Assembly (NCBI RefSeq): GCF_002019605.1
Contig: NZ_KV917368.1
Location: 1,633,958-1,697,957, forward strand
Length of the DNA stretch: 64,000 bases
Source: Alkalihalobacterium alkalinitrilicum
GTDB taxonomy: Bacteria > Bacillota > Bacilli > Bacillales > Bacillaceae_F
Direction of reading: 5' to 3'
Below the pieces are notes generated by a model. It saw only the letters and a program-made list of their open reading frames with translations, did not search any database and was not told where the DNA came from. Within the stretch, counting starts at the first letter, position 1, and every line of letters starts with the position of its first letter. The translations under genes and the position numbers were made by a program. This document shows positions 1 through 64,000 of this stretch, piece after piece.

Positions 1-1134
1 TTGTTCACGTTGTTTGTGTTTCTCTTCTTCTTTTTTAAATACCTCTTTCGCAGTCTTTATTTTTTCCACTGAACGGATGTGTTCAAGATTGGCATTCTCA
101 AGTTGAATATCCATCTCTTTTACTTCTTGATCTAGCTCATTATAATGTTCCTCATGCACTTCTAATTTGCTAGCTAACTCAGCTAATTTCAGTTGTTGTT
201 CTTTTTTATCAATTGCTGGACGCTTATTCTTTAGTGCTTCTTTTTGCTCTCGTTTCATATCAAGATGATCAAAACGTTCATTTATTGTTTTTGCATTATG
301 AAATTGGGTTGTTTTTTCTTGGAGTTGCTTATTCTGTTCTGTAAAATGCTTTTTCTGTTGTTCCGTTTCTTGTTGATAATAGTGCATTTCATGACCTAAA
401 GCTTCAAGAACTTGATGGGTATTGTAGTTTTCTTGTTCAATTACTTCACTAAAATGGGATTCTATCCGGTTTGGCAAGTTTTGTTTGATGCTTTTGATGT
501 GAAGATCGCGTTCTTGTTTTTGTTCTTCATACACTTTTTGTGATGAAACCCTATTTTCATTTAACTTTTCCGTCATTTGTTTAAAGAGGCCTGTTTTAAA
601 AATCTTTCGAAGGATTTCTTCTTTATCTTCAGTTTCAGAAGTTAATAATTTACGAAATTCTCCTTGAGGAAGCATAACAATTTGGCTAAATTGATCCTTC
701 GTTAGACCGATAATTTGCTGGAGTTTTTCATTCACCTGACTTACTGTTAAACGATCGACTAACAATGTTTCCTGATCTCCAGTAAGTTCATATAATTCAT
801 ATTTATCACCTGTGGCGGTTTTATTTGTACCTTTTATATGAGCAAGCTGTCTAAACACACGATAGGTTCGACCACGAAGTTCGAATTCAAAATCAACGGA
901 AGTATGATCATCGTCTGCTGCAAAATGACTTCTTAGCATCCTCGCATCATTACGGTCTTCTCCACTTGCCTCACCATATAATGCAAAGCAAATCGCATCA
1001 AAAATACTTGTTTTTCCAGCGCCTGTATTACCTGATATTACAAACAAACGGTGTTCATTTAGATCTCTAAAATCAATAACTTCCTTTTGCTTATAAGGCC
1101 CAAACGCAGTTAAAATAATTTTGATTGGTCTCAT
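1..1134 (-). CDS. sbcC: SbcC nuclease subunit, N-terminal part (cut by window edge)
   Basis: Reverse-strand frame open from an ATG at 1134 to the window edge, about 378 codons of a protein normally over 1000 residues. The product opens with a Rad50/SbcC-type ATPase head: a Walker A motif GNTGAGKTS near residue 35, then FDAICFALYGEASGEDRNDA. Further on is an SQIVMLPQGEFRKLL stretch typical of SbcC, followed by the start of a long Glu/Lys/Gln-rich coiled coil. SbcC pairs with SbcD to open hairpins and process double-strand ends. Its ATG overlaps the sbcD stop (ATGA), implying translational coupling. The C-terminal head lies outside the window. Confidence 0.95.
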   Translation of the reverse strand, partial: MRPIKIILTAFGPYKQKEVIDFRDLNEHRLFVISGNTGAGKTSIFDAICFALYGEASGEDRNDARMLRSHFAADDDHTSVDFEFELRGRTYRVFRQLAHIKGTNKTATGDKYELYELTGDQETLLVDRLTVSQVNEKLQQIIGLTKDQFSQIVMLPQGEFRKLLTSETEDKEEILRKIFKTGLFKQMTEKLNENRVSSQKVYEEQKQERDLHIKSIKQNLPNRIESHFSEVIEQENYNTHQVLEALGHEMHYYQQETEQQKKHFTEQNKQLQEKTTQFHNAKTINERFDHLDMKREQKEALKNKRPAIDKKEQQLKLAELASKLEVHEEHYNELDQEVKEMDIQLENANLEHIRSVEKIKTAKEVFKKEEEKHKQREQ

Positions 1135-2288
1135 TTTCTACCACCCTCTAATCTAATCGTTTCTTGTAATACTTCGCCAAAGAGTTGTTCTGTTTCTTTG
1201 GTAATGTCAGACCCTTTGACTTCTTTATAAAACGCTCTAAAGAGGGATAGTTCATCCATTTTTGATCGAGCCATTATTTCTGCATTTCCTTCATTTGTAG
1301 TTAAAAAGGAAATTACTCTTTCTACATGCATCGCATTCGGATAAACCGATCGAATACGCTCCATCGGTGATAATACAGGACTTTCATCTAATAATCGAAC
1401 AAACACATAATCCTCATTTCGTTCGTGCTTTTCAATTTCGTCCATTTTCCCTTCTACCGTTCGAACGTTTCTTTTGGGTTCGAGTAACCGTTTTTCAACC
1501 GAAATCTCACCTTGATCATCTATATCTACTACATAAAAGCCTTTTTTATGATGTTCTTCAGATATAGAATACTTTAATAGTGAACCCGCATAACGGATTT
1601 TCTCATTTCCAACATGATGAGCTTGATGCAAATGTCCTAACGCAGTGTAATGAAAACGATCAAATAGACTTGCATTTACATGTTCAGCACCACCAATTGC
1701 TAGTGGGCGTTCAGAGTCACTCGTATTCGGTTTTTCTTCGCCGAAAGGAGTTACGAAAGCATGTCCCACAAAAATATGTCTAGCCTTTTGATCCATATTC
1801 TCGACAATTTTATCGACGACAGCCTTCATCGCTTGATCGTGTGAACGAATATCTTCTAATTGTAATTCGTATTTAACTTTACTTGGTTCCGCATATGGAA
1901 CTAAATGAAAATGAACTTCTCCATGTTCATCTTGTAAAACAACAGGTTCAAACGTATTCGTAAATTGACCTATAATATGAAAACCGTTTGCTTTCATAAT
2001 TTTCCGACCAAAATCGAGACGCTCAGGACCATCATGATTTCCACCAATTGCAAGGACAGGAACTTTCAATTTTAAAACTATCGTTTCTAACACTTCATCA
2101 AGCAAATCAACAGCCTCAGTCGGTGGAATCGAACGGTCATATAAATCACCTGAAATGATCACCGCATCCGGCTCTTCTTTTTCAATTTCTGTAATAAATT
2201 GATCAAGTACATATTTTTGATCTTCTGTCATATAAACACCTTGTACCAACTTTCCAAGATGCCAATCAGCAGTATGGAAAAATTTCAT
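1131..2288 (-). CDS. sbcD: SbcD exonuclease subunit
   Basis: The 385-residue product is the Mre11-like metallophosphoesterase of the SbcCD hairpin nuclease. Metal-binding motifs are visible in order: HTADWHLGK at the N terminus, SGDLYDR near 50, GNHDGPERL near 85, and the GHAFV and LGHLHQAH histidine motifs further on. Length is normal for Bacillus SbcD. I chose the second ATG (2288): it gives the family N terminus MKFFHTADWHLG and has AAGGATGG upstream. An ATG four codons earlier has no ribosome site. It is followed directly by sbcC with a 4-bp overlap, so both are made from one transcript. Confidence 0.95.
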   Translation of the reverse strand: MKFFHTADWHLGKLVQGVYMTEDQKYVLDQFITEIEKEEPDAVIISGDLYDRSIPPTEAVDLLDEVLETIVLKLKVPVLAIGGNHDGPERLDFGRKIMKANGFHIIGQFTNTFEPVVLQDEHGEVHFHLVPYAEPSKVKYELQLEDIRSHDQAMKAVVDKIVENMDQKARHIFVGHAFVTPFGEEKPNTSDSERPLAIGGAEHVNASLFDRFHYTALGHLHQAHHVGNEKIRYAGSLLKYSISEEHHKKGFYVVDIDDQGEISVEKRLLEPKRNVRTVEGKMDEIEKHERNEDYVFVRLLDESPVLSPMERIRSVYPNAMHVERVISFLTTNEGNAEIMARSKMDELSLFRAFYKEVKGSDITKETEQLFGEVLQETIRLEGGRK

Positions 2289-2340
2289 TAAGAGCACCAT
2301 CCTTTTTTTAGTGAATTGGTAAATTTGGAATCATTACCGA

Positions 2341-2400
2341 AAAAATAGCCTGAAATCAGTGAACAAGTTTATGTTCTCGTTCATTTCAGGCTATTTTTTC
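2341..2400 (-). terminator. Bidirectional intrinsic terminator
   Basis: A 17-bp perfect inverted repeat (2341-2357 and 2384-2400) with core AGCCTGAAAT / ATTTCAGGCT, flanked by A6 on one side and T6 on the other. It can end transcription from the flavodoxin-like gene to the right and insulate sbcDC. Confidence 0.8.
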
Positions 2401-2569
2401 AACCTTTCAGTTCCTGAAATGCATGTTAAATTAACATTTCAAACGGTGAGGCAAAAATTAACGTATCAACAGTTTTATATAAGGCTTGCAAAAAGTACCA
2501 TTGTACTAAAAATATTTGTTATGTCTCTCCTTTGTAGTTGATAATATTCTGAAGTGTCTATTATTTCTA

Positions 2570-3055
2570 TTAATCCTTCAGATGAAAGCTATTGGCAAAT
2601 TCCTTTATAGAATTTTCATTTAGGTTGGAAACGTCACTACTAATGCCTTTTATTTTTTTTATAATTTGTCGCTCTAAAAAGTTCATTTGCGAAAATAATA
2701 GTTCACCACCGAACAGGCCATTCACTTTGGAATGTTCTCGTAACTTTAGAGGATATACCGCATTAAACTGCTGCTTTGCTAACTCTCCTTCGTTCATACA
2801 ACAAAGAAATAACCCAATGTTTTTCATCAGCAATGTCTCGAAATGGGCATCTATAAACTGTTTCACTTTCCTTTGAATGGAACCCATATGAATGGATCCA
2901 CCAATAATAATTCGATCGTACAGTTGGAAATCTAGTTGTGGTTCGCCTTTATTCAAATCTACTAGATCAATCTCACCATCAAAATATTTACATAGAAGCT
3001 GCGATGCCTTTTCAGTTGTCCCATGTGAAGAACTAAAAACAATTAAATACTTCAT
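2570..3055 (-). CDS. Flavodoxin-domain protein (HemG / Flavodoxin_5-like)
   Basis: The 161-residue protein has the flavodoxin FMN phosphate loop at the N terminus (FSSSHGTTEKAS, residues 7-18) and a second glycine-rich loop, IIIGGSIHMGSIQRKVKQF. This arrangement is typical of the HemG-type protoporphyrinogen dehydrogenase / flavodoxin-domain family. The fold is well supported. The substrate is not: Gram-positive homologues are usually only annotated as flavodoxin-domain proteins. It is a single gene, divergent from the glutathione peroxidase gene, with a terminator at 2341-2400 downstream. Confidence 0.75.
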   Translation of the reverse strand: MKYLIVFSSSHGTTEKASQLLCKYFDGEIDLVDLNKGEPQLDFQLYDRIIIGGSIHMGSIQRKVKQFIDAHFETLLMKNIGLFLCCMNEGELAKQQFNAVYPLKLREHSKVNGLFGGELLFSQMNFLERQIIKKIKGISSDVSNLNENSIKEFANSFHLKD

Positions 3056-3285
3056 ATGTAATCCTCCGCAATATCTACTATCAGCTTTAATTTATATATG
3101 ACAGCATAGTCTTTCAATTTGTCGCATCTAATTTTGACTACGTTACTATTATCTTAAGAATATCTTAAGTATAATATATCTTCGATGATAGAAATACCAC
3201 ATTGTTTGAGTTGTACTTCTTAATGTACTATACTTTTACTGTATATAATTGGAATTTATTTTCCTCATGAAGAAGGTGGTCCATT

Positions 3286-3855
3286 TTGCGGTTACTCGTC
3301 TTTCTTTTGTGCTTTCTTTTAGTAAGTGCTTGCGGGCAACAAGTGTTTGTAAATGAAGGGAATGGTGATGAAGCGATGACAAAGAACTCTATTTATACTA
3401 TAAGTGTCACAACAGCTGATGGTAAAGAAAAAACACTCCAAGAATATGAAGGCAAAGTTCTCCTAATAGTTAATGTTGCATCAAAATGTGGGTTTACATC
3501 ACAATATGAACAACTTGAAACGATTTATCAAAAATATAAAGAACAGGGTTTTGAAATTCTCGCCTTTCCATCGAATGACTTTGGTGGACAGGAGCCTGGT
3601 ACGGTAGAAGATATTGTTGAGTTTTGCCAAGTGAACTATGGGGTTTCCTTCGAAGTTTTCGATAAAGTTCATGCAGGAAAAGAAGAAACTCATCCTTTGT
3701 TTCAGCACTTAATAGATTCTAATGAGCCAGTTCAATGGAACTTTGAAAAATTTCTAATTTCTCGTGATGGCGAGCTTCTTGAACGTTTTGAGAGTAAAAT
3801 AAAGCCAGATGACACTCTTGTTATTCAAGCACTTGAAGCCGCATTACAGCAGTGA
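3286..3855 (+). CDS. Glutathione peroxidase-family lipoprotein
   Basis: A 189-residue thiol peroxidase of the GPx family. It starts at TTG 3286, eight bases after GAAGGTGG. Residues 1-16 form a lipoprotein signal (LLVSACGQQ, lipidated Cys about 16), so the enzyme should be anchored outside the membrane, unlike cytosolic BsaA. The catalytic segment NVASKCGFTSQYEQL carries cysteine rather than selenocysteine. FPSNDFGGQEPG and WNFEKFLI follow, matching the Gln and Trp of the active site. It probably reduces hydroperoxides with thioredoxin-like donors (family knowledge). It is monocistronic, with a strong terminator at 3880-3927. Confidence 0.9.
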   Translation: MRLLVFLLCFLLVSACGQQVFVNEGNGDEAMTKNSIYTISVTTADGKEKTLQEYEGKVLLIVNVASKCGFTSQYEQLETIYQKYKEQGFEILAFPSNDFGGQEPGTVEDIVEFCQVNYGVSFEVFDKVHAGKEETHPLFQHLIDSNEPVQWNFEKFLISRDGELLERFESKIKPDDTLVIQALEAALQQ

Positions 3856-3879
3856 TATGGATTTTCTATAGCATTTTAG

Positions 3880-3927
3880 AAGTTTTAAGAAGCAAGTCGT
3901 AAAGTGGTTTGCTTCTTAAAACTTTTT
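3880..3927 (+). terminator. Intrinsic terminator after the peroxidase gene
   Basis: A 16-bp perfect stem (AAGTTTTAAGAAGCAA at 3880-3895, complement at 3909-3924) ends in a short T run. The opposite strand also ends in A/T, so it may work both ways. It overlaps the 3' edge of the dehydrogenase relic. Confidence 0.8.
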
Positions 3928-4152
3928 GGAAGGTAGAACGTTATCAAATGCCGTCTCATTTCCACCGATCATAATTGTCAACGTCCCCTGTTCAGTTCCT
4001 TCTGGTCCTCCGCTTACAGGTGCGTCTAAATAACGTATTTCTTTTTCACACTCTTTCTTAACGACTAATTGACTCGTATCAACCCCTACTGTTGTGAAAT
4101 CAATACAAATCGCATTAGACTTTACCTAATTAAGCACCCCTTCTAGATACAT
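3916..4152 (-). pseudogene. Relic of a 3-hydroxyisobutyrate dehydrogenase-family gene
   Basis: Translation of the reverse strand gives a continuous piece with the family hallmark RYLDAPVSGGPEGTEQGTL followed by TIMIGGNETAFDNVLP. It is preceded by MYLEGVLN, an in-frame TAG, and VKSNAICIDFTTV. This is the middle of an NAD-dependent beta-hydroxyacid dehydrogenase, from the end of the Rossmann domain to the substrate loop. The Rossmann start and the whole helical C-terminal domain are missing. No start or ribosome site is present. It is a dead fragment. Confidence 0.8.
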
Positions 4153-4269
4153 TCGGTACTTTAAATTAAAAACCTTAAAAAATACAAACAAATAAATTAT
4201 ACCATCTGCGGAAACAATAACCTTTAACATTACACATATCCAAAATGATTGATACTTAAGGAGAGAACC

Positions 4270-5667
4270 ATGGTACATTCCAATCAATTCCGTAAAGAAA
4301 AAGACACTATTGGCGAGATACTTGTTCCAACTACTGCCTATTATGGGTCACAAACCCAAAGGGCATTTGAAAATTTTCAAATTAGTGGTAAGCGCCTCCC
4401 TCGTTCTTTTATTAAAGCACAAGGAATTATTAAAGCTTCAGCCGCTCAAACAAACGTAGAGTTAGGGAAACTTCCTGAGAACATAGGAAATGCCATTATA
4501 GAAGCAGCAGATGAAGTGATACACGGAAAATGGGACCATCAATTTATTATTGATGTTTATCAAGCTGGAGCTGGAACGTCACAAAATATGAATGCCAACG
4601 AGATAATTGCCAATCGTGCGACAGAGTTATTAGGTGGGTCAATAGATCCTTCAATGAATACGTTTCGAGTACATCCGAACGATCATGTTAATATGTCTCA
4701 ATCAACAAACGATACTTTTCCATCTGCGCTCAATATAGCTGCAGTTGAAAATGTCGTTCAAAGATTACTTCCTGCTGTACTGCAATTACAACAAGAGCTT
4801 CAAAACAAATCAAATCAGTTTATGCACATTCTCAAAACAGGAAGAACTCATTTACATGATGCGGTTCCCATACGTTTAGGACAAGAATTCTCTGGATATG
4901 CAGGTACAATACAGTTTGGATACCGTCAAATCGAATCAACTGTCGATCCGCTTTATGAAATTGGTTTAGGTGGTAATGCCATCGGTACCCTGATTAACAC
5001 TCATCCAGACTATCCACAAAAAGTAATTGAAGAAGTTAGTAAACGTACGAACATGCCATTTCGAGCCCCTACCAACTTATTTAGCTTCATGCAAAATAGA
5101 AATGCTCCGATTCGTACGATGATAGCATTGAAGGAGCTCGTGATTCATTTAATCAAAATCACAAGTGATTTGCGCTTATTAAGCTCAGGGCCTCGAACAG
5201 GGTTAGCTGAAATTACGCTTCCTTCTGTGCAGCCAGGTTCAACCATTATGCCAGGGAAAGTTAATCCCGCTATCTTAGAAATGGTTCATATGGTTTGTTG
5301 CCAAGTGATCGGTTATGAAGCGGCCATCGCTACAGCAGGAATGGCAAGTCAATTAGAAATTAATGTCATGATGCCAGTGATTGCATATACCTTATTAGAA
5401 TCTATCGATATACTGTCAAATGCTATTCAAACATTAACCACAAAATGTATCAATGGAATTCAAGCTAATGAGGAAATATGTAAAAACTGGATGGAAGCGA
5501 GCTTGTCTTTAGTGACAGGGCTAAGTCCAACGATGGGGTATGATCTAACCGCACAAATTGGCATGCAAGCAGATACTGAAAATAAAACGTTAAAACAAGT
5601 ATTACAAGAATTAGGATTATTGACAGAAGAAGTTGAAAAAGCGCTTAACCCTGAAAAAATGCTCTAA
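4270..5667 (+). CDS. Aspartate ammonia-lyase / class II fumarase superfamily
   Basis: A 465-residue lyase. The superfamily signature is present as PGSTIMPGKVNPAI, with HPNDHVNMSQSTND and TGRTHLHDAVP as the other conserved active-site segments. Details such as YQAGAGTSQNMNANE, SSGPRTGLAEI and the C-terminal KCINGIQANEEIC region look more like aspartase (AspA) than fumarase C, so deamination of L-aspartate to fumarate is my preferred role. Fumarase or a related activity cannot be excluded. The ATG at 4270 has AAGGAGAG upstream; an in-frame TTG 21 bases earlier has none. No partner gene such as an asparaginase lies next to it. Confidence 0.8.
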   Translation: MVHSNQFRKEKDTIGEILVPTTAYYGSQTQRAFENFQISGKRLPRSFIKAQGIIKASAAQTNVELGKLPENIGNAIIEAADEVIHGKWDHQFIIDVYQAGAGTSQNMNANEIIANRATELLGGSIDPSMNTFRVHPNDHVNMSQSTNDTFPSALNIAAVENVVQRLLPAVLQLQQELQNKSNQFMHILKTGRTHLHDAVPIRLGQEFSGYAGTIQFGYRQIESTVDPLYEIGLGGNAIGTLINTHPDYPQKVIEEVSKRTNMPFRAPTNLFSFMQNRNAPIRTMIALKELVIHLIKITSDLRLLSSGPRTGLAEITLPSVQPGSTIMPGKVNPAILEMVHMVCCQVIGYEAAIATAGMASQLEINVMMPVIAYTLLESIDILSNAIQTLTTKCINGIQANEEICKNWMEASLSLVTGLSPTMGYDLTAQIGMQADTENKTLKQVLQELGLLTEEVEKALNPEKML

Positions 5668-5841
5668 TCCCATTTATTCATTTAACCATGTGAGCAATAT
5701 TCAAAACATAGTATGTAATATCATGACAACAAATCAACATAATCACTTCGGTGAAACATTGTTTAGGCGAACACACCCTAGACGTGCTCGCCTCCAAATC
5801 CTCTTCAATTTAATAAAAGATAGCTTAAAATGGATATCGAC

Positions 5842-6474
5842 CTATTTATAACAATATCCAGAAGGCTTTTCGGCTTTGTATTCATCGTTGTAGAGATCAT
5901 AGTAATACAACACTTTATCAACATAATTTTGACTATGGTTATATGCAAATACCGCTTTGGCAAGATCATCATTAGCTGCACCATGATCGGCTAAATATTT
6001 GGCAGCTGCGTTCGCAGAATCGACAACGTTAAAAGGGTCCGCTTTCCCGTTTCCAGAGGCATCCATGCCGTAACCACCATATTCAGAGATAAGTGCGATA
6101 TCGGTAATATCGACTTCATCTGTAATATCTCCTAAATCTGTTCCTGGATATCCCCATCCAACCCACGTTCTCGGCATGAACTGAAAGTGCCCAACCGCTC
6201 CGACTGAACTCACCATGGGGTCTACAGTTGAGAACCTCGTTTCAATGCGATGAATTGCGGCAAGTAATTTCCAGGGAATATCATATTTCTCCCCAGCTTC
6301 CTGATAGATCGGAATATAACAACTTGGAATTGAATTATCTTTAAATGAAAACTGGATTAAGCCTCTTTTTAATTCTGTTTGATAATGTAAAACCGTCACA
6401 AGAAGGAGAACGGCAAATACGAAGATTAACCGTCCTCTCATTGATTTTCTTTTTGATTTTTTCTTCTTCCCCAT
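5842..6474 (-). CDS. Membrane-anchored lytic transglycosylase / lysozyme-like protein
   Basis: A 210-residue protein with a very basic cytoplasmic start (MGKKKKSKRKSMRGR), one membrane segment (about 16-30) and an extracellular lysozyme-fold domain. The proposed catalytic glutamate is in AIHRIETRFS, followed by SSVGAVGHFQFMPRTWVGWG, DGNGKADPFNVVDSANAAAKYLA-like spacing and AVFAYNHSQNYVDKVL. This resembles the CwlT/SLT class that cleaves glycan strands of peptidoglycan. There is no accessory cell-wall-binding domain. It follows the helicase gene on the same strand after 35 bases and could be co-transcribed. Confidence 0.85.
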   Translation of the reverse strand: MGKKKKSKRKSMRGRLIFVFAVLLLVTVLHYQTELKRGLIQFSFKDNSIPSCYIPIYQEAGEKYDIPWKLLAAIHRIETRFSTVDPMVSSVGAVGHFQFMPRTWVGWGYPGTDLGDITDEVDITDIALISEYGGYGMDASGNGKADPFNVVDSANAAAKYLADHGAANDDLAKAVFAYNHSQNYVDKVLYYYDLYNDEYKAEKPSGYCYK

Positions 6475-6509
6475 TTGTTTTTACCTTTCGTATAATACTC
6501 TATTTCATT

Positions 6510-9071
6510 TTAATATTCATAATAGTAATCGTTTCTTTTATATCTAGATGAATAACAATCCTCACATATTGGAAATGAAAAGTCTAACTCTAACTTTGTC
6601 CCACATTTTTTACATTGTTTACTCATATTACGAACATCCGTTTTTAAACGTTCGTGTACGTCATCACTTATCTCTTCACGCACACGTTCCCAATACAGTG
6701 CTTCAGTTCGCCGATTTAATCGATATAAAAATAATAAGTGAAGTCCGACTGCTTTGTAAGACAACTCCACTTCTTCCAGACTACCCTTCTTAATTATCGG
6801 TTCTGGTAGTTCCTCCCCTTTTATTATCGCAGACATTGCTCTGCGCCATTGTTTTGTGAGTAATGACTCATTTGTTGAAAAAGGTAAATGTAAAAATCCA
6901 TAAAGGTCCATCATCGATAACCTTGCTTCAATTTGTGTACCACGGACCATCGTATATAATTCTCGTTCTTCAGATAATGTTGCTTTTTTCGTACCTTTTG
7001 GACTTTCGAATTTATTCCAAAGTTCAAAGAACGTTCCAAGTTCACGGTGATACTTTTGAAAGCGGTCAAAAACAGCGTTTGTTGGTGCAATGGCAAAAGT
7101 TGATACGAGCTCATCTTCTTGATCCAATAGACGTTTCATTCTTTTTATTTCTTTTGTAAAGGCTACTTTACCGACATCATAAATTCCTTTTCGCCCTGCA
7201 CGGCCGGCAATTTGCTTCACTTCTTGTGATGTTAGTCGCCGTCTCCTCGTACCATCAAATTTTTCGTTTTCTAAAAAAACAATTCGACGGATCGGGAGGT
7301 TTAATCCCATACCGATTGCATCCGTTGCAACGATAACCGTTGTCTCCCCGTCTATAAAACGTTGCATTTGTTTTTTTCTCGTTTCAGGAGGCATACTTCC
7401 ATAAATCATGCTGACGGAGTGGCCATTATTTTGGAGTTTAGAGGCCGTTTCTAGAACACGTCTTCTAGAAAAGCAAACAAGTGCATCCCCTTTCCTCGTA
7501 TTCTTCATACTAAATTCTTTCGATTCAACTTCAAGAGGAATTTCTCGATAGTATTTGTAAATTTCAATATTAGATTCTCCTAAAAGTTCGATAATCATTG
7601 TTTCGGCATTATGACTCGCAATGATATGAACTTCTTTTGCATTCGCCTTTGTAATGGCTTTAAACCATGAAAAACCACGATCGTTATCCGCTATCATTTG
7701 GGCTTCATCAATAACGACGATATCATAAAACTCTTTTTCATGGAACATTTCAACCGTACAGGAAATATGGTTAGCTCCTTCGATCTCCTTTTCCTCTTCT
7801 CCTGTTTTCAGATTGCACGGAACACCCTCATGGTTTAATTTATCAAAAATTTCAAGAGCCAATAAGCGGAGTGGGGCTAAATATAAACCACTCTTCCCTT
7901 CTTTCATTCGTTCTAAAGCGTGATGCGTTTTTCCTGTATTTGTTTCACCAATATGTAAGACATATTGAATATTCCTACCGAGCGATGGTCTATATTCACG
8001 TCCAAATATATCATCAAGCATTCGTTCTTCTAACGCTTTTTTTCGTTCAATTTCAGCTAATTCTTCTTCTTTTTTCCGTTCTCGATCTTCGAGATCATCT
8101 TCATATATTTTTTGATGACGTTCTAAATCAAAAGGAACGGTAGCAAGCTCAAGAAGGTCTGATACATATTCTTCTTGTATCCTATTGAAATAATCACTTT
8201 CAAGTGTATTAAAATAAACCGTTAGCATTTTCCTTAATGACCGTTGAGACAAATCTTTATTAAACTCCACCTTATACTGATCCAATAGCGACGGGGGGAA
8301 TTCCTTCATTATACTCCTTGCTACTAGGTTAGGAATATAACCTTCAATCAACTTCTCATAGGCATAGTAGTACGTTTCATATTCCCAGTGAAATTTTCGA
8401 TGAACAGCCCCAGTAAGTTCATCGAAAAAAGTAGCAACTGTCGAATAATTTGCTGGTTCGAACGGGCCTTCCTCAACCAATTTTTCTTCAATCTTAAATG
8501 GCGCAATGGCTGGATATTTCTGGTTGTTATCAAAATCATTCGCTAACTGGTTCGCAACATGGTATCTAACATACAGGTAAAAATGCTCATACTCTTCTTC
8601 GATCATACGTTGGGAGAAAGCTTCAATAGCTTCTCTAATATTACTTCTTTTTTCAGCGAGAAGTTCTTCTTCTTTCCTTTTTAAATACTCATCACGAATG
8701 CGGTGATAATGCGCTTCCCACTCTTTGTCATCACTAGAAAATGTTTCGGCAACCCAAGAAAGAGTATCAAACGGTTGATAAGTTCTCATTTCATTACGAA
8801 ATAAACGATTAATAAGCTTCCGATCGACTCCTTCAACTTCATAACCACTATCACTCAAATATGTTTTTTTCTCTCGTTTAGGTACATCATTTGTTACTTT
8901 AGTCAGCCATACATTAGTCCAAATTTGCTCAATACAATGACGTCGATCAACGATATATTGCTCATACGTCGGGAGTATTTCTTTTGCTTCAAGGTAACGA
9001 TCAATGTCATCATATATTTTCAGCTTCGTATGTTCAACTGCTTGAGGGTAAAGTTCAGTTAATCTACTCAT
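6510..9071 (-). CDS. SUV3-like superfamily 2 RNA helicase with C-terminal zinc ribbon
   Basis: An 853-residue protein. About 380 N-terminal residues are charged, helical and unassigned. Then come the helicase motifs: GETNTGKTHHALE (Walker A), APLRLLALEIF, VVIDEAQM (DEAQ box), FSRRRVLE, then ATDAIGMGLNLPIRRIVF and QIAGRAGRKG (motif VI). The motif style and the SUV3-like C-terminal segment match mitochondrial/bacterial SUV3 helicases. The last 35 residues hold a zinc ribbon (CKKCGTKLEL...CEDC). The start at 9071 has AGGGGG upstream; a further 17 in-frame codons have no ribosome site. Role in RNA turnover is inferred from the family. Confidence 0.85.
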   Translation of the reverse strand: MSRLTELYPQAVEHTKLKIYDDIDRYLEAKEILPTYEQYIVDRRHCIEQIWTNVWLTKVTNDVPKREKKTYLSDSGYEVEGVDRKLINRLFRNEMRTYQPFDTLSWVAETFSSDDKEWEAHYHRIRDEYLKRKEEELLAEKRSNIREAIEAFSQRMIEEEYEHFYLYVRYHVANQLANDFDNNQKYPAIAPFKIEEKLVEEGPFEPANYSTVATFFDELTGAVHRKFHWEYETYYYAYEKLIEGYIPNLVARSIMKEFPPSLLDQYKVEFNKDLSQRSLRKMLTVYFNTLESDYFNRIQEEYVSDLLELATVPFDLERHQKIYEDDLEDRERKKEEELAEIERKKALEERMLDDIFGREYRPSLGRNIQYVLHIGETNTGKTHHALERMKEGKSGLYLAPLRLLALEIFDKLNHEGVPCNLKTGEEEKEIEGANHISCTVEMFHEKEFYDIVVIDEAQMIADNDRGFSWFKAITKANAKEVHIIASHNAETMIIELLGESNIEIYKYYREIPLEVESKEFSMKNTRKGDALVCFSRRRVLETASKLQNNGHSVSMIYGSMPPETRKKQMQRFIDGETTVIVATDAIGMGLNLPIRRIVFLENEKFDGTRRRRLTSQEVKQIAGRAGRKGIYDVGKVAFTKEIKRMKRLLDQEDELVSTFAIAPTNAVFDRFQKYHRELGTFFELWNKFESPKGTKKATLSEERELYTMVRGTQIEARLSMMDLYGFLHLPFSTNESLLTKQWRRAMSAIIKGEELPEPIIKKGSLEEVELSYKAVGLHLLFLYRLNRRTEALYWERVREEISDDVHERLKTDVRNMSKQCKKCGTKLELDFSFPICEDCYSSRYKRNDYYYEY

Positions 9072-9238
9072 GAGAAGCCCCCTATCTATTATCCAATAGA
9101 ACATATGTATATTTATTCTCATCTCAATGTTTTTTTAGTATTACCTATTTAACTTAGTGCTGTTACGGGTCGATCATTACAACGTGACATTGTTTTGTTA
9201 TAATATATTAACCATACTGGTAAAAAGGAGATTTTTCA

Positions 9239-9538
9239 ATGAGCAAAAAGCAATTAGAAGAACAGATTATCCAGAATTTCCAACAGGATGAACAAATGAT
9301 GATTCTCGTGTTTGCCCAATGGTGCGTCAACCACGACTTAAAGCCTGAAGAACTATACTTAAGAGCTTACCCTAATCAAGAAAGTAATCCAGCTTTACAA
9401 CAAGCATTAAAATTAACAGTTACTAAAGAGGAAGCAGGCCCAATTGACAATGATACAGTTCTAGGCATATTATCGCTTTTTGGAAATGATGATCTCGCAT
9501 TTATCGTTACTGAAGAGATTAACAAACAAAAGCTTTAA
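9239..9538 (+). CDS. Small conserved protein of unknown function
   Basis: A 99-residue acidic, Gln-rich protein starting MSKKQLEEQIIQNF, with a good ribosome site (AAAAGGAG). It has no signal peptide, membrane segment or cysteine pair. The composition suggests a small helical cytosolic protein. I do not recognise a family. It stands alone between the helicase and Nudix genes, divergent from the former. Confidence 0.7.
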   Translation: MSKKQLEEQIIQNFQQDEQMMILVFAQWCVNHDLKPEELYLRAYPNQESNPALQQALKLTVTKEEAGPIDNDTVLGILSLFGNDDLAFIVTEEINKQKL

Positions 9539-9707
9539 TTGCCTGCTCTAAATCGTGTAATATGGCTTTCAATTCATTATGAGCTAAAGGAATAGTATCT
9601 GACCGTTAACATTTGACATTTTTTATTCACTCTCCAATGAAATTTGTCTTAGTGTGCCCTATAACCAAAAAGGTAAAAATGATTTTATATACTCTGGAGT
9701 GATAAAT

Positions 9708-10202
9708 TTGCGATACCAATTCTGTCCTAAATGCGGTGGTAAACTAGAATTCTTTAGTAAGCAAAACATAAATCAACCAAAATGTATCGATTGTGGATTT
9801 ACTTTCTACCAAAATCCAATTGTTGGCGTAGCAGCTATTCTAATTAAAAATAAAAAAATTCTCCTAGGAAAACGAAACATCAGTTATAAGAATAAGTGGT
9901 GTGTTCCATGTGGTTATGTTGAATATGATGAAGATGTAAGAGAAGCAACAAAACGAGAATTCCTTGAAGAAACAGGACTCCAAATCAAACTAAACCGAGT
10001 TTACGATGTTCACTCTAATTTCCATAATCCTATACAACATACAGTAGGAATTTGGTTTCTGGCCGAAATTACTGGCGGCCAACTCAAAGCTAACGATGAT
10101 TTAAGCGAAGTCGATTACTTTTCATATGATCGACTACCTGAACTCGCTTTTACAACAGATCGTTTCGTTTTAGATCGATTAGCCACTGAAAAACTAATAT
10201 AA
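9708..10202 (+). CDS. Nudix hydrolase with N-terminal zinc ribbon
   Basis: A 164-residue protein. Residues 5-30 form a zinc ribbon (CPKCGGKLEF...CIDCGFTFYQNP) as in NADH pyrophosphatase-like Nudix enzymes. The Nudix box follows (GYVEYDEDVREATKREFLEE, then TG), with all the metal-binding Glu residues. It should hydrolyse a nucleoside diphosphate linked to another moiety; the substrate is unknown. I start it at TTG 9708, which has CTGGAGTG eight bases upstream and puts the zinc ribbon at the N terminus. A GTG at 9654 has no ribosome site. Confidence 0.85.
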   Translation: MRYQFCPKCGGKLEFFSKQNINQPKCIDCGFTFYQNPIVGVAAILIKNKKILLGKRNISYKNKWCVPCGYVEYDEDVREATKREFLEETGLQIKLNRVYDVHSNFHNPIQHTVGIWFLAEITGGQLKANDDLSEVDYFSYDRLPELAFTTDRFVLDRLATEKLI

Positions 10203-10295
10203 GTGTTCCTTCTACTTCCAAACTTATCAAGTAGTTTATTAGTCAACTATTTACTATAATAGTAGAAGTAAATGAATTATAAGGATTGTTGTTTT

Positions 10296-10628
10296 ATGAT
10301 TGAAGAAAAAGCTCTTGCTATAAAATTTTGTAATGAAATTACCGATGTTCAAGAGGAGTTTGTACTCTCCCCTATTGGATATCAATACATCTATTGGAAT
10401 CAGTCCTATGAATATCAAACTGAAAGCTTTGATTGGGTAACACTTAATACTCATTTGAAGGCTTCTCTTGATCAACGTTCTTTTACAGACCAGTTTATTG
10501 ACGTTATTCAATCTGTACAAACTTATGCAGATATTCTGAAATTAATAAAATCAGAAAATGAATTGCTCGATTTCCAAAGGTTTACAAAAATTATTCCATT
10601 TAGGAAAGTTAACGATACAAGAGGCTAA
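10296..10628 (+). CDS. Hypothetical protein, about 110 residues
   Basis: A single-domain cytosolic protein starting MIEEKALAIKFCNEI, rich in aromatic residues (SPIGYQYIYWNQSYEYQ). No family is recognised. The ATG at 10296 has AAGGA ten bases upstream; an ATG 24 bases earlier is possible but weaker. The stop codon lies inside the left arm of a terminator, which supports a real 3' end. Confidence 0.6.
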   Translation: MIEEKALAIKFCNEITDVQEEFVLSPIGYQYIYWNQSYEYQTESFDWVTLNTHLKASLDQRSFTDQFIDVIQSVQTYADILKLIKSENELLDFQRFTKIIPFRKVNDTRG

Positions 10629-10655
10629 TCTACTTTTAGATTTTGCCTCTTTTTT
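10619..10655 (+). terminator. Intrinsic terminator overlapping the upstream stop codon
   Basis: Stem AAGAGGC / GCCTCTT with an inner ATCTA / TAGAT extension, followed by T6. Confidence 0.75.
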
Positions 10656-10932
10656 ATGGTTCAATAAACCAAAGTCCCCAGAACAAAACAACTACCCCCA
10701 ACATCAACACACCAAATAAAAATGCTGCTAACCTATATAATGGACAAGAAATTGACTTAGGAAACTTTTTTATTCCCCACAATAAAACTTTTCCTATGAT
10801 TAAAAGCCAATTAGGATAAACTAAGAACGTTTCGAGAAAATGGTCTTCACGATTATAACGTTTGAAAAAGTGGTAAAATCTTATTGAGCTTAAACTTCCA
10901 AAAAGAATTGTTCCTAAAAAAGAACTATTCAT
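10654..10932 (-). CDS. Small membrane protein of unknown function
   Basis: A 92-residue protein starting MNSSFLGTILFG. Two hydrophobic segments are visible: a weak one around 40-55 (WLLIIGKVLLWGI) and a strong one at 66-90 (LAAFLFGVLMLGVVVLFWGLW). It has a basic middle and a GGTG-type ribosome site. Family not recognised. It is divergent from the DUF4003 gene, about 100 bases away. Confidence 0.6.
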   Translation of the reverse strand: MNSSFLGTILFGSLSSIRFYHFFKRYNREDHFLETFLVYPNWLLIIGKVLLWGIKKFPKSISCPLYRLAAFLFGVLMLGVVVLFWGLWFIEP

Positions 10933-11039
10933 TCACCAATATCACCTTCAATTTTTTTGAGTTAATAATTATAGAAGTTAAACTCACTAACTCTAAGCTC
11001 GTTACATAAAGTAGTAAGTCTAATGAAAGAAGTGATACG

Positions 11040-12038
11040 ATGTTACCAGAGCAATTACAACAAAAAGCAGACCAATATATAGATGGATATGAACAATTAA
11101 AAAAAGAGTTAAAGTGGAGAGTTTCAGATCGTATTCTGATGATGGTCACCTCTATTTATGTTGTTAATAATAAAACTTTGAATATTCCACATTTCATTGA
11201 ATTAAGTGAATACATCAAAAATCAGGTAGGTATGCTTTCTACGCTGAAATCTTATCAACGCTTTACCATTGCTGCCCTGCTTAGTGTTCGTTTTGAAAAC
11301 CCAAAAGAAAAGTTCCATGACTTTATCGAGCTATACGAAAATTTAGTTCGTGGTGGCTTCAATAGAGGAGCCTTTTCATATATTGCAGCTATGGTATTGT
11401 TAACAAATGATCCTGATGAAAGTGACCACAAAGATAGTATTGAACGGGCATTAACCATTTATAAAGGCATGAAAGCTCAACATTATTTTCTTACTTCAAC
11501 AGTTGACTATCCTTTAGCTGTTTTACTAGCCAAAGTTGACACTGATATTCCAAAACTCTTGGAGCTAACAGCAACTTATTATGACCGACTTTCAAAAAAT
11601 GGATTTAAAAAAGGAAATGACCTACAGTTTCTTAGCCATATTCTTTCACTCCAGCACGAAACTGACCCAAACATCCTAAGCAATCGTGCAGTAAGCCTTT
11701 TCGAATTATTAAAACAAAATCGAAAAAATTTAAAGTCGATGCATTACCCTGAAGTTGGATTACTTGGATTACTTGAAGACGGTAAACATCACATCGATTT
11801 AATACTCCAATTAGAAAATAAACTAAATAAAGAAAAGTCACTAAAATTGTACAAAGATATGAATTTTATCATAGCAGTCAACTTTTTAATGACAGATAAA
11901 ATGAAGGAATCAATGATATTAGAAACAGGCATATTCACAACATTTGAAGCGCTGATGCAAGCTCAGCAAGCAGCAATGATCGCTGCGGTTTCTACTACTA
12001 TTACTGGCACTTCAACCTCATCCAGTGGGCAAAGTTAA
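11040..12038 (+). CDS. DUF4003-family protein
   Basis: A 332-residue cytosolic, all-helical protein. The N-terminal stretch with KWRVSDRILMMVTSIYVVNN and the SIYxxN...RFTIAALLSVRFENP pattern match DUF4003 proteins of Bacillaceae as I remember them. Function is unknown. The tail is Ala/Thr/Ser-rich (AAMIAAVSTTITGTSTSSSG). Ribosome site AGAAGTGAT lies upstream of ATG 11040. A terminator at 12133-12168 follows. Confidence 0.75.
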   Translation: MLPEQLQQKADQYIDGYEQLKKELKWRVSDRILMMVTSIYVVNNKTLNIPHFIELSEYIKNQVGMLSTLKSYQRFTIAALLSVRFENPKEKFHDFIELYENLVRGGFNRGAFSYIAAMVLLTNDPDESDHKDSIERALTIYKGMKAQHYFLTSTVDYPLAVLLAKVDTDIPKLLELTATYYDRLSKNGFKKGNDLQFLSHILSLQHETDPNILSNRAVSLFELLKQNRKNLKSMHYPEVGLLGLLEDGKHHIDLILQLENKLNKEKSLKLYKDMNFIIAVNFLMTDKMKESMILETGIFTTFEALMQAQQAAMIAAVSTTITGTSTSSSGQS

Positions 12039-12132
12039 AACAATTAATGAAAATAAACGAAGGACTAGCAACTAATAGCAATGTGATATCAAAGTGATAG
12101 TTGGTTGAAATAAACAAGTTAGTTGAGAGAAG

Positions 12133-12168
12133 AAAGGCGACTTCCCCATTTAGGATTGTCGCTTTTTT
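12133..12168 (+). terminator. Probable intrinsic terminator
   Basis: Imperfect stem AAAGGCGAC / GTCGCTTT with one bulge, followed by a T run. It lies about 100 bases after the DUF4003-family gene. Confidence 0.6.
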
Positions 12169-12259
12169 ATCATTTCCACCAGATTTTTGCGTATTAAAAA
12201 TACGGAAGCATGAAACAATAGAAAGGTGATAGAAATCATTAAATTTGAGGGAGATTTAT

Positions 12260-12520
12260 ATGAAATTCGTTGACGATCTATATACAATGTATAAGAACCA
12301 TCTTACTGGTGATGAGGAAGATGCCCTAATTATCATAGATGGCATCCTCCAAGAAATTAGTGAAGCTGGTATTGAAAAGTTAATCCATGAATTATCTGAT
12401 GATGAGCGTTTTGAAATGTTTGGGATGTATTTATATGAGAAATTTCAATTGAAAATCTCAGAAGAAGGTATTGGTCAAACAACGAATGAAGATGATCAAG
12501 GCAAAGGTTATGTTCATTGA
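12260..12520 (+). CDS. Small conserved Bacillaceae protein (DUF6154-like)
   Basis: An 86-residue acidic protein beginning MKFVDDLYTMYKNHLTGDEE, a pattern I associate with DUF6154. It has no membrane segment. The ATG at 12260 follows GAGGGAG by six bases; a TTG five codons earlier overlaps that ribosome site and is rejected. It converges with the membrane protein gene on the other strand, with only a 29-bp gap. Confidence 0.65.
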   Translation: MKFVDDLYTMYKNHLTGDEEDALIIIDGILQEISEAGIEKLIHELSDDERFEMFGMYLYEKFQLKISEEGIGQTTNEDDQGKGYVH

Positions 12521-12549
12521 GAACTTTTTAATTTGTCTTCTTGTAATCC

Positions 12550-13986
12550 CTATTCTCTAAATTTCCGTACGTACTCCTGGATAGCATTAAAATCATAACT
12601 AGGATAATGTTCAACCCAACCAACATCCATCACTTCTTCCCCATCACCTCCATCAACAATAATTCGAATCGGTGCTTGGAAAGTTGCCAATTGAATATAG
12701 TTTTCGTTATCTTTTGGTGAAATGGAAAATGTAATAACATCGCCTTCATTGTATTCTTTGTTGCTTCTCTCGGTTTCTTCTGCACTCTCTACTTGCCAGC
12801 TATACGTAAAATAGTCTTGTAATTGTTTTGTAAACGGTAATGCAAGCTCATCAATCATCTTAAATGGTTTCTGGACTTTAAAAGTTAGAATATAGCCATC
12901 TGGATTACCAGTTCCTGTTTGTAACTTTAAATATTCAAACGGATCAGTATCCAACTTGGGTAAATCTATTATATACAGTTGCTCGTTGTTTTTTAATACA
13001 GTACCATCATAAAGAATTAACTCTCCTTGAGAAAGACCTCTTAAGCTACTTATATCTTCTGGAGGGAAGTACAATTGATCAATAGAAAAATAGCTATCAA
13101 CAAAAACGGTATTCGATTGAAAATGATAGAAGTGATTCATAAAAAATCCATCTTGTTCAGCTCTTCCATTATGCAAATAGTATACATTCGAATGGTCGTC
13201 TCCAATAGTTGCAATATAGGCTGGTAAAAGCAAAGGTTCTTCTAAATGCCATTGCTCAATCCAAGCTATACTTCCTGCCCAAGATAGGATAAGGATACAA
13301 AATGCAGCGATTGTTAACTTTTTTCTTTGAATGAAACATGGTTTCTGAGAAAAGTCCTCTTTTCCCCCTTTATCTTGTTCTATCATCTCATCGTTCTCGA
13401 ATAGTTTTTTCATTCGATAGGCTGTCATTATAACTTTAATAAAGGCAATAAACCCGAGAAGTAGTAGGACCGAAAATACGATACCGAACCAAGCTGGAAA
13501 CATAATAAAAAACGGTAATCCGAATAGCATTAATACATTAATAATGATATAAAAATTTTTCCGCCTTTTAAAGATTATAACCCACTCAGTCTCGCTCGAT
13601 TTTTGAATAAGATGGATAAAATAATTCATTAATAACACGACGAAAAGAAGGGTAATCACCTTTTCAATTTCATCCGTAATAAAAAACCAATTCATCACGG
13701 GTAAATCAACTGTTATGAACCCCACCTGTTGTGTCATTCCAGGCAAATGGTCTGTTCTGATGAAGGACGTAAACCAAGAGATGGCTGAAATTACAATAAG
13801 GACATTCGTCCAAGGTATGATAGACTTAACACCTATATCTTCCTTTAATACTTCCCGAAGCCCTGATAAAACAAGAAGATATCCAATAAAATTCGGTAAA
13901 ATTGAAACTCCGTTTATATCAAAATTTAAAAACACTAGTAATAATCCCCAAAATATTGAAGATAATCCGTGTTTATAATGGTCCAA
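12550..13986 (-). CDS. Membrane protein with C-terminal extracytoplasmic domain, unknown function
   Basis: A 478-residue protein. The first 180 residues hold about five or six membrane segments (for example IFWGLLLVFLNF and VIITLLF-type stretches), then a short basic/acidic cytoplasmic loop and another membrane segment near 220-240 (LTIAAFCILILSWAGSIAWI). The last 240 residues form a soluble, aromatic-rich domain outside the cell. The N-terminal layout resembles small sporulation/cell-envelope membrane proteins of Bacillus, but I cannot name a family. The TTG start at 13986 has AAGGGG seven bases upstream. Confidence 0.65.
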   Translation of the reverse strand: MDHYKHGLSSIFWGLLLVFLNFDINGVSILPNFIGYLLVLSGLREVLKEDIGVKSIIPWTNVLIVISAISWFTSFIRTDHLPGMTQQVGFITVDLPVMNWFFITDEIEKVITLLFVVLLMNYFIHLIQKSSETEWVIIFKRRKNFYIIINVLMLFGLPFFIMFPAWFGIVFSVLLLLGFIAFIKVIMTAYRMKKLFENDEMIEQDKGGKEDFSQKPCFIQRKKLTIAAFCILILSWAGSIAWIEQWHLEEPLLLPAYIATIGDDHSNVYYLHNGRAEQDGFFMNHFYHFQSNTVFVDSYFSIDQLYFPPEDISSLRGLSQGELILYDGTVLKNNEQLYIIDLPKLDTDPFEYLKLQTGTGNPDGYILTFKVQKPFKMIDELALPFTKQLQDYFTYSWQVESAEETERSNKEYNEGDVITFSISPKDNENYIQLATFQAPIRIIVDGGDGEEVMDVGWVEHYPSYDFNAIQEYVRKFRE

Positions 13987-14168
13987 TGTCACACCCCTTT
14001 ATCTATTTGTAATAACTATAAATAGATATTGATTATTTTTTAAAACCTGGTATTATATAAATATTAACAGATATATATCATTCTATTTGTATTGCTAATC
14101 TTACCATTTCATATCGATAAATTATATGTATTTTGAAACTAAATTTATAAGAAAAGGTGGAGCCTTTG

Positions 14169-14273
14169 ATGCATAACCAACCTGTTTGTCCCAAATGTCA
14201 ATCGGAAGTGAAACAATTAAAACATAGTACATTATGCAACTGTGGAGTTAAGTTTAAAAAGTTTAGGTTCTAA
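14169..14273 (+). pseudogene. Tiny zinc-ribbon protein, 3' end replaced by an IS insertion
   Basis: ATG with GGTGGAG seven bases upstream opens a 34-codon frame, MHNQPVCPKCQSEVKQL and so on, with CPKC...CNC as a compact zinc ribbon. The reading frame now ends inside the left end of the ISL3 element (VKFKKFRF, stop). Deleting the element and one copy of its 8-bp duplication restores VKFKKFKTLL with a stop at about 15665. Only the last residues changed, and all four cysteines remain, so the product may still work. I label it as disrupted because the native 3' end is gone. Confidence 0.65.
14258..14265. repeat. Left target-site duplication of the ISL3 element
   Basis: AAAGTTTA lies directly outside the left terminal inverted repeat and is identical to 15644-15651. 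Confidence 0.9.
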
Positions 14274-15643
14274 GTCAAATGTTGGGGTTGGAGAATTATT
14301 CTCCTGCCCCTTTATCCTACCTGAATTGTCTTTTCTTTTAATTGATGGTGTAATAACACACGCATTCTCAATCTGTCATATCGCTTAAATCCGAATGCAT
14401 TCCGTTTTATGACTTTCGTTTGGTTATTAAGCCCCTCAATTGGTCCATTGGTATAACCGAAAGTAAAACTATTAAGGATTTCAACCTCCCAGTTTTTGAA
14501 CGTTTCAATTGCTTTCATAAACTCCTTCATTCCTGATTTTTCAACCAGATGATAGAAGTTGTGAAGGTGTTGTTTTACTATTAAACCTTCTTTGGAACCA
14601 ATCTGTTTTGCCTCATCAAACCAAGAACGAAAGGCTTCCTTCAGCTTATAAGCTCTCCTCAATTCACTGGAGAGATCTAAATACCTTTCCAAATACCAGC
14701 GCTACTTTTCTGTTAATTCTTCATGACGTTTATTAAAAACATGCTTCATACGCTTACACTTTTTTCGGTCGTACTCATGAAAGTCTTTTTGAACTCTTCT
14801 TCGCACACGATCTAATGCCCAATAAATATAGCGACAGAAGTGGAAACGATCCGCAATAATCACAGGGCTACCAAGCGCTTTTTCAACAGCTGACTTAAAT
14901 GAATAACTCATATCCATCACTACCATTTTTACATGGGTACCTTTTTTTCGTAGGTAGGCTTTAACGGTTTTTACCGAACGATCTGGAAGGATGTCCAGTG
15001 GCTCTCCTGTCTTCCCATCCGCTATGATGACCTGGTATTTCCCTTTGTTTGTGTCTCCCTTATACTCGTCAATCGCAATCACTCCTGGTAATTCCTCCAC
15101 CTCCTTAAACATCGGAGTGGAGATCATATCAAATCGTCTTATTACAGTGGTTGGAGATGTACGAAACTGTCTAGCTGTATCTTTGAAGTTCTTACCCTGA
15201 ATGACACGGAGTCCCAAGGCTTGATTCCATTCCACAGTATGGCGCTGATACCTTTCTACCACATTCGTCTTTTCAGGAAACCTCTTTCCACAGGAACACA
15301 TATAGCGTCGCTTTCTATAAAACAAGTATGTGTTTCTTTCAAACATTTTCAAATGTTGGATCTTTTGAATTCGATAGTCATGAACACGCTTCGTTTTCCC
15401 CTCACAAACGGGACAACGATGTGTTTTACGTTCCATCTCTACGTGGATATGGAACGAATCTGCCACTACTTCTGTTTTGGTTACAGTCAATTCTTCTAAA
15501 CTAGGGAAATTCATGATAAAATGCATATGAACGCAACTCCTATCCTTTTTCTTGTTTCTCGACAATTCAAGTCTAAAGGATTTTGGAGCTTGCGTGTTTT
15601 TATATGCTCAATTTTTTAAAACCCCAACATATATTTTAGAGCC
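14266..15643 (-). mobile_element. ISL3-family insertion sequence, 1378 bp
   Basis: The ends are imperfect inverted repeats. The left end reads GGTTCTAAG and the right end (complement) GGCTCTAAA; both continue to the shared ATGTTGGGGTT about 15 bases in. Perfect 8-bp target duplications (AAAGTTTA) flank the element, as expected for ISL3 and a sign of fairly recent transposition. The only gene inside is the transposase, which has a single internal stop. The insertion point is within the last codons of the 34-codon zinc-ribbon gene. Confidence 0.9.
14312..15526 (-). pseudogene. ISL3-family transposase with one in-frame amber stop
   Basis: One reading frame of 404 codons is interrupted only by TAG at 14702-14704. 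Before it lie the N-terminal zinc-finger/HTH region (CPVC...CSCGKRF) and DDE-domain segments (PGVIAIDEYKGDTNKGKYQV, then VVMDMSYSFKSAV and IIADRFHFCRY). After it, in the same frame, comes RWYLERYLDLSSELRRAY, the usual ISL3 C-terminal half ending with GPIEGLNNQTKVIKRNAFGF. A CAG-to-TAG change would explain the break. The element can probably not move itself unless helped by another copy. Start taken at ATG 15526 with AGGAG upstream. Confidence 0.85.
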
Positions 15644-15651
15644 AAAGTTTA
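15644..15651. repeat. Right target-site duplication of the ISL3 element
   Basis: AAAGTTTA, a perfect match to 14258-14265. Confidence 0.9.
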
Positions 15652-15724
15652 AGACACTTCTTTAATGTGAAGAATACTTATTACCGTTCTCATTTTCAAA
15701 AGCAAAAGAAAAACACAATACTAG

Positions 15725-15768
15725 AAAAAACCGTAATCGAATCCTTCTTTGGATTGATTACGGTTTTT
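15725..15768 (-). terminator. Intrinsic terminator of the aldehyde/alcohol dehydrogenase transcript
   Basis: Long stem with AAAACCGTAATC on one arm and GATTACGGTTTTT on the other, loop around CTTCTTTGG. Runs of A and T on both sides make it usable from either direction. It starts eight bases beyond the alcohol dehydrogenase stop. Confidence 0.85.
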
Positions 15769-15775
15769 ATAAATA

Positions 15776-16957
15776 TTAAACTTCTAGAGCTACTTTTGTT
15801 TCCCCATATGCTTCTGTGTAAATCTTTTCAATATCTTTTACATTTAAGGCACGAGGGTTATTGCTTAATAGACGGTCAATCTTGCTTGCTTCTTCAGCAA
15901 GTGAAGGGATATCTTCTGCAGATACACCTACTTCTTTAATTGAAGTCGGAATGCCAACATCCTGAGAAAGAGTTGCCATTGCATGTACTGCCAATTCCGC
16001 AGCATCTCTTGTTGATAAGCCTTCTACATTTTCTCCCATTGCTTTAGCTACTTCTGCAAATTTTTCTAAGTTCGCTACTACGTTGTATTTCATAACGTAT
16101 GGTAATAATAACGAGTTAGCGACACCGTGTGGTACTTTAAACTTTCCACCTAATGGATATGCTAATGCGTGAACCGCACCAACTCCAGCATTACCTAATG
16201 AAATTCCTGCAAGTAAACTTCCCATTGCCATATCTTCACGTGCTTTTAAGTCACGACCGTTATGAACAGCTGTACGCAGTGAGCGTGAAATTAAATTAAT
16301 GGCTTGAAGTGCAATACCATCTGTTAACTCATTTGCACGGATTGCTGTGTAAGACTCGACCGCATGAACGAGCGCGTCCATACCAGTTGCAGCAGTGACA
16401 GCTGGCGGTACTGTTAATGTCAATTCCGCATCAACAATTGCAATGTTTGGTAATAAGTAAGTACTTACGATTCCTTTTTTTACCTTATCACGATTATCTG
16501 TAAAAATTGCATTATATGTTACTTCAGAACCAGTACCTGAAGTTGTTGGGATTAAAATGAATGGTAATCCTGGATTTTTAATATTGTCGATCCCAACTAA
16601 GTCACGAACATCATCCGTATTCGTCATCATAACAGCTAATAGTTTTGTAACGTCAAGTGCACTTCCGCCACCTACACCAACAAATACATCGTAGCCTTTG
16701 TCGATAATTTTCGCAGCCATTTCTTCTAAAATTTCAAATGGAGGTTCAGGAATAACATCATCAATGATGTCTACTGTAAGAGCTTGCTCTTGTAATGGCT
16801 CTATGACTTTATTAACTAATCCTGTTTCTCTAATAATTTTATCGGTAATGATTAAGACCTTTTTTCCACCTAGTTTTGCAACTTCTTCACCAACTTTAGC
16901 GACTGAACCACTTCCAGTGATCAATTGACCTGCGGTTTGAAAAATTGAAACGTTCAT
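15776..16957 (-). CDS. Iron-containing alcohol dehydrogenase
   Basis: A 393-residue NAD(P)-dependent group III alcohol dehydrogenase. The nucleotide-binding GVGGGSALDVTK segment is near 95-106. Metal ligands appear as Asp in AIVDAELT and His in GMDALVHAVESY, GAVHALAYPLGG and KVPHGVANS. It oxidises or reduces a small alcohol/aldehyde. With the aldehyde dehydrogenase upstream, the pair would turn an alcohol into a carboxylate. It is the last gene of the locus, 68 bases after the aldehyde dehydrogenase, and ends at a strong terminator. Confidence 0.92.
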   Translation of the reverse strand: MNVSIFQTAGQLITGSGSVAKVGEEVAKLGGKKVLIITDKIIRETGLVNKVIEPLQEQALTVDIIDDVIPEPPFEILEEMAAKIIDKGYDVFVGVGGGSALDVTKLLAVMMTNTDDVRDLVGIDNIKNPGLPFILIPTTSGTGSEVTYNAIFTDNRDKVKKGIVSTYLLPNIAIVDAELTLTVPPAVTAATGMDALVHAVESYTAIRANELTDGIALQAINLISRSLRTAVHNGRDLKAREDMAMGSLLAGISLGNAGVGAVHALAYPLGGKFKVPHGVANSLLLPYVMKYNVVANLEKFAEVAKAMGENVEGLSTRDAAELAVHAMATLSQDVGIPTSIKEVGVSAEDIPSLAEEASKIDRLLSNNPRALNVKDIEKIYTEAYGETKVALEV

Positions 16958-17024
16958 ATCTTCGACATCTCCTATCCTAATCTATGATTGTTCTCTCTCT
17001 CTTAATCTCGTCTTTACTACTAAA

Positions 17025-18470
17025 TTAGCCTAATTTAATGCCAACAAACTTAATTTCTGTCATATCTTGAACCGCGTATTTTACGCCTTCTTTACCAACT
17101 CCACTTAGCTTTACGCCACCATAAGGATAGTTGTCTTGACGGTACGTAGACATTTCGTTAATCCAAACCCCGCCAGTTTCTAATTCATCCGCTAAACGCA
17201 TCGCGCGATTAATGTCTTTTGTAAATACACCTGCTTGAAGACCGAAATCCGAATCATTTGCAAAACCAATGACATCCTCTTCTGTTTCAAACGGAATAAT
17301 GGAAACGATTGGAGCAAATACCTCTTGGCAAACGACTTTCATTTGCGGCTCAACGTTAACTAGTACAGTTGGTTCGAAGAGATTACCTGTGCGTTTTCCG
17401 CCTGTTAATAGCGTAGCTCCTTGAACTTGTGCTTCATCTACCCACTCTTCTGCACGTTTTGCAGCTTCTTCAGTAATCATAGGACCGATATCTGTTGTTT
17501 CATCTGTCGGATTTCCAATTTTTAATGCTTTTACTTGTGGTACAAATAGATCTACAAATTGTTGATATATATCTTTTTGAACGTAAATACGCTGAGCAGA
17601 AATACAAACTTGACCTGCAAAAGCAAATGCACCTTTTACTAAGCTTGTAGCCGCTGTTTCAATATCACCATCATTAAAGATTATATTAGGAGAATTTGAA
17701 CCTAACTCTAACGTTACTTTTTTAAGTCCAGCTTGTTTTTTTATGATTTTTCCTACTGTTGGACTACCTGTAAACGTAATCTTGCTCACACGGTCGTCGG
17801 TTACAAGCTTTTCACCCATCTCAGAGCCAATTCCCATTACAAGGTTTAGCGCACCTTTAGGAAGGCCAGCTTCTTCAAATAGCTTCGCTAACATAAATGA
17901 AGTGAACGGTGTTTTTTCTGCTGGTTTTAATACAACTGTATTCCCCGCAGCGAATGCTGGACCTAGTTTATGAAGTGCTAAGTTTAATGGGAAGTTGAAT
18001 GGAGTAATTGCAACAACAACACCAATTGGATTACGGCGAACCATACCAATACGGTTCTCACCACCAACAGCACCATCCATTTGAACGAGTTCACCTTCAA
18101 TTTTCTTTGCTTCATCCGCTGCAAATTTAAGAACTTGAACGGCACGCCCTACTTCACCTCGAGCATCACGGATCGGTTTACCTGCTTCTAATGCCAAAAC
18201 TTGTGCAAATTCTTCTGTTCTTTCTGTAAGAAGGTCGCCTGTTTTTCTTAAAATATCTGCACGTTGATGAGCAGGAAGCTTTTTCATTGTATTACGGAAA
18301 ACATTATGTGCTGTAGATAATGCTAGTTCAATATCTTCATTCGTAGCTAAGTCGATTGTTCCAACAACATTTCCATCAAACGGGCTTTTCACTTCTAAAC
18401 TTTTTCTACCTGAACCCTTTAATTCTTCGCCATTAATTAATGAACCGAAATGTAACGGTGTATTTACCAT
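17025..18470 (-). CDS. NAD-dependent aldehyde dehydrogenase (lactaldehyde/GAPN-like branch)
   Basis: A 481-residue aldehyde dehydrogenase. ITPFNFPLNLALHKLGPAF and VVLKPAEKTPFTS bind NAD; TFTGSPTVG and VTLELGSNSPNI contain the general-base Glu; AFAGQVCISAQRIYV holds the catalytic Cys. The LELGSNSP variant (rather than LELGGKSP) and the C-terminal YRQDNYPYGGVKLSGVGKEG resemble archaeal lactaldehyde/glyceraldehyde-3-phosphate dehydrogenases. The true substrate is open. It is preceded by a strong hairpin and one operator copy, so it probably has its own promoter controlled by the LacI-type regulator. Confidence 0.9.
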   Translation of the reverse strand: MVNTPLHFGSLINGEELKGSGRKSLEVKSPFDGNVVGTIDLATNEDIELALSTAHNVFRNTMKKLPAHQRADILRKTGDLLTERTEEFAQVLALEAGKPIRDARGEVGRAVQVLKFAADEAKKIEGELVQMDGAVGGENRIGMVRRNPIGVVVAITPFNFPLNLALHKLGPAFAAGNTVVLKPAEKTPFTSFMLAKLFEEAGLPKGALNLVMGIGSEMGEKLVTDDRVSKITFTGSPTVGKIIKKQAGLKKVTLELGSNSPNIIFNDGDIETAATSLVKGAFAFAGQVCISAQRIYVQKDIYQQFVDLFVPQVKALKIGNPTDETTDIGPMITEEAAKRAEEWVDEAQVQGATLLTGGKRTGNLFEPTVLVNVEPQMKVVCQEVFAPIVSIIPFETEEDVIGFANDSDFGLQAGVFTKDINRAMRLADELETGGVWINEMSTYRQDNYPYGGVKLSGVGKEGVKYAVQDMTEIKFVGIKLG

Positions 18471-18498
18471 GATATCTCCTCCTAAAAAGTGAAACGTC

Positions 18499-18528
18499 CA
18501 TCAATAGGGGGTCAAGCCCCCCTTGATG
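18499..18528 (-). promoter_or_regulatory. GC-rich hairpin in the leader of the aldehyde dehydrogenase gene
   Basis: CATCAATAGGGGG at 18499-18511 pairs with CCCCCCTTGATG at 18517-18528 around a 5-base loop. It lies 28 bases upstream of the start codon, between dctM and the dehydrogenase. There is no immediate T run, so an mRNA-processing or stabilising role is as likely as termination. Confidence 0.55.
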
Positions 18529-18565
18529 TAAAATCTTATATTTACATTTAAATACTAATTAACAC

Positions 18566-18579
18566 TGTATACGTATTCA
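18566..18579. promoter_or_regulatory. Putative LacI-family operator, copy 1
   Basis: TGTATACGTATTCA, one of four near-identical sites at this locus (others at 21579, 21645 and 22714). It lies 96 bases upstream of the aldehyde dehydrogenase start and just beyond the dctM stop. Confidence 0.7.
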
Positions 18580-18592
18580 TACAATAAAGTCA

Positions 18593-19870
18593 TCATCTAA
18601 ACATGTTTGGGAGCCATAAAACGATCTCTGGAATAAAGGCAATAATGAGTAGCGCAACAAATAGTGTAATAATAAAAGGTAGTACTGCTTTACTCGCTTT
18701 TTCCATCGATGTACCGAGTATTGGAACGGTAACAAATAAGTTAACCCCAACTGGCGGAGTCGCCATTCCAATTGCAATTGCAACAACCATAACAATCGCA
18801 AAGTGAACTGGATCCATACCAATAGCAATAGCAACTGGGGCAAGCACTGGTCCGAGTAACATAACGATCGCAGCACCTTCTAAGAACATACCGATAAACA
18901 TTAATAATAAGATCATTAGTAATAGAATAATAATTGGGCTTTCAGTAATGGACAAGATCGAATCTGCGAAAGCTTGTGGAATTCCAAAGTAAGCCATGAT
19001 CCAGCCAAATGGCGCTGACATCGCTACTACTAGTAGAATAACTGCAGAAATCGTACCTGTACGAATTAAACTATCAAAAATATCTTTTACTGTTAAACTA
19101 CGGTAAATTAACCCACCTACTAAAAACGCATATGCGGCTGCAACCGCACCACCCTCTGTAGGTGTAAAAATACCACCACGAATACCAATAACAATAATAA
19201 TTGGCATTACAAATGCTAAAGAAGCAGCTAATGTTACATCAAAAAATCCTTTCCAAGTAAATGGCATTTTTGAAGTTGGGTAGTTATTTTTTACTGCAAC
19301 AACATAAGATACGATCATTAATAATGCTGCGATAACTAGTCCAGGAACAATACCTGCCATAAACATTGCACCGATGGAAACATTCATCTGCGCTCCGTAC
19401 AGGATCATGATGACACTCGGTGGAATAACTGGTGCCATTACCCCTGCACTTGCAATAAGAGCTGCTGTAAAGCTCTTTTTATAGCCTTCTTTCTTCATCG
19501 CTGGTCCAAGTGTCTTCCCTAATGCAGCTGTTTCAGCAACAGCTGAACCTGAAAGACCTGCAAATCCAGCACCCGATACGACCGTAACGTGGGCTAACCC
19601 ACCACGGAAACGTCCCATAAAAAACTTAGCAAAATTGATCAATCGATCTGTAATTCCAGAACGGCTCATCAACTCACCAGCTAATATGAAAAACGGAATC
19701 GCCATCATCGGGAATGACTCGGTCGGGTTGTAAAGCGTTTGTACAAATACTTCAAAAGGTAATTTAGCAGTAGCGATCATAAAGACGACAATGGCCACTC
19801 CTAAACTAAAGGAAATGGGTATACCAATTATTAAAGAAATTAAGAAAGGTATAATAAGCCAAAATATCAT
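18593..19870 (-). CDS. dctM: TRAP transporter large permease (DctM)
   Basis: A 425-residue protein with about 12 membrane segments and the DctM signatures: NPTESFPMMAIPFFILAGELM, then GRFRGGLAHVTVVSGAGFAGLSGSAVAETAALG and PVIPPSVIMILYGAQ. It couples substrate uptake to an ion gradient (usually sodium). It overlaps dctQ by 4 bp and forms the membrane part of one tripartite transporter with DctQ and DctP. Confidence 0.93.
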   Translation of the reverse strand: MIFWLIIPFLISLIIGIPISFSLGVAIVVFMIATAKLPFEVFVQTLYNPTESFPMMAIPFFILAGELMSRSGITDRLINFAKFFMGRFRGGLAHVTVVSGAGFAGLSGSAVAETAALGKTLGPAMKKEGYKKSFTAALIASAGVMAPVIPPSVIMILYGAQMNVSIGAMFMAGIVPGLVIAALLMIVSYVVAVKNNYPTSKMPFTWKGFFDVTLAASLAFVMPIIIVIGIRGGIFTPTEGGAVAAAYAFLVGGLIYRSLTVKDIFDSLIRTGTISAVILLVVAMSAPFGWIMAYFGIPQAFADSILSITESPIIILLLMILLLMFIGMFLEGAAIVMLLGPVLAPVAIAIGMDPVHFAIVMVVAIAIGMATPPVGVNLFVTVPILGTSMEKASKAVLPFIITLFVALLIIAFIPEIVLWLPNMFR

Positions 19871-20373
19871 TTTACGATCACCTCCTTAATGTCACGAACA
19901 ATGAAATGTAACATATGGATGATCATAAGTGAGCCTGCGAATGCAATACTTAATCTCGGCCAAAATAATGGAATACCAAGTGCATTGGAAGTAAAATTCA
20001 TACTATTAAATGCAAATCTGAAACCTACATAGGTTAATAAAAGGATAAATCCTAACATGATTAACTTCGTGATGAAACGAAGAATTTCCTGTCCACGAAT
20101 AGAAAGTTTTTCAACAAACATATCAATATTAATATGCTCTAATTGTTTTACAGCAATTGCTGAGCCTAAGAACGTCATCCATGCCATTAAGAACGTTGTA
20201 AATTCTTCTGGCCAATTCAAGCCAGTATTAAATAGATATCTTAATGCCACTTGAAGAATGACTGCTAAAAACATTGAGCCAACGATTACACCGAGTGCAA
20301 TCTTAGAATATTGATTAAGAGTATTACTTACTCTTTCTAAGTTTTTATCTAGTTGTTCTAGCAAGACATTCAA
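19867..20373 (-). CDS. dctQ: TRAP transporter small permease (DctQ)
   Basis: A 168-residue protein with four membrane segments. The family features YLFNTGLNWPEEFTTFLMAWMTFLGSAIAVKQ and the nearby EHINIDMF stretch are clear. It forms the membrane complex with DctM. It is separated from dctP by a terminator-like hairpin and followed by dctM with an ATGA overlap. Confidence 0.92.
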   Translation of the reverse strand: MNVLLEQLDKNLERVSNTLNQYSKIALGVIVGSMFLAVILQVALRYLFNTGLNWPEEFTTFLMAWMTFLGSAIAVKQLEHINIDMFVEKLSIRGQEILRFITKLIMLGFILLLTYVGFRFAFNSMNFTSNALGIPLFWPRLSIAFAGSLMIIHMLHFIVRDIKEVIVK

Positions 20374-20385
20374 CTCCTTTCAAAA

Positions 20386-20428
20386 AAGAAAGAGGCTTAA
20401 AACGGTATGTTTTATTGCTTTAAGCCTC
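20386..20428 (-). terminator. Partial terminator between dctP and dctQ
   Basis: Stem with GAGGCTTAAA at 20392-20401 and its complement at 20419-20428, followed on the reverse strand by TTTCTTTTTT. It sits directly after the dctP stop, so it could let the binding protein be made in excess over the permeases, as is common in uptake operons. Confidence 0.7.
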
Positions 20429-20443
20429 CATCTCGACTTTCAA

Positions 20444-21457
20444 TTATTGTTGAGCCGCTTGAATACGCTCAATTAAATCTTGATCTACTTTATCTGTGAA
20501 TTGATCCCAGATTTTCACTGAAGTTTCAACCCATAATTGTTGCTCTTCTTCAGTTGGTGTGTAGAACGTAACACCTTCATCAATCATTTCTTGTTTTAAC
20601 TCATCAGCAAACTCTGGTGCTTGTTCAAAGTTAAACTCTTGTGCTGCAAGTGCTGCATCTCGCACGATTTGTTGGTGTTCTTCTGTTAAACCATCAAATG
20701 TATTTGGGTTCATGAATGCCATATGAAGGGCATGAATTCCACCTGTTTCTGTTACGTGTCGAATAACTTCGTGTAAGTTAGCTGTTACTGCCCAGTGAGG
20801 TTGTTGTACTAATCCATTAACTACACCTTGCTCTAATGCTGAATATACTTCTACCCAAGTGATCGGTGTTGCAATCGCTCCTAAAGACTCAACATAAGCC
20901 ATTTCAATTGGACTTTCAGCTGAACGAAAACGCAAACCATTTAAATCATTAGGAACTTTAACTTCGCGCTCCGTATTCATTACGTGGCGATGTGTACCAG
21001 GGTCTAAGAAAAATAAAAGTTCTAAACCTAAATCTTCTCTAGACATTTCTCTAAACTCTTGACCAATTTCACCTGATAAAACTTTATGTGTAGCATAAAC
21101 ATCTTCAAACATGTAAGGTAAATCAAATACTAAAAATAAATCAGTGAACGGTGCCATATTGTTTGTTGCTGCTGATGCAACATCTAATGTATTGTTTTTT
21201 AACATTTCAATTCCTTGTGTATCCCCAGCTAAAGTTGCACTGTGGTGAATACGCACTGTAACTTCACCTTCCGAACGCTCTTCAACCTCTTCTTTAAACT
21301 TCTCATACGTTAAGAAAATCGGTGTACCTGGTGCTGCTGTATGTGAAAGGACGATTTCTACGTTATCACCGCCAGCTCCTCCTGAACTTGTTCCACAGCC
21401 AGCTAATACGACTAATAATACCGCCGTAGCAACGAGTAATAAAAATTGTTTCTTCAT
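20444..21457 (-). CDS. dctP: TRAP transporter substrate-binding lipoprotein (DctP)
   Basis: A 337-residue protein with a lipoprotein signal (VVLAGCGTSS, Cys about 21). The DctP domain shows HTAAPGTPIFLTYEKFKEEV at the start, LNGLRFRSAESPIEMAYVE with the conserved ligand-binding Arg, and GVVNGLVQQPHWAV. It binds an organic acid, typically a carboxylate or sulfonate. The ATG at 21457 has GGGGGA upstream; an earlier in-frame ATG lies inside that site. It is the first gene after two operator copies. Confidence 0.92.
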   Translation of the reverse strand: MKKQFLLLVATAVLLVVLAGCGTSSGGAGGDNVEIVLSHTAAPGTPIFLTYEKFKEEVEERSEGEVTVRIHHSATLAGDTQGIEMLKNNTLDVASAATNNMAPFTDLFLVFDLPYMFEDVYATHKVLSGEIGQEFREMSREDLGLELLFFLDPGTHRHVMNTEREVKVPNDLNGLRFRSAESPIEMAYVESLGAIATPITWVEVYSALEQGVVNGLVQQPHWAVTANLHEVIRHVTETGGIHALHMAFMNPNTFDGLTEEHQQIVRDAALAAQEFNFEQAPEFADELKQEMIDEGVTFYTPTEEEQQLWVETSVKIWDQFTDKVDQDLIERIQAAQQ

Positions 21458-21578
21458 TCTCTTTTCCCCCATAAAATTTATTTGTTTTGATTACGGTTTA
21501 ATAAACGTTATTATTTCTAGAAATATACTTAGCTATTACCTGGAACCACCTCCTTAAAGTAATAAAATTTTTATTTTT

Positions 21579-21592
21579 TGTATACGTATTCA
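21579..21592. promoter_or_regulatory. Putative LacI-family operator, copy 2
   Basis: TGTATACGTATTCA, 122 bases upstream of the dctP start. It is identical to the copies at 18566 and 21645. Confidence 0.7.
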
Positions 21593-21644
21593 TATATCGG
21601 GAGATTTTTGTTTTAAAATGAAGTTTATTCCCTTCCCTTTGCTC

Positions 21645-21658
21645 TGTATACGTATTCA
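21645..21658. promoter_or_regulatory. Putative LacI-family operator, copy 3
   Basis: TGTATACGTATTCA, 66 bp from copy 2 and just after the lacI-type gene. Paired sites on the dctP leader could allow looping or co-operative repression. Confidence 0.7.
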
Positions 21659-21674
21659 TTTCTTCAAAAGTAAG

Positions 21675-22676
21675 TTAACTTTTCGGTGAACATGTTGTTT
21701 TTCGTACCGCTAAATGAGGTTCTAGTTTAATTTGTTGATAGTTTTCTCTCTCTATATTTCCTTCAATAATATGAATAAGGCTGTTAACTGCAATTTCTCC
21801 CATTTGCTGAATGTTATGAGCAACACTTGTTAACTGTATGGCATGATGACTTGAAAGCGTTATATCGTCAAAACCAATTAAGCTAATGTCTTCAGGTATT
21901 CTTTTCCCCATTTTTAAAATGACATCCATTGCCGTTAAAGCCATTTGATCAGTAGCACATAGTACAGCGGTTGGGTGGGGTTGGATACTAAGTAAGTCGT
22001 ACATAGCCATTTCTATATCTTTTGTTGTTGTATCAACAATCTTTAAAAACCGCTGATCCATTTCTTTCCCTTTATCCTGAAGTGCTTGGAAACATCCTTC
22101 TTGTCTATCAAGGAATGTTGAAACATTTGTCGGACCCATTATGATTCCAATATGCTCATGCCCTAATTGGAGTAGGTGGTCCATTGCTAACTGACCTGCT
22201 TTCACGTTGTTTAAGATAACGTAATTCCCAGCATTTTTGTGTTTACGATTAATTTGAATGTATGGTGTACCACTTTCTGAAAAGAAATCGTACATGGGTT
22301 CATCTAGATTAATTGAAGACTGGATAATTCCCGCCACATGATTACTAACGATATGTTCATAGATTTCTTCTCGATTCGGCTGATTATCAAAATAAACCAT
22401 TGTGTTATAGCCCTTTTTTGTCGCTAGATTAATAATTGCAGTAGTTATCTCAGAATAAAATGCATTTTCTAAATCACCTGAGATCAATGCAATCGTCTTT
22501 GTTTTTTGCATAACTAGACTTCTAGCAATCATGTTTGGACGATAATGGAGTTCAGCTATCGCTTTTTCTACTTTTTCTTTCGTTTCTTTTCGAACGTTTT
22601 GAGCTCCATTTAACACTCTCGATACTGTAGCTTGGGACACCCCTGCTAATTTGGCAACTTCTTTCGATGAAATCAT
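21675..22676 (-). CDS. LacI-family transcriptional regulator
   Basis: A 333-residue repressor. The HTH is at residues 4-23 (SKEVAKLAGVSQATVSRVLN), with the hinge helix around YRPNMIARSLV. The effector domain follows (LISGDLENAFYSEI, then IGFDDITLSS near the C terminus). It most likely controls the adjacent TRAP and dehydrogenase genes and itself, because a perfect palindrome of the same family lies 38 bases before its start. The inducer is unknown but should be the transported substrate or a product. The lacI-type gene, dctPQM and the dehydrogenases are all on one strand. Confidence 0.92.
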   Translation of the reverse strand: MISSKEVAKLAGVSQATVSRVLNGAQNVRKETKEKVEKAIAELHYRPNMIARSLVMQKTKTIALISGDLENAFYSEITTAIINLATKKGYNTMVYFDNQPNREEIYEHIVSNHVAGIIQSSINLDEPMYDFFSESGTPYIQINRKHKNAGNYVILNNVKAGQLAMDHLLQLGHEHIGIIMGPTNVSTFLDRQEGCFQALQDKGKEMDQRFLKIVDTTTKDIEMAMYDLLSIQPHPTAVLCATDQMALTAMDVILKMGKRIPEDISLIGFDDITLSSHHAIQLTSVAHNIQQMGEIAVNSLIHIIEGNIERENYQQIKLEPHLAVRKTTCSPKS

Positions 22677-22713
22677 TGTATCCCTCTTTTTCCCAACGGT
22701 AATTCTTTAATTT

Positions 22714-22729
22714 GTGAATACGTATTCAC
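22714..22729. promoter_or_regulatory. Putative autoregulatory operator, copy 4 (perfect palindrome)
   Basis: GTGAATACGTATTCAC is a perfect 16-bp palindrome. The other three copies share its TG-ATACGTATTCA core with one change. It lies in the promoter region of the lacI-type gene. Confidence 0.7.
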
Positions 22730-22863
22730 GAAAATTTTGTATCATTTATTCAATGTACGTAAATTGTAACAGAAAGTTTTTATTTTGTTAACAACTTTTT
22801 TAAATTAATTTGTCGAATTTTGAAGATAGGGATTTTTTATTAAGAGTTCCTAATGATTTTTAT

Positions 22864-22898
22864 AACTATAAGAAACGATGATATCGTTTCTTATAGTT
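22864..22898. repeat. Perfect 16-bp inverted repeat between the nitroreductase and regulator genes
   Basis: AACTATAAGAAACGAT and its exact complement are separated by only three bases (GAT). On neither strand is it followed by a clean T run. It could be a weak terminator for the nitroreductase gene, an operator, or the core of a small mobile repeat. Confidence 0.7.
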
Positions 22899-22989
22899 TA
22901 AATTCTATAGCAAGTAGTAAAACATTTTTATGAAAAAAAAGAGCCTGTAATACACCTTGGACTGACTCCACCTTTAATAATTAACCATT

Positions 22990-23739
22990 TTATTTTATTG
23001 AAAAGTTCTTCCCTTCAACAAATCCCTTCATGTATTGACGTTGTTTTTTCAATAACATATCTGCTATCTGTTCTGTCCATGTATCGTTCCTATCGCCACC
23101 TGATCGTTCTTCATAATAGGCAGATATAATTTCATTATAATCCGATAACTGTTTCTTAATTTCTTCTTCGTTTTCGATATATCCTTCTTCATGATAAATA
23201 TTAGCAAAAGGTAAACGAGGTTTCACATCAGGTGCTTGATCTGGATATCCTACAGCTAGTCCAAATAAAGGTATAACTTTCTTTGGGACATTTAAAATTC
23301 TACAAACTTCTTCTAAATTATTTCGAATACCACCAATGTAACATACTCCTAGTCCCATTGATTCCGCAGCTACAACTGCATTTTGAGCTGCTAGAGCTGT
23401 ATCAATGAGAGAAACCATGAAAGTTTCCGTACTTTCTAGTGGATCAGTTAAATCTTTCCCTTCAATTTTACTAATGAGTTCATGACGATGAAGATCCGCA
23501 CAAAAAACAAAAAAATGACCATTTTTCACAACATACATTTGATTCCCAGCTAGCTCGGCTAGCTTTTCTTTATTTTCTTTATTTTTTACACCAATTATAG
23601 AATAAGCTTGTACAAAACTAGACGTCGAAGCTGCTTGCCCACATTGTACAATCGTTTTTATCTGTTCACTCGTTAACTCACGATCTTCAAATTTTCGAAT
23701 TGATTTGTGATTTAATATTCTTTCTATCGTTTCATTCAT
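22990..23739 (-). CDS. NfsA/NfrA-type NADPH-dependent nitroreductase
   Basis: A 249-residue FMN flavoprotein. The NfsA-like features are HKSIRKFEDRELT at the start, IVQCGQAASTSSFVQAYSIIGV, MGLGVCYIGGIRNN and FGLAVGYPDQAP. It reduces nitro compounds, quinones or free flavins with NADPH. I take the ATG at 23739 (MNETIERILNHKS), which follows AAGGAAG. Two in-frame ATGs further upstream are less well placed. It ends in a basic tail. Confidence 0.88.
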   Translation of the reverse strand: MNETIERILNHKSIRKFEDRELTSEQIKTIVQCGQAASTSSFVQAYSIIGVKNKENKEKLAELAGNQMYVVKNGHFFVFCADLHRHELISKIEGKDLTDPLESTETFMVSLIDTALAAQNAVVAAESMGLGVCYIGGIRNNLEEVCRILNVPKKVIPLFGLAVGYPDQAPDVKPRLPFANIYHEEGYIENEEEIKKQLSDYNEIISAYYEERSGGDRNDTWTEQIADMLLKKQRQYMKGFVEGKNFSIK

Positions 23740-23808
23740 AACTTCCTTCATCCCCTTCATTTTTTTAGAGGCTAGCTAATATGATTAACCAGCCTCCTCT
23801 TTTCACCT

Positions 23809-25317
23809 TTAGAACTGATAAATTTCTCCATACTTTTTACGTAAGTAATTCACAAGGTAACTAGAATTTATGCCTTCACCAGTAATATCCTTTAATATTT
23901 CAACCGGTTTTTTCATTTTACCATACTGATGAACATTTTTAGTTAACCATTCCTTGATCGGTTCAATGTTATTCCTAGCTAAAAGATCACTGTAATTAGG
24001 AAGATCTTTATCCATCGCAGCTTTCATTTGTGCTGAATAAATATATCCTAATGCATAGGAAGGGAAATAACCAAATGCCCCACCAGACCAATGAACATCC
24101 TGTAAAACTCCTTCTGCATCATTAGAAGGACATACACCTAAATATTCTTCCATCTTTTCGTTCCAAATGTGTGGGAGGTCCTTAACTTCTATTTCATCAC
24201 TAAATAATCCTTTTTCAATTTCATATCGAACGATAACATGAAGCGCGTATGTCATTTCATCTGCTTCGATTCTAATAAGCGATGGGCCCGCGACATTAAT
24301 TGCCTTATAAAAATCTTCTAAAGTAACGTTATCAAATTGTCCATTTGAATATTTTTGCAATAACGGATAATTTGCTTTCCAGAAAGAAGGATGGCGCCCA
24401 ATCATGTTTTCAAAAAATAAAGACTGCGATTCGTGAATTCCCATCGAAGTTCCATCACATAGAGGAGTACCAACTAAATCTTTTGAAATGTTTTGTTCAT
24501 ATACTGCATGGCCGCATTCATGAATAGTTCCAAAAATCGCCGTACGGAAATCTTTTTCGTCGTACTTTGTTGTAACACGAACATCATTTGAATTTAAGCT
24601 AATCGCAAAAGGATGAACGGTTTCATCTAGGCGACCAGAATCAAAATCATAGCCTAAGTTTTTAAGAATTTCTAAGCTTAATTGACGTTGTTTTTCTTTC
24701 GGAAATTGTTCAAACAAAAAGTCTGTCTTCGGCTGATGACTTGAGTCTTTTACAGCTTGAACAAGAGGAACTAATTCTTTCCTAAGATTTCCGAATACAT
24801 CATCTAAAATTTCTACTGTAATACCAGGCTCATAATCATCGAGTAATGTGTTATATTTATGACCTTCATAACCCCAATACTCTAAAAAGCGTTTTTTCGT
24901 ATCCACAATTTTTTCTAAATACGGGTGAAACATCGCAAAATCTGATTTTTCTTTTGCCTGCTCCCAAACTGCTTCCGATTTAGATTCTAAAATGACATAT
25001 TCCTTATATTCTTTTTCTGGAATTTTTTTATTACGGTCATAATTTTTTTTGCATTCTTCAATTGTTTTCTTAGTAATTTCGGTTACATCTGAACTCTCAC
25101 TAAGTGCATCTATGTATTCTTTCATCTGACCAGATGTCGACATATTAAAGATTTCTGTTGATAGCATCCCGATAACTTCAGAACGTTGCTCAACTCCTTT
25201 TCTCGGTGCACCTGTCCTTAAGTCCCAGAACATTAAGGATCGAGCCTCACTAAAGTTTTCCATTTTTTTAACGTATTCTAAAAAATCTTTTTCCATTTCT
25301 TTATGACCTTTTGACAT
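23809..25317 (-). CDS. M32-family metallocarboxypeptidase
   Basis: A 502-residue carboxypeptidase Taq-type enzyme. The zinc site is TIHECGHAVYEQN (HExxH) with the following SLFFENMIGRH glutamate, and the family block ALHVIVRYEIEKGLF is present. It removes C-terminal amino acids in the cytosol; there is no signal peptide. AGAGGAT lies about ten bases before the ATG. It sits on the same strand as the nitroreductase, 69 bases upstream of it. Confidence 0.92.
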   Translation of the reverse strand: MSKGHKEMEKDFLEYVKKMENFSEARSLMFWDLRTGAPRKGVEQRSEVIGMLSTEIFNMSTSGQMKEYIDALSESSDVTEITKKTIEECKKNYDRNKKIPEKEYKEYVILESKSEAVWEQAKEKSDFAMFHPYLEKIVDTKKRFLEYWGYEGHKYNTLLDDYEPGITVEILDDVFGNLRKELVPLVQAVKDSSHQPKTDFLFEQFPKEKQRQLSLEILKNLGYDFDSGRLDETVHPFAISLNSNDVRVTTKYDEKDFRTAIFGTIHECGHAVYEQNISKDLVGTPLCDGTSMGIHESQSLFFENMIGRHPSFWKANYPLLQKYSNGQFDNVTLEDFYKAINVAGPSLIRIEADEMTYALHVIVRYEIEKGLFSDEIEVKDLPHIWNEKMEEYLGVCPSNDAEGVLQDVHWSGGAFGYFPSYALGYIYSAQMKAAMDKDLPNYSDLLARNNIEPIKEWLTKNVHQYGKMKKPVEILKDITGEGINSSYLVNYLRKKYGEIYQF

Positions 25318-25460
25318 GCCTATGCATCCTCTCTTTGATAAAAATATTTCGAATAATGAAATACACTTTTATTATAAAATTTCTTTTAGCAAATGTTAAC
25401 TATTTTCACTCGACAAATAAATTTGATATGATGAGCAAATATAAGTAAAGGGGGTACACA

Positions 25461-25766
25461 ATGAATGTAACAATTACACCAAAAGCGGCACGTTTTTACA
25501 AACATGAAGTTCTAACAGAAAAACATCAATCATTACGACTTTTTGTACGAGTTGGGGGGGTTGGCTCAGGTGGTTTTTCAGTTGGTGTTATTATAGAAGA
25601 ACCAGATCATAATTCTTTTCAGATTGAAATAGAGGGTGTTACATTTTTTATAAACGGAGATGACACCTGGTATTTTAACGGTATGACGATTGATTATAAT
25701 GAAGATCTAAATATGATGATTTTCAATAATCCACAATTTGAAGACATCTATCATCCTGAACAGTAA
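25461..25766 (+). CDS. HesB/YneR-like protein
   Basis: A 101-residue protein with the IscA-like fold signature VTITPKAARFYKHEVL, RLFVRVGGVGSGGFSVGV and the acidic C-terminal half. It has no cysteines at all, so unlike true A-type carriers it cannot hold an iron-sulfur cluster by the usual ligands. This is the YneR-type branch of unknown function. Ribosome site AAAGGGGG. Confidence 0.85.
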   Translation: MNVTITPKAARFYKHEVLTEKHQSLRLFVRVGGVGSGGFSVGVIIEEPDHNSFQIEIEGVTFFINGDDTWYFNGMTIDYNEDLNMMIFNNPQFEDIYHPEQ

Positions 25767-25887
25767 AAAGTGACTGACTCTATTGCTTATTGAAAACCAC
25801 CTCGAATCATAAACGTAAACAACTGTATTATGATAATGAAGGCAATACATAAGCTACGAGTCAGCCTCTTTATATATTTAGATTTTA

Positions 25888-25914
25888 TAAAAAGGAGCGC
25901 TAAAATCGCCCCTT
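25888..25914 (-). terminator. Intrinsic terminator
   Basis: On the reverse strand AAGGGGCG pairs with CGCTCCTT and is followed by a T run. It is immediately downstream of the 82-residue protein gene. Confidence 0.7.
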
Positions 25915-25917
25915 GCC

Positions 25918-26166
25918 TTATTTTTTCGCTTCTTCTAGTTGATGATCAATACGCTCAATCAACTCTGATGAAATTTCAAAGAAACGTTCGTCAACTCCCG
26001 TTTGATGAGATGCCGCAGTATAGTATTGCTTCTTTGCTTGTTGAACTGCTTCAGTCGCTGCCTGCAACTGGTCTTCATCCATACTCATAGTTGCTTGTCC
26101 AACCATACGCTCTGCAGCTTTAATTGCCATCTCCACTTGTTTTAAATCGTTATACGGCTCTGACAT
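25918..26166 (-). CDS. Small helical protein (DUF2564-like)
   Basis: An 82-residue protein beginning MSEPYNDLKQVEMAIKAAERMVGQ and continuing as one long amphipathic helix rich in Gln/Ala/Glu, likely a coiled-coil dimer. The start resembles DUF2564 proteins of Bacillus. No function is known. The ATG at 26166 has AGGTGG eight bases before it; an upstream GTG overlaps the ribosome site. Confidence 0.7.
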   Translation of the reverse strand: MSEPYNDLKQVEMAIKAAERMVGQATMSMDEDQLQAATEAVQQAKKQYYTAASHQTGVDERFFEISSELIERIDHQLEEAKK

Positions 26167-26325
26167 ACAATATTCCACCTTTCGTTCATATAGTGTTATT
26201 GTATGCGATTAAAACATAAAATATTCAGTATTATGGTTAATCTTTGAGGTGTTCCAGTGTAACACCAAACCATCTGACCTATGATTATTACGATGCTTTA
26301 GTTAAAATTTACCTATCTATTTTTA

Positions 26326-26359
26326 GAAAAACCACATTCCCTCAATTGAAGAAATGCGG
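26326..26359 (-). terminator. Intrinsic terminator after ypsC
   Basis: Reverse strand CCGCATT pairs with AATGTGG and is followed by T5. It lies 31 bases beyond the methyltransferase stop. Confidence 0.65.
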
Positions 26360-26389
26360 CAATTTGAAAATTCGAATTATAAGCACCAA

Positions 26390-27547
26390 TTAATCATTTG
26401 TTGTATCGATCACTCTTGGTGGCCTTGGGCCCCAATATTGATAAAGATCTGTTCGAATTTTCCCGTTATATAACTTCCGTTTTTTCGTTGCTTTTTTCCC
26501 ATATAATTCTTCAAATTGCTCATTAGAAGTCAAAACATAAATTGACCATGTAGGGATATATTCTTGAAAGATTTTCCCCATCTCCTTATACAACTGTGCG
26601 ACTTGTTCTTTTTCTCCTAATCGCTCACCGTATGGAGGATTAGCAATTACGCATCCGTATTCTCTTTTTGATCTTAAGTCTGTCACCTGCATCTGTTTAA
26701 AACGAATAATATTCGTAAACCCAGCCTCAGCTGCATTATGCTCGGATAATTCAATCATGCGATGGTCAATGTCAGTTCCAAGTATATCCAATTCTTGGTC
26801 ATATTTCGCCAAGTCTTCTACTTCCATTCTTGCTTGGTCCCACATTTCTTTCCCAATCCAAGACCATTGTTCTGACGCGAACTTCCTCATAAATCCTGGA
26901 GCTATATTTTGTCCGATCATCGCAGCCTCAATTGGTAACGTACCTGAACCGCAGAATGGATCGATTAAAGGCTTGTCTGGTTTCCAATTCGTCAACATGA
27001 TAAGTGCAGATGCAAGTGTTTCCTTTAATGGAGCTTGGTTAGAACGATAACGATATCCTCGTTTATGTAAGCCGTCACCACTCGCATCAATTGTTAAAGT
27101 GGCGACATCTTTATGAAGCGCTACCTCGATTCGGTAGAGAGGTCCATCTTCCTTAAACCAATCCGTACGATACTTTTTCTTTAAACTTTCTACAACCGCT
27201 TTTTTTACAATCGCTTGACAGTCTGATACACTGAACAATTTAGATTTTACTGATTTCCCAATAACTGGGAATTCAGCATTAATCGGAATAAAGTCAGCCC
27301 ATGGAAGTGCTTTCGTTTTTTCGAATAACTCTTCAAAGCTAAGGGCGTTAAATTCTCCGATTCTTACCTTAATTCGATCAGCCGTTCTAAGCCATAAGTT
27401 TGAACGACAAATTGCCATCGGATCAGCTGTATATATAATACGTCCATTTTCAACGGTTACATCTTCGTATCCCAAATCTCTAACTTCTTTTGCTACAAGC
27501 GCTTCAAGACCCATTGTCGCTGTTGCAATTAACGTTACTTTATCCAT
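26390..27547 (-). CDS. ypsC: THUMP-domain 23S rRNA (guanine-N2) methyltransferase, YpsC/RlmL-type
   Basis: A 385-residue SAM-dependent methyltransferase. An N-terminal ferredoxin-like/THUMP part (ATATMGLEALVAKEVRDLGY, with SVSDCQAIVKKAVVESLKKK) binds RNA. The Rossmann part shows PFCGSGTLPIEAAMIGQNIAPG and the catalytic motif CVIANPPYGERLGE. The family methylates guanine in 23S rRNA. Gene order ypsC - rnpB - gpsB - ypsA is as in B. subtilis. Start chosen at ATG 27547 with AGGTGA five bases upstream. Confidence 0.92.
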   Translation of the reverse strand: MDKVTLIATATMGLEALVAKEVRDLGYEDVTVENGRIIYTADPMAICRSNLWLRTADRIKVRIGEFNALSFEELFEKTKALPWADFIPINAEFPVIGKSVKSKLFSVSDCQAIVKKAVVESLKKKYRTDWFKEDGPLYRIEVALHKDVATLTIDASGDGLHKRGYRYRSNQAPLKETLASALIMLTNWKPDKPLIDPFCGSGTLPIEAAMIGQNIAPGFMRKFASEQWSWIGKEMWDQARMEVEDLAKYDQELDILGTDIDHRMIELSEHNAAEAGFTNIIRFKQMQVTDLRSKREYGCVIANPPYGERLGEKEQVAQLYKEMGKIFQEYIPTWSIYVLTSNEQFEELYGKKATKKRKLYNGKIRTDLYQYWGPRPPRVIDTTND

Positions 27548-27633
27548 TTCAATCACCTACATTATAGTCTTTCCCTATTATAGTCATGTTCTGTCGAAAT
27601 CACAAATAAGGATAATCACCCAACATTACCCAT

Positions 27634-27660
27634 TAAAAAAGGGCAAATAAAAAAGCCCTT
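27634..27660 (-). terminator. Terminator of rnpB
   Basis: AAGGGC and GCCCTT (27639-27660) form a stem, followed on the reverse strand by a T run. It lies about 20 bases past the end of the RNase P RNA. Confidence 0.8.
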
Positions 27661-27681
27661 ATACTGTGGGCTTAACAGTCA

Positions 27682-28095
27682 TCATTTTAGCGTTCGATAA
27701 GCCATGTTTTGTCCCATTGTACTGCAAACGGTGATGAACCTCGTACTCAGGGGGTAATCATCTATCTACAGGTAAAAAACCACCTGTCCCTCTCTCCGTT
27801 GAATTCCTTTGAGAGGGTGCCCCTACCATTGTTTGGGTTTCTCGCTCGAGGGGTTTACCCGTTCCACTCCACTTGTTTCCAAGCGGACTACGTCACTGTG
27901 GCACTTTCAGAAGCATCACACCATATCCATAAGGACGTAGGTGCTTACCTCGCCGTTAGCCCAGTCAAAACCAGACTACCCTAGCTTATGAATTCGCTAG
28001 GCACGAACACTACGACCATCTCAGGTCGTGCGAGCATGGACTTTCCTCTATACCATCAAAGTGATATAGCAATTACCTGAACGCTAAATGCTGTT
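27682..28095 (-). ncRNA. rnpB: RNase P RNA, type B
   Basis: On the reverse strand the universal core is present: GAGGAAAGTCCATGCTCGCA near the 5' end, GTGCCACAGTGACG, GGTAAACCCCTCGAGCGAGA, and GCAGTACAATGGGACAAAAC near the 3' end. Helix P1 forms between TTAGCGTT at about 28081-28088 and AACGCTAA at about 27686-27693. The layout matches Bacillus type B RNA, the catalytic component that trims tRNA 5' leaders. Exact ends are estimated from P1. A good sigma-A promoter lies upstream. Confidence 0.96.
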
Positions 28096-28115
28096 CTGTC
28101 TTAACGACAAGTCTT

Positions 28116-28145
28116 ATTATAGTACGATATATACTCAAAGGTCAA
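28116..28145 (-). promoter_or_regulatory. Sigma-A promoter of rnpB
   Basis: -35 TTGACC (28140-28145) and a perfect -10 TATAAT (28116-28121) with an 18-bp spacer. A start about 7 bases after the -10 falls just before the mature RNA. Confidence 0.75.
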
Positions 28146-28167
28146 CTGGAACTACTTTGGAAATCTG

Positions 28168-28557
28168 TTAATTTTTCCTGACTGCTTGTCTAGATAATTC
28201 ATCGGCATTTTTATTTTGGTTACTCGGAATCCATTTCAGGAAGAATAAATCGAATTGATCAATATATGTTAAAGCTTCGTCTAATAACTTTTGATATTGC
28301 TCCTTTTTTACATAGCGCTTTTCGACTGCCTGATCTATCAATTGCGAATCGGTCCGAAATGATACAGTAGTTAACCCTTTTTCTTTACATAATTCTAACG
28401 CTTTTATGAGGGCCATATATTCTGCTTCATGGTTTGTTAGTTCACCAAGAGGAATCGCATAACGGTCTTCATTTCCATCTTTATAGTTGATATAAATCCC
28501 TGCACCCGATGGACCTGGATTCCCAGCACTGGCCCCATCAATGTATACTTCGATCAA
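28168..28557 (-). CDS. RNase HI-family protein
   Basis: A 129-residue RNase H fold. The catalytic residues are visible: Asp7 in YIDGASAGNPGPSGAG, the Glu in LTNHEAEYMALIKAL, Asp in SFRTDSQLI and the final Asp in NKNADELSRQA. It should cut RNA in RNA/DNA hybrids, though small Bacillus members of this group (YpeP/YpdQ-like) vary in activity. It lies between rnpB and gpsB. Confidence 0.9.
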   Translation of the reverse strand: MIEVYIDGASAGNPGPSGAGIYINYKDGNEDRYAIPLGELTNHEAEYMALIKALELCKEKGLTTVSFRTDSQLIDQAVEKRYVKKEQYQKLLDEALTYIDQFDLFFLKWIPSNQNKNADELSRQAVRKN

Positions 28558-28624
28558 TAAAGCCTCTCCTTTATTTCAGCCTTTAGCTATAGTAACAATA
28601 TTATTTTTTTACAATAAACAAATT

Positions 28625-28933
28625 TTATTCGTATAGCTTTCTACCAAAAACTTCTTTTTCCAAGTTTGATAGACGTTGTAAAATATCATAATTTGTACTT
28701 CCGACAGGAGATGTTGATGTCGGGACTCTTGGTTTTTGTTCTTGTACTCGTTTAACCTCACGACGAAGTTGCTGATTCTCCTGCTCTAATCGTTCAACGG
28801 CTTCATGAAACTTTTCATAATCTTGGATAATTGCATCTAGAAATTTATCGACGTCATCTTGATTATATCCTTTTAGACTTGTTTTGAATTCTTTCTCTAA
28901 AATATCTTTCGCTGTAAATCGAAATTGACTCAT
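28625..28933 (-). CDS. gpsB: Cell-division regulator GpsB
   Basis: A 102-residue DivIVA-like protein. The N-terminal membrane-interacting domain reads [38 protein letters not shown] coiled coil follows to about residue 65, then a Pro/Thr linker, and the conserved C-terminal trimerisation segment [17 protein letters not shown]. It links cell-wall synthases such as PBP1 to the divisome. Position next to ypsA and rnpB is as in B. subtilis. Confidence 0.96.
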
Positions 28934-29030
28934 TATAAATACACCCCAGTTCTTAACTGTAGACTACTACTTCTACTATTTTTTCAGAATTAAGAACAAT
29001 TGTCAATTTGTTCTTTTCGACTTTCTCACT

Positions 29031-29582
29031 TTAAAACTCTTCCATTTCTTCTTGTATTGTCGAATTTATATCATCTGGAGTAATGTAAAGGATAGGGTAC
29101 CCGTCACGATCATAACGTTTAAGTGCAGGTTCCAAGTAATAGTTAGGAGAGCCTTCCTTCCATTCATCATACAGAATAACAAGTCCGTCACTTTTTTCAA
29201 TCAAATATTGGTTTTTTATTCGTAATTGAGCTGGACTTTCGTACTCTCGTTTGGAAATACTATCAACAAAATCAGCAAGTCCTAATACATAACGATACTG
29301 TTCTTGATTCGTTTCACTCCAATTTTTTTCTTGTTGTAAAAATGGAGTCATAACCCCGAGCCTTAACTGCGGAAACTCCTTTTTTAATTCTGCTACTACT
29401 TCACCTGTCCAAATTTCAACACCAAGTTGTCCACTTATTAGAACCCACTCCAATCCTTCGTCAAGGAGTTGGCGTAGTTTCTTTTCAACTGTCTTTTTTA
29501 TGTATTGTATCCCATTATGCTTTTGATCAAAAATTCCTAATTCTTGAGCTTTATATCCAGTGACAACACAAACTTTTATCAC
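29031..29582 (-). CDS. ypsA: YpsA (SLOG superfamily, DUF1273)
   Basis: A 183-residue protein. The family start VCVVTGYKAQELGIF and the SLOG nucleotide-binding loop ISGQLGVEIWTGEVV are clear, as is KSDGLVILYDEWKEGSPNYYL. B. subtilis YpsA influences cell division with GpsB, whose gene is next door. I prefer GTG 29582 as start, eight bases after AGGAG, giving the same short N terminus as B. subtilis. An ATG two codons earlier sits too close to the ribosome site. Confidence 0.9.
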   Translation of the reverse strand: MIKVCVVTGYKAQELGIFDQKHNGIQYIKKTVEKKLRQLLDEGLEWVLISGQLGVEIWTGEVVAELKKEFPQLRLGVMTPFLQQEKNWSETNQEQYRYVLGLADFVDSISKREYESPAQLRIKNQYLIEKSDGLVILYDEWKEGSPNYYLEPALKRYDRDGYPILYITPDDINSTIQEEMEEF

Positions 29583-29675
29583 AATCATTTCTCCTAACAT
29601 TTCCATATAAATTTGAGCTGATTTTATTCATCATAAAAGGTTCTTAACATATCCTAATACAAGTCTCATTATTTG

Positions 29676-29702
29676 AAAAGGAGAGCATAAAAACTCTCCT
29701 TC
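29676..29702 (-). terminator. Intrinsic terminator after cotD
   Basis: Perfect AAGGAGAG / CTCTCCTT stem with an 8-base loop, ending in TTTC on the reverse strand. Confidence 0.7.
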
Positions 29703-29714
29703 TCTTACATCATA

Positions 29715-30128
29715 TTATCTTCCGCAAGGCTTTTTGTGATGAGGGTTACCCATTGGACCCATTCCCCATGGATTTTGGCCTGGTCCCATTCCTGGTCCTC
29801 CAAACGGTGCAGTTTGAGTTGGACCAAATCCTGGTCCTGCTCCAGGCCCCATTCCAGGCCCCATTCCTGGTCCTGCGAACGGCGATACTTGTGTTGGCGC
29901 TCCTGGTCCCATTCCTGTTGGTGAAACAAAGTGCTGATGCGTAATTTGTTGTTGTTGTGACGTTGTATGAGGGAAACTGTGAATATGCTTATAATGATGA
30001 TGCGTTACATTCGTTGTATGACTAGGGTGAATTTCAGGAACAATATATTCGCAACATTGATGAGTAACGTTGCATTTTGTCGGGTGAACAACAGCAGGCA
30101 TTACTTTTGTGCAAGGTCTATTCCACAT
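29715..30128 (-). CDS. cotD: Spore coat protein CotD
   Basis: A 137-residue inner-coat protein. The first half is the Cys/His-rich CotD region (MWNRPCTKVMPAVVHPTKC, THQCCEYIVPEIHPSHT, THHHYKHIHSFPH). The second half is a low-complexity Gly/Met/Pro repeat with units of the form GPGMGPG. This GMGP tail is longer than in B. subtilis CotD. The ribosome site AAGGAGGAAA is very strong. The coat genes of this class are made in the mother cell late in sporulation, and a SigK-like promoter lies upstream. Confidence 0.93.
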   Translation of the reverse strand: MWNRPCTKVMPAVVHPTKCNVTHQCCEYIVPEIHPSHTTNVTHHHYKHIHSFPHTTSQQQQITHQHFVSPTGMGPGAPTQVSPFAGPGMGPGMGPGAGPGFGPTQTAPFGGPGMGPGQNPWGMGPMGNPHHKKPCGR

Positions 30129-30159
30129 GTTATTTTCCTCCTTATTTGTTATTCAATAT

Positions 30160-30187
30160 TAACCTATGTAAGAAGCAAGAGAGATGT
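30160..30187 (-). promoter_or_regulatory. Candidate SigK promoter of cotD
   Basis: -10 CATAGGTTA fits CATANNNTA (30160-30168), with an AC-containing -35 (ACA near 30185). It lies 32 bases before the cotD start. Assignment rests on consensus only. Confidence 0.4.
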
Positions 30188-30438
30188 ACTAGTTGTTTGG
30201 CCTAATTTCCTATATAAATTATGAGTTTGCCTACATTTTGACGCTAATTCTTGTCCCTTTTAAGTTGAAAAGCCTTAGTATTTCTACACTCAAAATAATT
30301 CAGAATATTTCGTCAAAATCAAACAAATAGAATACCTAATTTGGCGAAACACCTCAAATTGTGCGCTTTCTCAGGAAATAAGGACGTTTGCTTCCTGGAA
30401 ATACGGGTAATATAATAGATGAAATAGGAGGGATAATT

Positions 30439-30762
30439 ATGGCAAAAATTACAGTGCCTGGTCAGAACACTTTTGAAGTTAACGAAGGAACAAAACTGGT
30501 ATTAGCATTAGAAGATAACGGTATTGACATCCTTCACCGATGTGGTGGAAAAGCGAAGTGTACGACCTGTCGAGTTGAAGTAATTGAAGGGGAATTTGGA
30601 GAACTTACAGACATTGAGAAAACAGCTTTCTCAGCCAAAGGTATCGAAGGTCAATACCGCTTATCTTGTCAAGTTTTTGTGAGAAGTGATGCAACAATAA
30701 AACCAATGATGACGGTTAACGAATCTGGCCTTGATGCAGGGCCTAGACCTAGCGAAGATTGA
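30439..30762 (+). CDS. 2Fe-2S ferredoxin
   Basis: A 107-residue plant-type ferredoxin domain. Cluster ligands are the three Cys of HRCGGKAKCTTCRVEV plus the Cys in YRLSCQVF. The C-terminal tail (NESGLDAGPRPSED) is not part of the fold. The ATG at 30439 has GGAGGG upstream. It may donate electrons to unidentified partners; AOR in this window normally uses a 4Fe-type ferredoxin, so no direct link is claimed. Confidence 0.9.
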   Translation: MAKITVPGQNTFEVNEGTKLVLALEDNGIDILHRCGGKAKCTTCRVEVIEGEFGELTDIEKTAFSAKGIEGQYRLSCQVFVRSDATIKPMMTVNESGLDAGPRPSED

Positions 30763-30766
30763 TAAT

Positions 30767-30826
30767 AAGCGCCTGACTCGAATAAGAGCACTAGGCACTT
30801 TTTGCTCAGTTATGAGTCAGACGCTT
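30767..30826. terminator. Bidirectional terminator between ferredoxin and mrfB
   Basis: 13-bp arms AAGCGCCTGACTC and GAGTCAGACGCTT with one mismatch around a long loop, then a T-rich tract. It overlaps the last codons of mrfB. Confidence 0.7.
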
Positions 30827-32090
30827 TTATTATTTTCTGTTCCAATCGCTCGATACGTTTGATGAGTTCAGAAGTCTGTTTGTTATTATCATTGCTGACT
30901 AATTTCGTCATCTCTTTTATATTGTTTAACCCTTTCACGGCATAAAACAATGCTTTTTCATAGTCTTTCGCGAAGTGTTCAAGTAGCTTTGATAATTCAA
31001 TTGCTATTTCTACTGATGAAAACTGACTTCGCTTGAAAGCATTTTCCAAAAGAAATATTGCATCATTTTTTCTATTGGTCTGCTTATATAATTTAGCTAG
31101 AAGTAAGAAACACTCCACCGTTACATTTTCACTATCTTCTTTAATAAGTTGTTCCAAGCATAAAAGCGCTCTTTCTTTTTCACCAACAAATTCAAGCCAT
31201 TTCCCAACTTGTATTTTTTCTCTTGTAGACACTTCTTTATTTTCATAGTTTAATAAACAACTTGAAATATGGACATACAACGAAATAAGCGATAATACAT
31301 CCCACTCGTTGTGTGTAAGTACACCTTCAATATACTCTGGATCGGGTTCATGTAGAAAGTCGAAATAAAGCATAGGAGCCATATAGCCAGGTGTGTCTTC
31401 ACCTCGTGCAAACTTCAAAATTTCACCTTCAACAATAGACAACTTACAAGAAGGTAATGTATCTTTCCACAGTCTCCTTGCACCGTGTAATAAATCAAAA
31501 TGTCCGAAAGCTGGAAGTTTGGGTACTTGATCTCTAACAAACGTATGTCGCGTTTTCACTTGGGGCCAATCAAAGGCTTTTCCATTATAAGTTACGAGAT
31601 TACTTAAGTTTTTAACATCATGTAAGAAGTGATAATATAGTGCAACCTCATGTTCAGGTCCTGGTAAGAAATATTGTTTTACTTTTACACCATTACGACT
31701 TAATTGACTATATCCGAGTAAAAAAATTGTACTTCCTGCCCCACTCGATAAACCTGTTGTTTCCGTATCAAAGAACAGTAAATCTTCAGGTGAGCGACCA
31801 GCGGCAGACAATGGATGTTTAAGACTTGTTTCTTGCCAACGCTCAACTATATCAATGGCTTCTGCAAATGTATATTTTCCATGCATCGTCTGAAGCTCAA
31901 ATTGTTTTTCACGAAGGATTGTATAATTTTCTTCAAAATGTATCGCTTTTGCATTTAGCTTTTTCCATTTATCATAAAAAGGAATATCAATTAATTGTTG
32001 CTCGTTTGGTGTAGTTTTCCCCCGTTCCCCTAGTTGTGGTTCAATGGACAAATGCTTTTTCATTCGCGATAACTTCCCTTTAATGGACAT
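30810..32090 (-). CDS. mrfB: DnaQ-like exonuclease MrfB (YprB)
   Basis: A 426-residue protein. The exonuclease domain has LLFFDTETTGLSSGAGSTIF (DEDD motif I), VTYNGKAFDWPQ (motif II) and NEWDVLSLISLYVH (motif III). The C-terminal third is a helical, TPR-like region (ALLCLEQLIKEDSENVTVECFLLLAKLYK). In B. subtilis MrfA and MrfB repair mitomycin C damage independently of UvrABC. The start at 32090 follows GAGGAT and overlaps the end of mrfA by 11 bp, consistent with coupled translation. Confidence 0.9.
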   Translation of the reverse strand: MSIKGKLSRMKKHLSIEPQLGERGKTTPNEQQLIDIPFYDKWKKLNAKAIHFEENYTILREKQFELQTMHGKYTFAEAIDIVERWQETSLKHPLSAAGRSPEDLLFFDTETTGLSSGAGSTIFLLGYSQLSRNGVKVKQYFLPGPEHEVALYYHFLHDVKNLSNLVTYNGKAFDWPQVKTRHTFVRDQVPKLPAFGHFDLLHGARRLWKDTLPSCKLSIVEGEILKFARGEDTPGYMAPMLYFDFLHEPDPEYIEGVLTHNEWDVLSLISLYVHISSCLLNYENKEVSTREKIQVGKWLEFVGEKERALLCLEQLIKEDSENVTVECFLLLAKLYKQTNRKNDAIFLLENAFKRSQFSSVEIAIELSKLLEHFAKDYEKALFYAVKGLNNIKEMTKLVSNDNNKQTSELIKRIERLEQKIIKASDS

Positions 32091-34371
32091 GTAAATCATC
32101 CTCTACTAATTTTCCAATCAATCGGCCGACAAGACCCTTTCCTTTTTCACCTGTTTCATTTGCTGGCCCTACACAAGAAGGGCACCCACCTTTACACGGA
32201 CAATTCCTAACCATTTTCTGAACTTCTTTTAATACTTGTGGAAAGTTTTTATAGATTTGTTCACTTAATCCTACTCCGCCAGGATAACGGTCATAAAAGA
32301 ATATCGTCGGTTCATCATTATGAACCGCTTTGATTTGCGGAATGACGTGTAAATCATTACGATCACACATTACAAACACAGGGGCAACATGCTGGAAAAT
32401 ATTTACCAGACCAGTTAACGCTTGTTCTAACGGTTCTTTCCCAAAATCATCTATTACCTCTTTTGAAAAGCTTACCCACATTGCATTCGTATGAAGTTCA
32501 ACTTCTGGTAAATGGATCGGCCCTGATCCGATGTTTTCAAAGGTAGAAAGCTTAATTTTTTTAAATATTGTTGCTTTTGCATTCACCATGACATCACCGT
32601 ATGATAAATTTGCTTCGTCTAGCGGTTTTTGTTGGTCCTCTTCTAACACTTTTAATTCAACAGCCAAGTTCGCGTCTGTAAAATATTCAACCTCAACTTC
32701 ACGAACCCATGCTTTTTTCTCATCCCAATCCAGTAACTCCACTTGGTATTGGACTCCTTGATGAAGATAAATGGCCTCATCATGAAGCAATGTCATAGCA
32801 CTAAAAGTATCCATTTCACCGATCACTTTTACATTTCCTATATTGGTTTGATCGATGATGACAACATTTTCTTGTGAAGCAGAACGTAAACTAATCCCAT
32901 GAGCGGGGAATCCGTCATTCATCCAATACCATTTCGAACCCTTATGATGAAGGACTTGCTCTTCTGTTAAAAATTCTAATACTTCTTCAATATCTTCCCC
33001 ACCGAACGTTTCTCCTTCTTTAAACGGAAGTTCATAGGCAGCACATTTTAAATGGTCGACTAAGATAATCAAATTATTTGGATTAATTCTCGCAGACTCA
33101 GGATTTCTTTCAAAGAAATATTCTGGGTGTTGAATGACATATTGATCCATTGGAGTCGAGCTCGCCACCATAATAATGAGTGACTCTTCCTGTCTACGCC
33201 CTGCTCTTCCTGCTTGCTGCCAAGCACTTGCTACAGACCCTGGATACCCTGTCATAATGCAAACTTGAAGTTGGCCAATGTCAACTCCTAACTCTAGCGC
33301 ATTTGTACTAACGACACCGATAATATTTCCTTTTCTTAAACCTTGTTCAATTTCACGTCGCTGCTTAGGTAAATAACCTCCTCGATAGCCTCTGATTGAA
33401 GCTGGCCCTAATTCTTTTTTTACAAGTTCTTGTAAATGACTTAAGATCACTTCAACCCGTACACGACTTCTAGCAAACACGATTGTTTGGATCCTTTCTT
33501 TTAAAAACGTCTTAGCTAGCTTATTCACATCAACCGTTGCACTTCTACGAATGTTTAGTGGCTCGTTCACAATGGGCGGATTATAAAAAAGAAAATGTTT
33601 TCGACCTCGTGGCGCCCCGTTTTTATCAATTAATTTCATCTTTTTTCCTGTTAACTGTTCCGCTAATTCTTTTGGGTTAGCAATTGTCGCTGATGTACAA
33701 ATAAACGTAGGATCACTTCCGTAAAATTGAGCGATCCTCCTTAAACGGCGAATAACATTTGCTACATGACTTCCAAATACTCCTCGATACGTATGCAATT
33801 CATCTATTATGATATATTTTAGGTTTTCAAAAAAAGCGACCCATTTCGTATGATGAGGAAGAATCGCTGAATGAAGCATATCTGGATTCGTAATGACGAT
33901 ATGACCTGCCTTTCGTACAGCCTGACGTATATTTGGAGCTGTATCACCATCGTACGTATAGCATTTTACATTCACACCAATTTCATCAATCAACTCATTG
34001 ACTTCACTTTTCTGGTCTTGCGCCAATGCTTTCGTAGGAAAAAGATAGAGAGCCCTACTTTCCTCATCTTTTATAATTTCTTGCAACACAGGTAAGTGAT
34101 AACAAAGGCTTTTCCCTGATGCTGTCGGCGTAACCGCAACAAAACTTTTCTTGTTGTACCCCGTTGAAAACGCTTGTCCTTGATGACTATATAAAGACGT
34201 AATGCCTCGATTATACAAGGCAGCCTTAATTCGGTTATCTACCTCTTCTGGGAACGGAACATACGATCCCTCTTCTGGAGCAATTTCATGCCAATATGTA
34301 ATATTTTTAGATAATTGTTCATCCGACCTTAAAAGCTCTAATACATCTCCTAACGACTTCTTCCCGAACAT
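32080..34371 (-). CDS. mrfA: Superfamily 2 helicase MrfA (YprA)
   Basis: A 763-residue DEAD/DEAH helicase. It carries Walker A VTPTASGKSLCYHLPVL, the IIIDELHTYRGVFGSH box, CTSATIANP, GVVSTNALELGVDIG and AWQQAGRAGRRQE. The C-terminal MZB/DUF1998 region ends with the four-cysteine zinc site NCPCKGGCPSCVGP, diagnostic of MrfA/Hrq1-like enzymes. The ATG at 34371 has GAGGTGA upstream; a GTG 20 codons earlier is rejected. It is followed by mrfB with a short overlap. Confidence 0.93.
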   Translation of the reverse strand: MFGKKSLGDVLELLRSDEQLSKNITYWHEIAPEEGSYVPFPEEVDNRIKAALYNRGITSLYSHQGQAFSTGYNKKSFVAVTPTASGKSLCYHLPVLQEIIKDEESRALYLFPTKALAQDQKSEVNELIDEIGVNVKCYTYDGDTAPNIRQAVRKAGHIVITNPDMLHSAILPHHTKWVAFFENLKYIIIDELHTYRGVFGSHVANVIRRLRRIAQFYGSDPTFICTSATIANPKELAEQLTGKKMKLIDKNGAPRGRKHFLFYNPPIVNEPLNIRRSATVDVNKLAKTFLKERIQTIVFARSRVRVEVILSHLQELVKKELGPASIRGYRGGYLPKQRREIEQGLRKGNIIGVVSTNALELGVDIGQLQVCIMTGYPGSVASAWQQAGRAGRRQEESLIIMVASSTPMDQYVIQHPEYFFERNPESARINPNNLIILVDHLKCAAYELPFKEGETFGGEDIEEVLEFLTEEQVLHHKGSKWYWMNDGFPAHGISLRSASQENVVIIDQTNIGNVKVIGEMDTFSAMTLLHDEAIYLHQGVQYQVELLDWDEKKAWVREVEVEYFTDANLAVELKVLEEDQQKPLDEANLSYGDVMVNAKATIFKKIKLSTFENIGSGPIHLPEVELHTNAMWVSFSKEVIDDFGKEPLEQALTGLVNIFQHVAPVFVMCDRNDLHVIPQIKAVHNDEPTIFFYDRYPGGVGLSEQIYKNFPQVLKEVQKMVRNCPCKGGCPSCVGPANETGEKGKGLVGRLIGKLVEDDLHVH

Positions 34372-34439
34372 TTCATTCACCTCTATATCTATTGTAGCGA
34401 ATGTGTGTTTGTAAATAAAGAGAAACTTCACTTATTACA

Positions 34440-34651
34440 GGGAGGTTTATCCTATACTAATGTTCTTCAGGACCCACCAAGAGATGAGCCCAACAGGAGT
34501 TGACACAACGCTTGACGCTTACAGATTATCTACAACTTTGTGTCTTCACCAGAAATTACCTCCTGCTAAGGACTTTCTTGGTTCACAATGTCATGAAGGG
34601 GGGCTGAGCGGCAGGTTAAACGGTAAAGTAAAAAAATGGCAGTTTCTATTC
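34440..34651. other. Unassigned intergenic block, richer in GC than its surroundings
   Basis: On the plus strand a 65-codon frame opens after GGGAGG (ATG 34460), but its composition (MFFRTHQEMSPTGVDTTLD) matches nothing I know. On the minus strand the block would be the mrfA leader. I see no terminator, promoter pair or clear hairpin. Purpose unknown. Confidence 0.35.
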
Positions 34652-35305
34652 TCATAATTCCCTGCTACTTTGATCCGATTTAAAAATAATATTTACGTAG
34701 TTCGAACTCCCACCTGAAATAAACTGATCCAATTCAGAAACAGGAATTTCTGTAACGATATCTATAACTTTCGTTTCTTTGCCTTTTAAGGTCACTTCAT
34801 GGACGCCATTATTGTTCATTAATGAATGTTCTGGCCACAACCCTTTATAATAGTCATAAAACTCAATTGTAAATTCAATATCCTTTTTACTATGATTGAT
34901 CAAAGGCAACTTACATTCACCACGCAACACCTCTTCATTCATCATTATAAATTCACAAGAACTCGCTTCCTTGTCATAAGAGACAGCGTAAATTCCCGAA
35001 GCTAATGTTTTCTGAAAGACTTCTATAATAAATGGTGGCCCTACTATTAAAATAAATAGTGCTAGCAAAACAGCCCGACTGCTATATTTTTTGAGTGACC
35101 TTACGAGTACGAATAATCCACCAATCAATAAAAACATTAAAAATATATTTACATATTGCAGTCCTGAAACAGAACGGACTGGAATTCCTAGCTAAGTACC
35201 AATCATTTCGCCAAATGAATAATGATGCGGGAACGGCAAATACATAATTAAAATAAAAGAAAGTAAAATAATTGCAACATAAAACAACTTTTTATTACGA
35301 ATCAA
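34652..35305 (-). pseudogene. Small membrane protein gene with one in-frame amber stop
   Basis: From a TTG at 35305 (GTGGAGTG upstream) one frame runs 217 codons, broken only by TAG at 35192-35194 (codon 38). The first 37 codons give a membrane segment (LFYVAIILLSFILIMYLPF). After the stop the frame continues with GLQYVNIFLMFLLIGGLFVL, another hydrophobic segment and an extracellular domain of about 110 residues. A restart at the internal ATG 35137 has no ribosome site. Family unknown. A CAG-to-TAG change would explain the break. Confidence 0.65.
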
Positions 35306-35545
35306 AACAACACTCCACTCATAAAACAGACATTTGCATAAAATGAAACTTCATACAGTAGGAGCTTTCCTTCATCCCCTACTGAATTTTAGTTGAACCA
35401 AACGGATTGTTTGCTGGCGCTTATCTCCTACTTCCTCTATCTTATTTCCTCAAATCTTGAATTGGAAATCTTTACGTCCGTTAAACGGGATGAAGGTTTG
35501 AAAGTTCTACAAATTCTTTATTACCACACTTTTTTTACGAGTATA

Positions 35546-35818
35546 TTAAACAAGAGATCTACCATCTCGTGATTTATTTATTAACAGAATGACGATTGCA
35601 GCTAAACAAGCAACGCCGATAAAAGAACCTTCAAAAAAGGCTGGGGTTATTACATATCAAAACGCAACTTCATTTTGTAAATGAGTGACATTTTCGTTCA
35701 AATTAACATTATCAGGAACGTAAAGTATCATTAAAATCACTCCATAAACAACCTGACTTATAATATAAAGAACGTGCATAACTATTGAAATAACAATACA
35801 TTGAAACAGTAATTTCAT
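35546..35818 (-). pseudogene. Two-segment membrane protein gene with one in-frame opal stop
   Basis: ATG 35818 follows GGAGG. The frame encodes MKLLFQCIVISIVMHVLYII, an Asn-rich loop, then TGA at 35657-35659 (codon 54), then YVITPAFFEGSFIGVACLAA and IVILLINKSRDG. The second membrane helix is intact but cut off. TGG (Trp) to TGA would explain it. This looks like a formerly 90-residue membrane protein of unknown function. Confidence 0.65.
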
Positions 35819-35938
35819 CATTTCCTCCAACAAACAATAATTAATAGTGCACTATTATTTTTTTATGTATTTTTATCCCATAGGGGGGGATGTTAAAATT
35901 GGAATGTATTGTTATTTTAACGCTTTGGAGGTCATCCC

Positions 35939-36118
35939 GTGAATATTTCAGCAAAATTTATTATAAGTGCCTTACTTGTATTTACGTTATTTCTTGTTTT
36001 AGGGTTTCATCAAGAACTCTCTATATTTGTCATTATTTTGTGTTCTATTGTTTTTGGTAACACAATACATCTTTTTGTCGATTTATTTACTAAATTTGAA
36101 ATAAACAAAAGTAAATAG
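35939..36118 (+). CDS. 59-residue membrane protein
   Basis: GTG start with an excellent ribosome site (TTTGGAGG, seven bases). The product has two hydrophobic segments, KFIISALLVFTLFLVLGF and LSIFVIILCSIVFGNTIHLF, and a basic C-terminal tail ending INKSK. No known family. It is divergent from the broken gene at 35546-35818 and short enough to be missed by standard calling. Confidence 0.6.
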   Translation: MNISAKFIISALLVFTLFLVLGFHQELSIFVIILCSIVFGNTIHLFVDLFTKFEINKSK

Positions 36119-36193
36119 TTTAGACAACAATAATAGAAGAGCTTAAAGTATGGGAATATCTTGATTGTTGGTATTATTAATAATTTACAAATT

Positions 36194-36253
36194 AAAAAGG
36201 TGTGTAGGAAGCAGTTCTAATAAAAATTGAACTTTACCATCAAACACACCTTT
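36194..36253 (-). terminator. Terminator of the flavin oxidoreductase gene
   Basis: AAAGGTGTGT and ACACACCTTT arms with an inner GTTC/GAAC pairing and T runs on both sides. Confidence 0.75.
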
Positions 36254-36276
36254 AAAAATTCACTTAAAAGTAATCG

Positions 36277-37335
36277 TTAAACTAATGTTTTTAAATGAAC
36301 TTTTCCTATATACGGTTCCAATTCCTCTCCATTTCTAACTTTTTTCAAGAAAACTGGGTTAGAAATAAGGGGACGTCCGAACACAGCCACATCGATAATT
36401 TCTTTATTCAATGCATCCTCTGCTGTTTCAATATCAAGATCACCAACACCAAATATGAAACCATCCCAATATTTTCGAACAAGTTCGTACAAGTTCATGT
36501 TATTTTCTAATATTCTATTAAAATTTAATATTGAAGGGTGGATCATTTTTAGCCCAACTTCTTTAAAAGCCTCAATGAATGTTTCAACGGCTTTTTCTGG
36601 TTCTTCCCACATATAATCTACATTATCAACTTTATGTGCAGAAAAACGAACGAGCGTACGATCAACTCCAACCACATCGATTACTGCTGCAATGACTTCC
36701 TTCATAAACGTTAAGCGTTGGGAAAGGTCTCCACCGTAACGATCCGTGCGTGTATTCGTAATTTCTGAATTAAACTGATCAATTAAGTAACCGTGAGCAC
36801 CATGAATTTCAACACCATCAAAACCTGCTGAAATAGCATTTCTAGCAGCTTGCGAAAATTGCTTTATCACTTCTTGAATTTCTTCTGAAGACATTTCCTT
36901 GGGTTCATCATATGGCTTTTTCGACCGGGCTGCAATCCCTTCTGCTTTAATAGCTGAAGGTGCTTGAGGGGCTAGACCTCCCGTCATTCCTTTGTGACTA
37001 ATTCTCCCTACATGCCAAATTTGTGCAATGATCTTTCCACCTTCAGCATGAACAGCATCCGTTACTTTTTTCCATGCTTCAACTTGTGATTGTGTATACA
37101 ACCCTGAAACTCGTGGATACCCTTTTGCAAGAGGACTAATTATAATTCCTTCGGTAATGATTAGACCTATTCCATCGGCAGCACGTTTACGATAATACTC
37201 TACAACATCAGGACCCACTTCTCCAGTTTCATCATCAGCAAAACATCTCGTTAATGGTGCCATCGCTGTACGCGTGCGTAACTCCCATGCTCCAATTGTA
37301 ACTGGTTCAAATAGCTTTGTTGTGGTTTGGTTCAT
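36277..37335 (-). CDS. Old-yellow-enzyme-type NADH:flavin oxidoreductase
   Basis: A 352-residue TIM-barrel flavoprotein. FMN- and substrate-binding segments are RTRTAMAPLTRCFAD, IIAQIWHVGRISH, FDGVEIHGAHGYLIDQF with the His-x2-Tyr pair, and TRTDRYGGDLSQR. It resembles the N-ethylmaleimide/alkene reductase branch, reducing activated C=C bonds with NAD(P)H. The ribosome site is poor. A perfect 8-6-8 inverted repeat lies 26 bases upstream and suggests regulated expression. Confidence 0.9.
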   Translation of the reverse strand: MNQTTTKLFEPVTIGAWELRTRTAMAPLTRCFADDETGEVGPDVVEYYRKRAADGIGLIITEGIIISPLAKGYPRVSGLYTQSQVEAWKKVTDAVHAEGGKIIAQIWHVGRISHKGMTGGLAPQAPSAIKAEGIAARSKKPYDEPKEMSSEEIQEVIKQFSQAARNAISAGFDGVEIHGAHGYLIDQFNSEITNTRTDRYGGDLSQRLTFMKEVIAAVIDVVGVDRTLVRFSAHKVDNVDYMWEEPEKAVETFIEAFKEVGLKMIHPSILNFNRILENNMNLYELVRKYWDGFIFGVGDLDIETAEDALNKEIIDVAVFGRPLISNPVFLKKVRNGEELEPYIGKVHLKTLV

Positions 37336-37360
37336 AAAAATTTCAGCTTCTACTATTATT

Positions 37361-37382
37361 ATTTCTATTTTTGTATAGAAAT
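37361..37382. promoter_or_regulatory. Candidate operator of the flavin oxidoreductase gene
   Basis: ATTTCTAT-N6-ATAGAAAT, a perfect inverted repeat 26 bp before the start codon. No regulator gene is adjacent. Confidence 0.45.
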
Positions 37383-37525
37383 TCCTATTGATTGACTGAC
37401 AATGTGGCTCAAATTAAAAATAAAGTTATAAAATTCTGACTATTAATTAATTATCTATTTTCTTTTTGCTAAAGTCAAATATTAACCACACGTTTAATAA
37501 CAGACTTTATGTTATGATTTTTAGC

Positions 37526-37556
37526 CCAAAAAAGACTAACCATCTGGCTAGTCTTC
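37526..37556 (-). terminator. Terminator of the moeA-moaE-moaD-moeB operon
   Basis: AAGACTAGCCA / TGGTTAGTCTT stem on the reverse strand, followed by T6. Confidence 0.8.
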
Positions 37557-37568
37557 TTCATTAACAGT

Positions 37569-38579
37569 TTACATTCCAATATATTTAGTATAAGTGTTTT
37601 TCGCTTTACTTATGTCATCTGTGCCTTGTATTAAAACTCGTCCGTCAGTAAAGAGTACTAATCGAAGATCGTCAACTTCACAACGTACAAGAAATGGTGT
37701 TTTTTGCACGTCGCCAATTTTACTTAGACGAGATGCCCACTCATCAAGATCTCTCTCTTTTATACTTTTAGGGGAAATTTGGACAGTTTCTCTACCACAA
37801 AGAGATAAAAATTGATCTTCATTTTCGACATTTAATGAAGGATATACTTTCTCGCCACATGTTAAACAATCTGCTTTCGGTTTTGTCCATTTCATTTGAT
37901 GGTTCAAATTATGCCAAACATCGATGGACAGGAGGCTCTTTCGGATTGCATCTTTTTTACCGACCAGGAATTTCATAGCATCAATCGCTTGATAAGAGGC
38001 GACAATATCCACGATAGGAGCAATTACCCCCGATGTATCGCATGTTTCACTTGAACTGCCTTCATTAATAAAGCAGCGAAGACACGGTGTCTCTTCTGGA
38101 ATGAAAGTTGCCTGCATCCCTCTAGAACTAACTGCACCTCCATATACAAATGGTAGACCATTTTTATAACAATAATCATTTAATAAAAATCTCGTTTGAA
38201 AATTATCCGTTCCATCCAAAATCAGGTCTACACCCGATGCCAATTCATCGATGTTCATTGCGGTGACATCGGTCACGATTCCTTCAATTTTCACACTTGA
38301 ATTTACTTGTTGAAGCTTTCGTTGGGCTGCAACTGCTTTTGGTACACTTTCACTCGCATCCTTTTCATCAAATAACATTTGACGTTGGAGATTACTATAT
38401 TCAACATAATCACGATCGGCAAACCTTACGTACCCAACTCCTGCTCTTACCATATGATTAGCTAAAACTGTTCCAAGTGCTCCCATCCCAACGATTAGGA
38501 CCTTACTATCATGAAGCTTTTTTTGACCTTCTTCCCCAATATGGCTAAATAACATTTGTCTCGAATATCTCTGATCCAT
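37569..38579 (-). CDS. moeB: MoeB-type sulfur-carrier adenylyltransferase, copy 1
   Basis: A 336-residue ThiF/MoeB protein. ATP-binding loop is VLIVGMGALGTVLANHMVRAGVG, with DRDYVEYSNLQRQMLF and LDGTDNFQTRFLLNDYC. Zinc is held by CLRCF and CLTCGE pairs. A C-terminal extension of about 90 residues (LVLFTDGRVLIQGTDDISKA) is also present in copy 2. It adenylates the C-terminal Gly of MoaD. It is the last gene of the operon, two bases after moaD. Confidence 0.92.
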   Translation of the reverse strand: MDQRYSRQMLFSHIGEEGQKKLHDSKVLIVGMGALGTVLANHMVRAGVGYVRFADRDYVEYSNLQRQMLFDEKDASESVPKAVAAQRKLQQVNSSVKIEGIVTDVTAMNIDELASGVDLILDGTDNFQTRFLLNDYCYKNGLPFVYGGAVSSRGMQATFIPEETPCLRCFINEGSSSETCDTSGVIAPIVDIVASYQAIDAMKFLVGKKDAIRKSLLSIDVWHNLNHQMKWTKPKADCLTCGEKVYPSLNVENEDQFLSLCGRETVQISPKSIKERDLDEWASRLSKIGDVQKTPFLVRCEVDDLRLVLFTDGRVLIQGTDDISKAKNTYTKYIGM

Positions 38580-38581
38580 TT

Positions 38582-38821
38582 TTAACCTCCACTAACAGGA
38601 GGGATGAAGGCAACGGTGTCATTTGCTTTCAGTACCGTATTCTCATCCACAAGCTCTTCATTTACAGCAATCATCGAATTCTTTACATCATTTTCAATCA
38701 CTGGGAATTCTGCAATTATTTTTTTTCCTAGTGCTTCAATGTTAACATCTTGTAAGTCAAACTCTACTTCAGATTGACCAGTTTTTTCCGCAAGCCCTGC
38801 AAAGAATAGCACTTTAATCAT
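38582..38821 (-). CDS. moaD: MoaD, small subunit of molybdopterin synthase
   Basis: A 79-residue beta-grasp sulfur carrier: MIKVLFFAGLAEKTGQSEVE at the start and the essential C-terminal FIPPVSGG. Its ATG at 38821 overlaps the end of moaE by 8 bp and has GGAGGG upstream. A longer in-frame reading upstream is only antisense of moaE sequence in another frame and is not used. Partner of MoaE and substrate of MoeB. Confidence 0.93.
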   Translation of the reverse strand: MIKVLFFAGLAEKTGQSEVEFDLQDVNIEALGKKIIAEFPVIENDVKNSMIAVNEELVDENTVLKANDTVAFIPPVSGG

Positions 38822-39305
38822 AAGTAATTCCCTCCGGCTTTCCTGTTGGATAGGCGACCTGTTCTTTTTGATCCCCAATCCAAGCTTCTCCATCTTCCCA
38901 ATGTTCTTTTTTCCAAATTGGGACAATTTCCTTAATTCTTTCAATCGCATACCGTGAAGCTTCATAAGAATCAGCTCTATGTGGCGTCGAAACAGCCAAA
39001 ACCACAGCAACATCACTTATTTCAAGTCTACCAATTCGGTGTGTAATGGCTGTTCTCGCCTCAGGCCATTTTTGTTCGATTTCTTCACCGATTTGTGCCA
39101 ATTTCTTCTCAGCCATTGATACATATGCTTCATACTGTAAAAATAACGTCTTTTTTCCTTTTGTTAATTCTCTCACTGTGCCGATAAATGTATTAATAGC
39201 ACCAGCATGAGGATGAATTACCTTTCCTACTACTTCCTCTATATGAATAGGTTGATCTGTAATTGTAAAATTCTTCATTACGATCTTTTTCACTCCTTTA
39301 CTCAT
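38814..39305 (-). CDS. moaE: MoaE, large subunit of molybdopterin synthase
   Basis: A 163-residue protein (or 154 from the inner ATG 39278, which gives the usual MKNFTITDQPI start). Hallmarks: HPHAGAINTFIGTVRELTKGK, LQYEAYVSMAEKKL, ITHRIGRLEISDVAVVLAVSTPHR, IWKKEHWEDGEAWIG with the active-site Lys. It adds dithiolene sulfurs to precursor Z with MoaD. The first ATG overlaps the moeA stop (ATGA). Confidence 0.93.
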   Translation of the reverse strand: MSKGVKKIVMKNFTITDQPIHIEEVVGKVIHPHAGAINTFIGTVRELTKGKKTLFLQYEAYVSMAEKKLAQIGEEIEQKWPEARTAITHRIGRLEISDVAVVLAVSTPHRADSYEASRYAIERIKEIVPIWKKEHWEDGEAWIGDQKEQVAYPTGKPEGITYD

Positions 39306-40567
39306 TCATTTACTAAACCTTCTTCAAATCGTTCGAGCCACAAGATCGTTACATGTTCGCATTCATTTATTTTCTTTGTTCGAGCTGGTATGTATAATAA
39401 AACATTCGCTTCTATTAATGCAGAAATGATATCAGACTTGTCCCGTCCAACCGAAGATACATACACTTGGTGGCCGCGAACTTCCGCTTTTGCTCTCGTA
39501 AACCTGGCAAATGGGTTACCCATCGTGATGTCATGCTCAATGATAGCGCTAGAACGTGATAAATGCACCTTCGTAGCTCCTAATGCTGTTTTTAAAACAG
39601 GTCTTGCAAAAAGTTCAAATCCGACATAACATGCAGCTGGATTTCCTGAAAGACCGAAAATCCATTTATCCTTCCATGTTGCAACTGTAGTAACACTTCC
39701 AGGACGCATCGCAACTTTATTAAATAGTACTTTTGCATTCAATTCTTTTAAAATATCTTGAACAAAGTCAAAATCACCAACAGAAGCTCCCCCAGTTGTC
39801 ACTAAATAATCGACTTCTTCAAGTGCAGTTAAAACAGACTTATAACATAATTCGTATTCATCTGGTAGAATACCTAAATATTTAGGGATCGCTCCTAAGC
39901 TTTTAATTTGCCCTAATAACATATAAGAATTACTATTTCTGATTTTTCCTGAAACAAGTGGGGAATCGACAGGTAATAATTCCGTTCCTGTGACAAAAAC
40001 ACCAATGACAGGCTGTTTATATACTTTTACTTGTGCATAACCGAATGTAGCTAAAATCGACATTTCTCCTGCGGAAATACGCCGTCCTCTTTTTGCTAAT
40101 ACCGCATCTGCAGCAATATCTTCACCCCTCCGTGCGACATTAGTATTTTTTTCAATGGGCCGATTTACTTTAATCCACGTTTCCCCGTCTTTGATTTCTT
40201 CTATTGCTATTTCAAGTGCCACGACAGAATCTGCCCCTTTTGGCATTTGTGCGCCAGTCATAATTCGGATCGCTTCGCTTTCGTTTACTTTTCGATTTGG
40301 AGTATCTCCAGCGCCGATCCGATCAACAACTTTGAAATAAACAGGATTTTCAAATGAAGCGTTTACTGTTTCTTCAGATTTAATTGCAAACCCATCAAAG
40401 GAGGAACGATCAAAATGAGGCACTGGATGGTCTGCCACGATATCCTCAGCCAAATAACGCCCAACAGCATCACTTAAAGGTACCGTTTCTACCTCACCTT
40501 GTTTTGCGGATTGAACAATTTTGTGTATAGCCTCATCTACATCTATTGGTTTTCGTTCTTCAATCAT
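39302..40567 (-). CDS. moeA: MoeA molybdenum insertase, paralogue 1
   Basis: A 421-residue MoeA/gephyrin E-domain protein: HFDRSSFDGFAIKSEE, RIGAGDTPNRK, RIMTGAQMPKGADSVVALE, VFVTGTELLPVDSPLVSGKIRNSN, DYLVTTGGASVGDFDFV and FGLSGNPAACYVGFEL. It transfers molybdate (or tungstate) into the pterin dithiolene. AAGGAGAG precedes the ATG. First gene of a four-gene operon moeA-moaE-moaD-moeB, separated from moaA by 242 bp, in which I see no clear element. Confidence 0.9.
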   Translation of the reverse strand: MIEERKPIDVDEAIHKIVQSAKQGEVETVPLSDAVGRYLAEDIVADHPVPHFDRSSFDGFAIKSEETVNASFENPVYFKVVDRIGAGDTPNRKVNESEAIRIMTGAQMPKGADSVVALEIAIEEIKDGETWIKVNRPIEKNTNVARRGEDIAADAVLAKRGRRISAGEMSILATFGYAQVKVYKQPVIGVFVTGTELLPVDSPLVSGKIRNSNSYMLLGQIKSLGAIPKYLGILPDEYELCYKSVLTALEEVDYLVTTGGASVGDFDFVQDILKELNAKVLFNKVAMRPGSVTTVATWKDKWIFGLSGNPAACYVGFELFARPVLKTALGATKVHLSRSSAIIEHDITMGNPFARFTRAKAEVRGHQVYVSSVGRDKSDIISALIEANVLLYIPARTKKINECEHVTILWLERFEEGLVNE

Positions 40568-40809
40568 TACTTTCTCTCCTTATACTCCTAATTCATAGTT
40601 GATATGTACTTAATACTTTATCTTGTTCTACTGATAATTTAAAGCAAAACGACTAATATCTTTTAATGTCTAGAGCAGTAGCCATCTCTTTTAAAATATA
40701 CACGCTTACTATCTAACATTATACAACAAAAGCTGCCACAAAGGTTCAGTAGTGCGACCTATTGAGACAGCTCATTATACAGGAAGACAATTTATTTTAA
40801 AGACGAATA

Positions 40810-41835
40810 TTAACCACCAATATGAGACATCTCCACCTTTTGTCTCTTAAATCCAGGTGTCTCTTTCAATCTGATTTCAGAATAATGATCGTCTCTTAAA
40901 TTCCAGGTGTTGTGGAGTAGTTCTAATAATTCTTCATCACTTGCTCCCTTTCGAAGGGGCGTTTGTATATCTTTCCCAGACGAGGCAAATAAACACGTAT
41001 ATAAATGGCCTTCTGCCGATAATCTAGCCCTCGTACATGATGAACAAAAGGCTTGAGTAACTGAGGAGATAAAGCCCACTTCAGCGTCGTAGTCTTTGTA
41101 GCGATAACGTGTTGCCACTTCTCCATAATAATTAGGACCAATGACTTCTAACGGAGCTTCTTGATTGATTTGGCGAATAATTTCTTGACTAGGAACGACG
41201 TTTTCTAGCTTCCAGCCGTTCGTATTTCCGACATCCATAAACTCTATAAAGCGTAATATTATGCCTCTTTCTCTGAAATAGCTAGCCATTGGTAATATGT
41301 CTTTTTGATTCATCCCTTTTTGTACAACCATATTCACTTTTACTTTTAACCCTACCTCAAGCGCAGCTTCTATTCCATCAAGTACCGATTGTACGCTGTA
41401 ACCTCGTCCATTAATCTTCCTGAAACGCTCCTCATCTAAGCTATCTAGACTTACAGAAACTCTATGAAGACCAGCCTTTTTTAAGTTAGCCGCATGCTTT
41501 GGTAAAAGTGAAGCATTGGTCGTCATCGCAATATCTTTTATACCTTCAATATGAGAGAGTTTCCGAATAAGTTCGGCTAAATCCTTTCTCATTAAAGGCT
41601 CTCCACCCGTTATTCGTAGTTTTTCTACCCCTAAGTTCACAAAAAGATGAACTAATCTAGTAATCTCTTCAAATGTTAACAAACGTTCTTGAGGAAGAAA
41701 CTTGAAATCAGGGCCAAAGATTTCTGCAGGCATACAATAGTTGCACCGGAAATTACATTTATCAGTAACGGAAATTCTTAAATCTCGGAGGGGTCTTTTC
41801 TTTACATCTACTGTTTTTAACTTTAAGTTGTCCAT
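40810..41835 (-). CDS. moaA: MoaA, GTP 3',8-cyclase
   Basis: A 341-residue radical SAM enzyme. The first cluster motif is [10 protein letters not shown] (CX3CX2C). The second cluster is [18 protein letters not shown] near 265-282. The conserved GG ends the protein (MSHIGG). It makes 3',8-cyclo-GTP, the first step of pterin cofactor synthesis. The usual partner moaC is not in this window. It follows the MoeA fusion gene after 23 bases. Confidence 0.95.
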
Positions 41836-41858
41836 AATCTACACACTCCTCCCTTAAG

Positions 41859-43781
41859 TTAATCATTATAATATATCACTTCTCCTGTTTGTTCCGTTTT
41901 ATAACCACCTAATACCTCTAACTCATCAGAAAATGGTTGCGATCGAATCATATCGACTAACATCTGCCCTTGATCACTTTCAAAAAAAGATTTACTCATT
42001 AATAAATCATAAGATTCATAGGCAACAGGAATAAAATCAAGCTGCAAAGCGTTCGCTGCAGCGTAAACTCCTAATCCAGCATCAGCCGAACCACTTTTTA
42101 CAGCAGCGGCAATACTAAGATGGGAGTACATCTCTCGATTGTACCCTTTAATCCTTTCTGACTCAATCAAAGCTTCTTTAAGGAGAAAATCAAAAAGCAA
42201 CCGTGTTCCAGCACCTCTTTGACGATTAACATACAAAATATCTTTTTCAATAATATCTTGAAGGGAATGGAGTTGCTTCGGGTTTCCTTTAGGTACTATC
42301 CAGCCTTGTTCCCGTTGTAAAAATTTAAGGAGAACAACACTTTCATTTTTCAAATACTGCTTTAAGAACGGAATATTATACTCTCCTGTTTCGCTATGCA
42401 ACAAGTGAATACCCGCTACATGTGCTTCTCCCTTTTTAATTGCCATAATCCCTGCCATACTGCCTATATGAGAGGAGATAATTTTCTTTGAAACATCTTG
42501 CGCTTTAATTAAAGTCGATAAGACGTCGATTGACAAGTCATGACTTCCAGAGAACAGAATTGCATGTTTTATTTCATCGATTGGTTTGTACAATTCAACT
42601 TCCACTTCATCTCCCTGTTCATATCCTAAGCTGTTACTCGGCACAACTAATAATCCATCTGCACGAACGAGTGACATCGTCACTCCTGCTCCTCGAGTTA
42701 ACGGATTGGCCATGAAACGACCGTTGACATAGCCGATATTGATACGAATAAAATCTTCAGATCCCATTGTTGATACAATTCTTCTACCTAATTGAACTTT
42801 CAATTTTTCTCTTCTCGGTACGGGAACTCCTAAATAACGACATATTAAAGGTTGTACAAACCATTCAAGTGTTAAATAAGCAGAAACTGGGTAACCCGGA
42901 AGTCCAACAACAATCGTATCCCTTACCTTTCCTAATACGACAGGTTTTCCAGGTCTTGTTGCTACACCATGGGTGAAAACTTCTCCTAGTTCAGCAATAA
43001 TATGAACGGTATAGTCCTCAGACCCCGCAGAAGAACCTGCATTAACTAAGACAATATCCGATTCTTCTACCGCATCCAGGATAGCTTTTTTTAGAAGTTC
43101 AGGGTCGTCTTTAGTAATTCCTTTCTTAACAGGGGCCCCTCCCCATTCCTCAACATAGCTTTGAAATACTGTACTATTAAAGTCAATAATGTCGCCACGT
43201 TTTACATCTACCGTAGGCTGAACTAACTCATCACCCGTTGGAATAATAGAAACAACTGGTTTTTTTACAACAGGAATACATAAAATACCCCCCGCAAGTA
43301 AAGCCCCTAAATCGACAGGTCGCAAGCGGTGCCCTTGTGGGAATAACATCTCTCCACTAACGACGTCTTCTCCAACGGGACGAATATGTTGCCACGGAGT
43401 AGCAGGCTCTATTATTTCAATCTTTCCTTCTCCTAACTCTTGGATATGCTCAATCATGATGACCGCATTATATGGTTCAGGGATTGGGTCCCCTGTATCG
43501 ACATAAACAAAATGAAGTTCTTCAACTAGTTGTAACGGTTGTTTTTCATGGGCACTATACGTGTCCTCCGCGTTAACGGCAATACCATCCATCGCTGATG
43601 CGTGGTAATGCGGCATCGAAAGATTTGCATAAATCGGTTCAGCGGTAATTCTCCCTCTAGCTTCAGCCGTCTCCACTAACTCTACTTCACGTTGAAATTG
43701 AAATTCATTAAATAATTGTTTTAATGCAATATCTCGTGGCTTATCTTCTAAATAAATCTTTCTCTTTAATAGTTCTCCCAT
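41859..43781 (-). CDS. MoeA fused to a C-terminal periplasmic-binding-protein-like domain (paralogue 2)
   Basis: A 640-residue fusion. Residues 1-405 are MoeA: SMPHYHASAMDGIAVN, VDTGDPIPEPYNAVIMIEH, IIPTGDELVQPTVDVKRGDIIDFN, VNAGSSAGSEDYT and VGLPGYPVSAYLTLEW. Residues about 410-640 form a substrate-binding-protein-like (LysR-effector/TupA-like) domain with FSGSHDLSIDVL, REQGWIVPKGNPK and NRQRGAGTRLLFD. That domain is clearly homologous to the sensor half of the regulator at 51537-52460. Such fusions occur in archaea and Firmicutes. Handling or sensing of an oxyanion is inferred. It lies in an operon with the third MoeA and moaA. Confidence 0.88.
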   Translation of the reverse strand: MGELLKRKIYLEDKPRDIALKQLFNEFQFQREVELVETAEARGRITAEPIYANLSMPHYHASAMDGIAVNAEDTYSAHEKQPLQLVEELHFVYVDTGDPIPEPYNAVIMIEHIQELGEGKIEIIEPATPWQHIRPVGEDVVSGEMLFPQGHRLRPVDLGALLAGGILCIPVVKKPVVSIIPTGDELVQPTVDVKRGDIIDFNSTVFQSYVEEWGGAPVKKGITKDDPELLKKAILDAVEESDIVLVNAGSSAGSEDYTVHIIAELGEVFTHGVATRPGKPVVLGKVRDTIVVGLPGYPVSAYLTLEWFVQPLICRYLGVPVPRREKLKVQLGRRIVSTMGSEDFIRINIGYVNGRFMANPLTRGAGVTMSLVRADGLLVVPSNSLGYEQGDEVEVELYKPIDEIKHAILFSGSHDLSIDVLSTLIKAQDVSKKIISSHIGSMAGIMAIKKGEAHVAGIHLLHSETGEYNIPFLKQYLKNESVVLLKFLQREQGWIVPKGNPKQLHSLQDIIEKDILYVNRQRGAGTRLLFDFLLKEALIESERIKGYNREMYSHLSIAAAVKSGSADAGLGVYAAANALQLDFIPVAYESYDLLMSKSFFESDQGQMLVDMIRSQPFSDELEVLGGYKTEQTGEVIYYND

Positions 43782-43793
43782 AGGACTGACCCC

Positions 43794-45026
43794 CTAACGA
43801 AATAAATAAACTGAAACGACTTCCCCTTTGCTAATTCCTTCTTTTTTTGAAGGGATTTCTACCATCCCATCACTTTGCACTAATGTGGATATTAAACCAG
43901 ATTTTCCAAGGACCGGGTAAGCCCACCATTGATTTTCCTTTTTCTCTAGTCTAACACGAATATAATCTGACCTTCCTGGACTTGAAGGAATATTTTGCGA
44001 GATATGCGCTTCCACCGTTTTTGGTCGTTCCTTTTCTTTGGAGCCATTTAATTGGATGATTATTTGTTCACCAAATAATGTATAAATTATGACCGCAGAC
44101 GCTGGATGACCAGGTAACCCTAAAACTGGTTTATGATAAGCCATCCCAAAAATTGTTGGTTTTCCTGGTTTAATTGATACTCCATTTACTAATATGCCTG
44201 GTTCGCCCAAAGCTTGGATCACTTCTGTTGTGAAATCTTTCGCACCAACAGAACTTCCTCCAGACATGACTAATAAATCAACTTCGTTATACATTTCTTT
44301 GGCTTTAGTGTAAAAAGATTCATAGTCATCAGCGACAATGCCACCGTTGATGATTTCTGCTCCCCATTCTTTTGTTAATGTGGCAATCGTTAATTGATTA
44401 ATATCTCTAACTTGTCCGATCTGTAAGTTCTCTGTATCATAAGGCATAATCTCATCACCTGAAGATAAATAACCTACTTTTACTTTGCGATAGACGCTAA
44501 CAAAAGTAATGCCTATGGCTCCTAAAATACCTAGCTCTTGTGATCTTAGCTTTGTTCCTTTTTTTAAGAGAATTTCACCTTCCTTGACATCTTCACCGAC
44601 TGAAATAATATTTTCGCCTGGAGCTACTTGCTTATATGTATTTAAAAGGCCATCCATGTCTTCACAATGCTCAATCATAATAATACTGTCACAGCCAGGG
44701 GGGATCATCCCACCAGTCGGGATGGACATTGCTTCTCCACCCCCTAACCGCATTTTAACTTCTTCTCCCATTTTGATTTCATATGTAACCGTTAAAAAGG
44801 ATGGCATTGACTCAGATGAACCATATGTATCTTTTGCATATACCGCATAACCATCTACTGTAGACCTGGCAAAAGCGGGAACATTTTCTTTGGAGACAAT
44901 GTCCTCTGCTAATATATATCCAAACGCATCCTGTAAAGATAAGGTAACAACTTCTTTAATAGGCTGAACCATATTTTTAATTATTTCTTTTGTTTCTTCA
45001 ACTGTTTTTACATCGTAAAACAACAT
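43794..45026 (-). CDS. MoeA/Glp-like molybdotransferase, paralogue 3
   Basis: A 410-residue MoeA protein: PAFARSTVDGYAVYAKDT, SIPTGGMIPPGCDSIIMIEH, GYLSSGDEIMPYDTENLQIGQVRDIN, DLLVMSGGSSVGAKDFT and LGLPGHPASAVIIY. This is the Glp subtype often linked to tungsten or AOR-type operons. Strong AGGAGG upstream. It is the first gene of the operon Glp - MoeA-PBP - moaA, divergent from the second moaD. Confidence 0.9.
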   Translation of the reverse strand: MLFYDVKTVEETKEIIKNMVQPIKEVVTLSLQDAFGYILAEDIVSKENVPAFARSTVDGYAVYAKDTYGSSESMPSFLTVTYEIKMGEEVKMRLGGGEAMSIPTGGMIPPGCDSIIMIEHCEDMDGLLNTYKQVAPGENIISVGEDVKEGEILLKKGTKLRSQELGILGAIGITFVSVYRKVKVGYLSSGDEIMPYDTENLQIGQVRDINQLTIATLTKEWGAEIINGGIVADDYESFYTKAKEMYNEVDLLVMSGGSSVGAKDFTTEVIQALGEPGILVNGVSIKPGKPTIFGMAYHKPVLGLPGHPASAVIIYTLFGEQIIIQLNGSKEKERPKTVEAHISQNIPSSPGRSDYIRVRLEKKENQWWAYPVLGKSGLISTLVQSDGMVEIPSKKEGISKGEVVSVYLFR

Positions 45027-45183
45027 CTATGTAACCTCCTCTGATGAAAAAAACCTTTTAATATTATTTCTCTATACTTCGTATTTTTCCCTGCCTTTAT
45101 TATAAAATTTAAAATTGCTGCAATTGTATTGAGTATTAATACAATTCATATGATAATAAAGAAAAAGGACAGAGGTGAAGACA

Positions 45184-45459
45184 TTGAATATAAAAGTATT
45201 TGCTAACTTTCGAGAAATTTGTGGAGGCAAGATCGTTTCGATGGAAGTTGTCGACGAAGAAACGATCTTAAATATCCTTAAACAATTAATCACCAAATTC
45301 CCCCAAATGCAGGAAGAACTTTTTACAGAAACTTTCGAGTTAAAACCGATGATTCACGTCTTTATTAACGGTAAGAATGTAATGTACTTAAATGGCCTTG
45401 ATACAAAAGTGTCCCAACAAGATACTGTCGCTCTTTTCCCTCCTGTAGCTGGGGGATAA
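45184..45459 (+). CDS. MoaD/ThiS-family sulfur carrier, copy 2 (AOR-linked)
   Basis: A 91-residue beta-grasp protein starting MNIKVFANFREICGGKIVSM and ending with VALFPPVAGG, so it keeps the C-terminal Gly-Gly needed for adenylation and thiocarboxylation. It is longer than MoaD copy 1 because of an insertion around LFTETFELKPM. I chose TTG 45184 with GAGGTG upstream; GTG 45175 lies within that site. It probably serves the AOR cofactor branch together with the second MoeB. Confidence 0.85.
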   Translation: MNIKVFANFREICGGKIVSMEVVDEETILNILKQLITKFPQMQEELFTETFELKPMIHVFINGKNVMYLNGLDTKVSQQDTVALFPPVAGG

Positions 45460-45467
45460 GGTCTGTT

Positions 45468-45737
45468 ATGTATAAAGAAAAGCTAGAAATAAGAGGCATT
45501 CATCGGCAAAATATACTAGAGTATTTGCGGCAATTAGGAGGAAAAGGAAAACTAGAATTAGAGGAAGACGTATTTACCACAGAACAGTGGAAATGTATTG
45601 TTTCTCCTGAAAAATTTATTCGCATGTTTCAATCAGATATTCCTATAGTGTTCGTCACGTTTTATTCCGAAGAAGAAGAGGCATTAACAGTGGTGCTACG
45701 ACGTTTTCGGTTGAAAACATTCAGAGCAGGTGGCTAA
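45468..45737 (+). CDS. Small protein next to MoaD, resembling the MoaD-related C-terminal domain
   Basis: An 89-residue protein starting MYKEKLEIRGIHRQNILEYL, with LEEDVFTTEQWKCIVSPEKF and a C-terminal RRFRLKTFRAGG. The pattern resembles the separate C-terminal domain that some thermophile MoaD-related proteins carry (DUF1952-like), here as its own gene eight bases after moaD2. It also ends in Gly-Gly. Function unknown. A role in the AOR cofactor is inferred from position. Confidence 0.65.
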   Translation: MYKEKLEIRGIHRQNILEYLRQLGGKGKLELEEDVFTTEQWKCIVSPEKFIRMFQSDIPIVFVTFYSEEEEALTVVLRRFRLKTFRAGG

Positions 45738-45791
45738 TTATATTACTAGAAAATAAAAAATGAGTGGGACAAAACTCAGTAAATAAAAAAT

Positions 45792-45835
45792 AGAGTGGTA
45801 CTTAGCCCAGTGAGTTAGGCAAGTACCACTCTTTA
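45792..45835 (+). terminator. Terminator of the moaD2 operon
   Basis: AGAGTGGTACTTAGCC pairs with GGCAAGTACCACTCT (one bulge), followed by a T run. Confidence 0.8.
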
Positions 45836-46035
45836 TTCTTAAATTCAATAATTTTAGAAACTTTAGTACGTTTTGCCCAATGGAAATACAAAAAAACGGC
45901 TACGAATGAAGAAGTCACCCACGGCCAATTAGCTGACCTTCTCATACATACCAGCCCCGCTGCGAAGTTCGTGCAGAATGCAAGGACTCATTCCAATTCC
46001 AAGTATATTTTTGACACAGCGGTGAAAAATCCAAC

Positions 46036-46077
46036 AAAAAAGTTCCGAACATCGTTTTTTGATGTTCGGAACCTTTT
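46036..46077 (-). terminator. Terminator of the aor transcript
   Basis: Perfect GTTCCGAACATC / GATGTTCGGAAC stem with a T6 loop and A/T runs on both sides. Bidirectional. Confidence 0.8.
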
Positions 46078-46132
46078 AACAATTATTTTGGGCTAGTTAA
46101 GTCCCAGCCTCATTTTAATAGTGAGCCTTCTA

Positions 46133-47956
46133 CTAAGCTCCAATTTCAGCTGGTGGAATATCTAACTCTTTTAGTTTTTCAGAAGGAACTGTTCCTGCTT
46201 CCCAACCTCTTGCAGCATAGTATTCTTTTAACATGATCTCAAGATGACTTACTTCACCTTCTGAACCAGCTTGTGCTGGTTCAGTTAAAAACCGTTTCGG
46301 TAACGTGTCCGTAGAACCGTCAAATCCAGCTAAATTGTTGAAATAACGTTCTAGGTTATATACGCGTTCACCAATTTTCATAATATCGTCACCTGTTAAA
46401 TCAATACCAACTACTGCCGAGTACTGTTCAGCGTAATGATCTGGGTTTTCAGCAAACGCAGAAAACTTACATAAATCAAGTGAGTCTGAAAAAGCATGAA
46501 GATCCTGGAAAATTTTTAATAATTCACCTTTTCCTTCAGGCTCTAGACGATTAGTTGGCTCGGGAATACCTGCAATTTCACTAGCAACCGTATAGCCTCG
46601 TAAGTGACATGCACCACGGTTACTTGTAGCAAAACCTAAGCCAATCCCTTGAATTCCTCGTGGGTCATAAGCTGGAATTGCTTGGTTTTTAACTACCATC
46701 GCCATGTTCGGATCACCAAATTGCTCAGCAGCACGACCAGGACCATCAGCTAAAATGTCTCCAATTCCTTCACGGTTAACAATTTTTTCAACCCAAGCAA
46801 TCATCGTATCGACATCGCCCCAGTCTAAACGATCTTTTGTTAACCCCTTCTCATACGCTTCCATCGCTGTAGAGAAAGCATTTCCTAATTCAATTGTGTC
46901 CATTCCATATTCATTACAGAGATTAATCATGAAAGCAACTGCTTCTTTATTCGAATGACCACAGTTTGGACCAAGTGCCCAAGCCGATTCATATTCAAAG
47001 CTCTCTACTCTCGTTTTGTATTTACCTTCTTTAACTTCTACTTCAATCTTACAGGCCACAGGACAGGCATGACAGGTCGGATCAGCCACTTTAAGTTCAG
47101 CATTGACACTTTCACCACTTATTTGGTCAGCTGTATCCCATGTCGTCACTTGTGAGTTTTTCGATGGAAGTGCACCTACCTCATTTACGATGTTCATGAG
47201 TACGTTTGTACCATAGACAGATAATCCACCTTTTTTAGGTGCGGTTAGAGCGCCTTCCATAATTGCCTTTAATCCGCTCTTAATAGCCGTAGGGTATTTA
47301 TCAGGTTGAGCAGGTTCAGGCATATTTCCTTTTTGAGCCGCTTTAATAACAATCGCCTTTAAGTTTTTTGAACCTGCGACTGTACCCGTTCCCCCCCGTC
47401 CAGCTGAACGGTCATGCTCATTAATCCAACTCGCATACTTTACAAGGTTTTCACCTGCTGGACCAATCGTCATTACACTTGTATCTTTACCATAGCGGTC
47501 TTGAAGCGTCTTTACAGTTGCTCTTACTCCTTGCCCCCATAACTCAGAAGCATCTCTTATTTCGGCTTCGCCATTCTCTACATACAAATAAACAGGTTTT
47601 GCACTTTTCCCTGTAAAAATCAAGTTATCAAAACCTGACCATTTTAACCTAGCGGCTGTCCAACCGCCCATATGGGAATCGGTAATAGTTCCTGTTAATG
47701 GTGAACGAGTCACTGTACATAAGCGCCCACTCATATGAATTCTTGTTCCTGTTAAAGGTCCAGTCATGACACATAGCATGTTTTCAGGGGAAAGTGGATC
47801 GACGTTATAAATTTTATGATCCATTAGGTATTTAACACCTAACCCTCTTGCACCTACATAATTTTTTGCATCATCTTCATTGATTTGTTTGTACTGTATA
47901 GTCCCATTTGATAAGTCTACCCATGCTTCTTTATTTTTGTACCCACCAAGTTTCAT
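46133..47956 (-). CDS. aor: Tungsten-dependent aldehyde ferredoxin oxidoreductase
   Basis: A 607-residue AOR-family enzyme. It oxidises aldehydes to carboxylic acids, or reduces acids, with ferredoxin, using a tungsten bis-pterin cofactor and a 4Fe-4S cluster. Cluster ligands: CHACPVACK near 290-299 (CX2CX3C) and a Cys in SLDLCKFS near 495, matching known AOR spacing. Pterin-binding segments NYVGARGLGVKYL and SGRLCTVTRSPLTGTITDSHMGG, and the GRGGTGTVAGSKNLKAI loop, are intact. The ATG at 47956 has GGAGGGG upstream. Tungsten rather than molybdenum is inferred from the family and from tupABC nearby. Confidence 0.93.
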   Translation of the reverse strand: MKLGGYKNKEAWVDLSNGTIQYKQINEDDAKNYVGARGLGVKYLMDHKIYNVDPLSPENMLCVMTGPLTGTRIHMSGRLCTVTRSPLTGTITDSHMGGWTAARLKWSGFDNLIFTGKSAKPVYLYVENGEAEIRDASELWGQGVRATVKTLQDRYGKDTSVMTIGPAGENLVKYASWINEHDRSAGRGGTGTVAGSKNLKAIVIKAAQKGNMPEPAQPDKYPTAIKSGLKAIMEGALTAPKKGGLSVYGTNVLMNIVNEVGALPSKNSQVTTWDTADQISGESVNAELKVADPTCHACPVACKIEVEVKEGKYKTRVESFEYESAWALGPNCGHSNKEAVAFMINLCNEYGMDTIELGNAFSTAMEAYEKGLTKDRLDWGDVDTMIAWVEKIVNREGIGDILADGPGRAAEQFGDPNMAMVVKNQAIPAYDPRGIQGIGLGFATSNRGACHLRGYTVASEIAGIPEPTNRLEPEGKGELLKIFQDLHAFSDSLDLCKFSAFAENPDHYAEQYSAVVGIDLTGDDIMKIGERVYNLERYFNNLAGFDGSTDTLPKRFLTEPAQAGSEGEVSHLEIMLKEYYAARGWEAGTVPSEKLKELDIPPAEIGA

Positions 47957-48124
47957 AGTACCCCTCCTCGTAAATCTTTTTCGCTGTTGTATTCTACATA
48001 AACAAAAAAATTCCTGCAATTTTTTGAAAAATTAGATATATATTGGTTTTCAGTATGAAGTATGATATTCTCGTACTAATCATACTAGCGAATATTTCCA
48101 ATTATTCTTAAAAGGGAGTAATTT

Positions 48125-49159
48125 ATGATGGTATTTGATTCGTCCCGCTATTCAAGACAAGTTCTTTTTTGGCCAAATCAAAATAAAGATCAAAAAATAT
48201 TAAAAGAAAAAACGGTGACACTTATCGGAGTCGGCGCATTAGGAACTGTGGTAGCCAACCATTTAGTGAGAGCTGGTGTTGGAACGCTTCGTATCGTAGA
48301 CCGAGATTTCGTAGAACTAACCAATTTACAAAGACAAATGCTTTTCAACGAAAGAGATGTTGAAACTAATGAACCAAAAGTGATTGCCGCAAGAGAAAAG
48401 CTCCTACTCATAAACTCAGATGTTAAGATTATTCCATCTATACAAGATGTTAACGCTAGAACAATTGAAAGTTTAGTAGAAAATAGCGATGTGATTATTG
48501 ATGCTACAGATAATATGGATACAAGGTTTCTAATTAACGATGTTAGTATTAAGCATCGTATTCCTTGGGTATATGGGGGAGCAATCCACTCAAGGGGGAT
48601 GTTTTTTTCAATCCTTCCTGAGGAAACGCCTTGTCTTCGTTGTTTATTTCCAGGTTCACATCATAACCATGGAGAAACGTGTGATACCGTAGGCGTTCTT
48701 GGCCCGTTAGTTCACATTATCGCTTCTTACCAAGTAACCGAAGCATTGAAAATACTACTTGGCTATAAAGAAAAGTTAAATCGTCAATTAAATCAACTTG
48801 ATACCTGGTTTCATGATTACGATGAAATACCTATAGAGCACGCACGAAATCCAAACTGTGAATGTTGTACACAAAAAAACTTTCAATATTTGGATCAGCA
48901 GAGTAACGATATGTTTTTCTCGCAACTGTGTGGACGAGATAGTATTCAAGTTACACCATATACGAAACTCAATATTAATTTAAAGGTTTGGGAAAGCAAA
49001 TGGAAACCACTTGGAAAGGTACTTTGTACCCCTTTTCTATTAAGGCTCCAATACGGAAAATACCAACTCACCCTATTTCAAGATGGGAGACTCCTTATTA
49101 AAGGAATCCAAGATGAGCTTGAAGCAAAAAAAATATATTCAAAATTAATTGGAAATTAG
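48125..49159 (+). CDS. MoeB-type sulfur-carrier adenylyltransferase, copy 2 (AOR-linked)
   Basis: A 344-residue paralogue of the moeB at 37569: VTLIGVGALGTVVANHLVRAGVG, DRDFVELTNLQRQMLF and DATDNMDTRFLINDV. Zinc pairs are CLRCLF and CECCTQ. The same C-terminal extension (LTLFQDGRLLIKGIQDELEA) is present. It is divergent from aor, with which it shares a 170-bp promoter region. It probably activates the second MoaD. Ribosome site AAAGGGAG. Confidence 0.9.
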   Translation: MMVFDSSRYSRQVLFWPNQNKDQKILKEKTVTLIGVGALGTVVANHLVRAGVGTLRIVDRDFVELTNLQRQMLFNERDVETNEPKVIAAREKLLLINSDVKIIPSIQDVNARTIESLVENSDVIIDATDNMDTRFLINDVSIKHRIPWVYGGAIHSRGMFFSILPEETPCLRCLFPGSHHNHGETCDTVGVLGPLVHIIASYQVTEALKILLGYKEKLNRQLNQLDTWFHDYDEIPIEHARNPNCECCTQKNFQYLDQQSNDMFFSQLCGRDSIQVTPYTKLNINLKVWESKWKPLGKVLCTPFLLRLQYGKYQLTLFQDGRLLIKGIQDELEAKKIYSKLIGN

Positions 49160-49236
49160 CGTTTAATGGTTGTAAAACACTACGACATAAGGTGAAAACT
49201 ATTTAGGATTATCCAACCTAATTAGAGCAATCTTTC

Positions 49237-49971
49237 TTAAATTTTATAAAAATCTTTCCATTTCTCAAGAAAAGCAGCCACTTCTTTGTTCGGAGCATCG
49301 ATAACTTTATTTGTCTTGCCATACTGTTTTACTTCGCCATTCAGCATTACACAAAGACTTCTCGTTAACTGTTTTATTTCAATTAAATCATGGCTAACAA
49401 AAAACGTCGTTGTATTTGTTTGTTTCATAATTTCTTTAAAATCTTGAATAAGTTGAGCCTTTGTCGGAAAATCCAAAGCTGAAAAAGGCTCATCTAGAAA
49501 AATTACCTCTGGTTCTAGAATTAACGCTCTCGCTAAATTAACACGCTGAGCTTCTCCACCCGATAATGTCTTCGCATTCTTTTTAGCTAGATGAGAAATG
49601 TTAAACATGTCTAACCAGTACGTCACCTTTTTATTGATTTCCTTTTTTGGTTCTTTTCTTAGTTTTAACCCGATAGCAACATTATGATAGACCGTCGAAT
49701 CAAACAATAACGATTGTTGCATCGCAACAGCAAACCTCCGCCTCATCTCTAAGGAAAAGGTTTGAACTTCTTTTTCTTCACCTTTATAGTAGACAGTTCC
49801 TACCGTCGGTGCTTGTAAAAAGGATAAGACCTTTAATAATGTACTTTTACCAGCACCATTTGGACCAATAACACCCAATATATCACCGCTTACTAATGCA
49901 AAATCAGGAACATTCAATAAGGTTTGTTGATTGGCTTGTACTTTTACATCTTTTAATTGAAGAATATTCAT
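49237..49971 (-). CDS. tupC: Tungstate ABC transporter ATP-binding protein TupC
   Basis: A 244-residue ABC ATPase: Walker A GPNGAGKSTLLK, signature LSGGEAQRVNLARAL, Walker B VIFLDEPFSALD and the switch His in FFVSHD. It powers tungstate import. It overlaps tupB by 4 bp (ATGA). Last gene of the regulator-tupABC operon; no clear terminator seen before the convergent moeB2. Confidence 0.9.
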   Translation of the reverse strand: MNILQLKDVKVQANQQTLLNVPDFALVSGDILGVIGPNGAGKSTLLKVLSFLQAPTVGTVYYKGEEKEVQTFSLEMRRRFAVAMQQSLLFDSTVYHNVAIGLKLRKEPKKEINKKVTYWLDMFNISHLAKKNAKTLSGGEAQRVNLARALILEPEVIFLDEPFSALDFPTKAQLIQDFKEIMKQTNTTTFFVSHDLIEIKQLTRSLCVMLNGEVKQYGKTNKVIDAPNKEVAAFLEKWKDFYKI

Positions 49972-50675
49972 ATTTGCTGCTTCCTTTGTTGTAATGACGT
50001 TAAAATAAAGGTGATCATAAAGGCTAATGTCATTAAAATAAATGATAAGGCTATCGCAATTTCAAAATTACCTTTTGAGACCTCCATCACCATTGCCGTT
50101 GTTAGGATCCTGGTTTCTCCTTTTATATTGCCACCAACCATCATCGCAGCACCGACTTCGGCAAGAACTCTGCCAAATCCAGCCATAATCGCAGCGAGTA
50201 TGGCTAACTTTGTTTCTTTTAATAGTAAGATAACCGTTTGTATCTTTGTTGCTCCGAGCGCTTTGATTTGCATTAACATTTTTTTATCCAATTGTTGAAA
50301 GGCGGTAGAGGTTAATCCAATAATAATAGGTAACGAAACGAGAATTTGCGCCATTATAATCGCCTCAACCGTATACAAAAAACCAAACTGACCTAATGGA
50401 CCCGAACGCCACAATAACATCGTAATATAAAGTCCAGCTACAACAGGAGGTAAGCCCATGCCGATATTTACAAAGATGAGCACTAACCTTCTGCCAGGAA
50501 AAGTTGTTAAACCTAGCAATACCCCTAATGGAAGGCCGATGATAGAACTTATTAAGATTGCTGTTAAACAGACTCTTAATGTCGTTGCGGTAATCTCGAA
50601 AATTTCACGGTCCCCAGTCATAATCATCTCTAATGCTTTTACTATTCCTTCATAAAATAAGTCCATGTTAAACAC
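49968..50675 (-). CDS. tupB: Tungstate ABC transporter permease TupB
   Basis: A 235-residue integral membrane protein with five or six segments. The coupling loop holds LGATKIQTVILLLKETKLAILAA, and FGRVLAEVGAAMMVGGNIKGETRILTTA is highly typical of TupB. It lies 12 bases after tupA. Confidence 0.92.
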   Translation of the reverse strand: MFNMDLFYEGIVKALEMIMTGDREIFEITATTLRVCLTAILISSIIGLPLGVLLGLTTFPGRRLVLIFVNIGMGLPPVVAGLYITMLLWRSGPLGQFGFLYTVEAIIMAQILVSLPIIIGLTSTAFQQLDKKMLMQIKALGATKIQTVILLLKETKLAILAAIMAGFGRVLAEVGAAMMVGGNIKGETRILTTAMVMEVSKGNFEIAIALSFILMTLAFMITFILTSLQQRKQQI

Positions 50676-50687
50676 TCTCTTAATCTT

Positions 50688-51527
50688 TTAGTCAATGTAT
50701 GGAAAAAATAAGGGTTGCCCATACGCATCTACCCCGAATTCCTCTATAATTTCTTGGGCCTCACTACTCACTATAAAATCTACAAACCGTTGTGCTCCTT
50801 CTACATTAACAAAAGAATGCATTTTGTCATTTACTTGCATGACATGATAGATGTTTAATAAACTGTCATCTGCTTCTACATGAATGACCATATGCTCAAA
50901 GTTGTTCTTGTGTGACAGATAAGTTGCTCGATCGGTCAAAACATAACTGTCTCTTTCTGCTCCTACTTGAAGCGTACTTCCCATCCCTTGTCCTGTTTCA
51001 ATATACCAGCTTTCATTCGTTGGCTTTAAGTTAACTTCTTCCCATAAAGTTTGCTCTTTCTTATGAGTCCCTGAGTCATCCCCTCTGGAAACAAATGGTG
51101 CTCCATATTCAAAAATTTTTTTCATTGCGACATGAGTAGTTTCTCCCTGAATACCAGCTGGATCTGTTATCGGACCAATAATAATAAAGTCGTTATACAT
51201 CACACGCTTTCGGTTATAGACAGCTTCACTTTGAACTAATTCATCTTCAGCTTCAGGTGCATGCGTAAACAACACATCTGCCTCTCCTCTTTTTCCCATC
51301 TCTAGGGCTTGTCCAGTACCGACAGCAATAGTCTTAACGTTAAAATTGTAGTTATCCTCAAACATAGGAACTAATATATCTAATAAACCGCTATCTTGCG
51401 TACTTGTTGTTGTAGCTAGAATAAGATCTGACGACGGTTGAGAGGTTGAAGCATCACTAGTAGGAAACGTGCATCCCGTAATGAATAGTAGACTTATAAT
51501 AAAAGAATAGACAGCAATAGACCTCAT
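50688..51527 (-). CDS. tupA: Tungstate-binding lipoprotein TupA
   Basis: A 279-residue lipoprotein (signal ending LFITGCTFP, Cys about 19). The family-defining ATTTSTQDSGLLDILVPMFE lies right after the linker. RVMYNDFIIIGP, FVSRGDDSGTHKKE and WYIETGQGMGSTLQ follow; these segments line the oxyanion pocket in TupA proteins. It captures tungstate with very high affinity and selectivity over molybdate (family knowledge). It lies nine bases after the regulator gene. Confidence 0.93.
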   Translation of the reverse strand: MRSIAVYSFIISLLFITGCTFPTSDASTSQPSSDLILATTTSTQDSGLLDILVPMFEDNYNFNVKTIAVGTGQALEMGKRGEADVLFTHAPEAEDELVQSEAVYNRKRVMYNDFIIIGPITDPAGIQGETTHVAMKKIFEYGAPFVSRGDDSGTHKKEQTLWEEVNLKPTNESWYIETGQGMGSTLQVGAERDSYVLTDRATYLSHKNNFEHMVIHVEADDSLLNIYHVMQVNDKMHSFVNVEGAQRFVDFIVSSEAQEIIEEFGVDAYGQPLFFPYID

Positions 51528-51536
51528 ATGTCACCT

Positions 51537-52460
51537 CTAATAATATGTATTAACAACAACCTTACCTAGCTCAGTGATATCATATCCTGATAATAACGAC
51601 AGACTTGATTTAAATTCTTCAGAACGTATTAATTGATATAAACAATTCAAACATTCTTCATTTTCCGAAGACCACCTGAAAACGAAATCAAAATTTTCTT
51701 CTGTAACAGGGATAAAATGTAAACCTAATTGTTCGGCGGCGGACCGTATTCCAAAGGTAACATCAACACTTCCTCTACTAACTTGAGTGGCAGTGGCTAG
51801 ATGGTTCCATTCTTCCATTCCATAACCTTTAATTTCAATTGGATCAATCTTATGTTGGGCTAAGGAAGCATCAACTAAAAAGCGAGTTCCAGATCCTTTT
51901 TGTCTATTGACAAACGTAATGTCTTTCCTAGTTAAGTCTTGAAAACTATGAACATTTTTCGGGTTGCCTTCCGAGACGATAAACCCCTGTTCGCGAGTAG
52001 CTAAACGGAGAACTGTTATTTTCTCCAGTGTAAACAATTGTTTGATAAATGGGAGATTGTACTCATTTGTATTAGGATCTAATAAGTGAATTGCCGCTAT
52101 ATCCGCTAAACCACGGTATAGCATCATTAACCCCTCTAAGCTACCGATATATGATGGTTGGATAAGAAAATCATTCGCGTACTTACTCACATATTTCGTT
52201 AATTGTTCAACGATAAAATCATGACTTCCTGAGAGGCGAATTGGAGTTATGGAAGGTGATGATATTGTTTCAGATTGAACCTTTTTCATAATAGCTTGAC
52301 TGTTACGTTTATAACGATCTACTTCTTCCTTATCTATTCTCATCTTATTTCCTACTTTAAAAGCATTTAACTCGCCTCGTTTAATTAATTCATACACCGT
52401 ATGTTTCGAAATTTTAAACATTTTTGCTACTTCCTCGGCCGTATAAGCATAGCTGTTCAT
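51537..52460 (-). CDS. One-component regulator: excisionase-type HTH plus binding-protein-like sensor
   Basis: A 307-residue protein. Residues 3-50 form a MerR/excisionase-type winged HTH (YTAEEVAKMFKISKHTVYEL, IKRGELNAFKVGNKMRIDKEE). Residues about 75-307 form a substrate-binding-protein-like domain with LSGSHDFIVEQL, REQGFIVSEGNPKN and VNRQKGSGTRFLVD. The same motifs recur in the MoeA fusion. It is the first gene of the tupABC operon, so it most likely controls tungstate uptake in response to an oxyanion or cofactor state (inference). A 10-bp direct repeat lies upstream. Confidence 0.85.
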   Translation of the reverse strand: MNSYAYTAEEVAKMFKISKHTVYELIKRGELNAFKVGNKMRIDKEEVDRYKRNSQAIMKKVQSETISSPSITPIRLSGSHDFIVEQLTKYVSKYANDFLIQPSYIGSLEGLMMLYRGLADIAAIHLLDPNTNEYNLPFIKQLFTLEKITVLRLATREQGFIVSEGNPKNVHSFQDLTRKDITFVNRQKGSGTRFLVDASLAQHKIDPIEIKGYGMEEWNHLATATQVSRGSVDVTFGIRSAAEQLGLHFIPVTEENFDFVFRWSSENEECLNCLYQLIRSEEFKSSLSLLSGYDITELGKVVVNTYY

Positions 52461-52537
52461 TCACCCCTTACCTCCTCCCAATAATTTCTAGATTAAAGAT
52501 AACTTAATTATCTAAATAATTCAATAACATTTGTTGT

Positions 52538-52567
52538 GTTTTGTTTAGTTTGGTTAAGTTTTGTTTA
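52538..52567. promoter_or_regulatory. Direct repeat upstream of the tungstate regulator operon
   Basis: GTTTTGTTTA occurs at 52538-52547 and again at 52558-52567, exactly 20 bp apart (two helical turns). The region lies about 80-110 bases before the regulator start and is a candidate operator. Confidence 0.5.
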
Positions 52568-52672
52568 ATTTAATGAGTTGTTTCCCTTAAATAAATCCTT
52601 TTATAGATTTTTTGAGACAAAGATTCTTCACAAGCACTTTATCTTTAAATTCACCGTAAAACATGACTGAGG

Positions 52673-52711
52673 TAAAAAAAAGAACCGCAGTCTCGTCCTC
52701 GACTACGGTTC
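52673..52711 (-). terminator. Terminator of the MFS transporter gene
   Basis: AGAACCGTAGTC / GACTGCGGTTCT stem on the reverse strand with one wobble pair, followed by T7. Confidence 0.8.
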
Positions 52712-52732
52712 TATAAGCCTATACTGCTGCTT

Positions 52733-53938
52733 TTACTTTGTTACTTCACGATTATTTTCATTCATGTAGTTAAATACCATTTCCCGCTTTTGTCTAATAC
52801 TCAATTTGATAGCTGCCACTAAAAACGCGCCAGCAACTACCAACATTGCAATCGACAAGAAATAATACAAAAAACGGATCGTATCATTGGCAAATAACAT
52901 ACCTACACCATCGAGAATGATCGGTGAAGAAAATTGCCCTAAAAATAACATACTTGTAACAATGGCCATTGCTTGAACAGTTTGTGCTTTAGGAACTTGT
53001 CGAGAAACTTGGTCGAATACCATTGGTAATACTGAACCGAATCCAAAACCAGCAATACCAACGCCTAAAGCAATGATAAAAACATGCTGTGAAAGACTCA
53101 TTGTAAAAAAACCAATACCCATTAATAAAAGTTGAATAGTAATAAAATAGTTTTGTAGCCAATGTCTCAACCGTGTTAACAGTAATCCAGCGATAAACCC
53201 AGCCATTGTTCCTACAGATATGACAACTCCAGCAAACTGAGAGCTCCCGATTCCTTCTTGGTGCATATACAAAGCCATATTGACTGGAATAGCAAAGAAC
53301 ACGAGTACAATAGAAAACATACCTAACCCATAAGCATATAATTTTTTCGGGAGTGGAGCTAAACCATTTCCTACTAGAACCCCATCGCTTTTTGTTTTCG
53401 GTAAATAAAAATAAACAATAATCGCTGACACGAGTGCTAAAATATAAACACCAAAAGCAACTCTCCAACTAATTGCCGCAAGTACTCCTGACATTAAAAA
53501 TAAAGCAACACCGCCTAGGTTATTTGCCGCACTCACTTGCCCCATTGTAGCCGTCCGCTCTTCTCCATCAAAAAAATCAGATACAAGAGCCGTTGAGATG
53601 GGCATTATGAGACCTACACCAATACCAAGAATAGCTCGACAGAAGAGCAGTAATTCAATCGTTGAAACAAGTCCACCGCCAATACCACCAATTAAATAAA
53701 ATACGATACCAGCAAAAAGAATACTTTTCTTTGAAAAGCGTGTTGTTAAATAACTAGATACAAAGATAAAGGGGATAATCATAACAGATGGTAACGTTAA
53801 TATTAACTTTATCGTTGTTTCACTGGACTCAGGAAAAGCAAGTGCTATATCAGCTAAAGCAGGAGATATTGCTGCTCCAGCCATTACAGTAAGAAGCGAA
53901 ACCGAAAGAATGGCCATTTTTAAAAGTTTCTTATTCAT
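52733..53938 (-). CDS. Major facilitator superfamily transporter
   Basis: A 401-residue protein with 12 predicted membrane segments. The N-terminal half carries the DHA1-type start (SPALADIALAFPESSE), loop 2-3 motif LTTRFSKKSILFAG, and ILGIGVGLIMPISTALVSDFF. The substrate is unknown; drug or metabolite efflux is typical. ATG 53938 has AAGGG upstream. It stands alone between two large spacers. Confidence 0.85.
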   Translation of the reverse strand: MNKKLLKMAILSVSLLTVMAGAAISPALADIALAFPESSETTIKLILTLPSVMIIPFIFVSSYLTTRFSKKSILFAGIVFYLIGGIGGGLVSTIELLLFCRAILGIGVGLIMPISTALVSDFFDGEERTATMGQVSAANNLGGVALFLMSGVLAAISWRVAFGVYILALVSAIIVYFYLPKTKSDGVLVGNGLAPLPKKLYAYGLGMFSIVLVFFAIPVNMALYMHQEGIGSSQFAGVVISVGTMAGFIAGLLLTRLRHWLQNYFITIQLLLMGIGFFTMSLSQHVFIIALGVGIAGFGFGSVLPMVFDQVSRQVPKAQTVQAMAIVTSMLFLGQFSSPIILDGVGMLFANDTIRFLYYFLSIAMLVVAGAFLVAAIKLSIRQKREMVFNYMNENNREVTK

Positions 53939-54254
53939 TTTTTCCCTTCTTTCAATCAATGAAATATGAAGTATTTTTTATCCCCTCTTTATTTCGCAAC
54001 TTTGTATTTAGTATCTCACCATAAAAAGTCAGCAACTTATTTTACGAATACAGCCTCAATAAAAGTATAACTCAAGTTACTAAAACTTTCACGAAATTGG
54101 TTTTGTGCTCTTATTTTAAAGTCAAAAATCCTGGTACAATTTGGGGATAATTTATAGTTAAAATTTATTAAAGTTAATCGATTTATCCAGATACTTCAAT
54201 TTACAGTGCGTCCTACAGGGATTAAGGAAAACTTAAAGCTTTACAACTGCGGCT
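53939..54254. other. Noncoding spacer upstream of the MFS gene
   Basis: AT-rich, no reading frame with a ribosome site. It probably contains the MFS promoter, but no clear -35/-10 pair stands out. A degenerate unit resembling the 51-bp repeat begins near 54211. Confidence 0.5.
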
Positions 54255-54458
54255 TCCTATTACTGGAAATGAGAAGCTCTAATTTTTAGTTTAGATCCAC
54301 TTCATTCCTTTTTATGGGAAATTTAAGCTCTAATTTCTGTTTTAAACTAATCCATTTCCTTTTAATCGAAATATTTATCTCTAAAATGTGTTTTAGTTTA
54401 AAATTTTTCCAGTAACTGGAGTTTAAGAGATCTAACTTCTACTTTTGCTCTTCCAATT
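54255..54458. repeat. Degenerate tandem repeat, four units of 51 bp
   Basis: TCC anchors recur at 54255, 54306, 54357 and 54408, exactly 51 bp apart. Each unit starts TCC-N6/7-GGAA or similar (an imperfect small hairpin), continues with a form of TTAAGCTCTAATTT, and ends with a TTTTAGTTTA-like stretch. Units differ at many positions, so the array is old. No reading frame crosses it. Confidence 0.6.
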
Positions 54459-54517
54459 TACATTTAATATTAATAACTACCTTTAATTGGTTTAACATTC
54501 CCATAGTTCCTATAAGA

Positions 54518-54558
54518 AAAACACCCCTACTTGGAATCCGAATAGGGATGTTTAAAAA
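54518..54558 (-). terminator. Probable terminator downstream of rocD
   Basis: AAACATCCCTA / TAGGGGTGTTT stem on the reverse strand (one wobble) followed by T4-C-T2. It lies about 120 bases after the rocD stop. Confidence 0.55.
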
Positions 54559-54679
54559 CTATATATTCATTTACTTACTGTTTCTGAATTACTTTTAGTG
54601 TTGATGATAGAACATTATTCTCAATTTTTTCCAAAACTCCACCCACCGATATCTCCCTCATCCTCCATATGACTTTATA

Positions 54680-55879
54680 TTATTTACCCAATACTTTATA
54701 AATTTTTTCGATTGCCCAATCAAGATCTTCTTTATTGATCACAAGCGGCGGTGCAAAACGGATGACAGTTTCATGAGTTTCTTTACATAATAGACCTTCT
54801 TCTTTTAAAGCTTCACAATATTTTCTTGCAGGATCTGTAAGTTCAACCCCAATAAATAAACCTCTACCACGAATCTCTTTGATCATTGGATTATCGATTT
54901 GTTCTAATTTTTCTTTCAGATATTTACCAAGTTCAAATGAACGCTCAACAAGTTTTTCTTCTTCAATTACTTCTAATGCCGCAATTGAAACCGCACATGC
55001 TAATGGATTGCCACCAAATGTTGAACCGTGAGAACCTGGTTCAAATACTTCTAGTACGTCGCGGTTAGCCGCAACAACTGAGATAGGGAATACTCCACCG
55101 CCAAGAGCTTTACCTAAAATGTACATATCTGGCTTCACATTTTCCCAATCACATGCGAACAATTTACCTGAACGCCCTAATCCTGCTTGAATTTCATCTG
55201 CAATAAAGAGAACATTCTCTTGTTTACATAATTCATATGCTTCTTTCAAGAAACCTTCTTTAGGAATTCGAATTCCCGCTTCCCCTTGAATTGGCTCAAG
55301 CATAAATGCAGCTGTATTAGGTGTGATTGCAGCTTTTAATGCTTCTAAGTCACCATATGGAATTACTTTAATCCCTGGAAGCATCGGTCCAAAACCACGC
55401 TTATACTCTTCATTTGAGGATAGAGAAACAGCTGTCATTGTTCGTCCGTGGAAGTTCTCTTCACAAACGATGATTTCCGCTTGGTTATCGTTAACTCCTT
55501 TTTTATCATAAGCCCAACGACGAGCCGCTTTCACTGCTGTTTCAACAGCTTCAGCACCTGTATTCATCGGAAGAATCATATCTTTTCCAGTCATTTTTGC
55601 TATTTTTTCATAAAATGGACCCAATTGATCATTATGAAACGCACGAGATGTTAATGTAATCCGATCAGCTTGTTTCTTTAGTGCACCAATAATCTTTGGA
55701 TGACAATGTCCTTGGTTTACTGCTGAATAAGCACTTAGCATATCAAGATATTTATTTCCTTCAGGGTCTTTCACCCATGCACCTTTTGCTTCTGATATTA
55801 CAACTGGTAGCGGATGGTAGTTTCTCGCACCAAACTCTTCTGTTTTTTCAATGATTGTTTGTGTTTGTGTTTGTGACAT
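54680..55879 (-). CDS. rocD: Ornithine aminotransferase RocD
   Basis: A 399-residue class III PLP aminotransferase. [16 protein letters not shown] is near the start and [17 protein letters not shown], then [14 protein letters not shown], follow. The Asp of [17 protein letters not shown] and the PLP Lys in [13 protein letters not shown] are present, as is [13 protein letters not shown]. It converts ornithine to glutamate semialdehyde in arginine breakdown. ATG 55879 follows AAGGAGGGG. Transcription should be SigL-dependent from the promoter at 55914-55930. Confidence 0.94.
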
Positions 55880-55913
55880 AAACAACCCCTCCTTATATAT
55901 ACTTACTTTTCTA

Positions 55914-55930
55914 AGCAATTTCCGTGCCAA
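55914..55930 (-). promoter_or_regulatory. Sigma-54 (SigL) promoter of rocD
   Basis: Reverse strand TTGGCAC-N5-TTGCT, a perfect match to the -24/-12 consensus. Transcription would start near 55902, giving a leader of about 23 bases with the ribosome site. Such promoters need an enhancer-binding activator, in Bacillus RocR. Confidence 0.85.
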
Positions 55931-56180
55931 CATTAAACGCTTTGAAAAAAAGGTTTTATTATTTTTTCGCTAAATTTATTCCTTTACTGTAGATTTTTTT
56001 CTTTTTACAAAAGTATTTTTCTTTCTTGTTCATTTTAAAAATTTTATTGCTTATTGCCCAAATTTAGTATTAGAACGATAAAAAGTTATCATTTTCATTC
56101 AATACCATATACAATTAATGTAAGAATTTTTTATTTAGGACATTGTCTTAAAGCAGAATATAGTGTAAGGATGGGCTTCA

Positions 56181-56435
56181 ATGATTTACACAACAGCTTC
56201 TGAACATGCTCAACTATTGAAAAACTATGAAACATTAATCAATGAAATCACTGTTTGCGTCCATGTCATCGGTCGAGCAGGGAGAACGATCATTTATAAT
56301 CAAAAAATGACAGGCTGTAAAACTTTCGATAGTTTAATTGAAGAAATATAGTCATGAAAGAAAGTAATTGAAGTTGCTAAACGAGCGACAAGGACACCTT
56401 CATCACAAAAAGTACTTGGAAAGCATAAGTTTTGA
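56181..56435 (+). pseudogene. rocR: Relic of rocR, the sigma-54 activator of arginine catabolism
   Basis: One plus-strand frame reads MIYTTASEHAQLLKNYETLI, then EITVCVHVIGRAGRTIIYNQKM (start of a RocR-type PAS domain), then CKTFDSLIEEI, TAG, Ser, TGA, KKVIEVAKRATRTPSS, which is the entry to the AAA+ domain. About 80 residues between PAS and AAA+ are deleted. The GETGTGKE Walker A and everything after are lost, and a last TGA follows within 12 codons. AAGGATGG precedes the ATG. It lies between rocD and the ger operon, the usual neighbourhood of rocR. Confidence 0.7.
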
Positions 56436-56448
56436 GAAGAACAAGCCA

Positions 56449-57606
56449 CTAGTTAATTGATTTTAATTTATCCTTACCTGATTTAAGCACTTTCACATTT
56501 ACGTTAACCACGTTTAAAGTTTCAGGTGTTAAAAATGAATTAGGACCTTGAGTATGTTTTCTGTAGAGTTCTGGATCTTTTTTATAAAGAGTATGTGCTA
56601 ATTGAAATACATCTGCATTGATTTCTACTCCTTTTTCAAATGTATGGCGAATTTCTTTTTCTATAAGACGTGCGACCTCTTTCTCAACCTCAGGTATCGT
56701 TATCTCTTCAAAGACTTCGATTGGATTAGCAATAACCTCAACTTCTATGTTAAATGTAACTTGATCATTTTTAATAGTAGGAATAATCTTTGGCTTTGGA
56801 TCACGAATGATAACAGATCCTCTAAGCTGTTCATTTATCTTGATAACTAATGCGCGTCTAACTGTACCCTCATTCATCCATGGGAATCCTTGAAGATCTT
56901 CTCCTAATAAATTCCCTATAAATTGACCTTCATTAAAAAATCCACCACCCACAATTTTTAGACTTTTGTTAGGTTTCTTTTCTTCTTCAAACCACTTTTC
57001 GTCTATTGTATCTAACACGGGGAAAGTCGCTGTATAACCTGGCTCATTCAGCAATGAAATAAATCGATGAAGCCGGAGTGGTTCTACTAACGAACTTTGT
57101 TGATGACTCTCCGTCGGCTCTCCTAAAAAAGAGAATATTGGACTCATATTGAGTAAAGTCGGTGTTGTTAGTAATTCAGCGGGGTCTGTTGTTGTCCCAA
57201 ATACCCATATCGTGTGGCGATTTTCATCATACCTACTAAAGGAATCGTAAATTTTCTCAATACTATCTTTTTGCTGCAATATCTGTTCTGTAAATACTAT
57301 TGAAGATAAATGTCCCCAAAAAATACGCCGATCGGTATGAGTAAACAATTCATGCAGCGCTTCTACAGGTGTGGTACCTTTTCCAACCCCAACAAAAGCC
57401 ATTGAACCGCCATCTTGCGTCCCTTCGCCACCACCTGGCATCGCTTGGAAATTTAATATTTGTGCATACACTTCAAATTGACCATCTTTATAATCATAGC
57501 AAACGGTATGAGCAAAGTACATTAACTCCAAATTTCTGGCATCCCAGCATCCAGATAATACGACTAGTGAAATCAATAGAATGCAAAAACGTTGTCTCGT
57601 ATTCAT
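56449..57606 (-). CDS. Germinant receptor subunit C (Ger(x)C-type lipoprotein)
   Basis: A 385-residue lipoprotein (LISLVVLSGCWDARNLE, Cys about 20). Family features: the SGCWD box, AFVGVGKGTTPVEALHELFTHTDRRIFWGH, and the C-terminal domain with GVEINADVFQLAHTLYKKDPELY. It is attached to the outer face of the spore inner membrane and forms the receptor with the A and B subunits. It lies two bases after the A-subunit gene and ends with TAG. Confidence 0.92.
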   Translation of the reverse strand: MNTRQRFCILLISLVVLSGCWDARNLELMYFAHTVCYDYKDGQFEVYAQILNFQAMPGGGEGTQDGGSMAFVGVGKGTTPVEALHELFTHTDRRIFWGHLSSIVFTEQILQQKDSIEKIYDSFSRYDENRHTIWVFGTTTDPAELLTTPTLLNMSPIFSFLGEPTESHQQSSLVEPLRLHRFISLLNEPGYTATFPVLDTIDEKWFEEEKKPNKSLKIVGGGFFNEGQFIGNLLGEDLQGFPWMNEGTVRRALVIKINEQLRGSVIIRDPKPKIIPTIKNDQVTFNIEVEVIANPIEVFEEITIPEVEKEVARLIEKEIRHTFEKGVEINADVFQLAHTLYKKDPELYRKHTQGPNSFLTPETLNVVNVNVKVLKSGKDKLKSIN

Positions 57607-57608
57607 AT

Positions 57609-59144
57609 TTACCCCTCAGACTTATCTTTATCCGTTATGTCAAGCATCGCTGGGCGCTGTGTATTCGCTTTAAAAGAAGGACGAATGATTGCTTTAATCA
57701 GTTCTCTCCACTGAATAGGAGCGAGTGGAGCGAGGTACGGCATACCGTACGAACGAAGTTGTGCTACGTATAATAAAATCGAAAATGAAGCAATGAATAC
57801 ACCAAACATTCCTAATGACGAAGCTAATAAAAGTACATATATTCTTAATATACTAATGGTACCCGCAAAAGATTGATTGCCAAGGCTAAACGTCGCGATT
57901 GCAGAAGTTGCAATAATGACTAACATCGCTGGATTCGTCAATCCTGCCCTTATTGCTGCATCTCCAATGATTAAACCACCAACAACCGAAATGATTTGCC
58001 CGATCGCCGCTGGAAGACGTAATCCTGCTTCACGAAATAATTCAAAAATGGTAACCATTATAATTGCTTCCACTGCTATAGGTAAGGGTACGCCTAAACG
58101 GACTTGAGCTAAACTCGACACTAATATAAAAGGAAGTTGACCTGGATGAAAGGAGACGAGCGCAACCCAAAATCCAGGTAAAACGATAGCAATGAGTAAC
58201 CCAAAAATTCGTAACATCCGCTCTAGTGAATTATAAACAAAATATGACTCGTTATCTTCCGCCGCTTTTAATAATAAAGTTAAGTTGCAAGGAGCGATTA
58301 AAACAGTCGGCGCACCGTCAACTAATATGATAAAGCGCCCCCTAAGAAGGGAATCTGACGCAAAATCTGGGCGTCCAGTATAATGAAACATCGGAAAGAT
58401 GCGCGTTTTCTTTGGAATTAATAACTCTTCTAATTGATTTGTGCTTATTAACCCGTCAATATTGATTTGTTGAAGTTGTTGTTTAATTTCATCTACCGCA
58501 TGCTTCGGCGCAATATCATCAATATAAAACAACCCAACTTTTGTTTGACTTCGAGCGCCAATTATAAATTCCTCATATTTTAACGATTTTGATCGAACTC
58601 TTTTTCGAATTAACGCTGTATTTACGCGAATTTCTTCAATAAATCCATCTCTTGCTCCTCGTATCGATATTTCTGCAGTTGTTTCTTCAGGCGTTCGTTG
58701 AGGATGCTTTGATATATCAAACAAATAAGCAGTTTCTATGGATGGTATAAAGAAAAGTACTTGCCCATCGTAGACCGATGTAATTAATTGATCATAGTTT
58801 TTTTCAGGTTTTATAGCTTCTTTTTTCCAATTCATAACCGATTTCAAATGGTCAATATCTTTTTTGTTGGAACTACTAAAAATTTGTTCTAATTCGGGGA
58901 TAATTTCTTTCGCCAACTTTTCCGTATCACAAAGTCCTTCACAATAAATCATGAAAGACCGAATAGGACCATCATTTGTATTAAAAAAAGTATCTTTACA
59001 AATAACATCGTCATTTCCTGTAAATGCCATTTTTATTTCTTGTTCATTTACTTTTTTATTGGACGTTCCATCTACATCTTTTACGGATATTTGTTCTACA
59101 TATCTTTTTTTAAAATGAAGCCTAGATTTATTTCTCATATTCAA
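57609..59144 (-). CDS. Germinant receptor subunit A (GerA/GerKA family)
   Basis: A 511-residue protein. A soluble N-terminal domain of about 270 residues carries IYCEGLCDTEKL, TAEISIRGARDGFIEEIRVNTALIRKR and KVGLFYIDDIAP. Then come YTGRPDFASDSLLRGRFIIL, VDGAPTVLIAP and about five membrane segments (for example LPIAVEAIIMVTIFELFREAGLRLP). It overlaps the B gene by 17 bp. Confidence 0.93.
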   Translation of the reverse strand: MNMRNKSRLHFKKRYVEQISVKDVDGTSNKKVNEQEIKMAFTGNDDVICKDTFFNTNDGPIRSFMIYCEGLCDTEKLAKEIIPELEQIFSSSNKKDIDHLKSVMNWKKEAIKPEKNYDQLITSVYDGQVLFFIPSIETAYLFDISKHPQRTPEETTAEISIRGARDGFIEEIRVNTALIRKRVRSKSLKYEEFIIGARSQTKVGLFYIDDIAPKHAVDEIKQQLQQINIDGLISTNQLEELLIPKKTRIFPMFHYTGRPDFASDSLLRGRFIILVDGAPTVLIAPCNLTLLLKAAEDNESYFVYNSLERMLRIFGLLIAIVLPGFWVALVSFHPGQLPFILVSSLAQVRLGVPLPIAVEAIIMVTIFELFREAGLRLPAAIGQIISVVGGLIIGDAAIRAGLTNPAMLVIIATSAIATFSLGNQSFAGTISILRIYVLLLASSLGMFGVFIASFSILLYVAQLRSYGMPYLAPLAPIQWRELIKAIIRPSFKANTQRPAMLDITDKDKSEG

Positions 59145-60216
59145 TAGAACTCCTCTTTTGAATTAAACCAATGAAACCAATAACGCCAGTAAGGCATAAA
59201 ACATAAATGAGAAGACCAGGTAAGAAATAGTTTGTTAATAGTTCTACAAATTGAATATCGCTTATTGGGATTAACATGATGGCTGCAATAAATAAACCAA
59301 TGCCGAGTAGCCACTTTTTCTTATGATCTTGTTTCACTTGAAGTAAATCTATAATTATAAATAACGCAAGCGAGATTCGAACAAATCCTCCACTTAACCA
59401 TTGAAAAATGGATAAAAAATCAACATGTTCAACAAAGCGGCCAATCGACAATAATGCCCACTGCTCAAAAGCAGGAAAACGTATTTGCCCAGATTTTTCG
59501 GGACCAAAAAGTGCAATTGCACCCATCGTTGGACCTATAGTAAGCCAAGTTAGGAGAAATCCAATAACTACGAGAGCTACATAATTAATTCGTGTTTTCA
59601 CTCGATGTTGGATACATAAAATGATGAATACTTCAACTAATCCTGAACCAACGTAAACCATTCCTTGCAGAGCAGGTCCATATCCATGTTCAAACAGAGG
59701 AGTTAACAATGAATAATCTTTTTTTGCAAAATTGGCGGACATTACAATAAATCCTAACAAAATGACAATTGGGAGTAATATTCCATTTACAATCGCAATA
59801 GTCCGTATCGTTGTCGATGCCATAAATAAGCAAAGAACAAGAAAACTCAAAGCAATTACAATTTCAGGCGTTCTAGGTAAATATGTTATATTTGTCCAAA
59901 GTATCATATCTTTCAATGTAACAGCACTTATCGTTAGTAAATAAATACCAATCAAAATTAAAATAATGGAGGAAATTGGTTTCCCGTAATTTCCTTTTAT
60001 CCAAACATATAAATTTTGCTGTTTCGTTTTCCGTATAATAAAATAAACGATCAAAATATAGAAAAAATATGTAACGAATGCAAACAAAATAGCAACCCAT
60101 GCATCCCGTCCCGCAACCTCAATTAAAGAAGGAATAATGATTACATGGTTATGTAATCCTGTTGACATCATGAATAGTAGAATAACATGAAAAGCAGAAA
60201 TCTCTTTATGCTGCAT
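59128..60216 (-). CDS. Germinant receptor subunit B (GerB/Spore_permease family)
   Basis: A 362-residue membrane protein with ten segments, related to amino acid permeases. The family start is MQHKEISAFHVILLFMMSTG, with HNHVIIIPSLIEVAGRDAW. This subunit normally binds the germinant. I start at ATG 60216 with AAGGAG upstream; an in-frame start 30 codons earlier has none. The order B-A-C differs from the common A-B-C or A-C-B. Confidence 0.9.
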   Translation of the reverse strand: MQHKEISAFHVILLFMMSTGLHNHVIIIPSLIEVAGRDAWVAILFAFVTYFFYILIVYFIIRKTKQQNLYVWIKGNYGKPISSIILILIGIYLLTISAVTLKDMILWTNITYLPRTPEIVIALSFLVLCLFMASTTIRTIAIVNGILLPIVILLGFIVMSANFAKKDYSLLTPLFEHGYGPALQGMVYVGSGLVEVFIILCIQHRVKTRINYVALVVIGFLLTWLTIGPTMGAIALFGPEKSGQIRFPAFEQWALLSIGRFVEHVDFLSIFQWLSGGFVRISLALFIIIDLLQVKQDHKKKWLLGIGLFIAAIMLIPISDIQFVELLTNYFLPGLLIYVLCLTGVIGFIGLIQKRSSIEYEK

Positions 60217-60723
60217 TAGGGTCTCCTTACTTACAATCTTTGGATTATTTTTCTTATGCTGTTCTTTCATAGCGTAAATTATGTGTATGAAAGACAAAAA
60301 ACTCATAGCACCTGCTACTTCATCCCCTACTTAATGCTGAAAACAAACTAGCTTCTGATCGCTTTTATTTAGATGATACTAATCGAAAAAAAACCCCTTC
60401 TGTTGGAAATGAAGGGCGAGATTTAAATCAGGACACATAAAATGGAGACCACATATCTCTAAGAGGTAATAAAAAGTGGATAAAAAAGGGGAGAAATTCA
60501 CAAAAAATAAATGTTGAATTCGGTGGCATGGAGTTATACGGCACTACTACTATGGAAATCCTTGGATATCAAGCTTCTGGCAACATTGAAGGTGCTGGAC
60601 AACTTGATAAAGGGTTTAATTAGTTGCTTTAAATATGAATGCAACAAGCATCAGTAAAAAGTAAAACAGAAAGTGAATATGTTAAGAATCAAAAAATTCT
60701 GGTAATGATATTAATTCCTAATA
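60217..60723. other. Noncoding region upstream of the ger operon
   Basis: Probably holds the ger promoter. At 60507-60623 a short frame reads VEFGGMELYGTTTMEILGYQ then ASGNIEGAGQLDKGFN, coding-like in composition but without start or ribosome site. It may be a gene remnant; I cannot name it. Confidence 0.4.
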
Positions 60724-60759
60724 AAAATGAGCTACCTTTGAAAAGTAGCTCATTTTTTA
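60724..60759. terminator. Bidirectional terminator
   Basis: Perfect AATGAGCTAC / GTAGCTCATT stem with A and T runs on both sides. It serves the acetyltransferase gene on the reverse strand. Confidence 0.8.
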
Positions 60760-60807
60760 TATAAAACGCTAATTAGGTAAATTATCTAACAATTTAGCCT
60801 ATTTTCT

Positions 60808-61371
60808 CTAGGCTTCTTTCAAATGATTTTCATCAACTGCTATACTATTCTGTTCTCTAATATTGTAAAGGTGGTATTGATCCTTTTCAATTTGAAATAA
60901 ATCATAAACAAGACCGTTTGAATTAATATATTGGTACACATCTTGTCGAATATCGTTTGCTAGAATATTATACGGTAGCTTTTGTGCAGCTTTTAATGAA
61001 CGGATATTATCTTTGCGAATTCTCATAAATACCGTTTGAATGTCGAGCTCAAAAAAAAGCTCACTAAAAAAAGCGTCTTTTGCCAACTGATTATAACCCT
61101 TCCCAAAGTAAGGCTTACCGATCCAAGTACCAAGAAAACCTGTGCCATCTTGAACATCAAATAAATTGATGGTTCCTATTGGATTACCCCACTCATCAGT
61201 AATCGTACGTGAAATGAGTTCACCACGTTCCTCAGCCTCAATTGTTTGTTTCGTTAAAAATAAATACTCATCATATGAGTTGGCCTTCTGACGAACATAT
61301 GGAAAAACAGCAGGATCGATCATCAAATCATATAACACATGACAGTCCGACAGTTCGCGTTTTCTTAGCAT
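60808..61371 (-). CDS. GNAT-family N-acetyltransferase (RimJ/RimL-like)
   Basis: A 187-residue protein. The fold is visible as LRKRELSDCHVLYDLM at the start, NPIGTINLFDVQDGTGFLGTWIG, the acetyl-CoA loop PYFGKGYNQLAKDAFF and IRKDNIRSLKAAQKLPY. The target is unknown; it could be a protein or small molecule. Ribosome site AAGGAGGG. The leader contains a tRNA-like relic at 61436-61503. Confidence 0.85.
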   Translation of the reverse strand: MLRKRELSDCHVLYDLMIDPAVFPYVRQKANSYDEYLFLTKQTIEAEERGELISRTITDEWGNPIGTINLFDVQDGTGFLGTWIGKPYFGKGYNQLAKDAFFSELFFELDIQTVFMRIRKDNIRSLKAAQKLPYNILANDIRQDVYQYINSNGLVYDLFQIEKDQYHLYNIREQNSIAVDENHLKEA

Positions 61372-61435
61372 TTGAATCCCTCCTTAATATAGAGGGCAGT
61401 CTTGTAGTGCAGTCCACCCTCGAATTGTTTGATAA

Positions 61436-61503
61436 ATTCGGGGTGGGAATCGAACCCACTAGAACCAGTATAAACTGGTGGCGCACCAATTGCCTTCCCA
61501 TTC
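61436..61503 (-). tRNA. tRNA-like sequence, probably a degenerate tRNA gene
   Basis: On the reverse strand GTGGG-TTCGATT-CCCAC is a perfect T arm with the GGTTCGANTCC box. Upstream is an anticodon-like arm ACCAG-TTTATA-CTGGT whose loop has only six bases, and a D-arm-like GGC-AATTGGTGC-GCC. The acceptor stem (GAATGGG with CCCGAAT) has two mismatches. No CCA is encoded. It looks like a tRNA that lost one loop base and acceptor pairing. It is not a functional tRNA by my reading. Confidence 0.45.
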
Positions 61504-61661
61504 ACTTATAATTAGTTAAATAACGCCGAATTTCTGTTTATTTCATTAATATTCCTTAATATGCTTGTGATATGATCGAAATACTTTTAAATAATAAGAT
61601 TTCCTCACTCACTTTTAATATAATAATCGATTTATACCAAAAAGGGAACTCATTTTTTTAT

Positions 61662-62783
61662 TTATTTTTTGTAAATAATTTCTCCATTAATGATCGTCAA
61701 TTTTGGTAAAGCAAGATAGTGAAATGGATGTTCATTCCATAGAACTACATCTGCATCTTTACCAACTTCTAGACTTCCAACCTTGTGCTCAATCCCAAGG
61801 TTTCGTGCGGGATTGATCGTAATCCCTTCTAAAGCTTTTTGTTCCTCTAAACCTTCTCGAACAGCTAATGATGCACATATATTTAAATATTGAATCGGTG
61901 TGTATGGGTGATCTGTAGTAATCGAAACATGGATTCCATGATCCGTTAAAATCCGATACGTTTCCCACGTTTTATTTTTCAATTCAATCTTGGACCGTCT
62001 TGTCAATGTTGGACCTACCGTAACATGTAAGTTATGACTACTAAGTTCATCAGCAATGAGATGCCCCTCTGTACAATGTTCTATTCTTAAATCTAAGTTG
62101 AACTCTTCAGCCAAACGAACAGCAGACAAAATATCATCAGCACGGTGGGCGTGTATTCTAACAGGAATTTCTCGCTTTAATGCAGCTACTAGCGGTGCTA
62201 CTCTTAGGTTGTTAGGTTCCTTACTAAATTTAGCCTGATTAAATGCTTCTCGTAACATCCCCATAATCCCCATTCTCGTCATTGAATCATTGTTCGTTGA
62301 CCGACTATGAATACGTTTTGGATTTTCACCTAGAGCAATTTTTAACCCTGCATTTTCTTTAATCATCATTTTTTTTATACTTCTACCATGCGTTTTAATG
62401 ACGGAAGTCGTCCCGCCAATCACATTAGCACTTCCAGGCATTACATGAACGGTTGTCACCCCGTATTTCACTGCATCTTTAAACCCAATATCTAGAGGAT
62501 ACACACCGTCTACTGCACGAATATGCGGTGTTGTAGCTTCAATTGTTTCGTTCGCATCGTTTCCTGCCCACCCAGTACCTTCATCATACAGTCCAAGATG
62601 TGTATGGGCATCTATAAAACCTGGTAAAAGATGCAACCCATGCCCCTGGATCACAGTCATTGAAGTCGTTTGCTCAATTTTTGGAGAGATGGCTGCAATT
62701 TTACCATTTTTTATCAATAGGTCTCCCTTGTTTAATTTGTTAGAAGTCACAGGATAAATGATTGCTCCTTTAATTAAAATCAT
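61662..62783 (-). CDS. Amidohydrolase-superfamily metal hydrolase
   Basis: A 373-residue TIM-barrel hydrolase. Metal motifs are FIDAHTHLGLYDEG, PVRIHAHRADDILSAVRLAE, RIEHCTEGHLIADEL and the Asp in VSITTDHPYTPIQY. The small beta-sandwich is formed by the N-terminal strands and the C-terminal VGSLEVGKDADVVLW and NGEIIYKK. It resembles imidazolonepropionase-like enzymes. It hydrolyses a C-N bond in a small molecule or peptide; the substrate is unknown. Monocistronic. Confidence 0.88.
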   Translation of the reverse strand: MILIKGAIIYPVTSNKLNKGDLLIKNGKIAAISPKIEQTTSMTVIQGHGLHLLPGFIDAHTHLGLYDEGTGWAGNDANETIEATTPHIRAVDGVYPLDIGFKDAVKYGVTTVHVMPGSANVIGGTTSVIKTHGRSIKKMMIKENAGLKIALGENPKRIHSRSTNNDSMTRMGIMGMLREAFNQAKFSKEPNNLRVAPLVAALKREIPVRIHAHRADDILSAVRLAEEFNLDLRIEHCTEGHLIADELSSHNLHVTVGPTLTRRSKIELKNKTWETYRILTDHGIHVSITTDHPYTPIQYLNICASLAVREGLEEQKALEGITINPARNLGIEHKVGSLEVGKDADVVLWNEHPFHYLALPKLTIINGEIIYKK

Positions 62784-63051
62784 CCTTACTCCCCCTTTTT
62801 ACAGTATACTCATTACAAAAAATTGAAGTCACATAGAATTATATACCTGAATTATTCATACTTCCTAGTTAATACATGAATGAAGACAATACCAGATATT
62901 TTTCTGCTCTCTTGAAACTTATCAAGTTGATTTCGCTACTTAAGATGTGATTTTATATTAAATGCTTGAATATAATCAGTTTTTGGGCAGACTACTCCCT
63001 TGTTCTGACATTTAATTTTAAAAATAGGTATTAGGGTAGTTCACTCTAGCT

Positions 63052-64000
63052 TTAGCTTCTGAATCGCTGAAGTACTTTCCAAAAGAATTCTTGGTAGACG
63101 AAACTTGACGATAGTTTAAAGTAAAGGGACCGTCCTGACGTTACTAATTTACTAGCAACTTTAATAATTCGTGTTCGGATTGTATCAATTTGCATGTTCT
63201 TTTGTTCTTCTGGAAAACAAAGAGTACGTAGCCAATTGGTTAGATTATAGGCTAACAGGCTCAACATCATCTTTACCTCGTTTACTTGGAAAGAATGACT
63301 ATTCATTTTATCAAAACTAAAACCATTCTTGGTTTCTTTAATGTAGTTCTCCATCGTTCCCCTTTTTTGATAAGAAAGAACGATATCCTTGGGAGAAAAG
63401 ACATCTACTAAATTAGTGACAAAGAACGAATGGCTGAAAATTAATTCACCAGCCAAGCGGACTGATTTTATAATCACTTTTCTAGGCTTAGCCCAAGATT
63501 TGGCTTGATAAATAGTTTCTTCATAATAGCATTCTGCCTTCGTAACATCGGAAGGTAGAGATGATGGAAGGAGTTCATCCGCGATTCGTTGCAAATTTGC
63601 ATTGGATTTGAGCCGAATCACGTAATAAACCGATTCTTTTTCGCACAAATCATACAAAGCAGGTACGGCAAACCCACTATCCCCGCGAATAAATGATGTA
63701 GTCTCTGGGAATTTTTCGTTGTAATGTTCAATGAGAGGTTGTATAAATTCCACAACACCATTAGAGGTATAGACATTCCCAGGTCGTAGCTTGGCTTTAA
63801 GGAAATCGCCTGTTACTCCGTCAAAGGCAACTAATGGATGGAAACCAACAGTTCCATAATGAGCATTGTAAGCTGCAGCTTCTTGATCTCCATAGGTATC
63901 TGAATGCGTTGAATCCAAGTCAAAAATGAGTGATTTAGACTCTCTAAATTGATGAACTTTGTCAATCAGTTCTTGGTTGGCTTGATTTAACTGTTCGATA
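63052..64000 (-). CDS. IS1380-type transposase, C-terminal part (cut by window edge)
   Basis: The frame is open to the right edge; the visible 316 codons begin inside the protein. The first catalytic block reads SLIFDLDSTHSDTYGDQEAA, then NAHYGTVGFHPLVAFDGVTGDF, ETTSFIRGDSGFA (second Asp), YQKRGTMENYIKETKNGFSFDKM (Tyr/Glu block) and LLAYNLTNWLR. This is the DDE core of IS1380-family transposases. The terminal repeat should lie between about 62960 and 63050 but I cannot delimit it. A complete element probably continues beyond the window. Confidence 0.85.
   Translation of the reverse strand, partial: IEQLNQANQELIDKVHQFRESKSLIFDLDSTHSDTYGDQEAAAYNAHYGTVGFHPLVAFDGVTGDFLKAKLRPGNVYTSNGVVEFIQPLIEHYNEKFPETTSFIRGDSGFAVPALYDLCEKESVYYVIRLKSNANLQRIADELLPSSLPSDVTKAECYYEETIYQAKSWAKPRKVIIKSVRLAGELIFSHSFFVTNLVDVFSPKDIVLSYQKRGTMENYIKETKNGFSFDKMNSHSFQVNEVKMMLSLLAYNLTNWLRTLCFPEEQKNMQIDTIRTRIIKVASKLVTSGRSLYFKLSSSFVYQEFFWKVLQRFRS

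Follow-up and report, generated by a model that had tools for sequence, protein, structure and literature searches.

A PBP_like domain common to a MoeA fusion and the regulator of a tupABC operon as a candidate intracellular tungstate receptor

The 64 kb window, by which we mean the whole stretch of DNA analyzed, carries a helix-turn-helix regulator gene, a tupABC transport operon, a gene for an aldehyde ferredoxin oxidoreductase (AOR)-type enzyme, and two moeA genes, one of which encodes a fusion to a PBP_like domain (Table 1). Both the fusion and the regulator are members of known protein families. Residues 6–637 of the fusion score 758.5 bits against NF011068 (MoeA-PBP; cut-off 534), and its domain order is that of NF011068 PRK14498 and the archaeal-type MoeA1 (PMC11733289). 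It does not match SBP_bac_11 or PBP_like_2 (Pfam, E 0.001). The adjoining second moeA gene is a MoeA1-type trait, described for genomes with both MoeA kinds, and a locus shared with tupABC and a tungsten-type enzyme likewise recalls MoeA1 (PMC11733289). According to the same source, 86% of cases of the MoeA-PBP fusion also have TupA, and in 28% the two share a locus. In the window a TaoR-type regulator also shares the fusion's locus, whereas HTH regulators go unmentioned in PMC11733289.

Table 1. Features of the tungsten-related locus, in window positions
Feature	Positions	Strand	Basis or remark
MoeA-PBP fusion, 640 aa	41859..43781	-	MoeA domains at about residues 15–400, PBP_like 408–636; MoeA_N, MoCF_biosynth, MoeA_C, PBP_like matches
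PBP_like domain of fusion, residues 408–636	41874..42560	-	
NRQRGAGTR loop of fusion, residues 519–527	42201..42227	-	NRQ in 84/84 MoeA-PBP
GSHD loop of fusion, residues 412–415	42537..42548	-	GSHD in 84/84 MoeA-PBP
Second MoeA, without PBP domain	43794..45026	-	ORF; 12 bp upstream of fusion gene
AOR-type enzyme, presumed tungsten-cofactor user	46133..48019	-	PF01314 442.3 bits, PF02730 256.5 bits
tupC ATPase	49237..49971	-	ORF; named from place and sequence, without family scan; same place in relatives
tupB permease	49968..50675	-	NF038017 ABC permease over cut-off; NF041773 TupB 187.2 bits, under cut-off 320
tupA, tungstate-binding protein-like	50688..51527	-	Sole NCBIfam match NF041772 TupA 226.6 bits, under cut-off 400; 9 bp after regulator
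HTH_17-PBP_like regulator (TaoR/TupR type), 307 aa	51537..52460	-	ORF, Pfam; model mean pLDDT 92.2
PBP_like domain of regulator, residues 74–302	51555..52241	-	PF12727 210.3 bits, BLASTP
NRQKGSGTR loop of regulator, residues 185–193	51882..51908	-	From end of strand 183–186 into helix 191–202 (model)
GSHD loop of regulator, residues 78–81	52218..52229	-	Between strand 72–77 and helix 82–94 (model)
HTH_17 DNA-binding domain of regulator, residues 6–53	52302..52445	-	PF12728 61.9 bits; TIGR01764 excisionase-type 57.1 bits
Promoter-like TTGAAT, 17 nt, TATCTT	52496..52524	-	By eye, 8/12 consensus; 8 bp downstream of array; scan needing 9/12 found none here
Putative regulator-tupABC operator, with seven AAC units in 5-bp steps	52533..52565	-	Sequence pattern
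Terminator-like hairpin between MFS gene and regulator operon	52681..52712	-	

The regulator has the layout of the TaoR/TupR family, to which HTH_17-PBP_like regulators are assigned (Rajeev et al. 2019, as cited in PMC11980592 and PMC10102598): an excisionase-type HTH_17 followed by PBP_like. As in the family so cited, its gene precedes tupABC and an AOR gene lies in the same locus. The family's linkage to tungstate or molybdate transport genes is evident from the adjacent tupA, and 148 of 183 relatives have tupA or modA within 1.5 kb. Other families were set aside: the regulator lacks the TOBE match of ModE/TudE (Pfam, E 0.001), it begins with HTH_17 and not with a LysR HTH (Pfam), the effector-domain fold being alike, and its SBP_bac_11 score of 21.2 bits lies below the cut-off of 25 for Pfam membership with TupA and ModA.

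A sequence-only reading of this DNA had proposed that the same binding-protein-like domain is used by the MoeA fusion and the tupABC regulator, and the alignment bears this out. BLASTP aligned the two domains without a gap, with 95/229 residues identical (41%) and 134/229 positive (E 7e-58). The motifs singled out in that reading (GSHD, IHLL, EYN-I/L-PF-L/I-KQ, REQG-W/F-IV, GNPK, and NRQ-R/K-G-A/S-GTR) are all found in the alignment in the same order, and the coordinates it gave for both genes are correct. Both domains belong to Pfam PF12727 (PBP_like; fusion 232.7 bits, regulator 210.3 bits, curated cut-off 27 bits). A PF12727 search of the 5.52 Mb genome (E 0.001) returned four matches, namely these two and two weak ones (30.6 and 29.6 bits). 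Unlike the TupA, ModA, WtpA, and PstS binding proteins, the PBP_like domain of the window forms a Pfam family of its own and sits within either an enzyme or an HTH protein. By sequence, the PDB contained no relative of the domain with E < 0.1 (best E 0.15). Structural comparison predicts a type II binding-protein fold, and many proteins with this fold bind oxyanions; the 50 best structural matches are mostly phosphate, molybdate, or tungstate binders. A Foldseek comparison with the whole regulator listed many LysR proteins, owing to the HTH-plus-domain layout.

Two loops of the domain differ with the neighboring transporter. Regulators adjoining tupA have GS[HND]D and no Glu at residue 187 (57/57), and those adjoining modA have xG[QH]D together with NRE (91/91). 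The MoeA-PBP proteins belong to the tup loop type, since GSHD and NRQ occur in all 84. These loop types suggest that the shared PF12727 domain is of a tungstate rather than a molybdate type. Judging from their place in the predicted secondary structure, we infer that the two loops line the pocket. In an hhalign comparison to TupA, the two loops fall on loops of TupA, but at a probability of only 12%. A shared oxyanion-type ligand, one of those the earlier reading envisaged, would fit the predicted fold and the tupA-linked loop type in both proteins; the low hhalign value counts against it. For the modA-type rows, alignments differ at loop 78–81: one opens a gap of a single residue there, and another has substitutions. 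Scanning with alignment A2 covered the best 80 of 590 relatives; in the named-genome scan with a single protein, none of the 30 pattern matches was a relative.

Of the 11 top-ranked alignment columns for telling the modA class apart from the other two, four (79, 187, 80, and 192) lie within the two loops and seven (129, 161, 198, 245, 240, 92, and 247) outside them. Columns 79 and 187 are the only ones that combine a complete split with agreement between the fusion and the tup class. A modA-linked plasmid member (L310) has P instead of E at 187, which weakens this residue as a strict marker. The fusion and the regulators differ at column 104, which lies in another strand-helix turn, and the pockets may thus not be identical.

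Phylogenetic analysis placed the two domains of the window apart. In a quick tree, the fusion fell in a starred set of five MoeA rows and the regulator in a starred set of nine tup rows; in the careful tree, each was paired within its own architecture (100/100). Because each domain falls among proteins that share its architecture, the two are not a recent matched pair, and a recent duplication or domain swap inside the cluster is ruled out. The quick tree united the MoeA-PBP rows in one branch (96*, plus one fragment), the careful trees did not, and an approximately unbiased (AU) test does not reject them as one clade (p-AU 0.121).

These trees bear on an alternative that we regard as unlikely but deserving of weight, in which the domain takes molybdate and tungstate with little preference and the loop types record the ancestry of old tup and mod regulator lineages, not selectivity. 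Seven of the 11 best splitting columns fall outside the loops, as expected from plain ancestry, and transport of both ions has been reported for ModABC and WtpABC (PMC11980592). The AU test does not reject a grouping of the modA-type rows (p-AU 0.345), which could be one clade, and the mod loop type may have arisen only once. The tupA-linked rows, however, are not one clade (p-AU 0.010), yet keep Ser79 in 57/57 cases, and columns 79 and 187 both lie in the two loops. Moreover, the rows of Deinococcus, Thermomicrobium, and Nostoc, which also lack Ser79, are separate from the main modA clade in the careful tree and would be a candidate second origin.

We consider it improbable that the ligand is a compound of the cofactor pathway, whether an intermediate (adenylated molybdopterin) or a product (the finished tungsten cofactor), and that the regulator senses cofactor status: the loop type follows the neighboring tupA or modA, which suits an ion over a pterin common to both, and the anion binders prevailing among the best structural matches also speak against it. 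A structural or protein-contact module without ligand in the fusion is very improbable, since residues 412–415, 519–521, 523, and 525–527 are invariant in 39 aligned fusions and GSHD/NRQ occurs throughout the MoeA-PBP set, although some columns separating the fusion from the regulators are also invariant in the fusion (e.g., His454).

The AAC array lies just upstream of the regulator-tupABC operon and is kept upstream of the regulator's close relatives; the relatives in which the pattern was counted had also served to define it. It is the sole array of at least three AAC units in the 64 kb window, where none precedes the AOR or MoeA genes. A genome scan allowing up to three mismatches found only this array, in four overlapping registers, and the reversed control pattern gave one match. 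From its position and conservation, the array is likely the operator of the regulator-tupABC operon. A regulon also covering AOR, MoeA, or MoaD genes is not supported by the array pattern, as no further array of at least three units occurs in the window and the genome scan at up to three mismatches gave no other site. In this respect the window, with its sole detected array before the regulator's own operon, differs from D. vulgaris, in which TaoR reportedly also acts on aor, through a binding site in that gene's promoter.

The explanation that we favor, with somewhat more confidence than doubt, is that both proteins make use of one ancient cytoplasmic domain (PF12727), an oxyanion receptor of tungstate type, for feedback on uptake and for delivery to MoeA. 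The PF12727 domain of the regulator would read intracellular tungstate, and its HTH_17 part, probably bound to the 5-bp AAC repeats as an oligomer, would set transcription of regulator-tupABC, either by activation at low tungstate or by repression at high tungstate; tungstate uptake would thus be under feedback. The PF12727 domain of the fusion would capture tungstate and pass it to the MoeA active site, which would insert it into molybdopterin for use by the AOR enzyme. The tungstate pool would connect both proteins within one pathway, with no need for them to touch each other. A capture-and-channel role of the PBP domain of MoeA for molybdenum, tungsten, or another solute has already been proposed (PMC11733289); our analysis adds the loop split by transporter neighborhood and the AAC array before the regulator-tupABC operon.

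Genetics in D. vulgaris places MoeA-PBP, a second MoeA, tupABC, tupR, and aor in one tungsten pathway (PMC10102598). That set, which comprises DVU0951 (MoeA with C-terminal PF12727), DVU3193 (tupR), DVU2990, tupABC, and aor, has the same functions as the window, but its locus numbers are scattered whereas the window holds one cluster. The names moeA and moeA-2 are applied to the two MoeAs both ways round in PMC10102598. Their loss leads to a single phenotype that is linked to the tungsten cofactor and shared with moaA, moaC, moaE, moeB, and mogA, and the authors reject dividing the two MoeAs between Mo and W (PMC10102598). This rejection counts against the tungstate-receptor explanation, as does the retention in the MoeA body of Lys279 and Ser300, which are Mo-insertase residues and invariant in the 39 fusions; at these positions, the W-selective M. 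extorquens MoeA1 carries Arg and Ala instead (PMC13197769). The link between loop and transporter may also rest on a single evolutionary switch (p-AU 0.345).

A broader reading, which we offer tentatively and with more doubt than conviction, is that PF12727 acts inside the cell as a tungstate/molybdate receptor, with the two loops setting which ion it takes (GS[HN]D with non-Glu for tungstate, xG[QH]D with Glu for molybdate). Tungsten selectivity in MoeA-PBP would then come from this domain instead of the insertase pocket, which has the molybdate-type Lys279 and Ser300, and the receptor of the regulators would have switched from tungstate to molybdate on moving to mod operons, with the AAC-repeat operator kept in part of them. 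At stake is how tungstate is discriminated from molybdate in the cytoplasm. If the two-loop code is true, one domain would be an exchangeable test in the tup regulator, the mod regulator, and the insertase, and there would be a reason why the tungsten MoeA bears a binding-protein domain. The AAC array is a footprinting target for this regulator type.

The proposal of a paired sensor and delivery module, made from the sequence alone, is partly supported. In the phylum of genome G544, regulator and fusion are independent (144 genomes, odds ratio 1.06) and 0/22 tupA-linked upstream regions contain an array of at least four AAC units, which argues against the pairing and the favored explanation, as does an array found only before the regulator operon and not before AOR or MoeA. 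The D. vulgaris counterparts belong to one tungsten pathway (PMC10102598), and in the order of the window's genome the regulator accompanies the fusion in 22 of the 28 fusion-bearing genomes.

The C-terminal domains of the MoeA-PBP fusion and of the HTH regulator heading tupABC are identical at 95 of 229 positions in a gap-free pairwise alignment (E 7e-58). All of the ordered motifs that the sequence-only reading had listed as shared are present in both proteins, in the same order, along these 229 residues. Both domains match PF12727 (PBP_like, Pfam; 232.7 and 210.3 bits, cut-off 27), and no other strong member occurs in the genome (5.52 Mb), where two further matches score 30.6 and 29.6 bits. 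The common domain is thus real and far above chance. The regulator gene is followed after 9 bp by tupA and then by tupB and tupC. Immediately upstream of the fusion a second MoeA is encoded. Other genes of the cluster encode a third MoeA, a MoaD-type protein, two ThiF/MoeB-like proteins, what was assigned by eye as a MoaA-like protein, and one aldehyde ferredoxin oxidoreductase (AOR), a family that excerpts of PMC11980592 describe as using tungsten as its sole metal in virtually all cases.

Features of the tungstate-related cluster in the window
Feature	Positions	Strand	Details
Third moeA-type gene	39302-40567		RPGS versus PGK in the other two; PAA versus PVS in the fusion and PAS in the second MoeA (by eye)
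MoeA-PBP fusion gene	41859-43781	minus	640 aa; NF011068 (NCBIfam) 758.5 bits, cut-off 534
Second moeA-type gene	43794-45026		
AOR frame	46133-48019		initial codon TTG
HTH regulator gene	51537-52460	minus	307 aa; excisionase-type HTH_17 (61.9 bits) and PBP_like
AAC array, AACAAAACTTAACCAAACTAAACAAAACACAAC	52533-52565	coding strand	seven AAC units, one every 5 bp; lies upstream of the regulator gene

We compared 183 distinct HTH-PBP proteins (62 from genomes belonging to the order and phylum of the window, 78 from named genomes, and 43 from further searches) with 84 distinct MoeA-PBP proteins; these are part of the matches listed, comprising the best-scoring loci and selected regulators. Named relatives of the regulator are Bacillaceae, so Bacillota is taken as the phylum of the window. 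HTH-PBP genes were classed by a tupA or modA gene within 1.5 kb. All 57 tupA-linked regulators carry GS[HND]D in the first of two loops (regulator residues 78-81), and residue 187 in the second loop (185-193) is Gln in 48, Pro in five, and Ser, Cys, Asn, or Lys in one each. All 91 modA-linked regulators instead carry xG[QH]D and Glu187, and GSxD occurs near the motif in none of them. GSHD and NRQ are found in 84/84 fusions. The remaining 35 regulators, which have neither neighbor or lie near a contig edge, include both loop types. When all columns were ranked by how well they separate the modA class from the other two classes in agreement, 79 and 187 came out on top; they are the only columns at which the split is complete and the tup and fusion classes are nearly identical. 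Four of the top 11 columns lie in the loops (79, 187, 80, and 192) and seven outside (129, 161, 198, 245, 240, 92, and 247). Other columns, among them 115, 120, 244, 218, and 104, separate the fusion from both regulator classes; column 104, in another strand-helix turn, might contact the pocket.

In a later check, which covered 12 of the 48 plasmid records that matched, all from other lineages, Ser79 was present in 4/4 tupA-linked, 0/3 modA-linked, and 3/3 MoeA-PBP members, and in none of three members lacking either neighbor. Exceptions among the plasmid proteins are a modA-linked regulator with Pro187 (L310), a fusion with GSHC and NRN (L312), and two tup-linked regulators missing the Asn of NRQ (L307 and L309). 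A Rhodobacter capsulatus plasmid regulator beside arsenic genes (L305, 4004-4930) is annotated as two genes, HTH and PBP_like, and looks disrupted. Elsewhere, locus L170 (6986-9000) holds a tandem pair of molybdate-type HTH-PBP genes. At locus L126 (7816-15449), MoeA-PBP and the second MoeA have modA, modB, and a regulator of the molybdate type as neighbors, and the tungstate-type regulator of that genome sits with tupABC on a separate contig (L082).

All trees were built with the motif columns removed. In a quick 104-row tree, one branch (99) unites the modA class with six rows of unknown neighborhood, MoeA-PBP proteins form another that includes one fragment (96), and tup regulators are split across both sides. 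A careful tree of 28 rows places the modA class on one side of a branch (100/98), nested in a set (98/97) with the five tup regulators that come from the window's phylum, and its five MoeA rows do not group together. With plasmid rows added, Deinococcus, Thermomicrobium, and Nostoc members separate from the main modA clade. A single clade is rejected for tup regulators (p-AU 0.010), but not for all modA-type rows (0.345) or for MoeA-PBP (0.121). From these trees and tests, the tungstate type is scattered over separate lineages, and the change to the molybdate type may have been a single event. The tie between loop type and ion is suggestive.

The pairing of regulator and fusion was surveyed across the window's order in 249 genomes (E threshold for matches 1e-20; a contig-edge fragment in G145 was left unclassed). 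A tup-type regulator accompanies the fusion in 22 genomes, the fusion occurs alone in six, the regulator alone in none, and neither in 221 (Fisher 2e-26, uncorrected for kinship). Mod-type regulators show no such association in the order (both 4, fusion alone 24, regulator alone 21, neither 200; p 0.50). Regulators of either type were counted in the phylum of G544, a genome recorded as a deltaproteobacterium (L182), where 144 genomes (148 minus four with ambiguous fragments) gave 22 with both, 52 with fusion only, 20 with regulator only, and 50 with neither (p 1.0). Because the two are independent there, the pair does not form a general unit but is a habit of the window's order. The proposal of a paired sensor and delivery module thus survives in part: the tup-type loops of the fusions favor it, and the independence in the phylum of G544 speaks against it, as does the grouping of each window domain with its own architecture, which led us to reject a recent-pair origin. 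The gene grouping itself recurs outside the window's order, since locus L112 (432-10873; G372, same phylum) carries AOR, MoeA, MoeA-PBP, tupABC, and a tungstate-type regulator, rearranged.

The AAC array, a putative operator, is the only one in the window with at least three units; 100 Markov copies of the window averaged 0.96 arrays of at least three units and 0.01 of at least four, with none of five. A genome scan allowing up to three mismatches returned this array only, in four overlapping registers (reversed control, one match). Array scores of at least 4 occur upstream in 18 of 23 close relatives (27 minus near-copies, the same set in which the pattern was first noticed) and in none of 100 Markov copies of the set. 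Among upstream regions of other ORFs in the same loci, 1/306 scores 4; it precedes tupA in L075, a locus with the regulator gene placed after tupA, and the array thus remains at the operon head. Two loci of the same family but another genus (L134 and L135) have the AOR, MoeA, MoeA-PBP, and tupABC cluster without the regulator, and both lack the array before tupA. Arrays of at least 4 precede 9/91 modA-linked regulators, 3/12 other tup-linked regulators of the window's phylum, and 0/22 tup-linked regulators in the phylum of G544. Taking the best array per strand in 182 loci of at least 7 kb (L122 and L150 being one genome) plus the window stretch, we found 25 arrays of at least five units. For 22 of them, a regulator gene follows no more than 160 bp downstream; two others precede a modA divergent from a regulator gene, and one lies elsewhere (L208). 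A candidate promoter seen by eye, TTGAAT-17-TATCTT, lies 8 bp downstream of the window array; a consensus promoter scan found no site here. An array just upstream of this candidate would fit an activator and is also compatible with a repressor.

The most likely scheme from these sequence comparisons is one of tungstate uptake, sensing, and insertion. TupABC would bring tungstate into the cell, the regulator's PBP domain would sense it there and tune the regulator-tupABC operon via the AAC array, and the fusion's PBP domain would take up tungstate and deliver it to MoeA for the AOR enzyme, perhaps joined by the adjacent second MoeA. Mapping on E. coli MoeA points to Lys279 and Ser300 in the MoeA part of the fusion, and both residues are invariant across 39 aligned fusions; excerpts of PMC13197769 give Arg and Ala at the equivalent positions of MoeA1 from Methylorubrum extorquens, which is selective for tungsten. 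The difference speaks against the insertase pocket as the place where tungsten is chosen, so that the PBP domain is left as a candidate site.

Fusion and regulator are each of an already known kind, as earlier papers cover both architectures and the Desulfovibrio vulgaris (D. vulgaris) genetics. The fusion is described in PMC11733289, a text search of which found no mention of TaoR, HTH, helix-turn-helix, transcriptional regulator, or PF12727. The HTH_17-PBP regulators make up the family of Rajeev et al. 2019, as cited in passages of PMC11980592 and PMC10102598. Excerpts of the latter report that loss of any of 15 D. vulgaris genes improves growth in chlorate, the set including a PF12727 MoeA, a second MoeA, tupABC, tupR, aor, and several other cofactor genes; that the Aor tungsten cofactor requires both MoeAs (cofitness 0.85); and that a Mo/W division between the two is not upheld. 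For specialists, two directly testable points are of interest: the split of the two loops by transporter neighborhood and the conserved array of AAC units. Within the cluster, the true start of AOR is probably downstream of the TTG that opens the frame, because the frames of relatives (L131, L134, and L135; 607-609 aa) are ~20 residues shorter.
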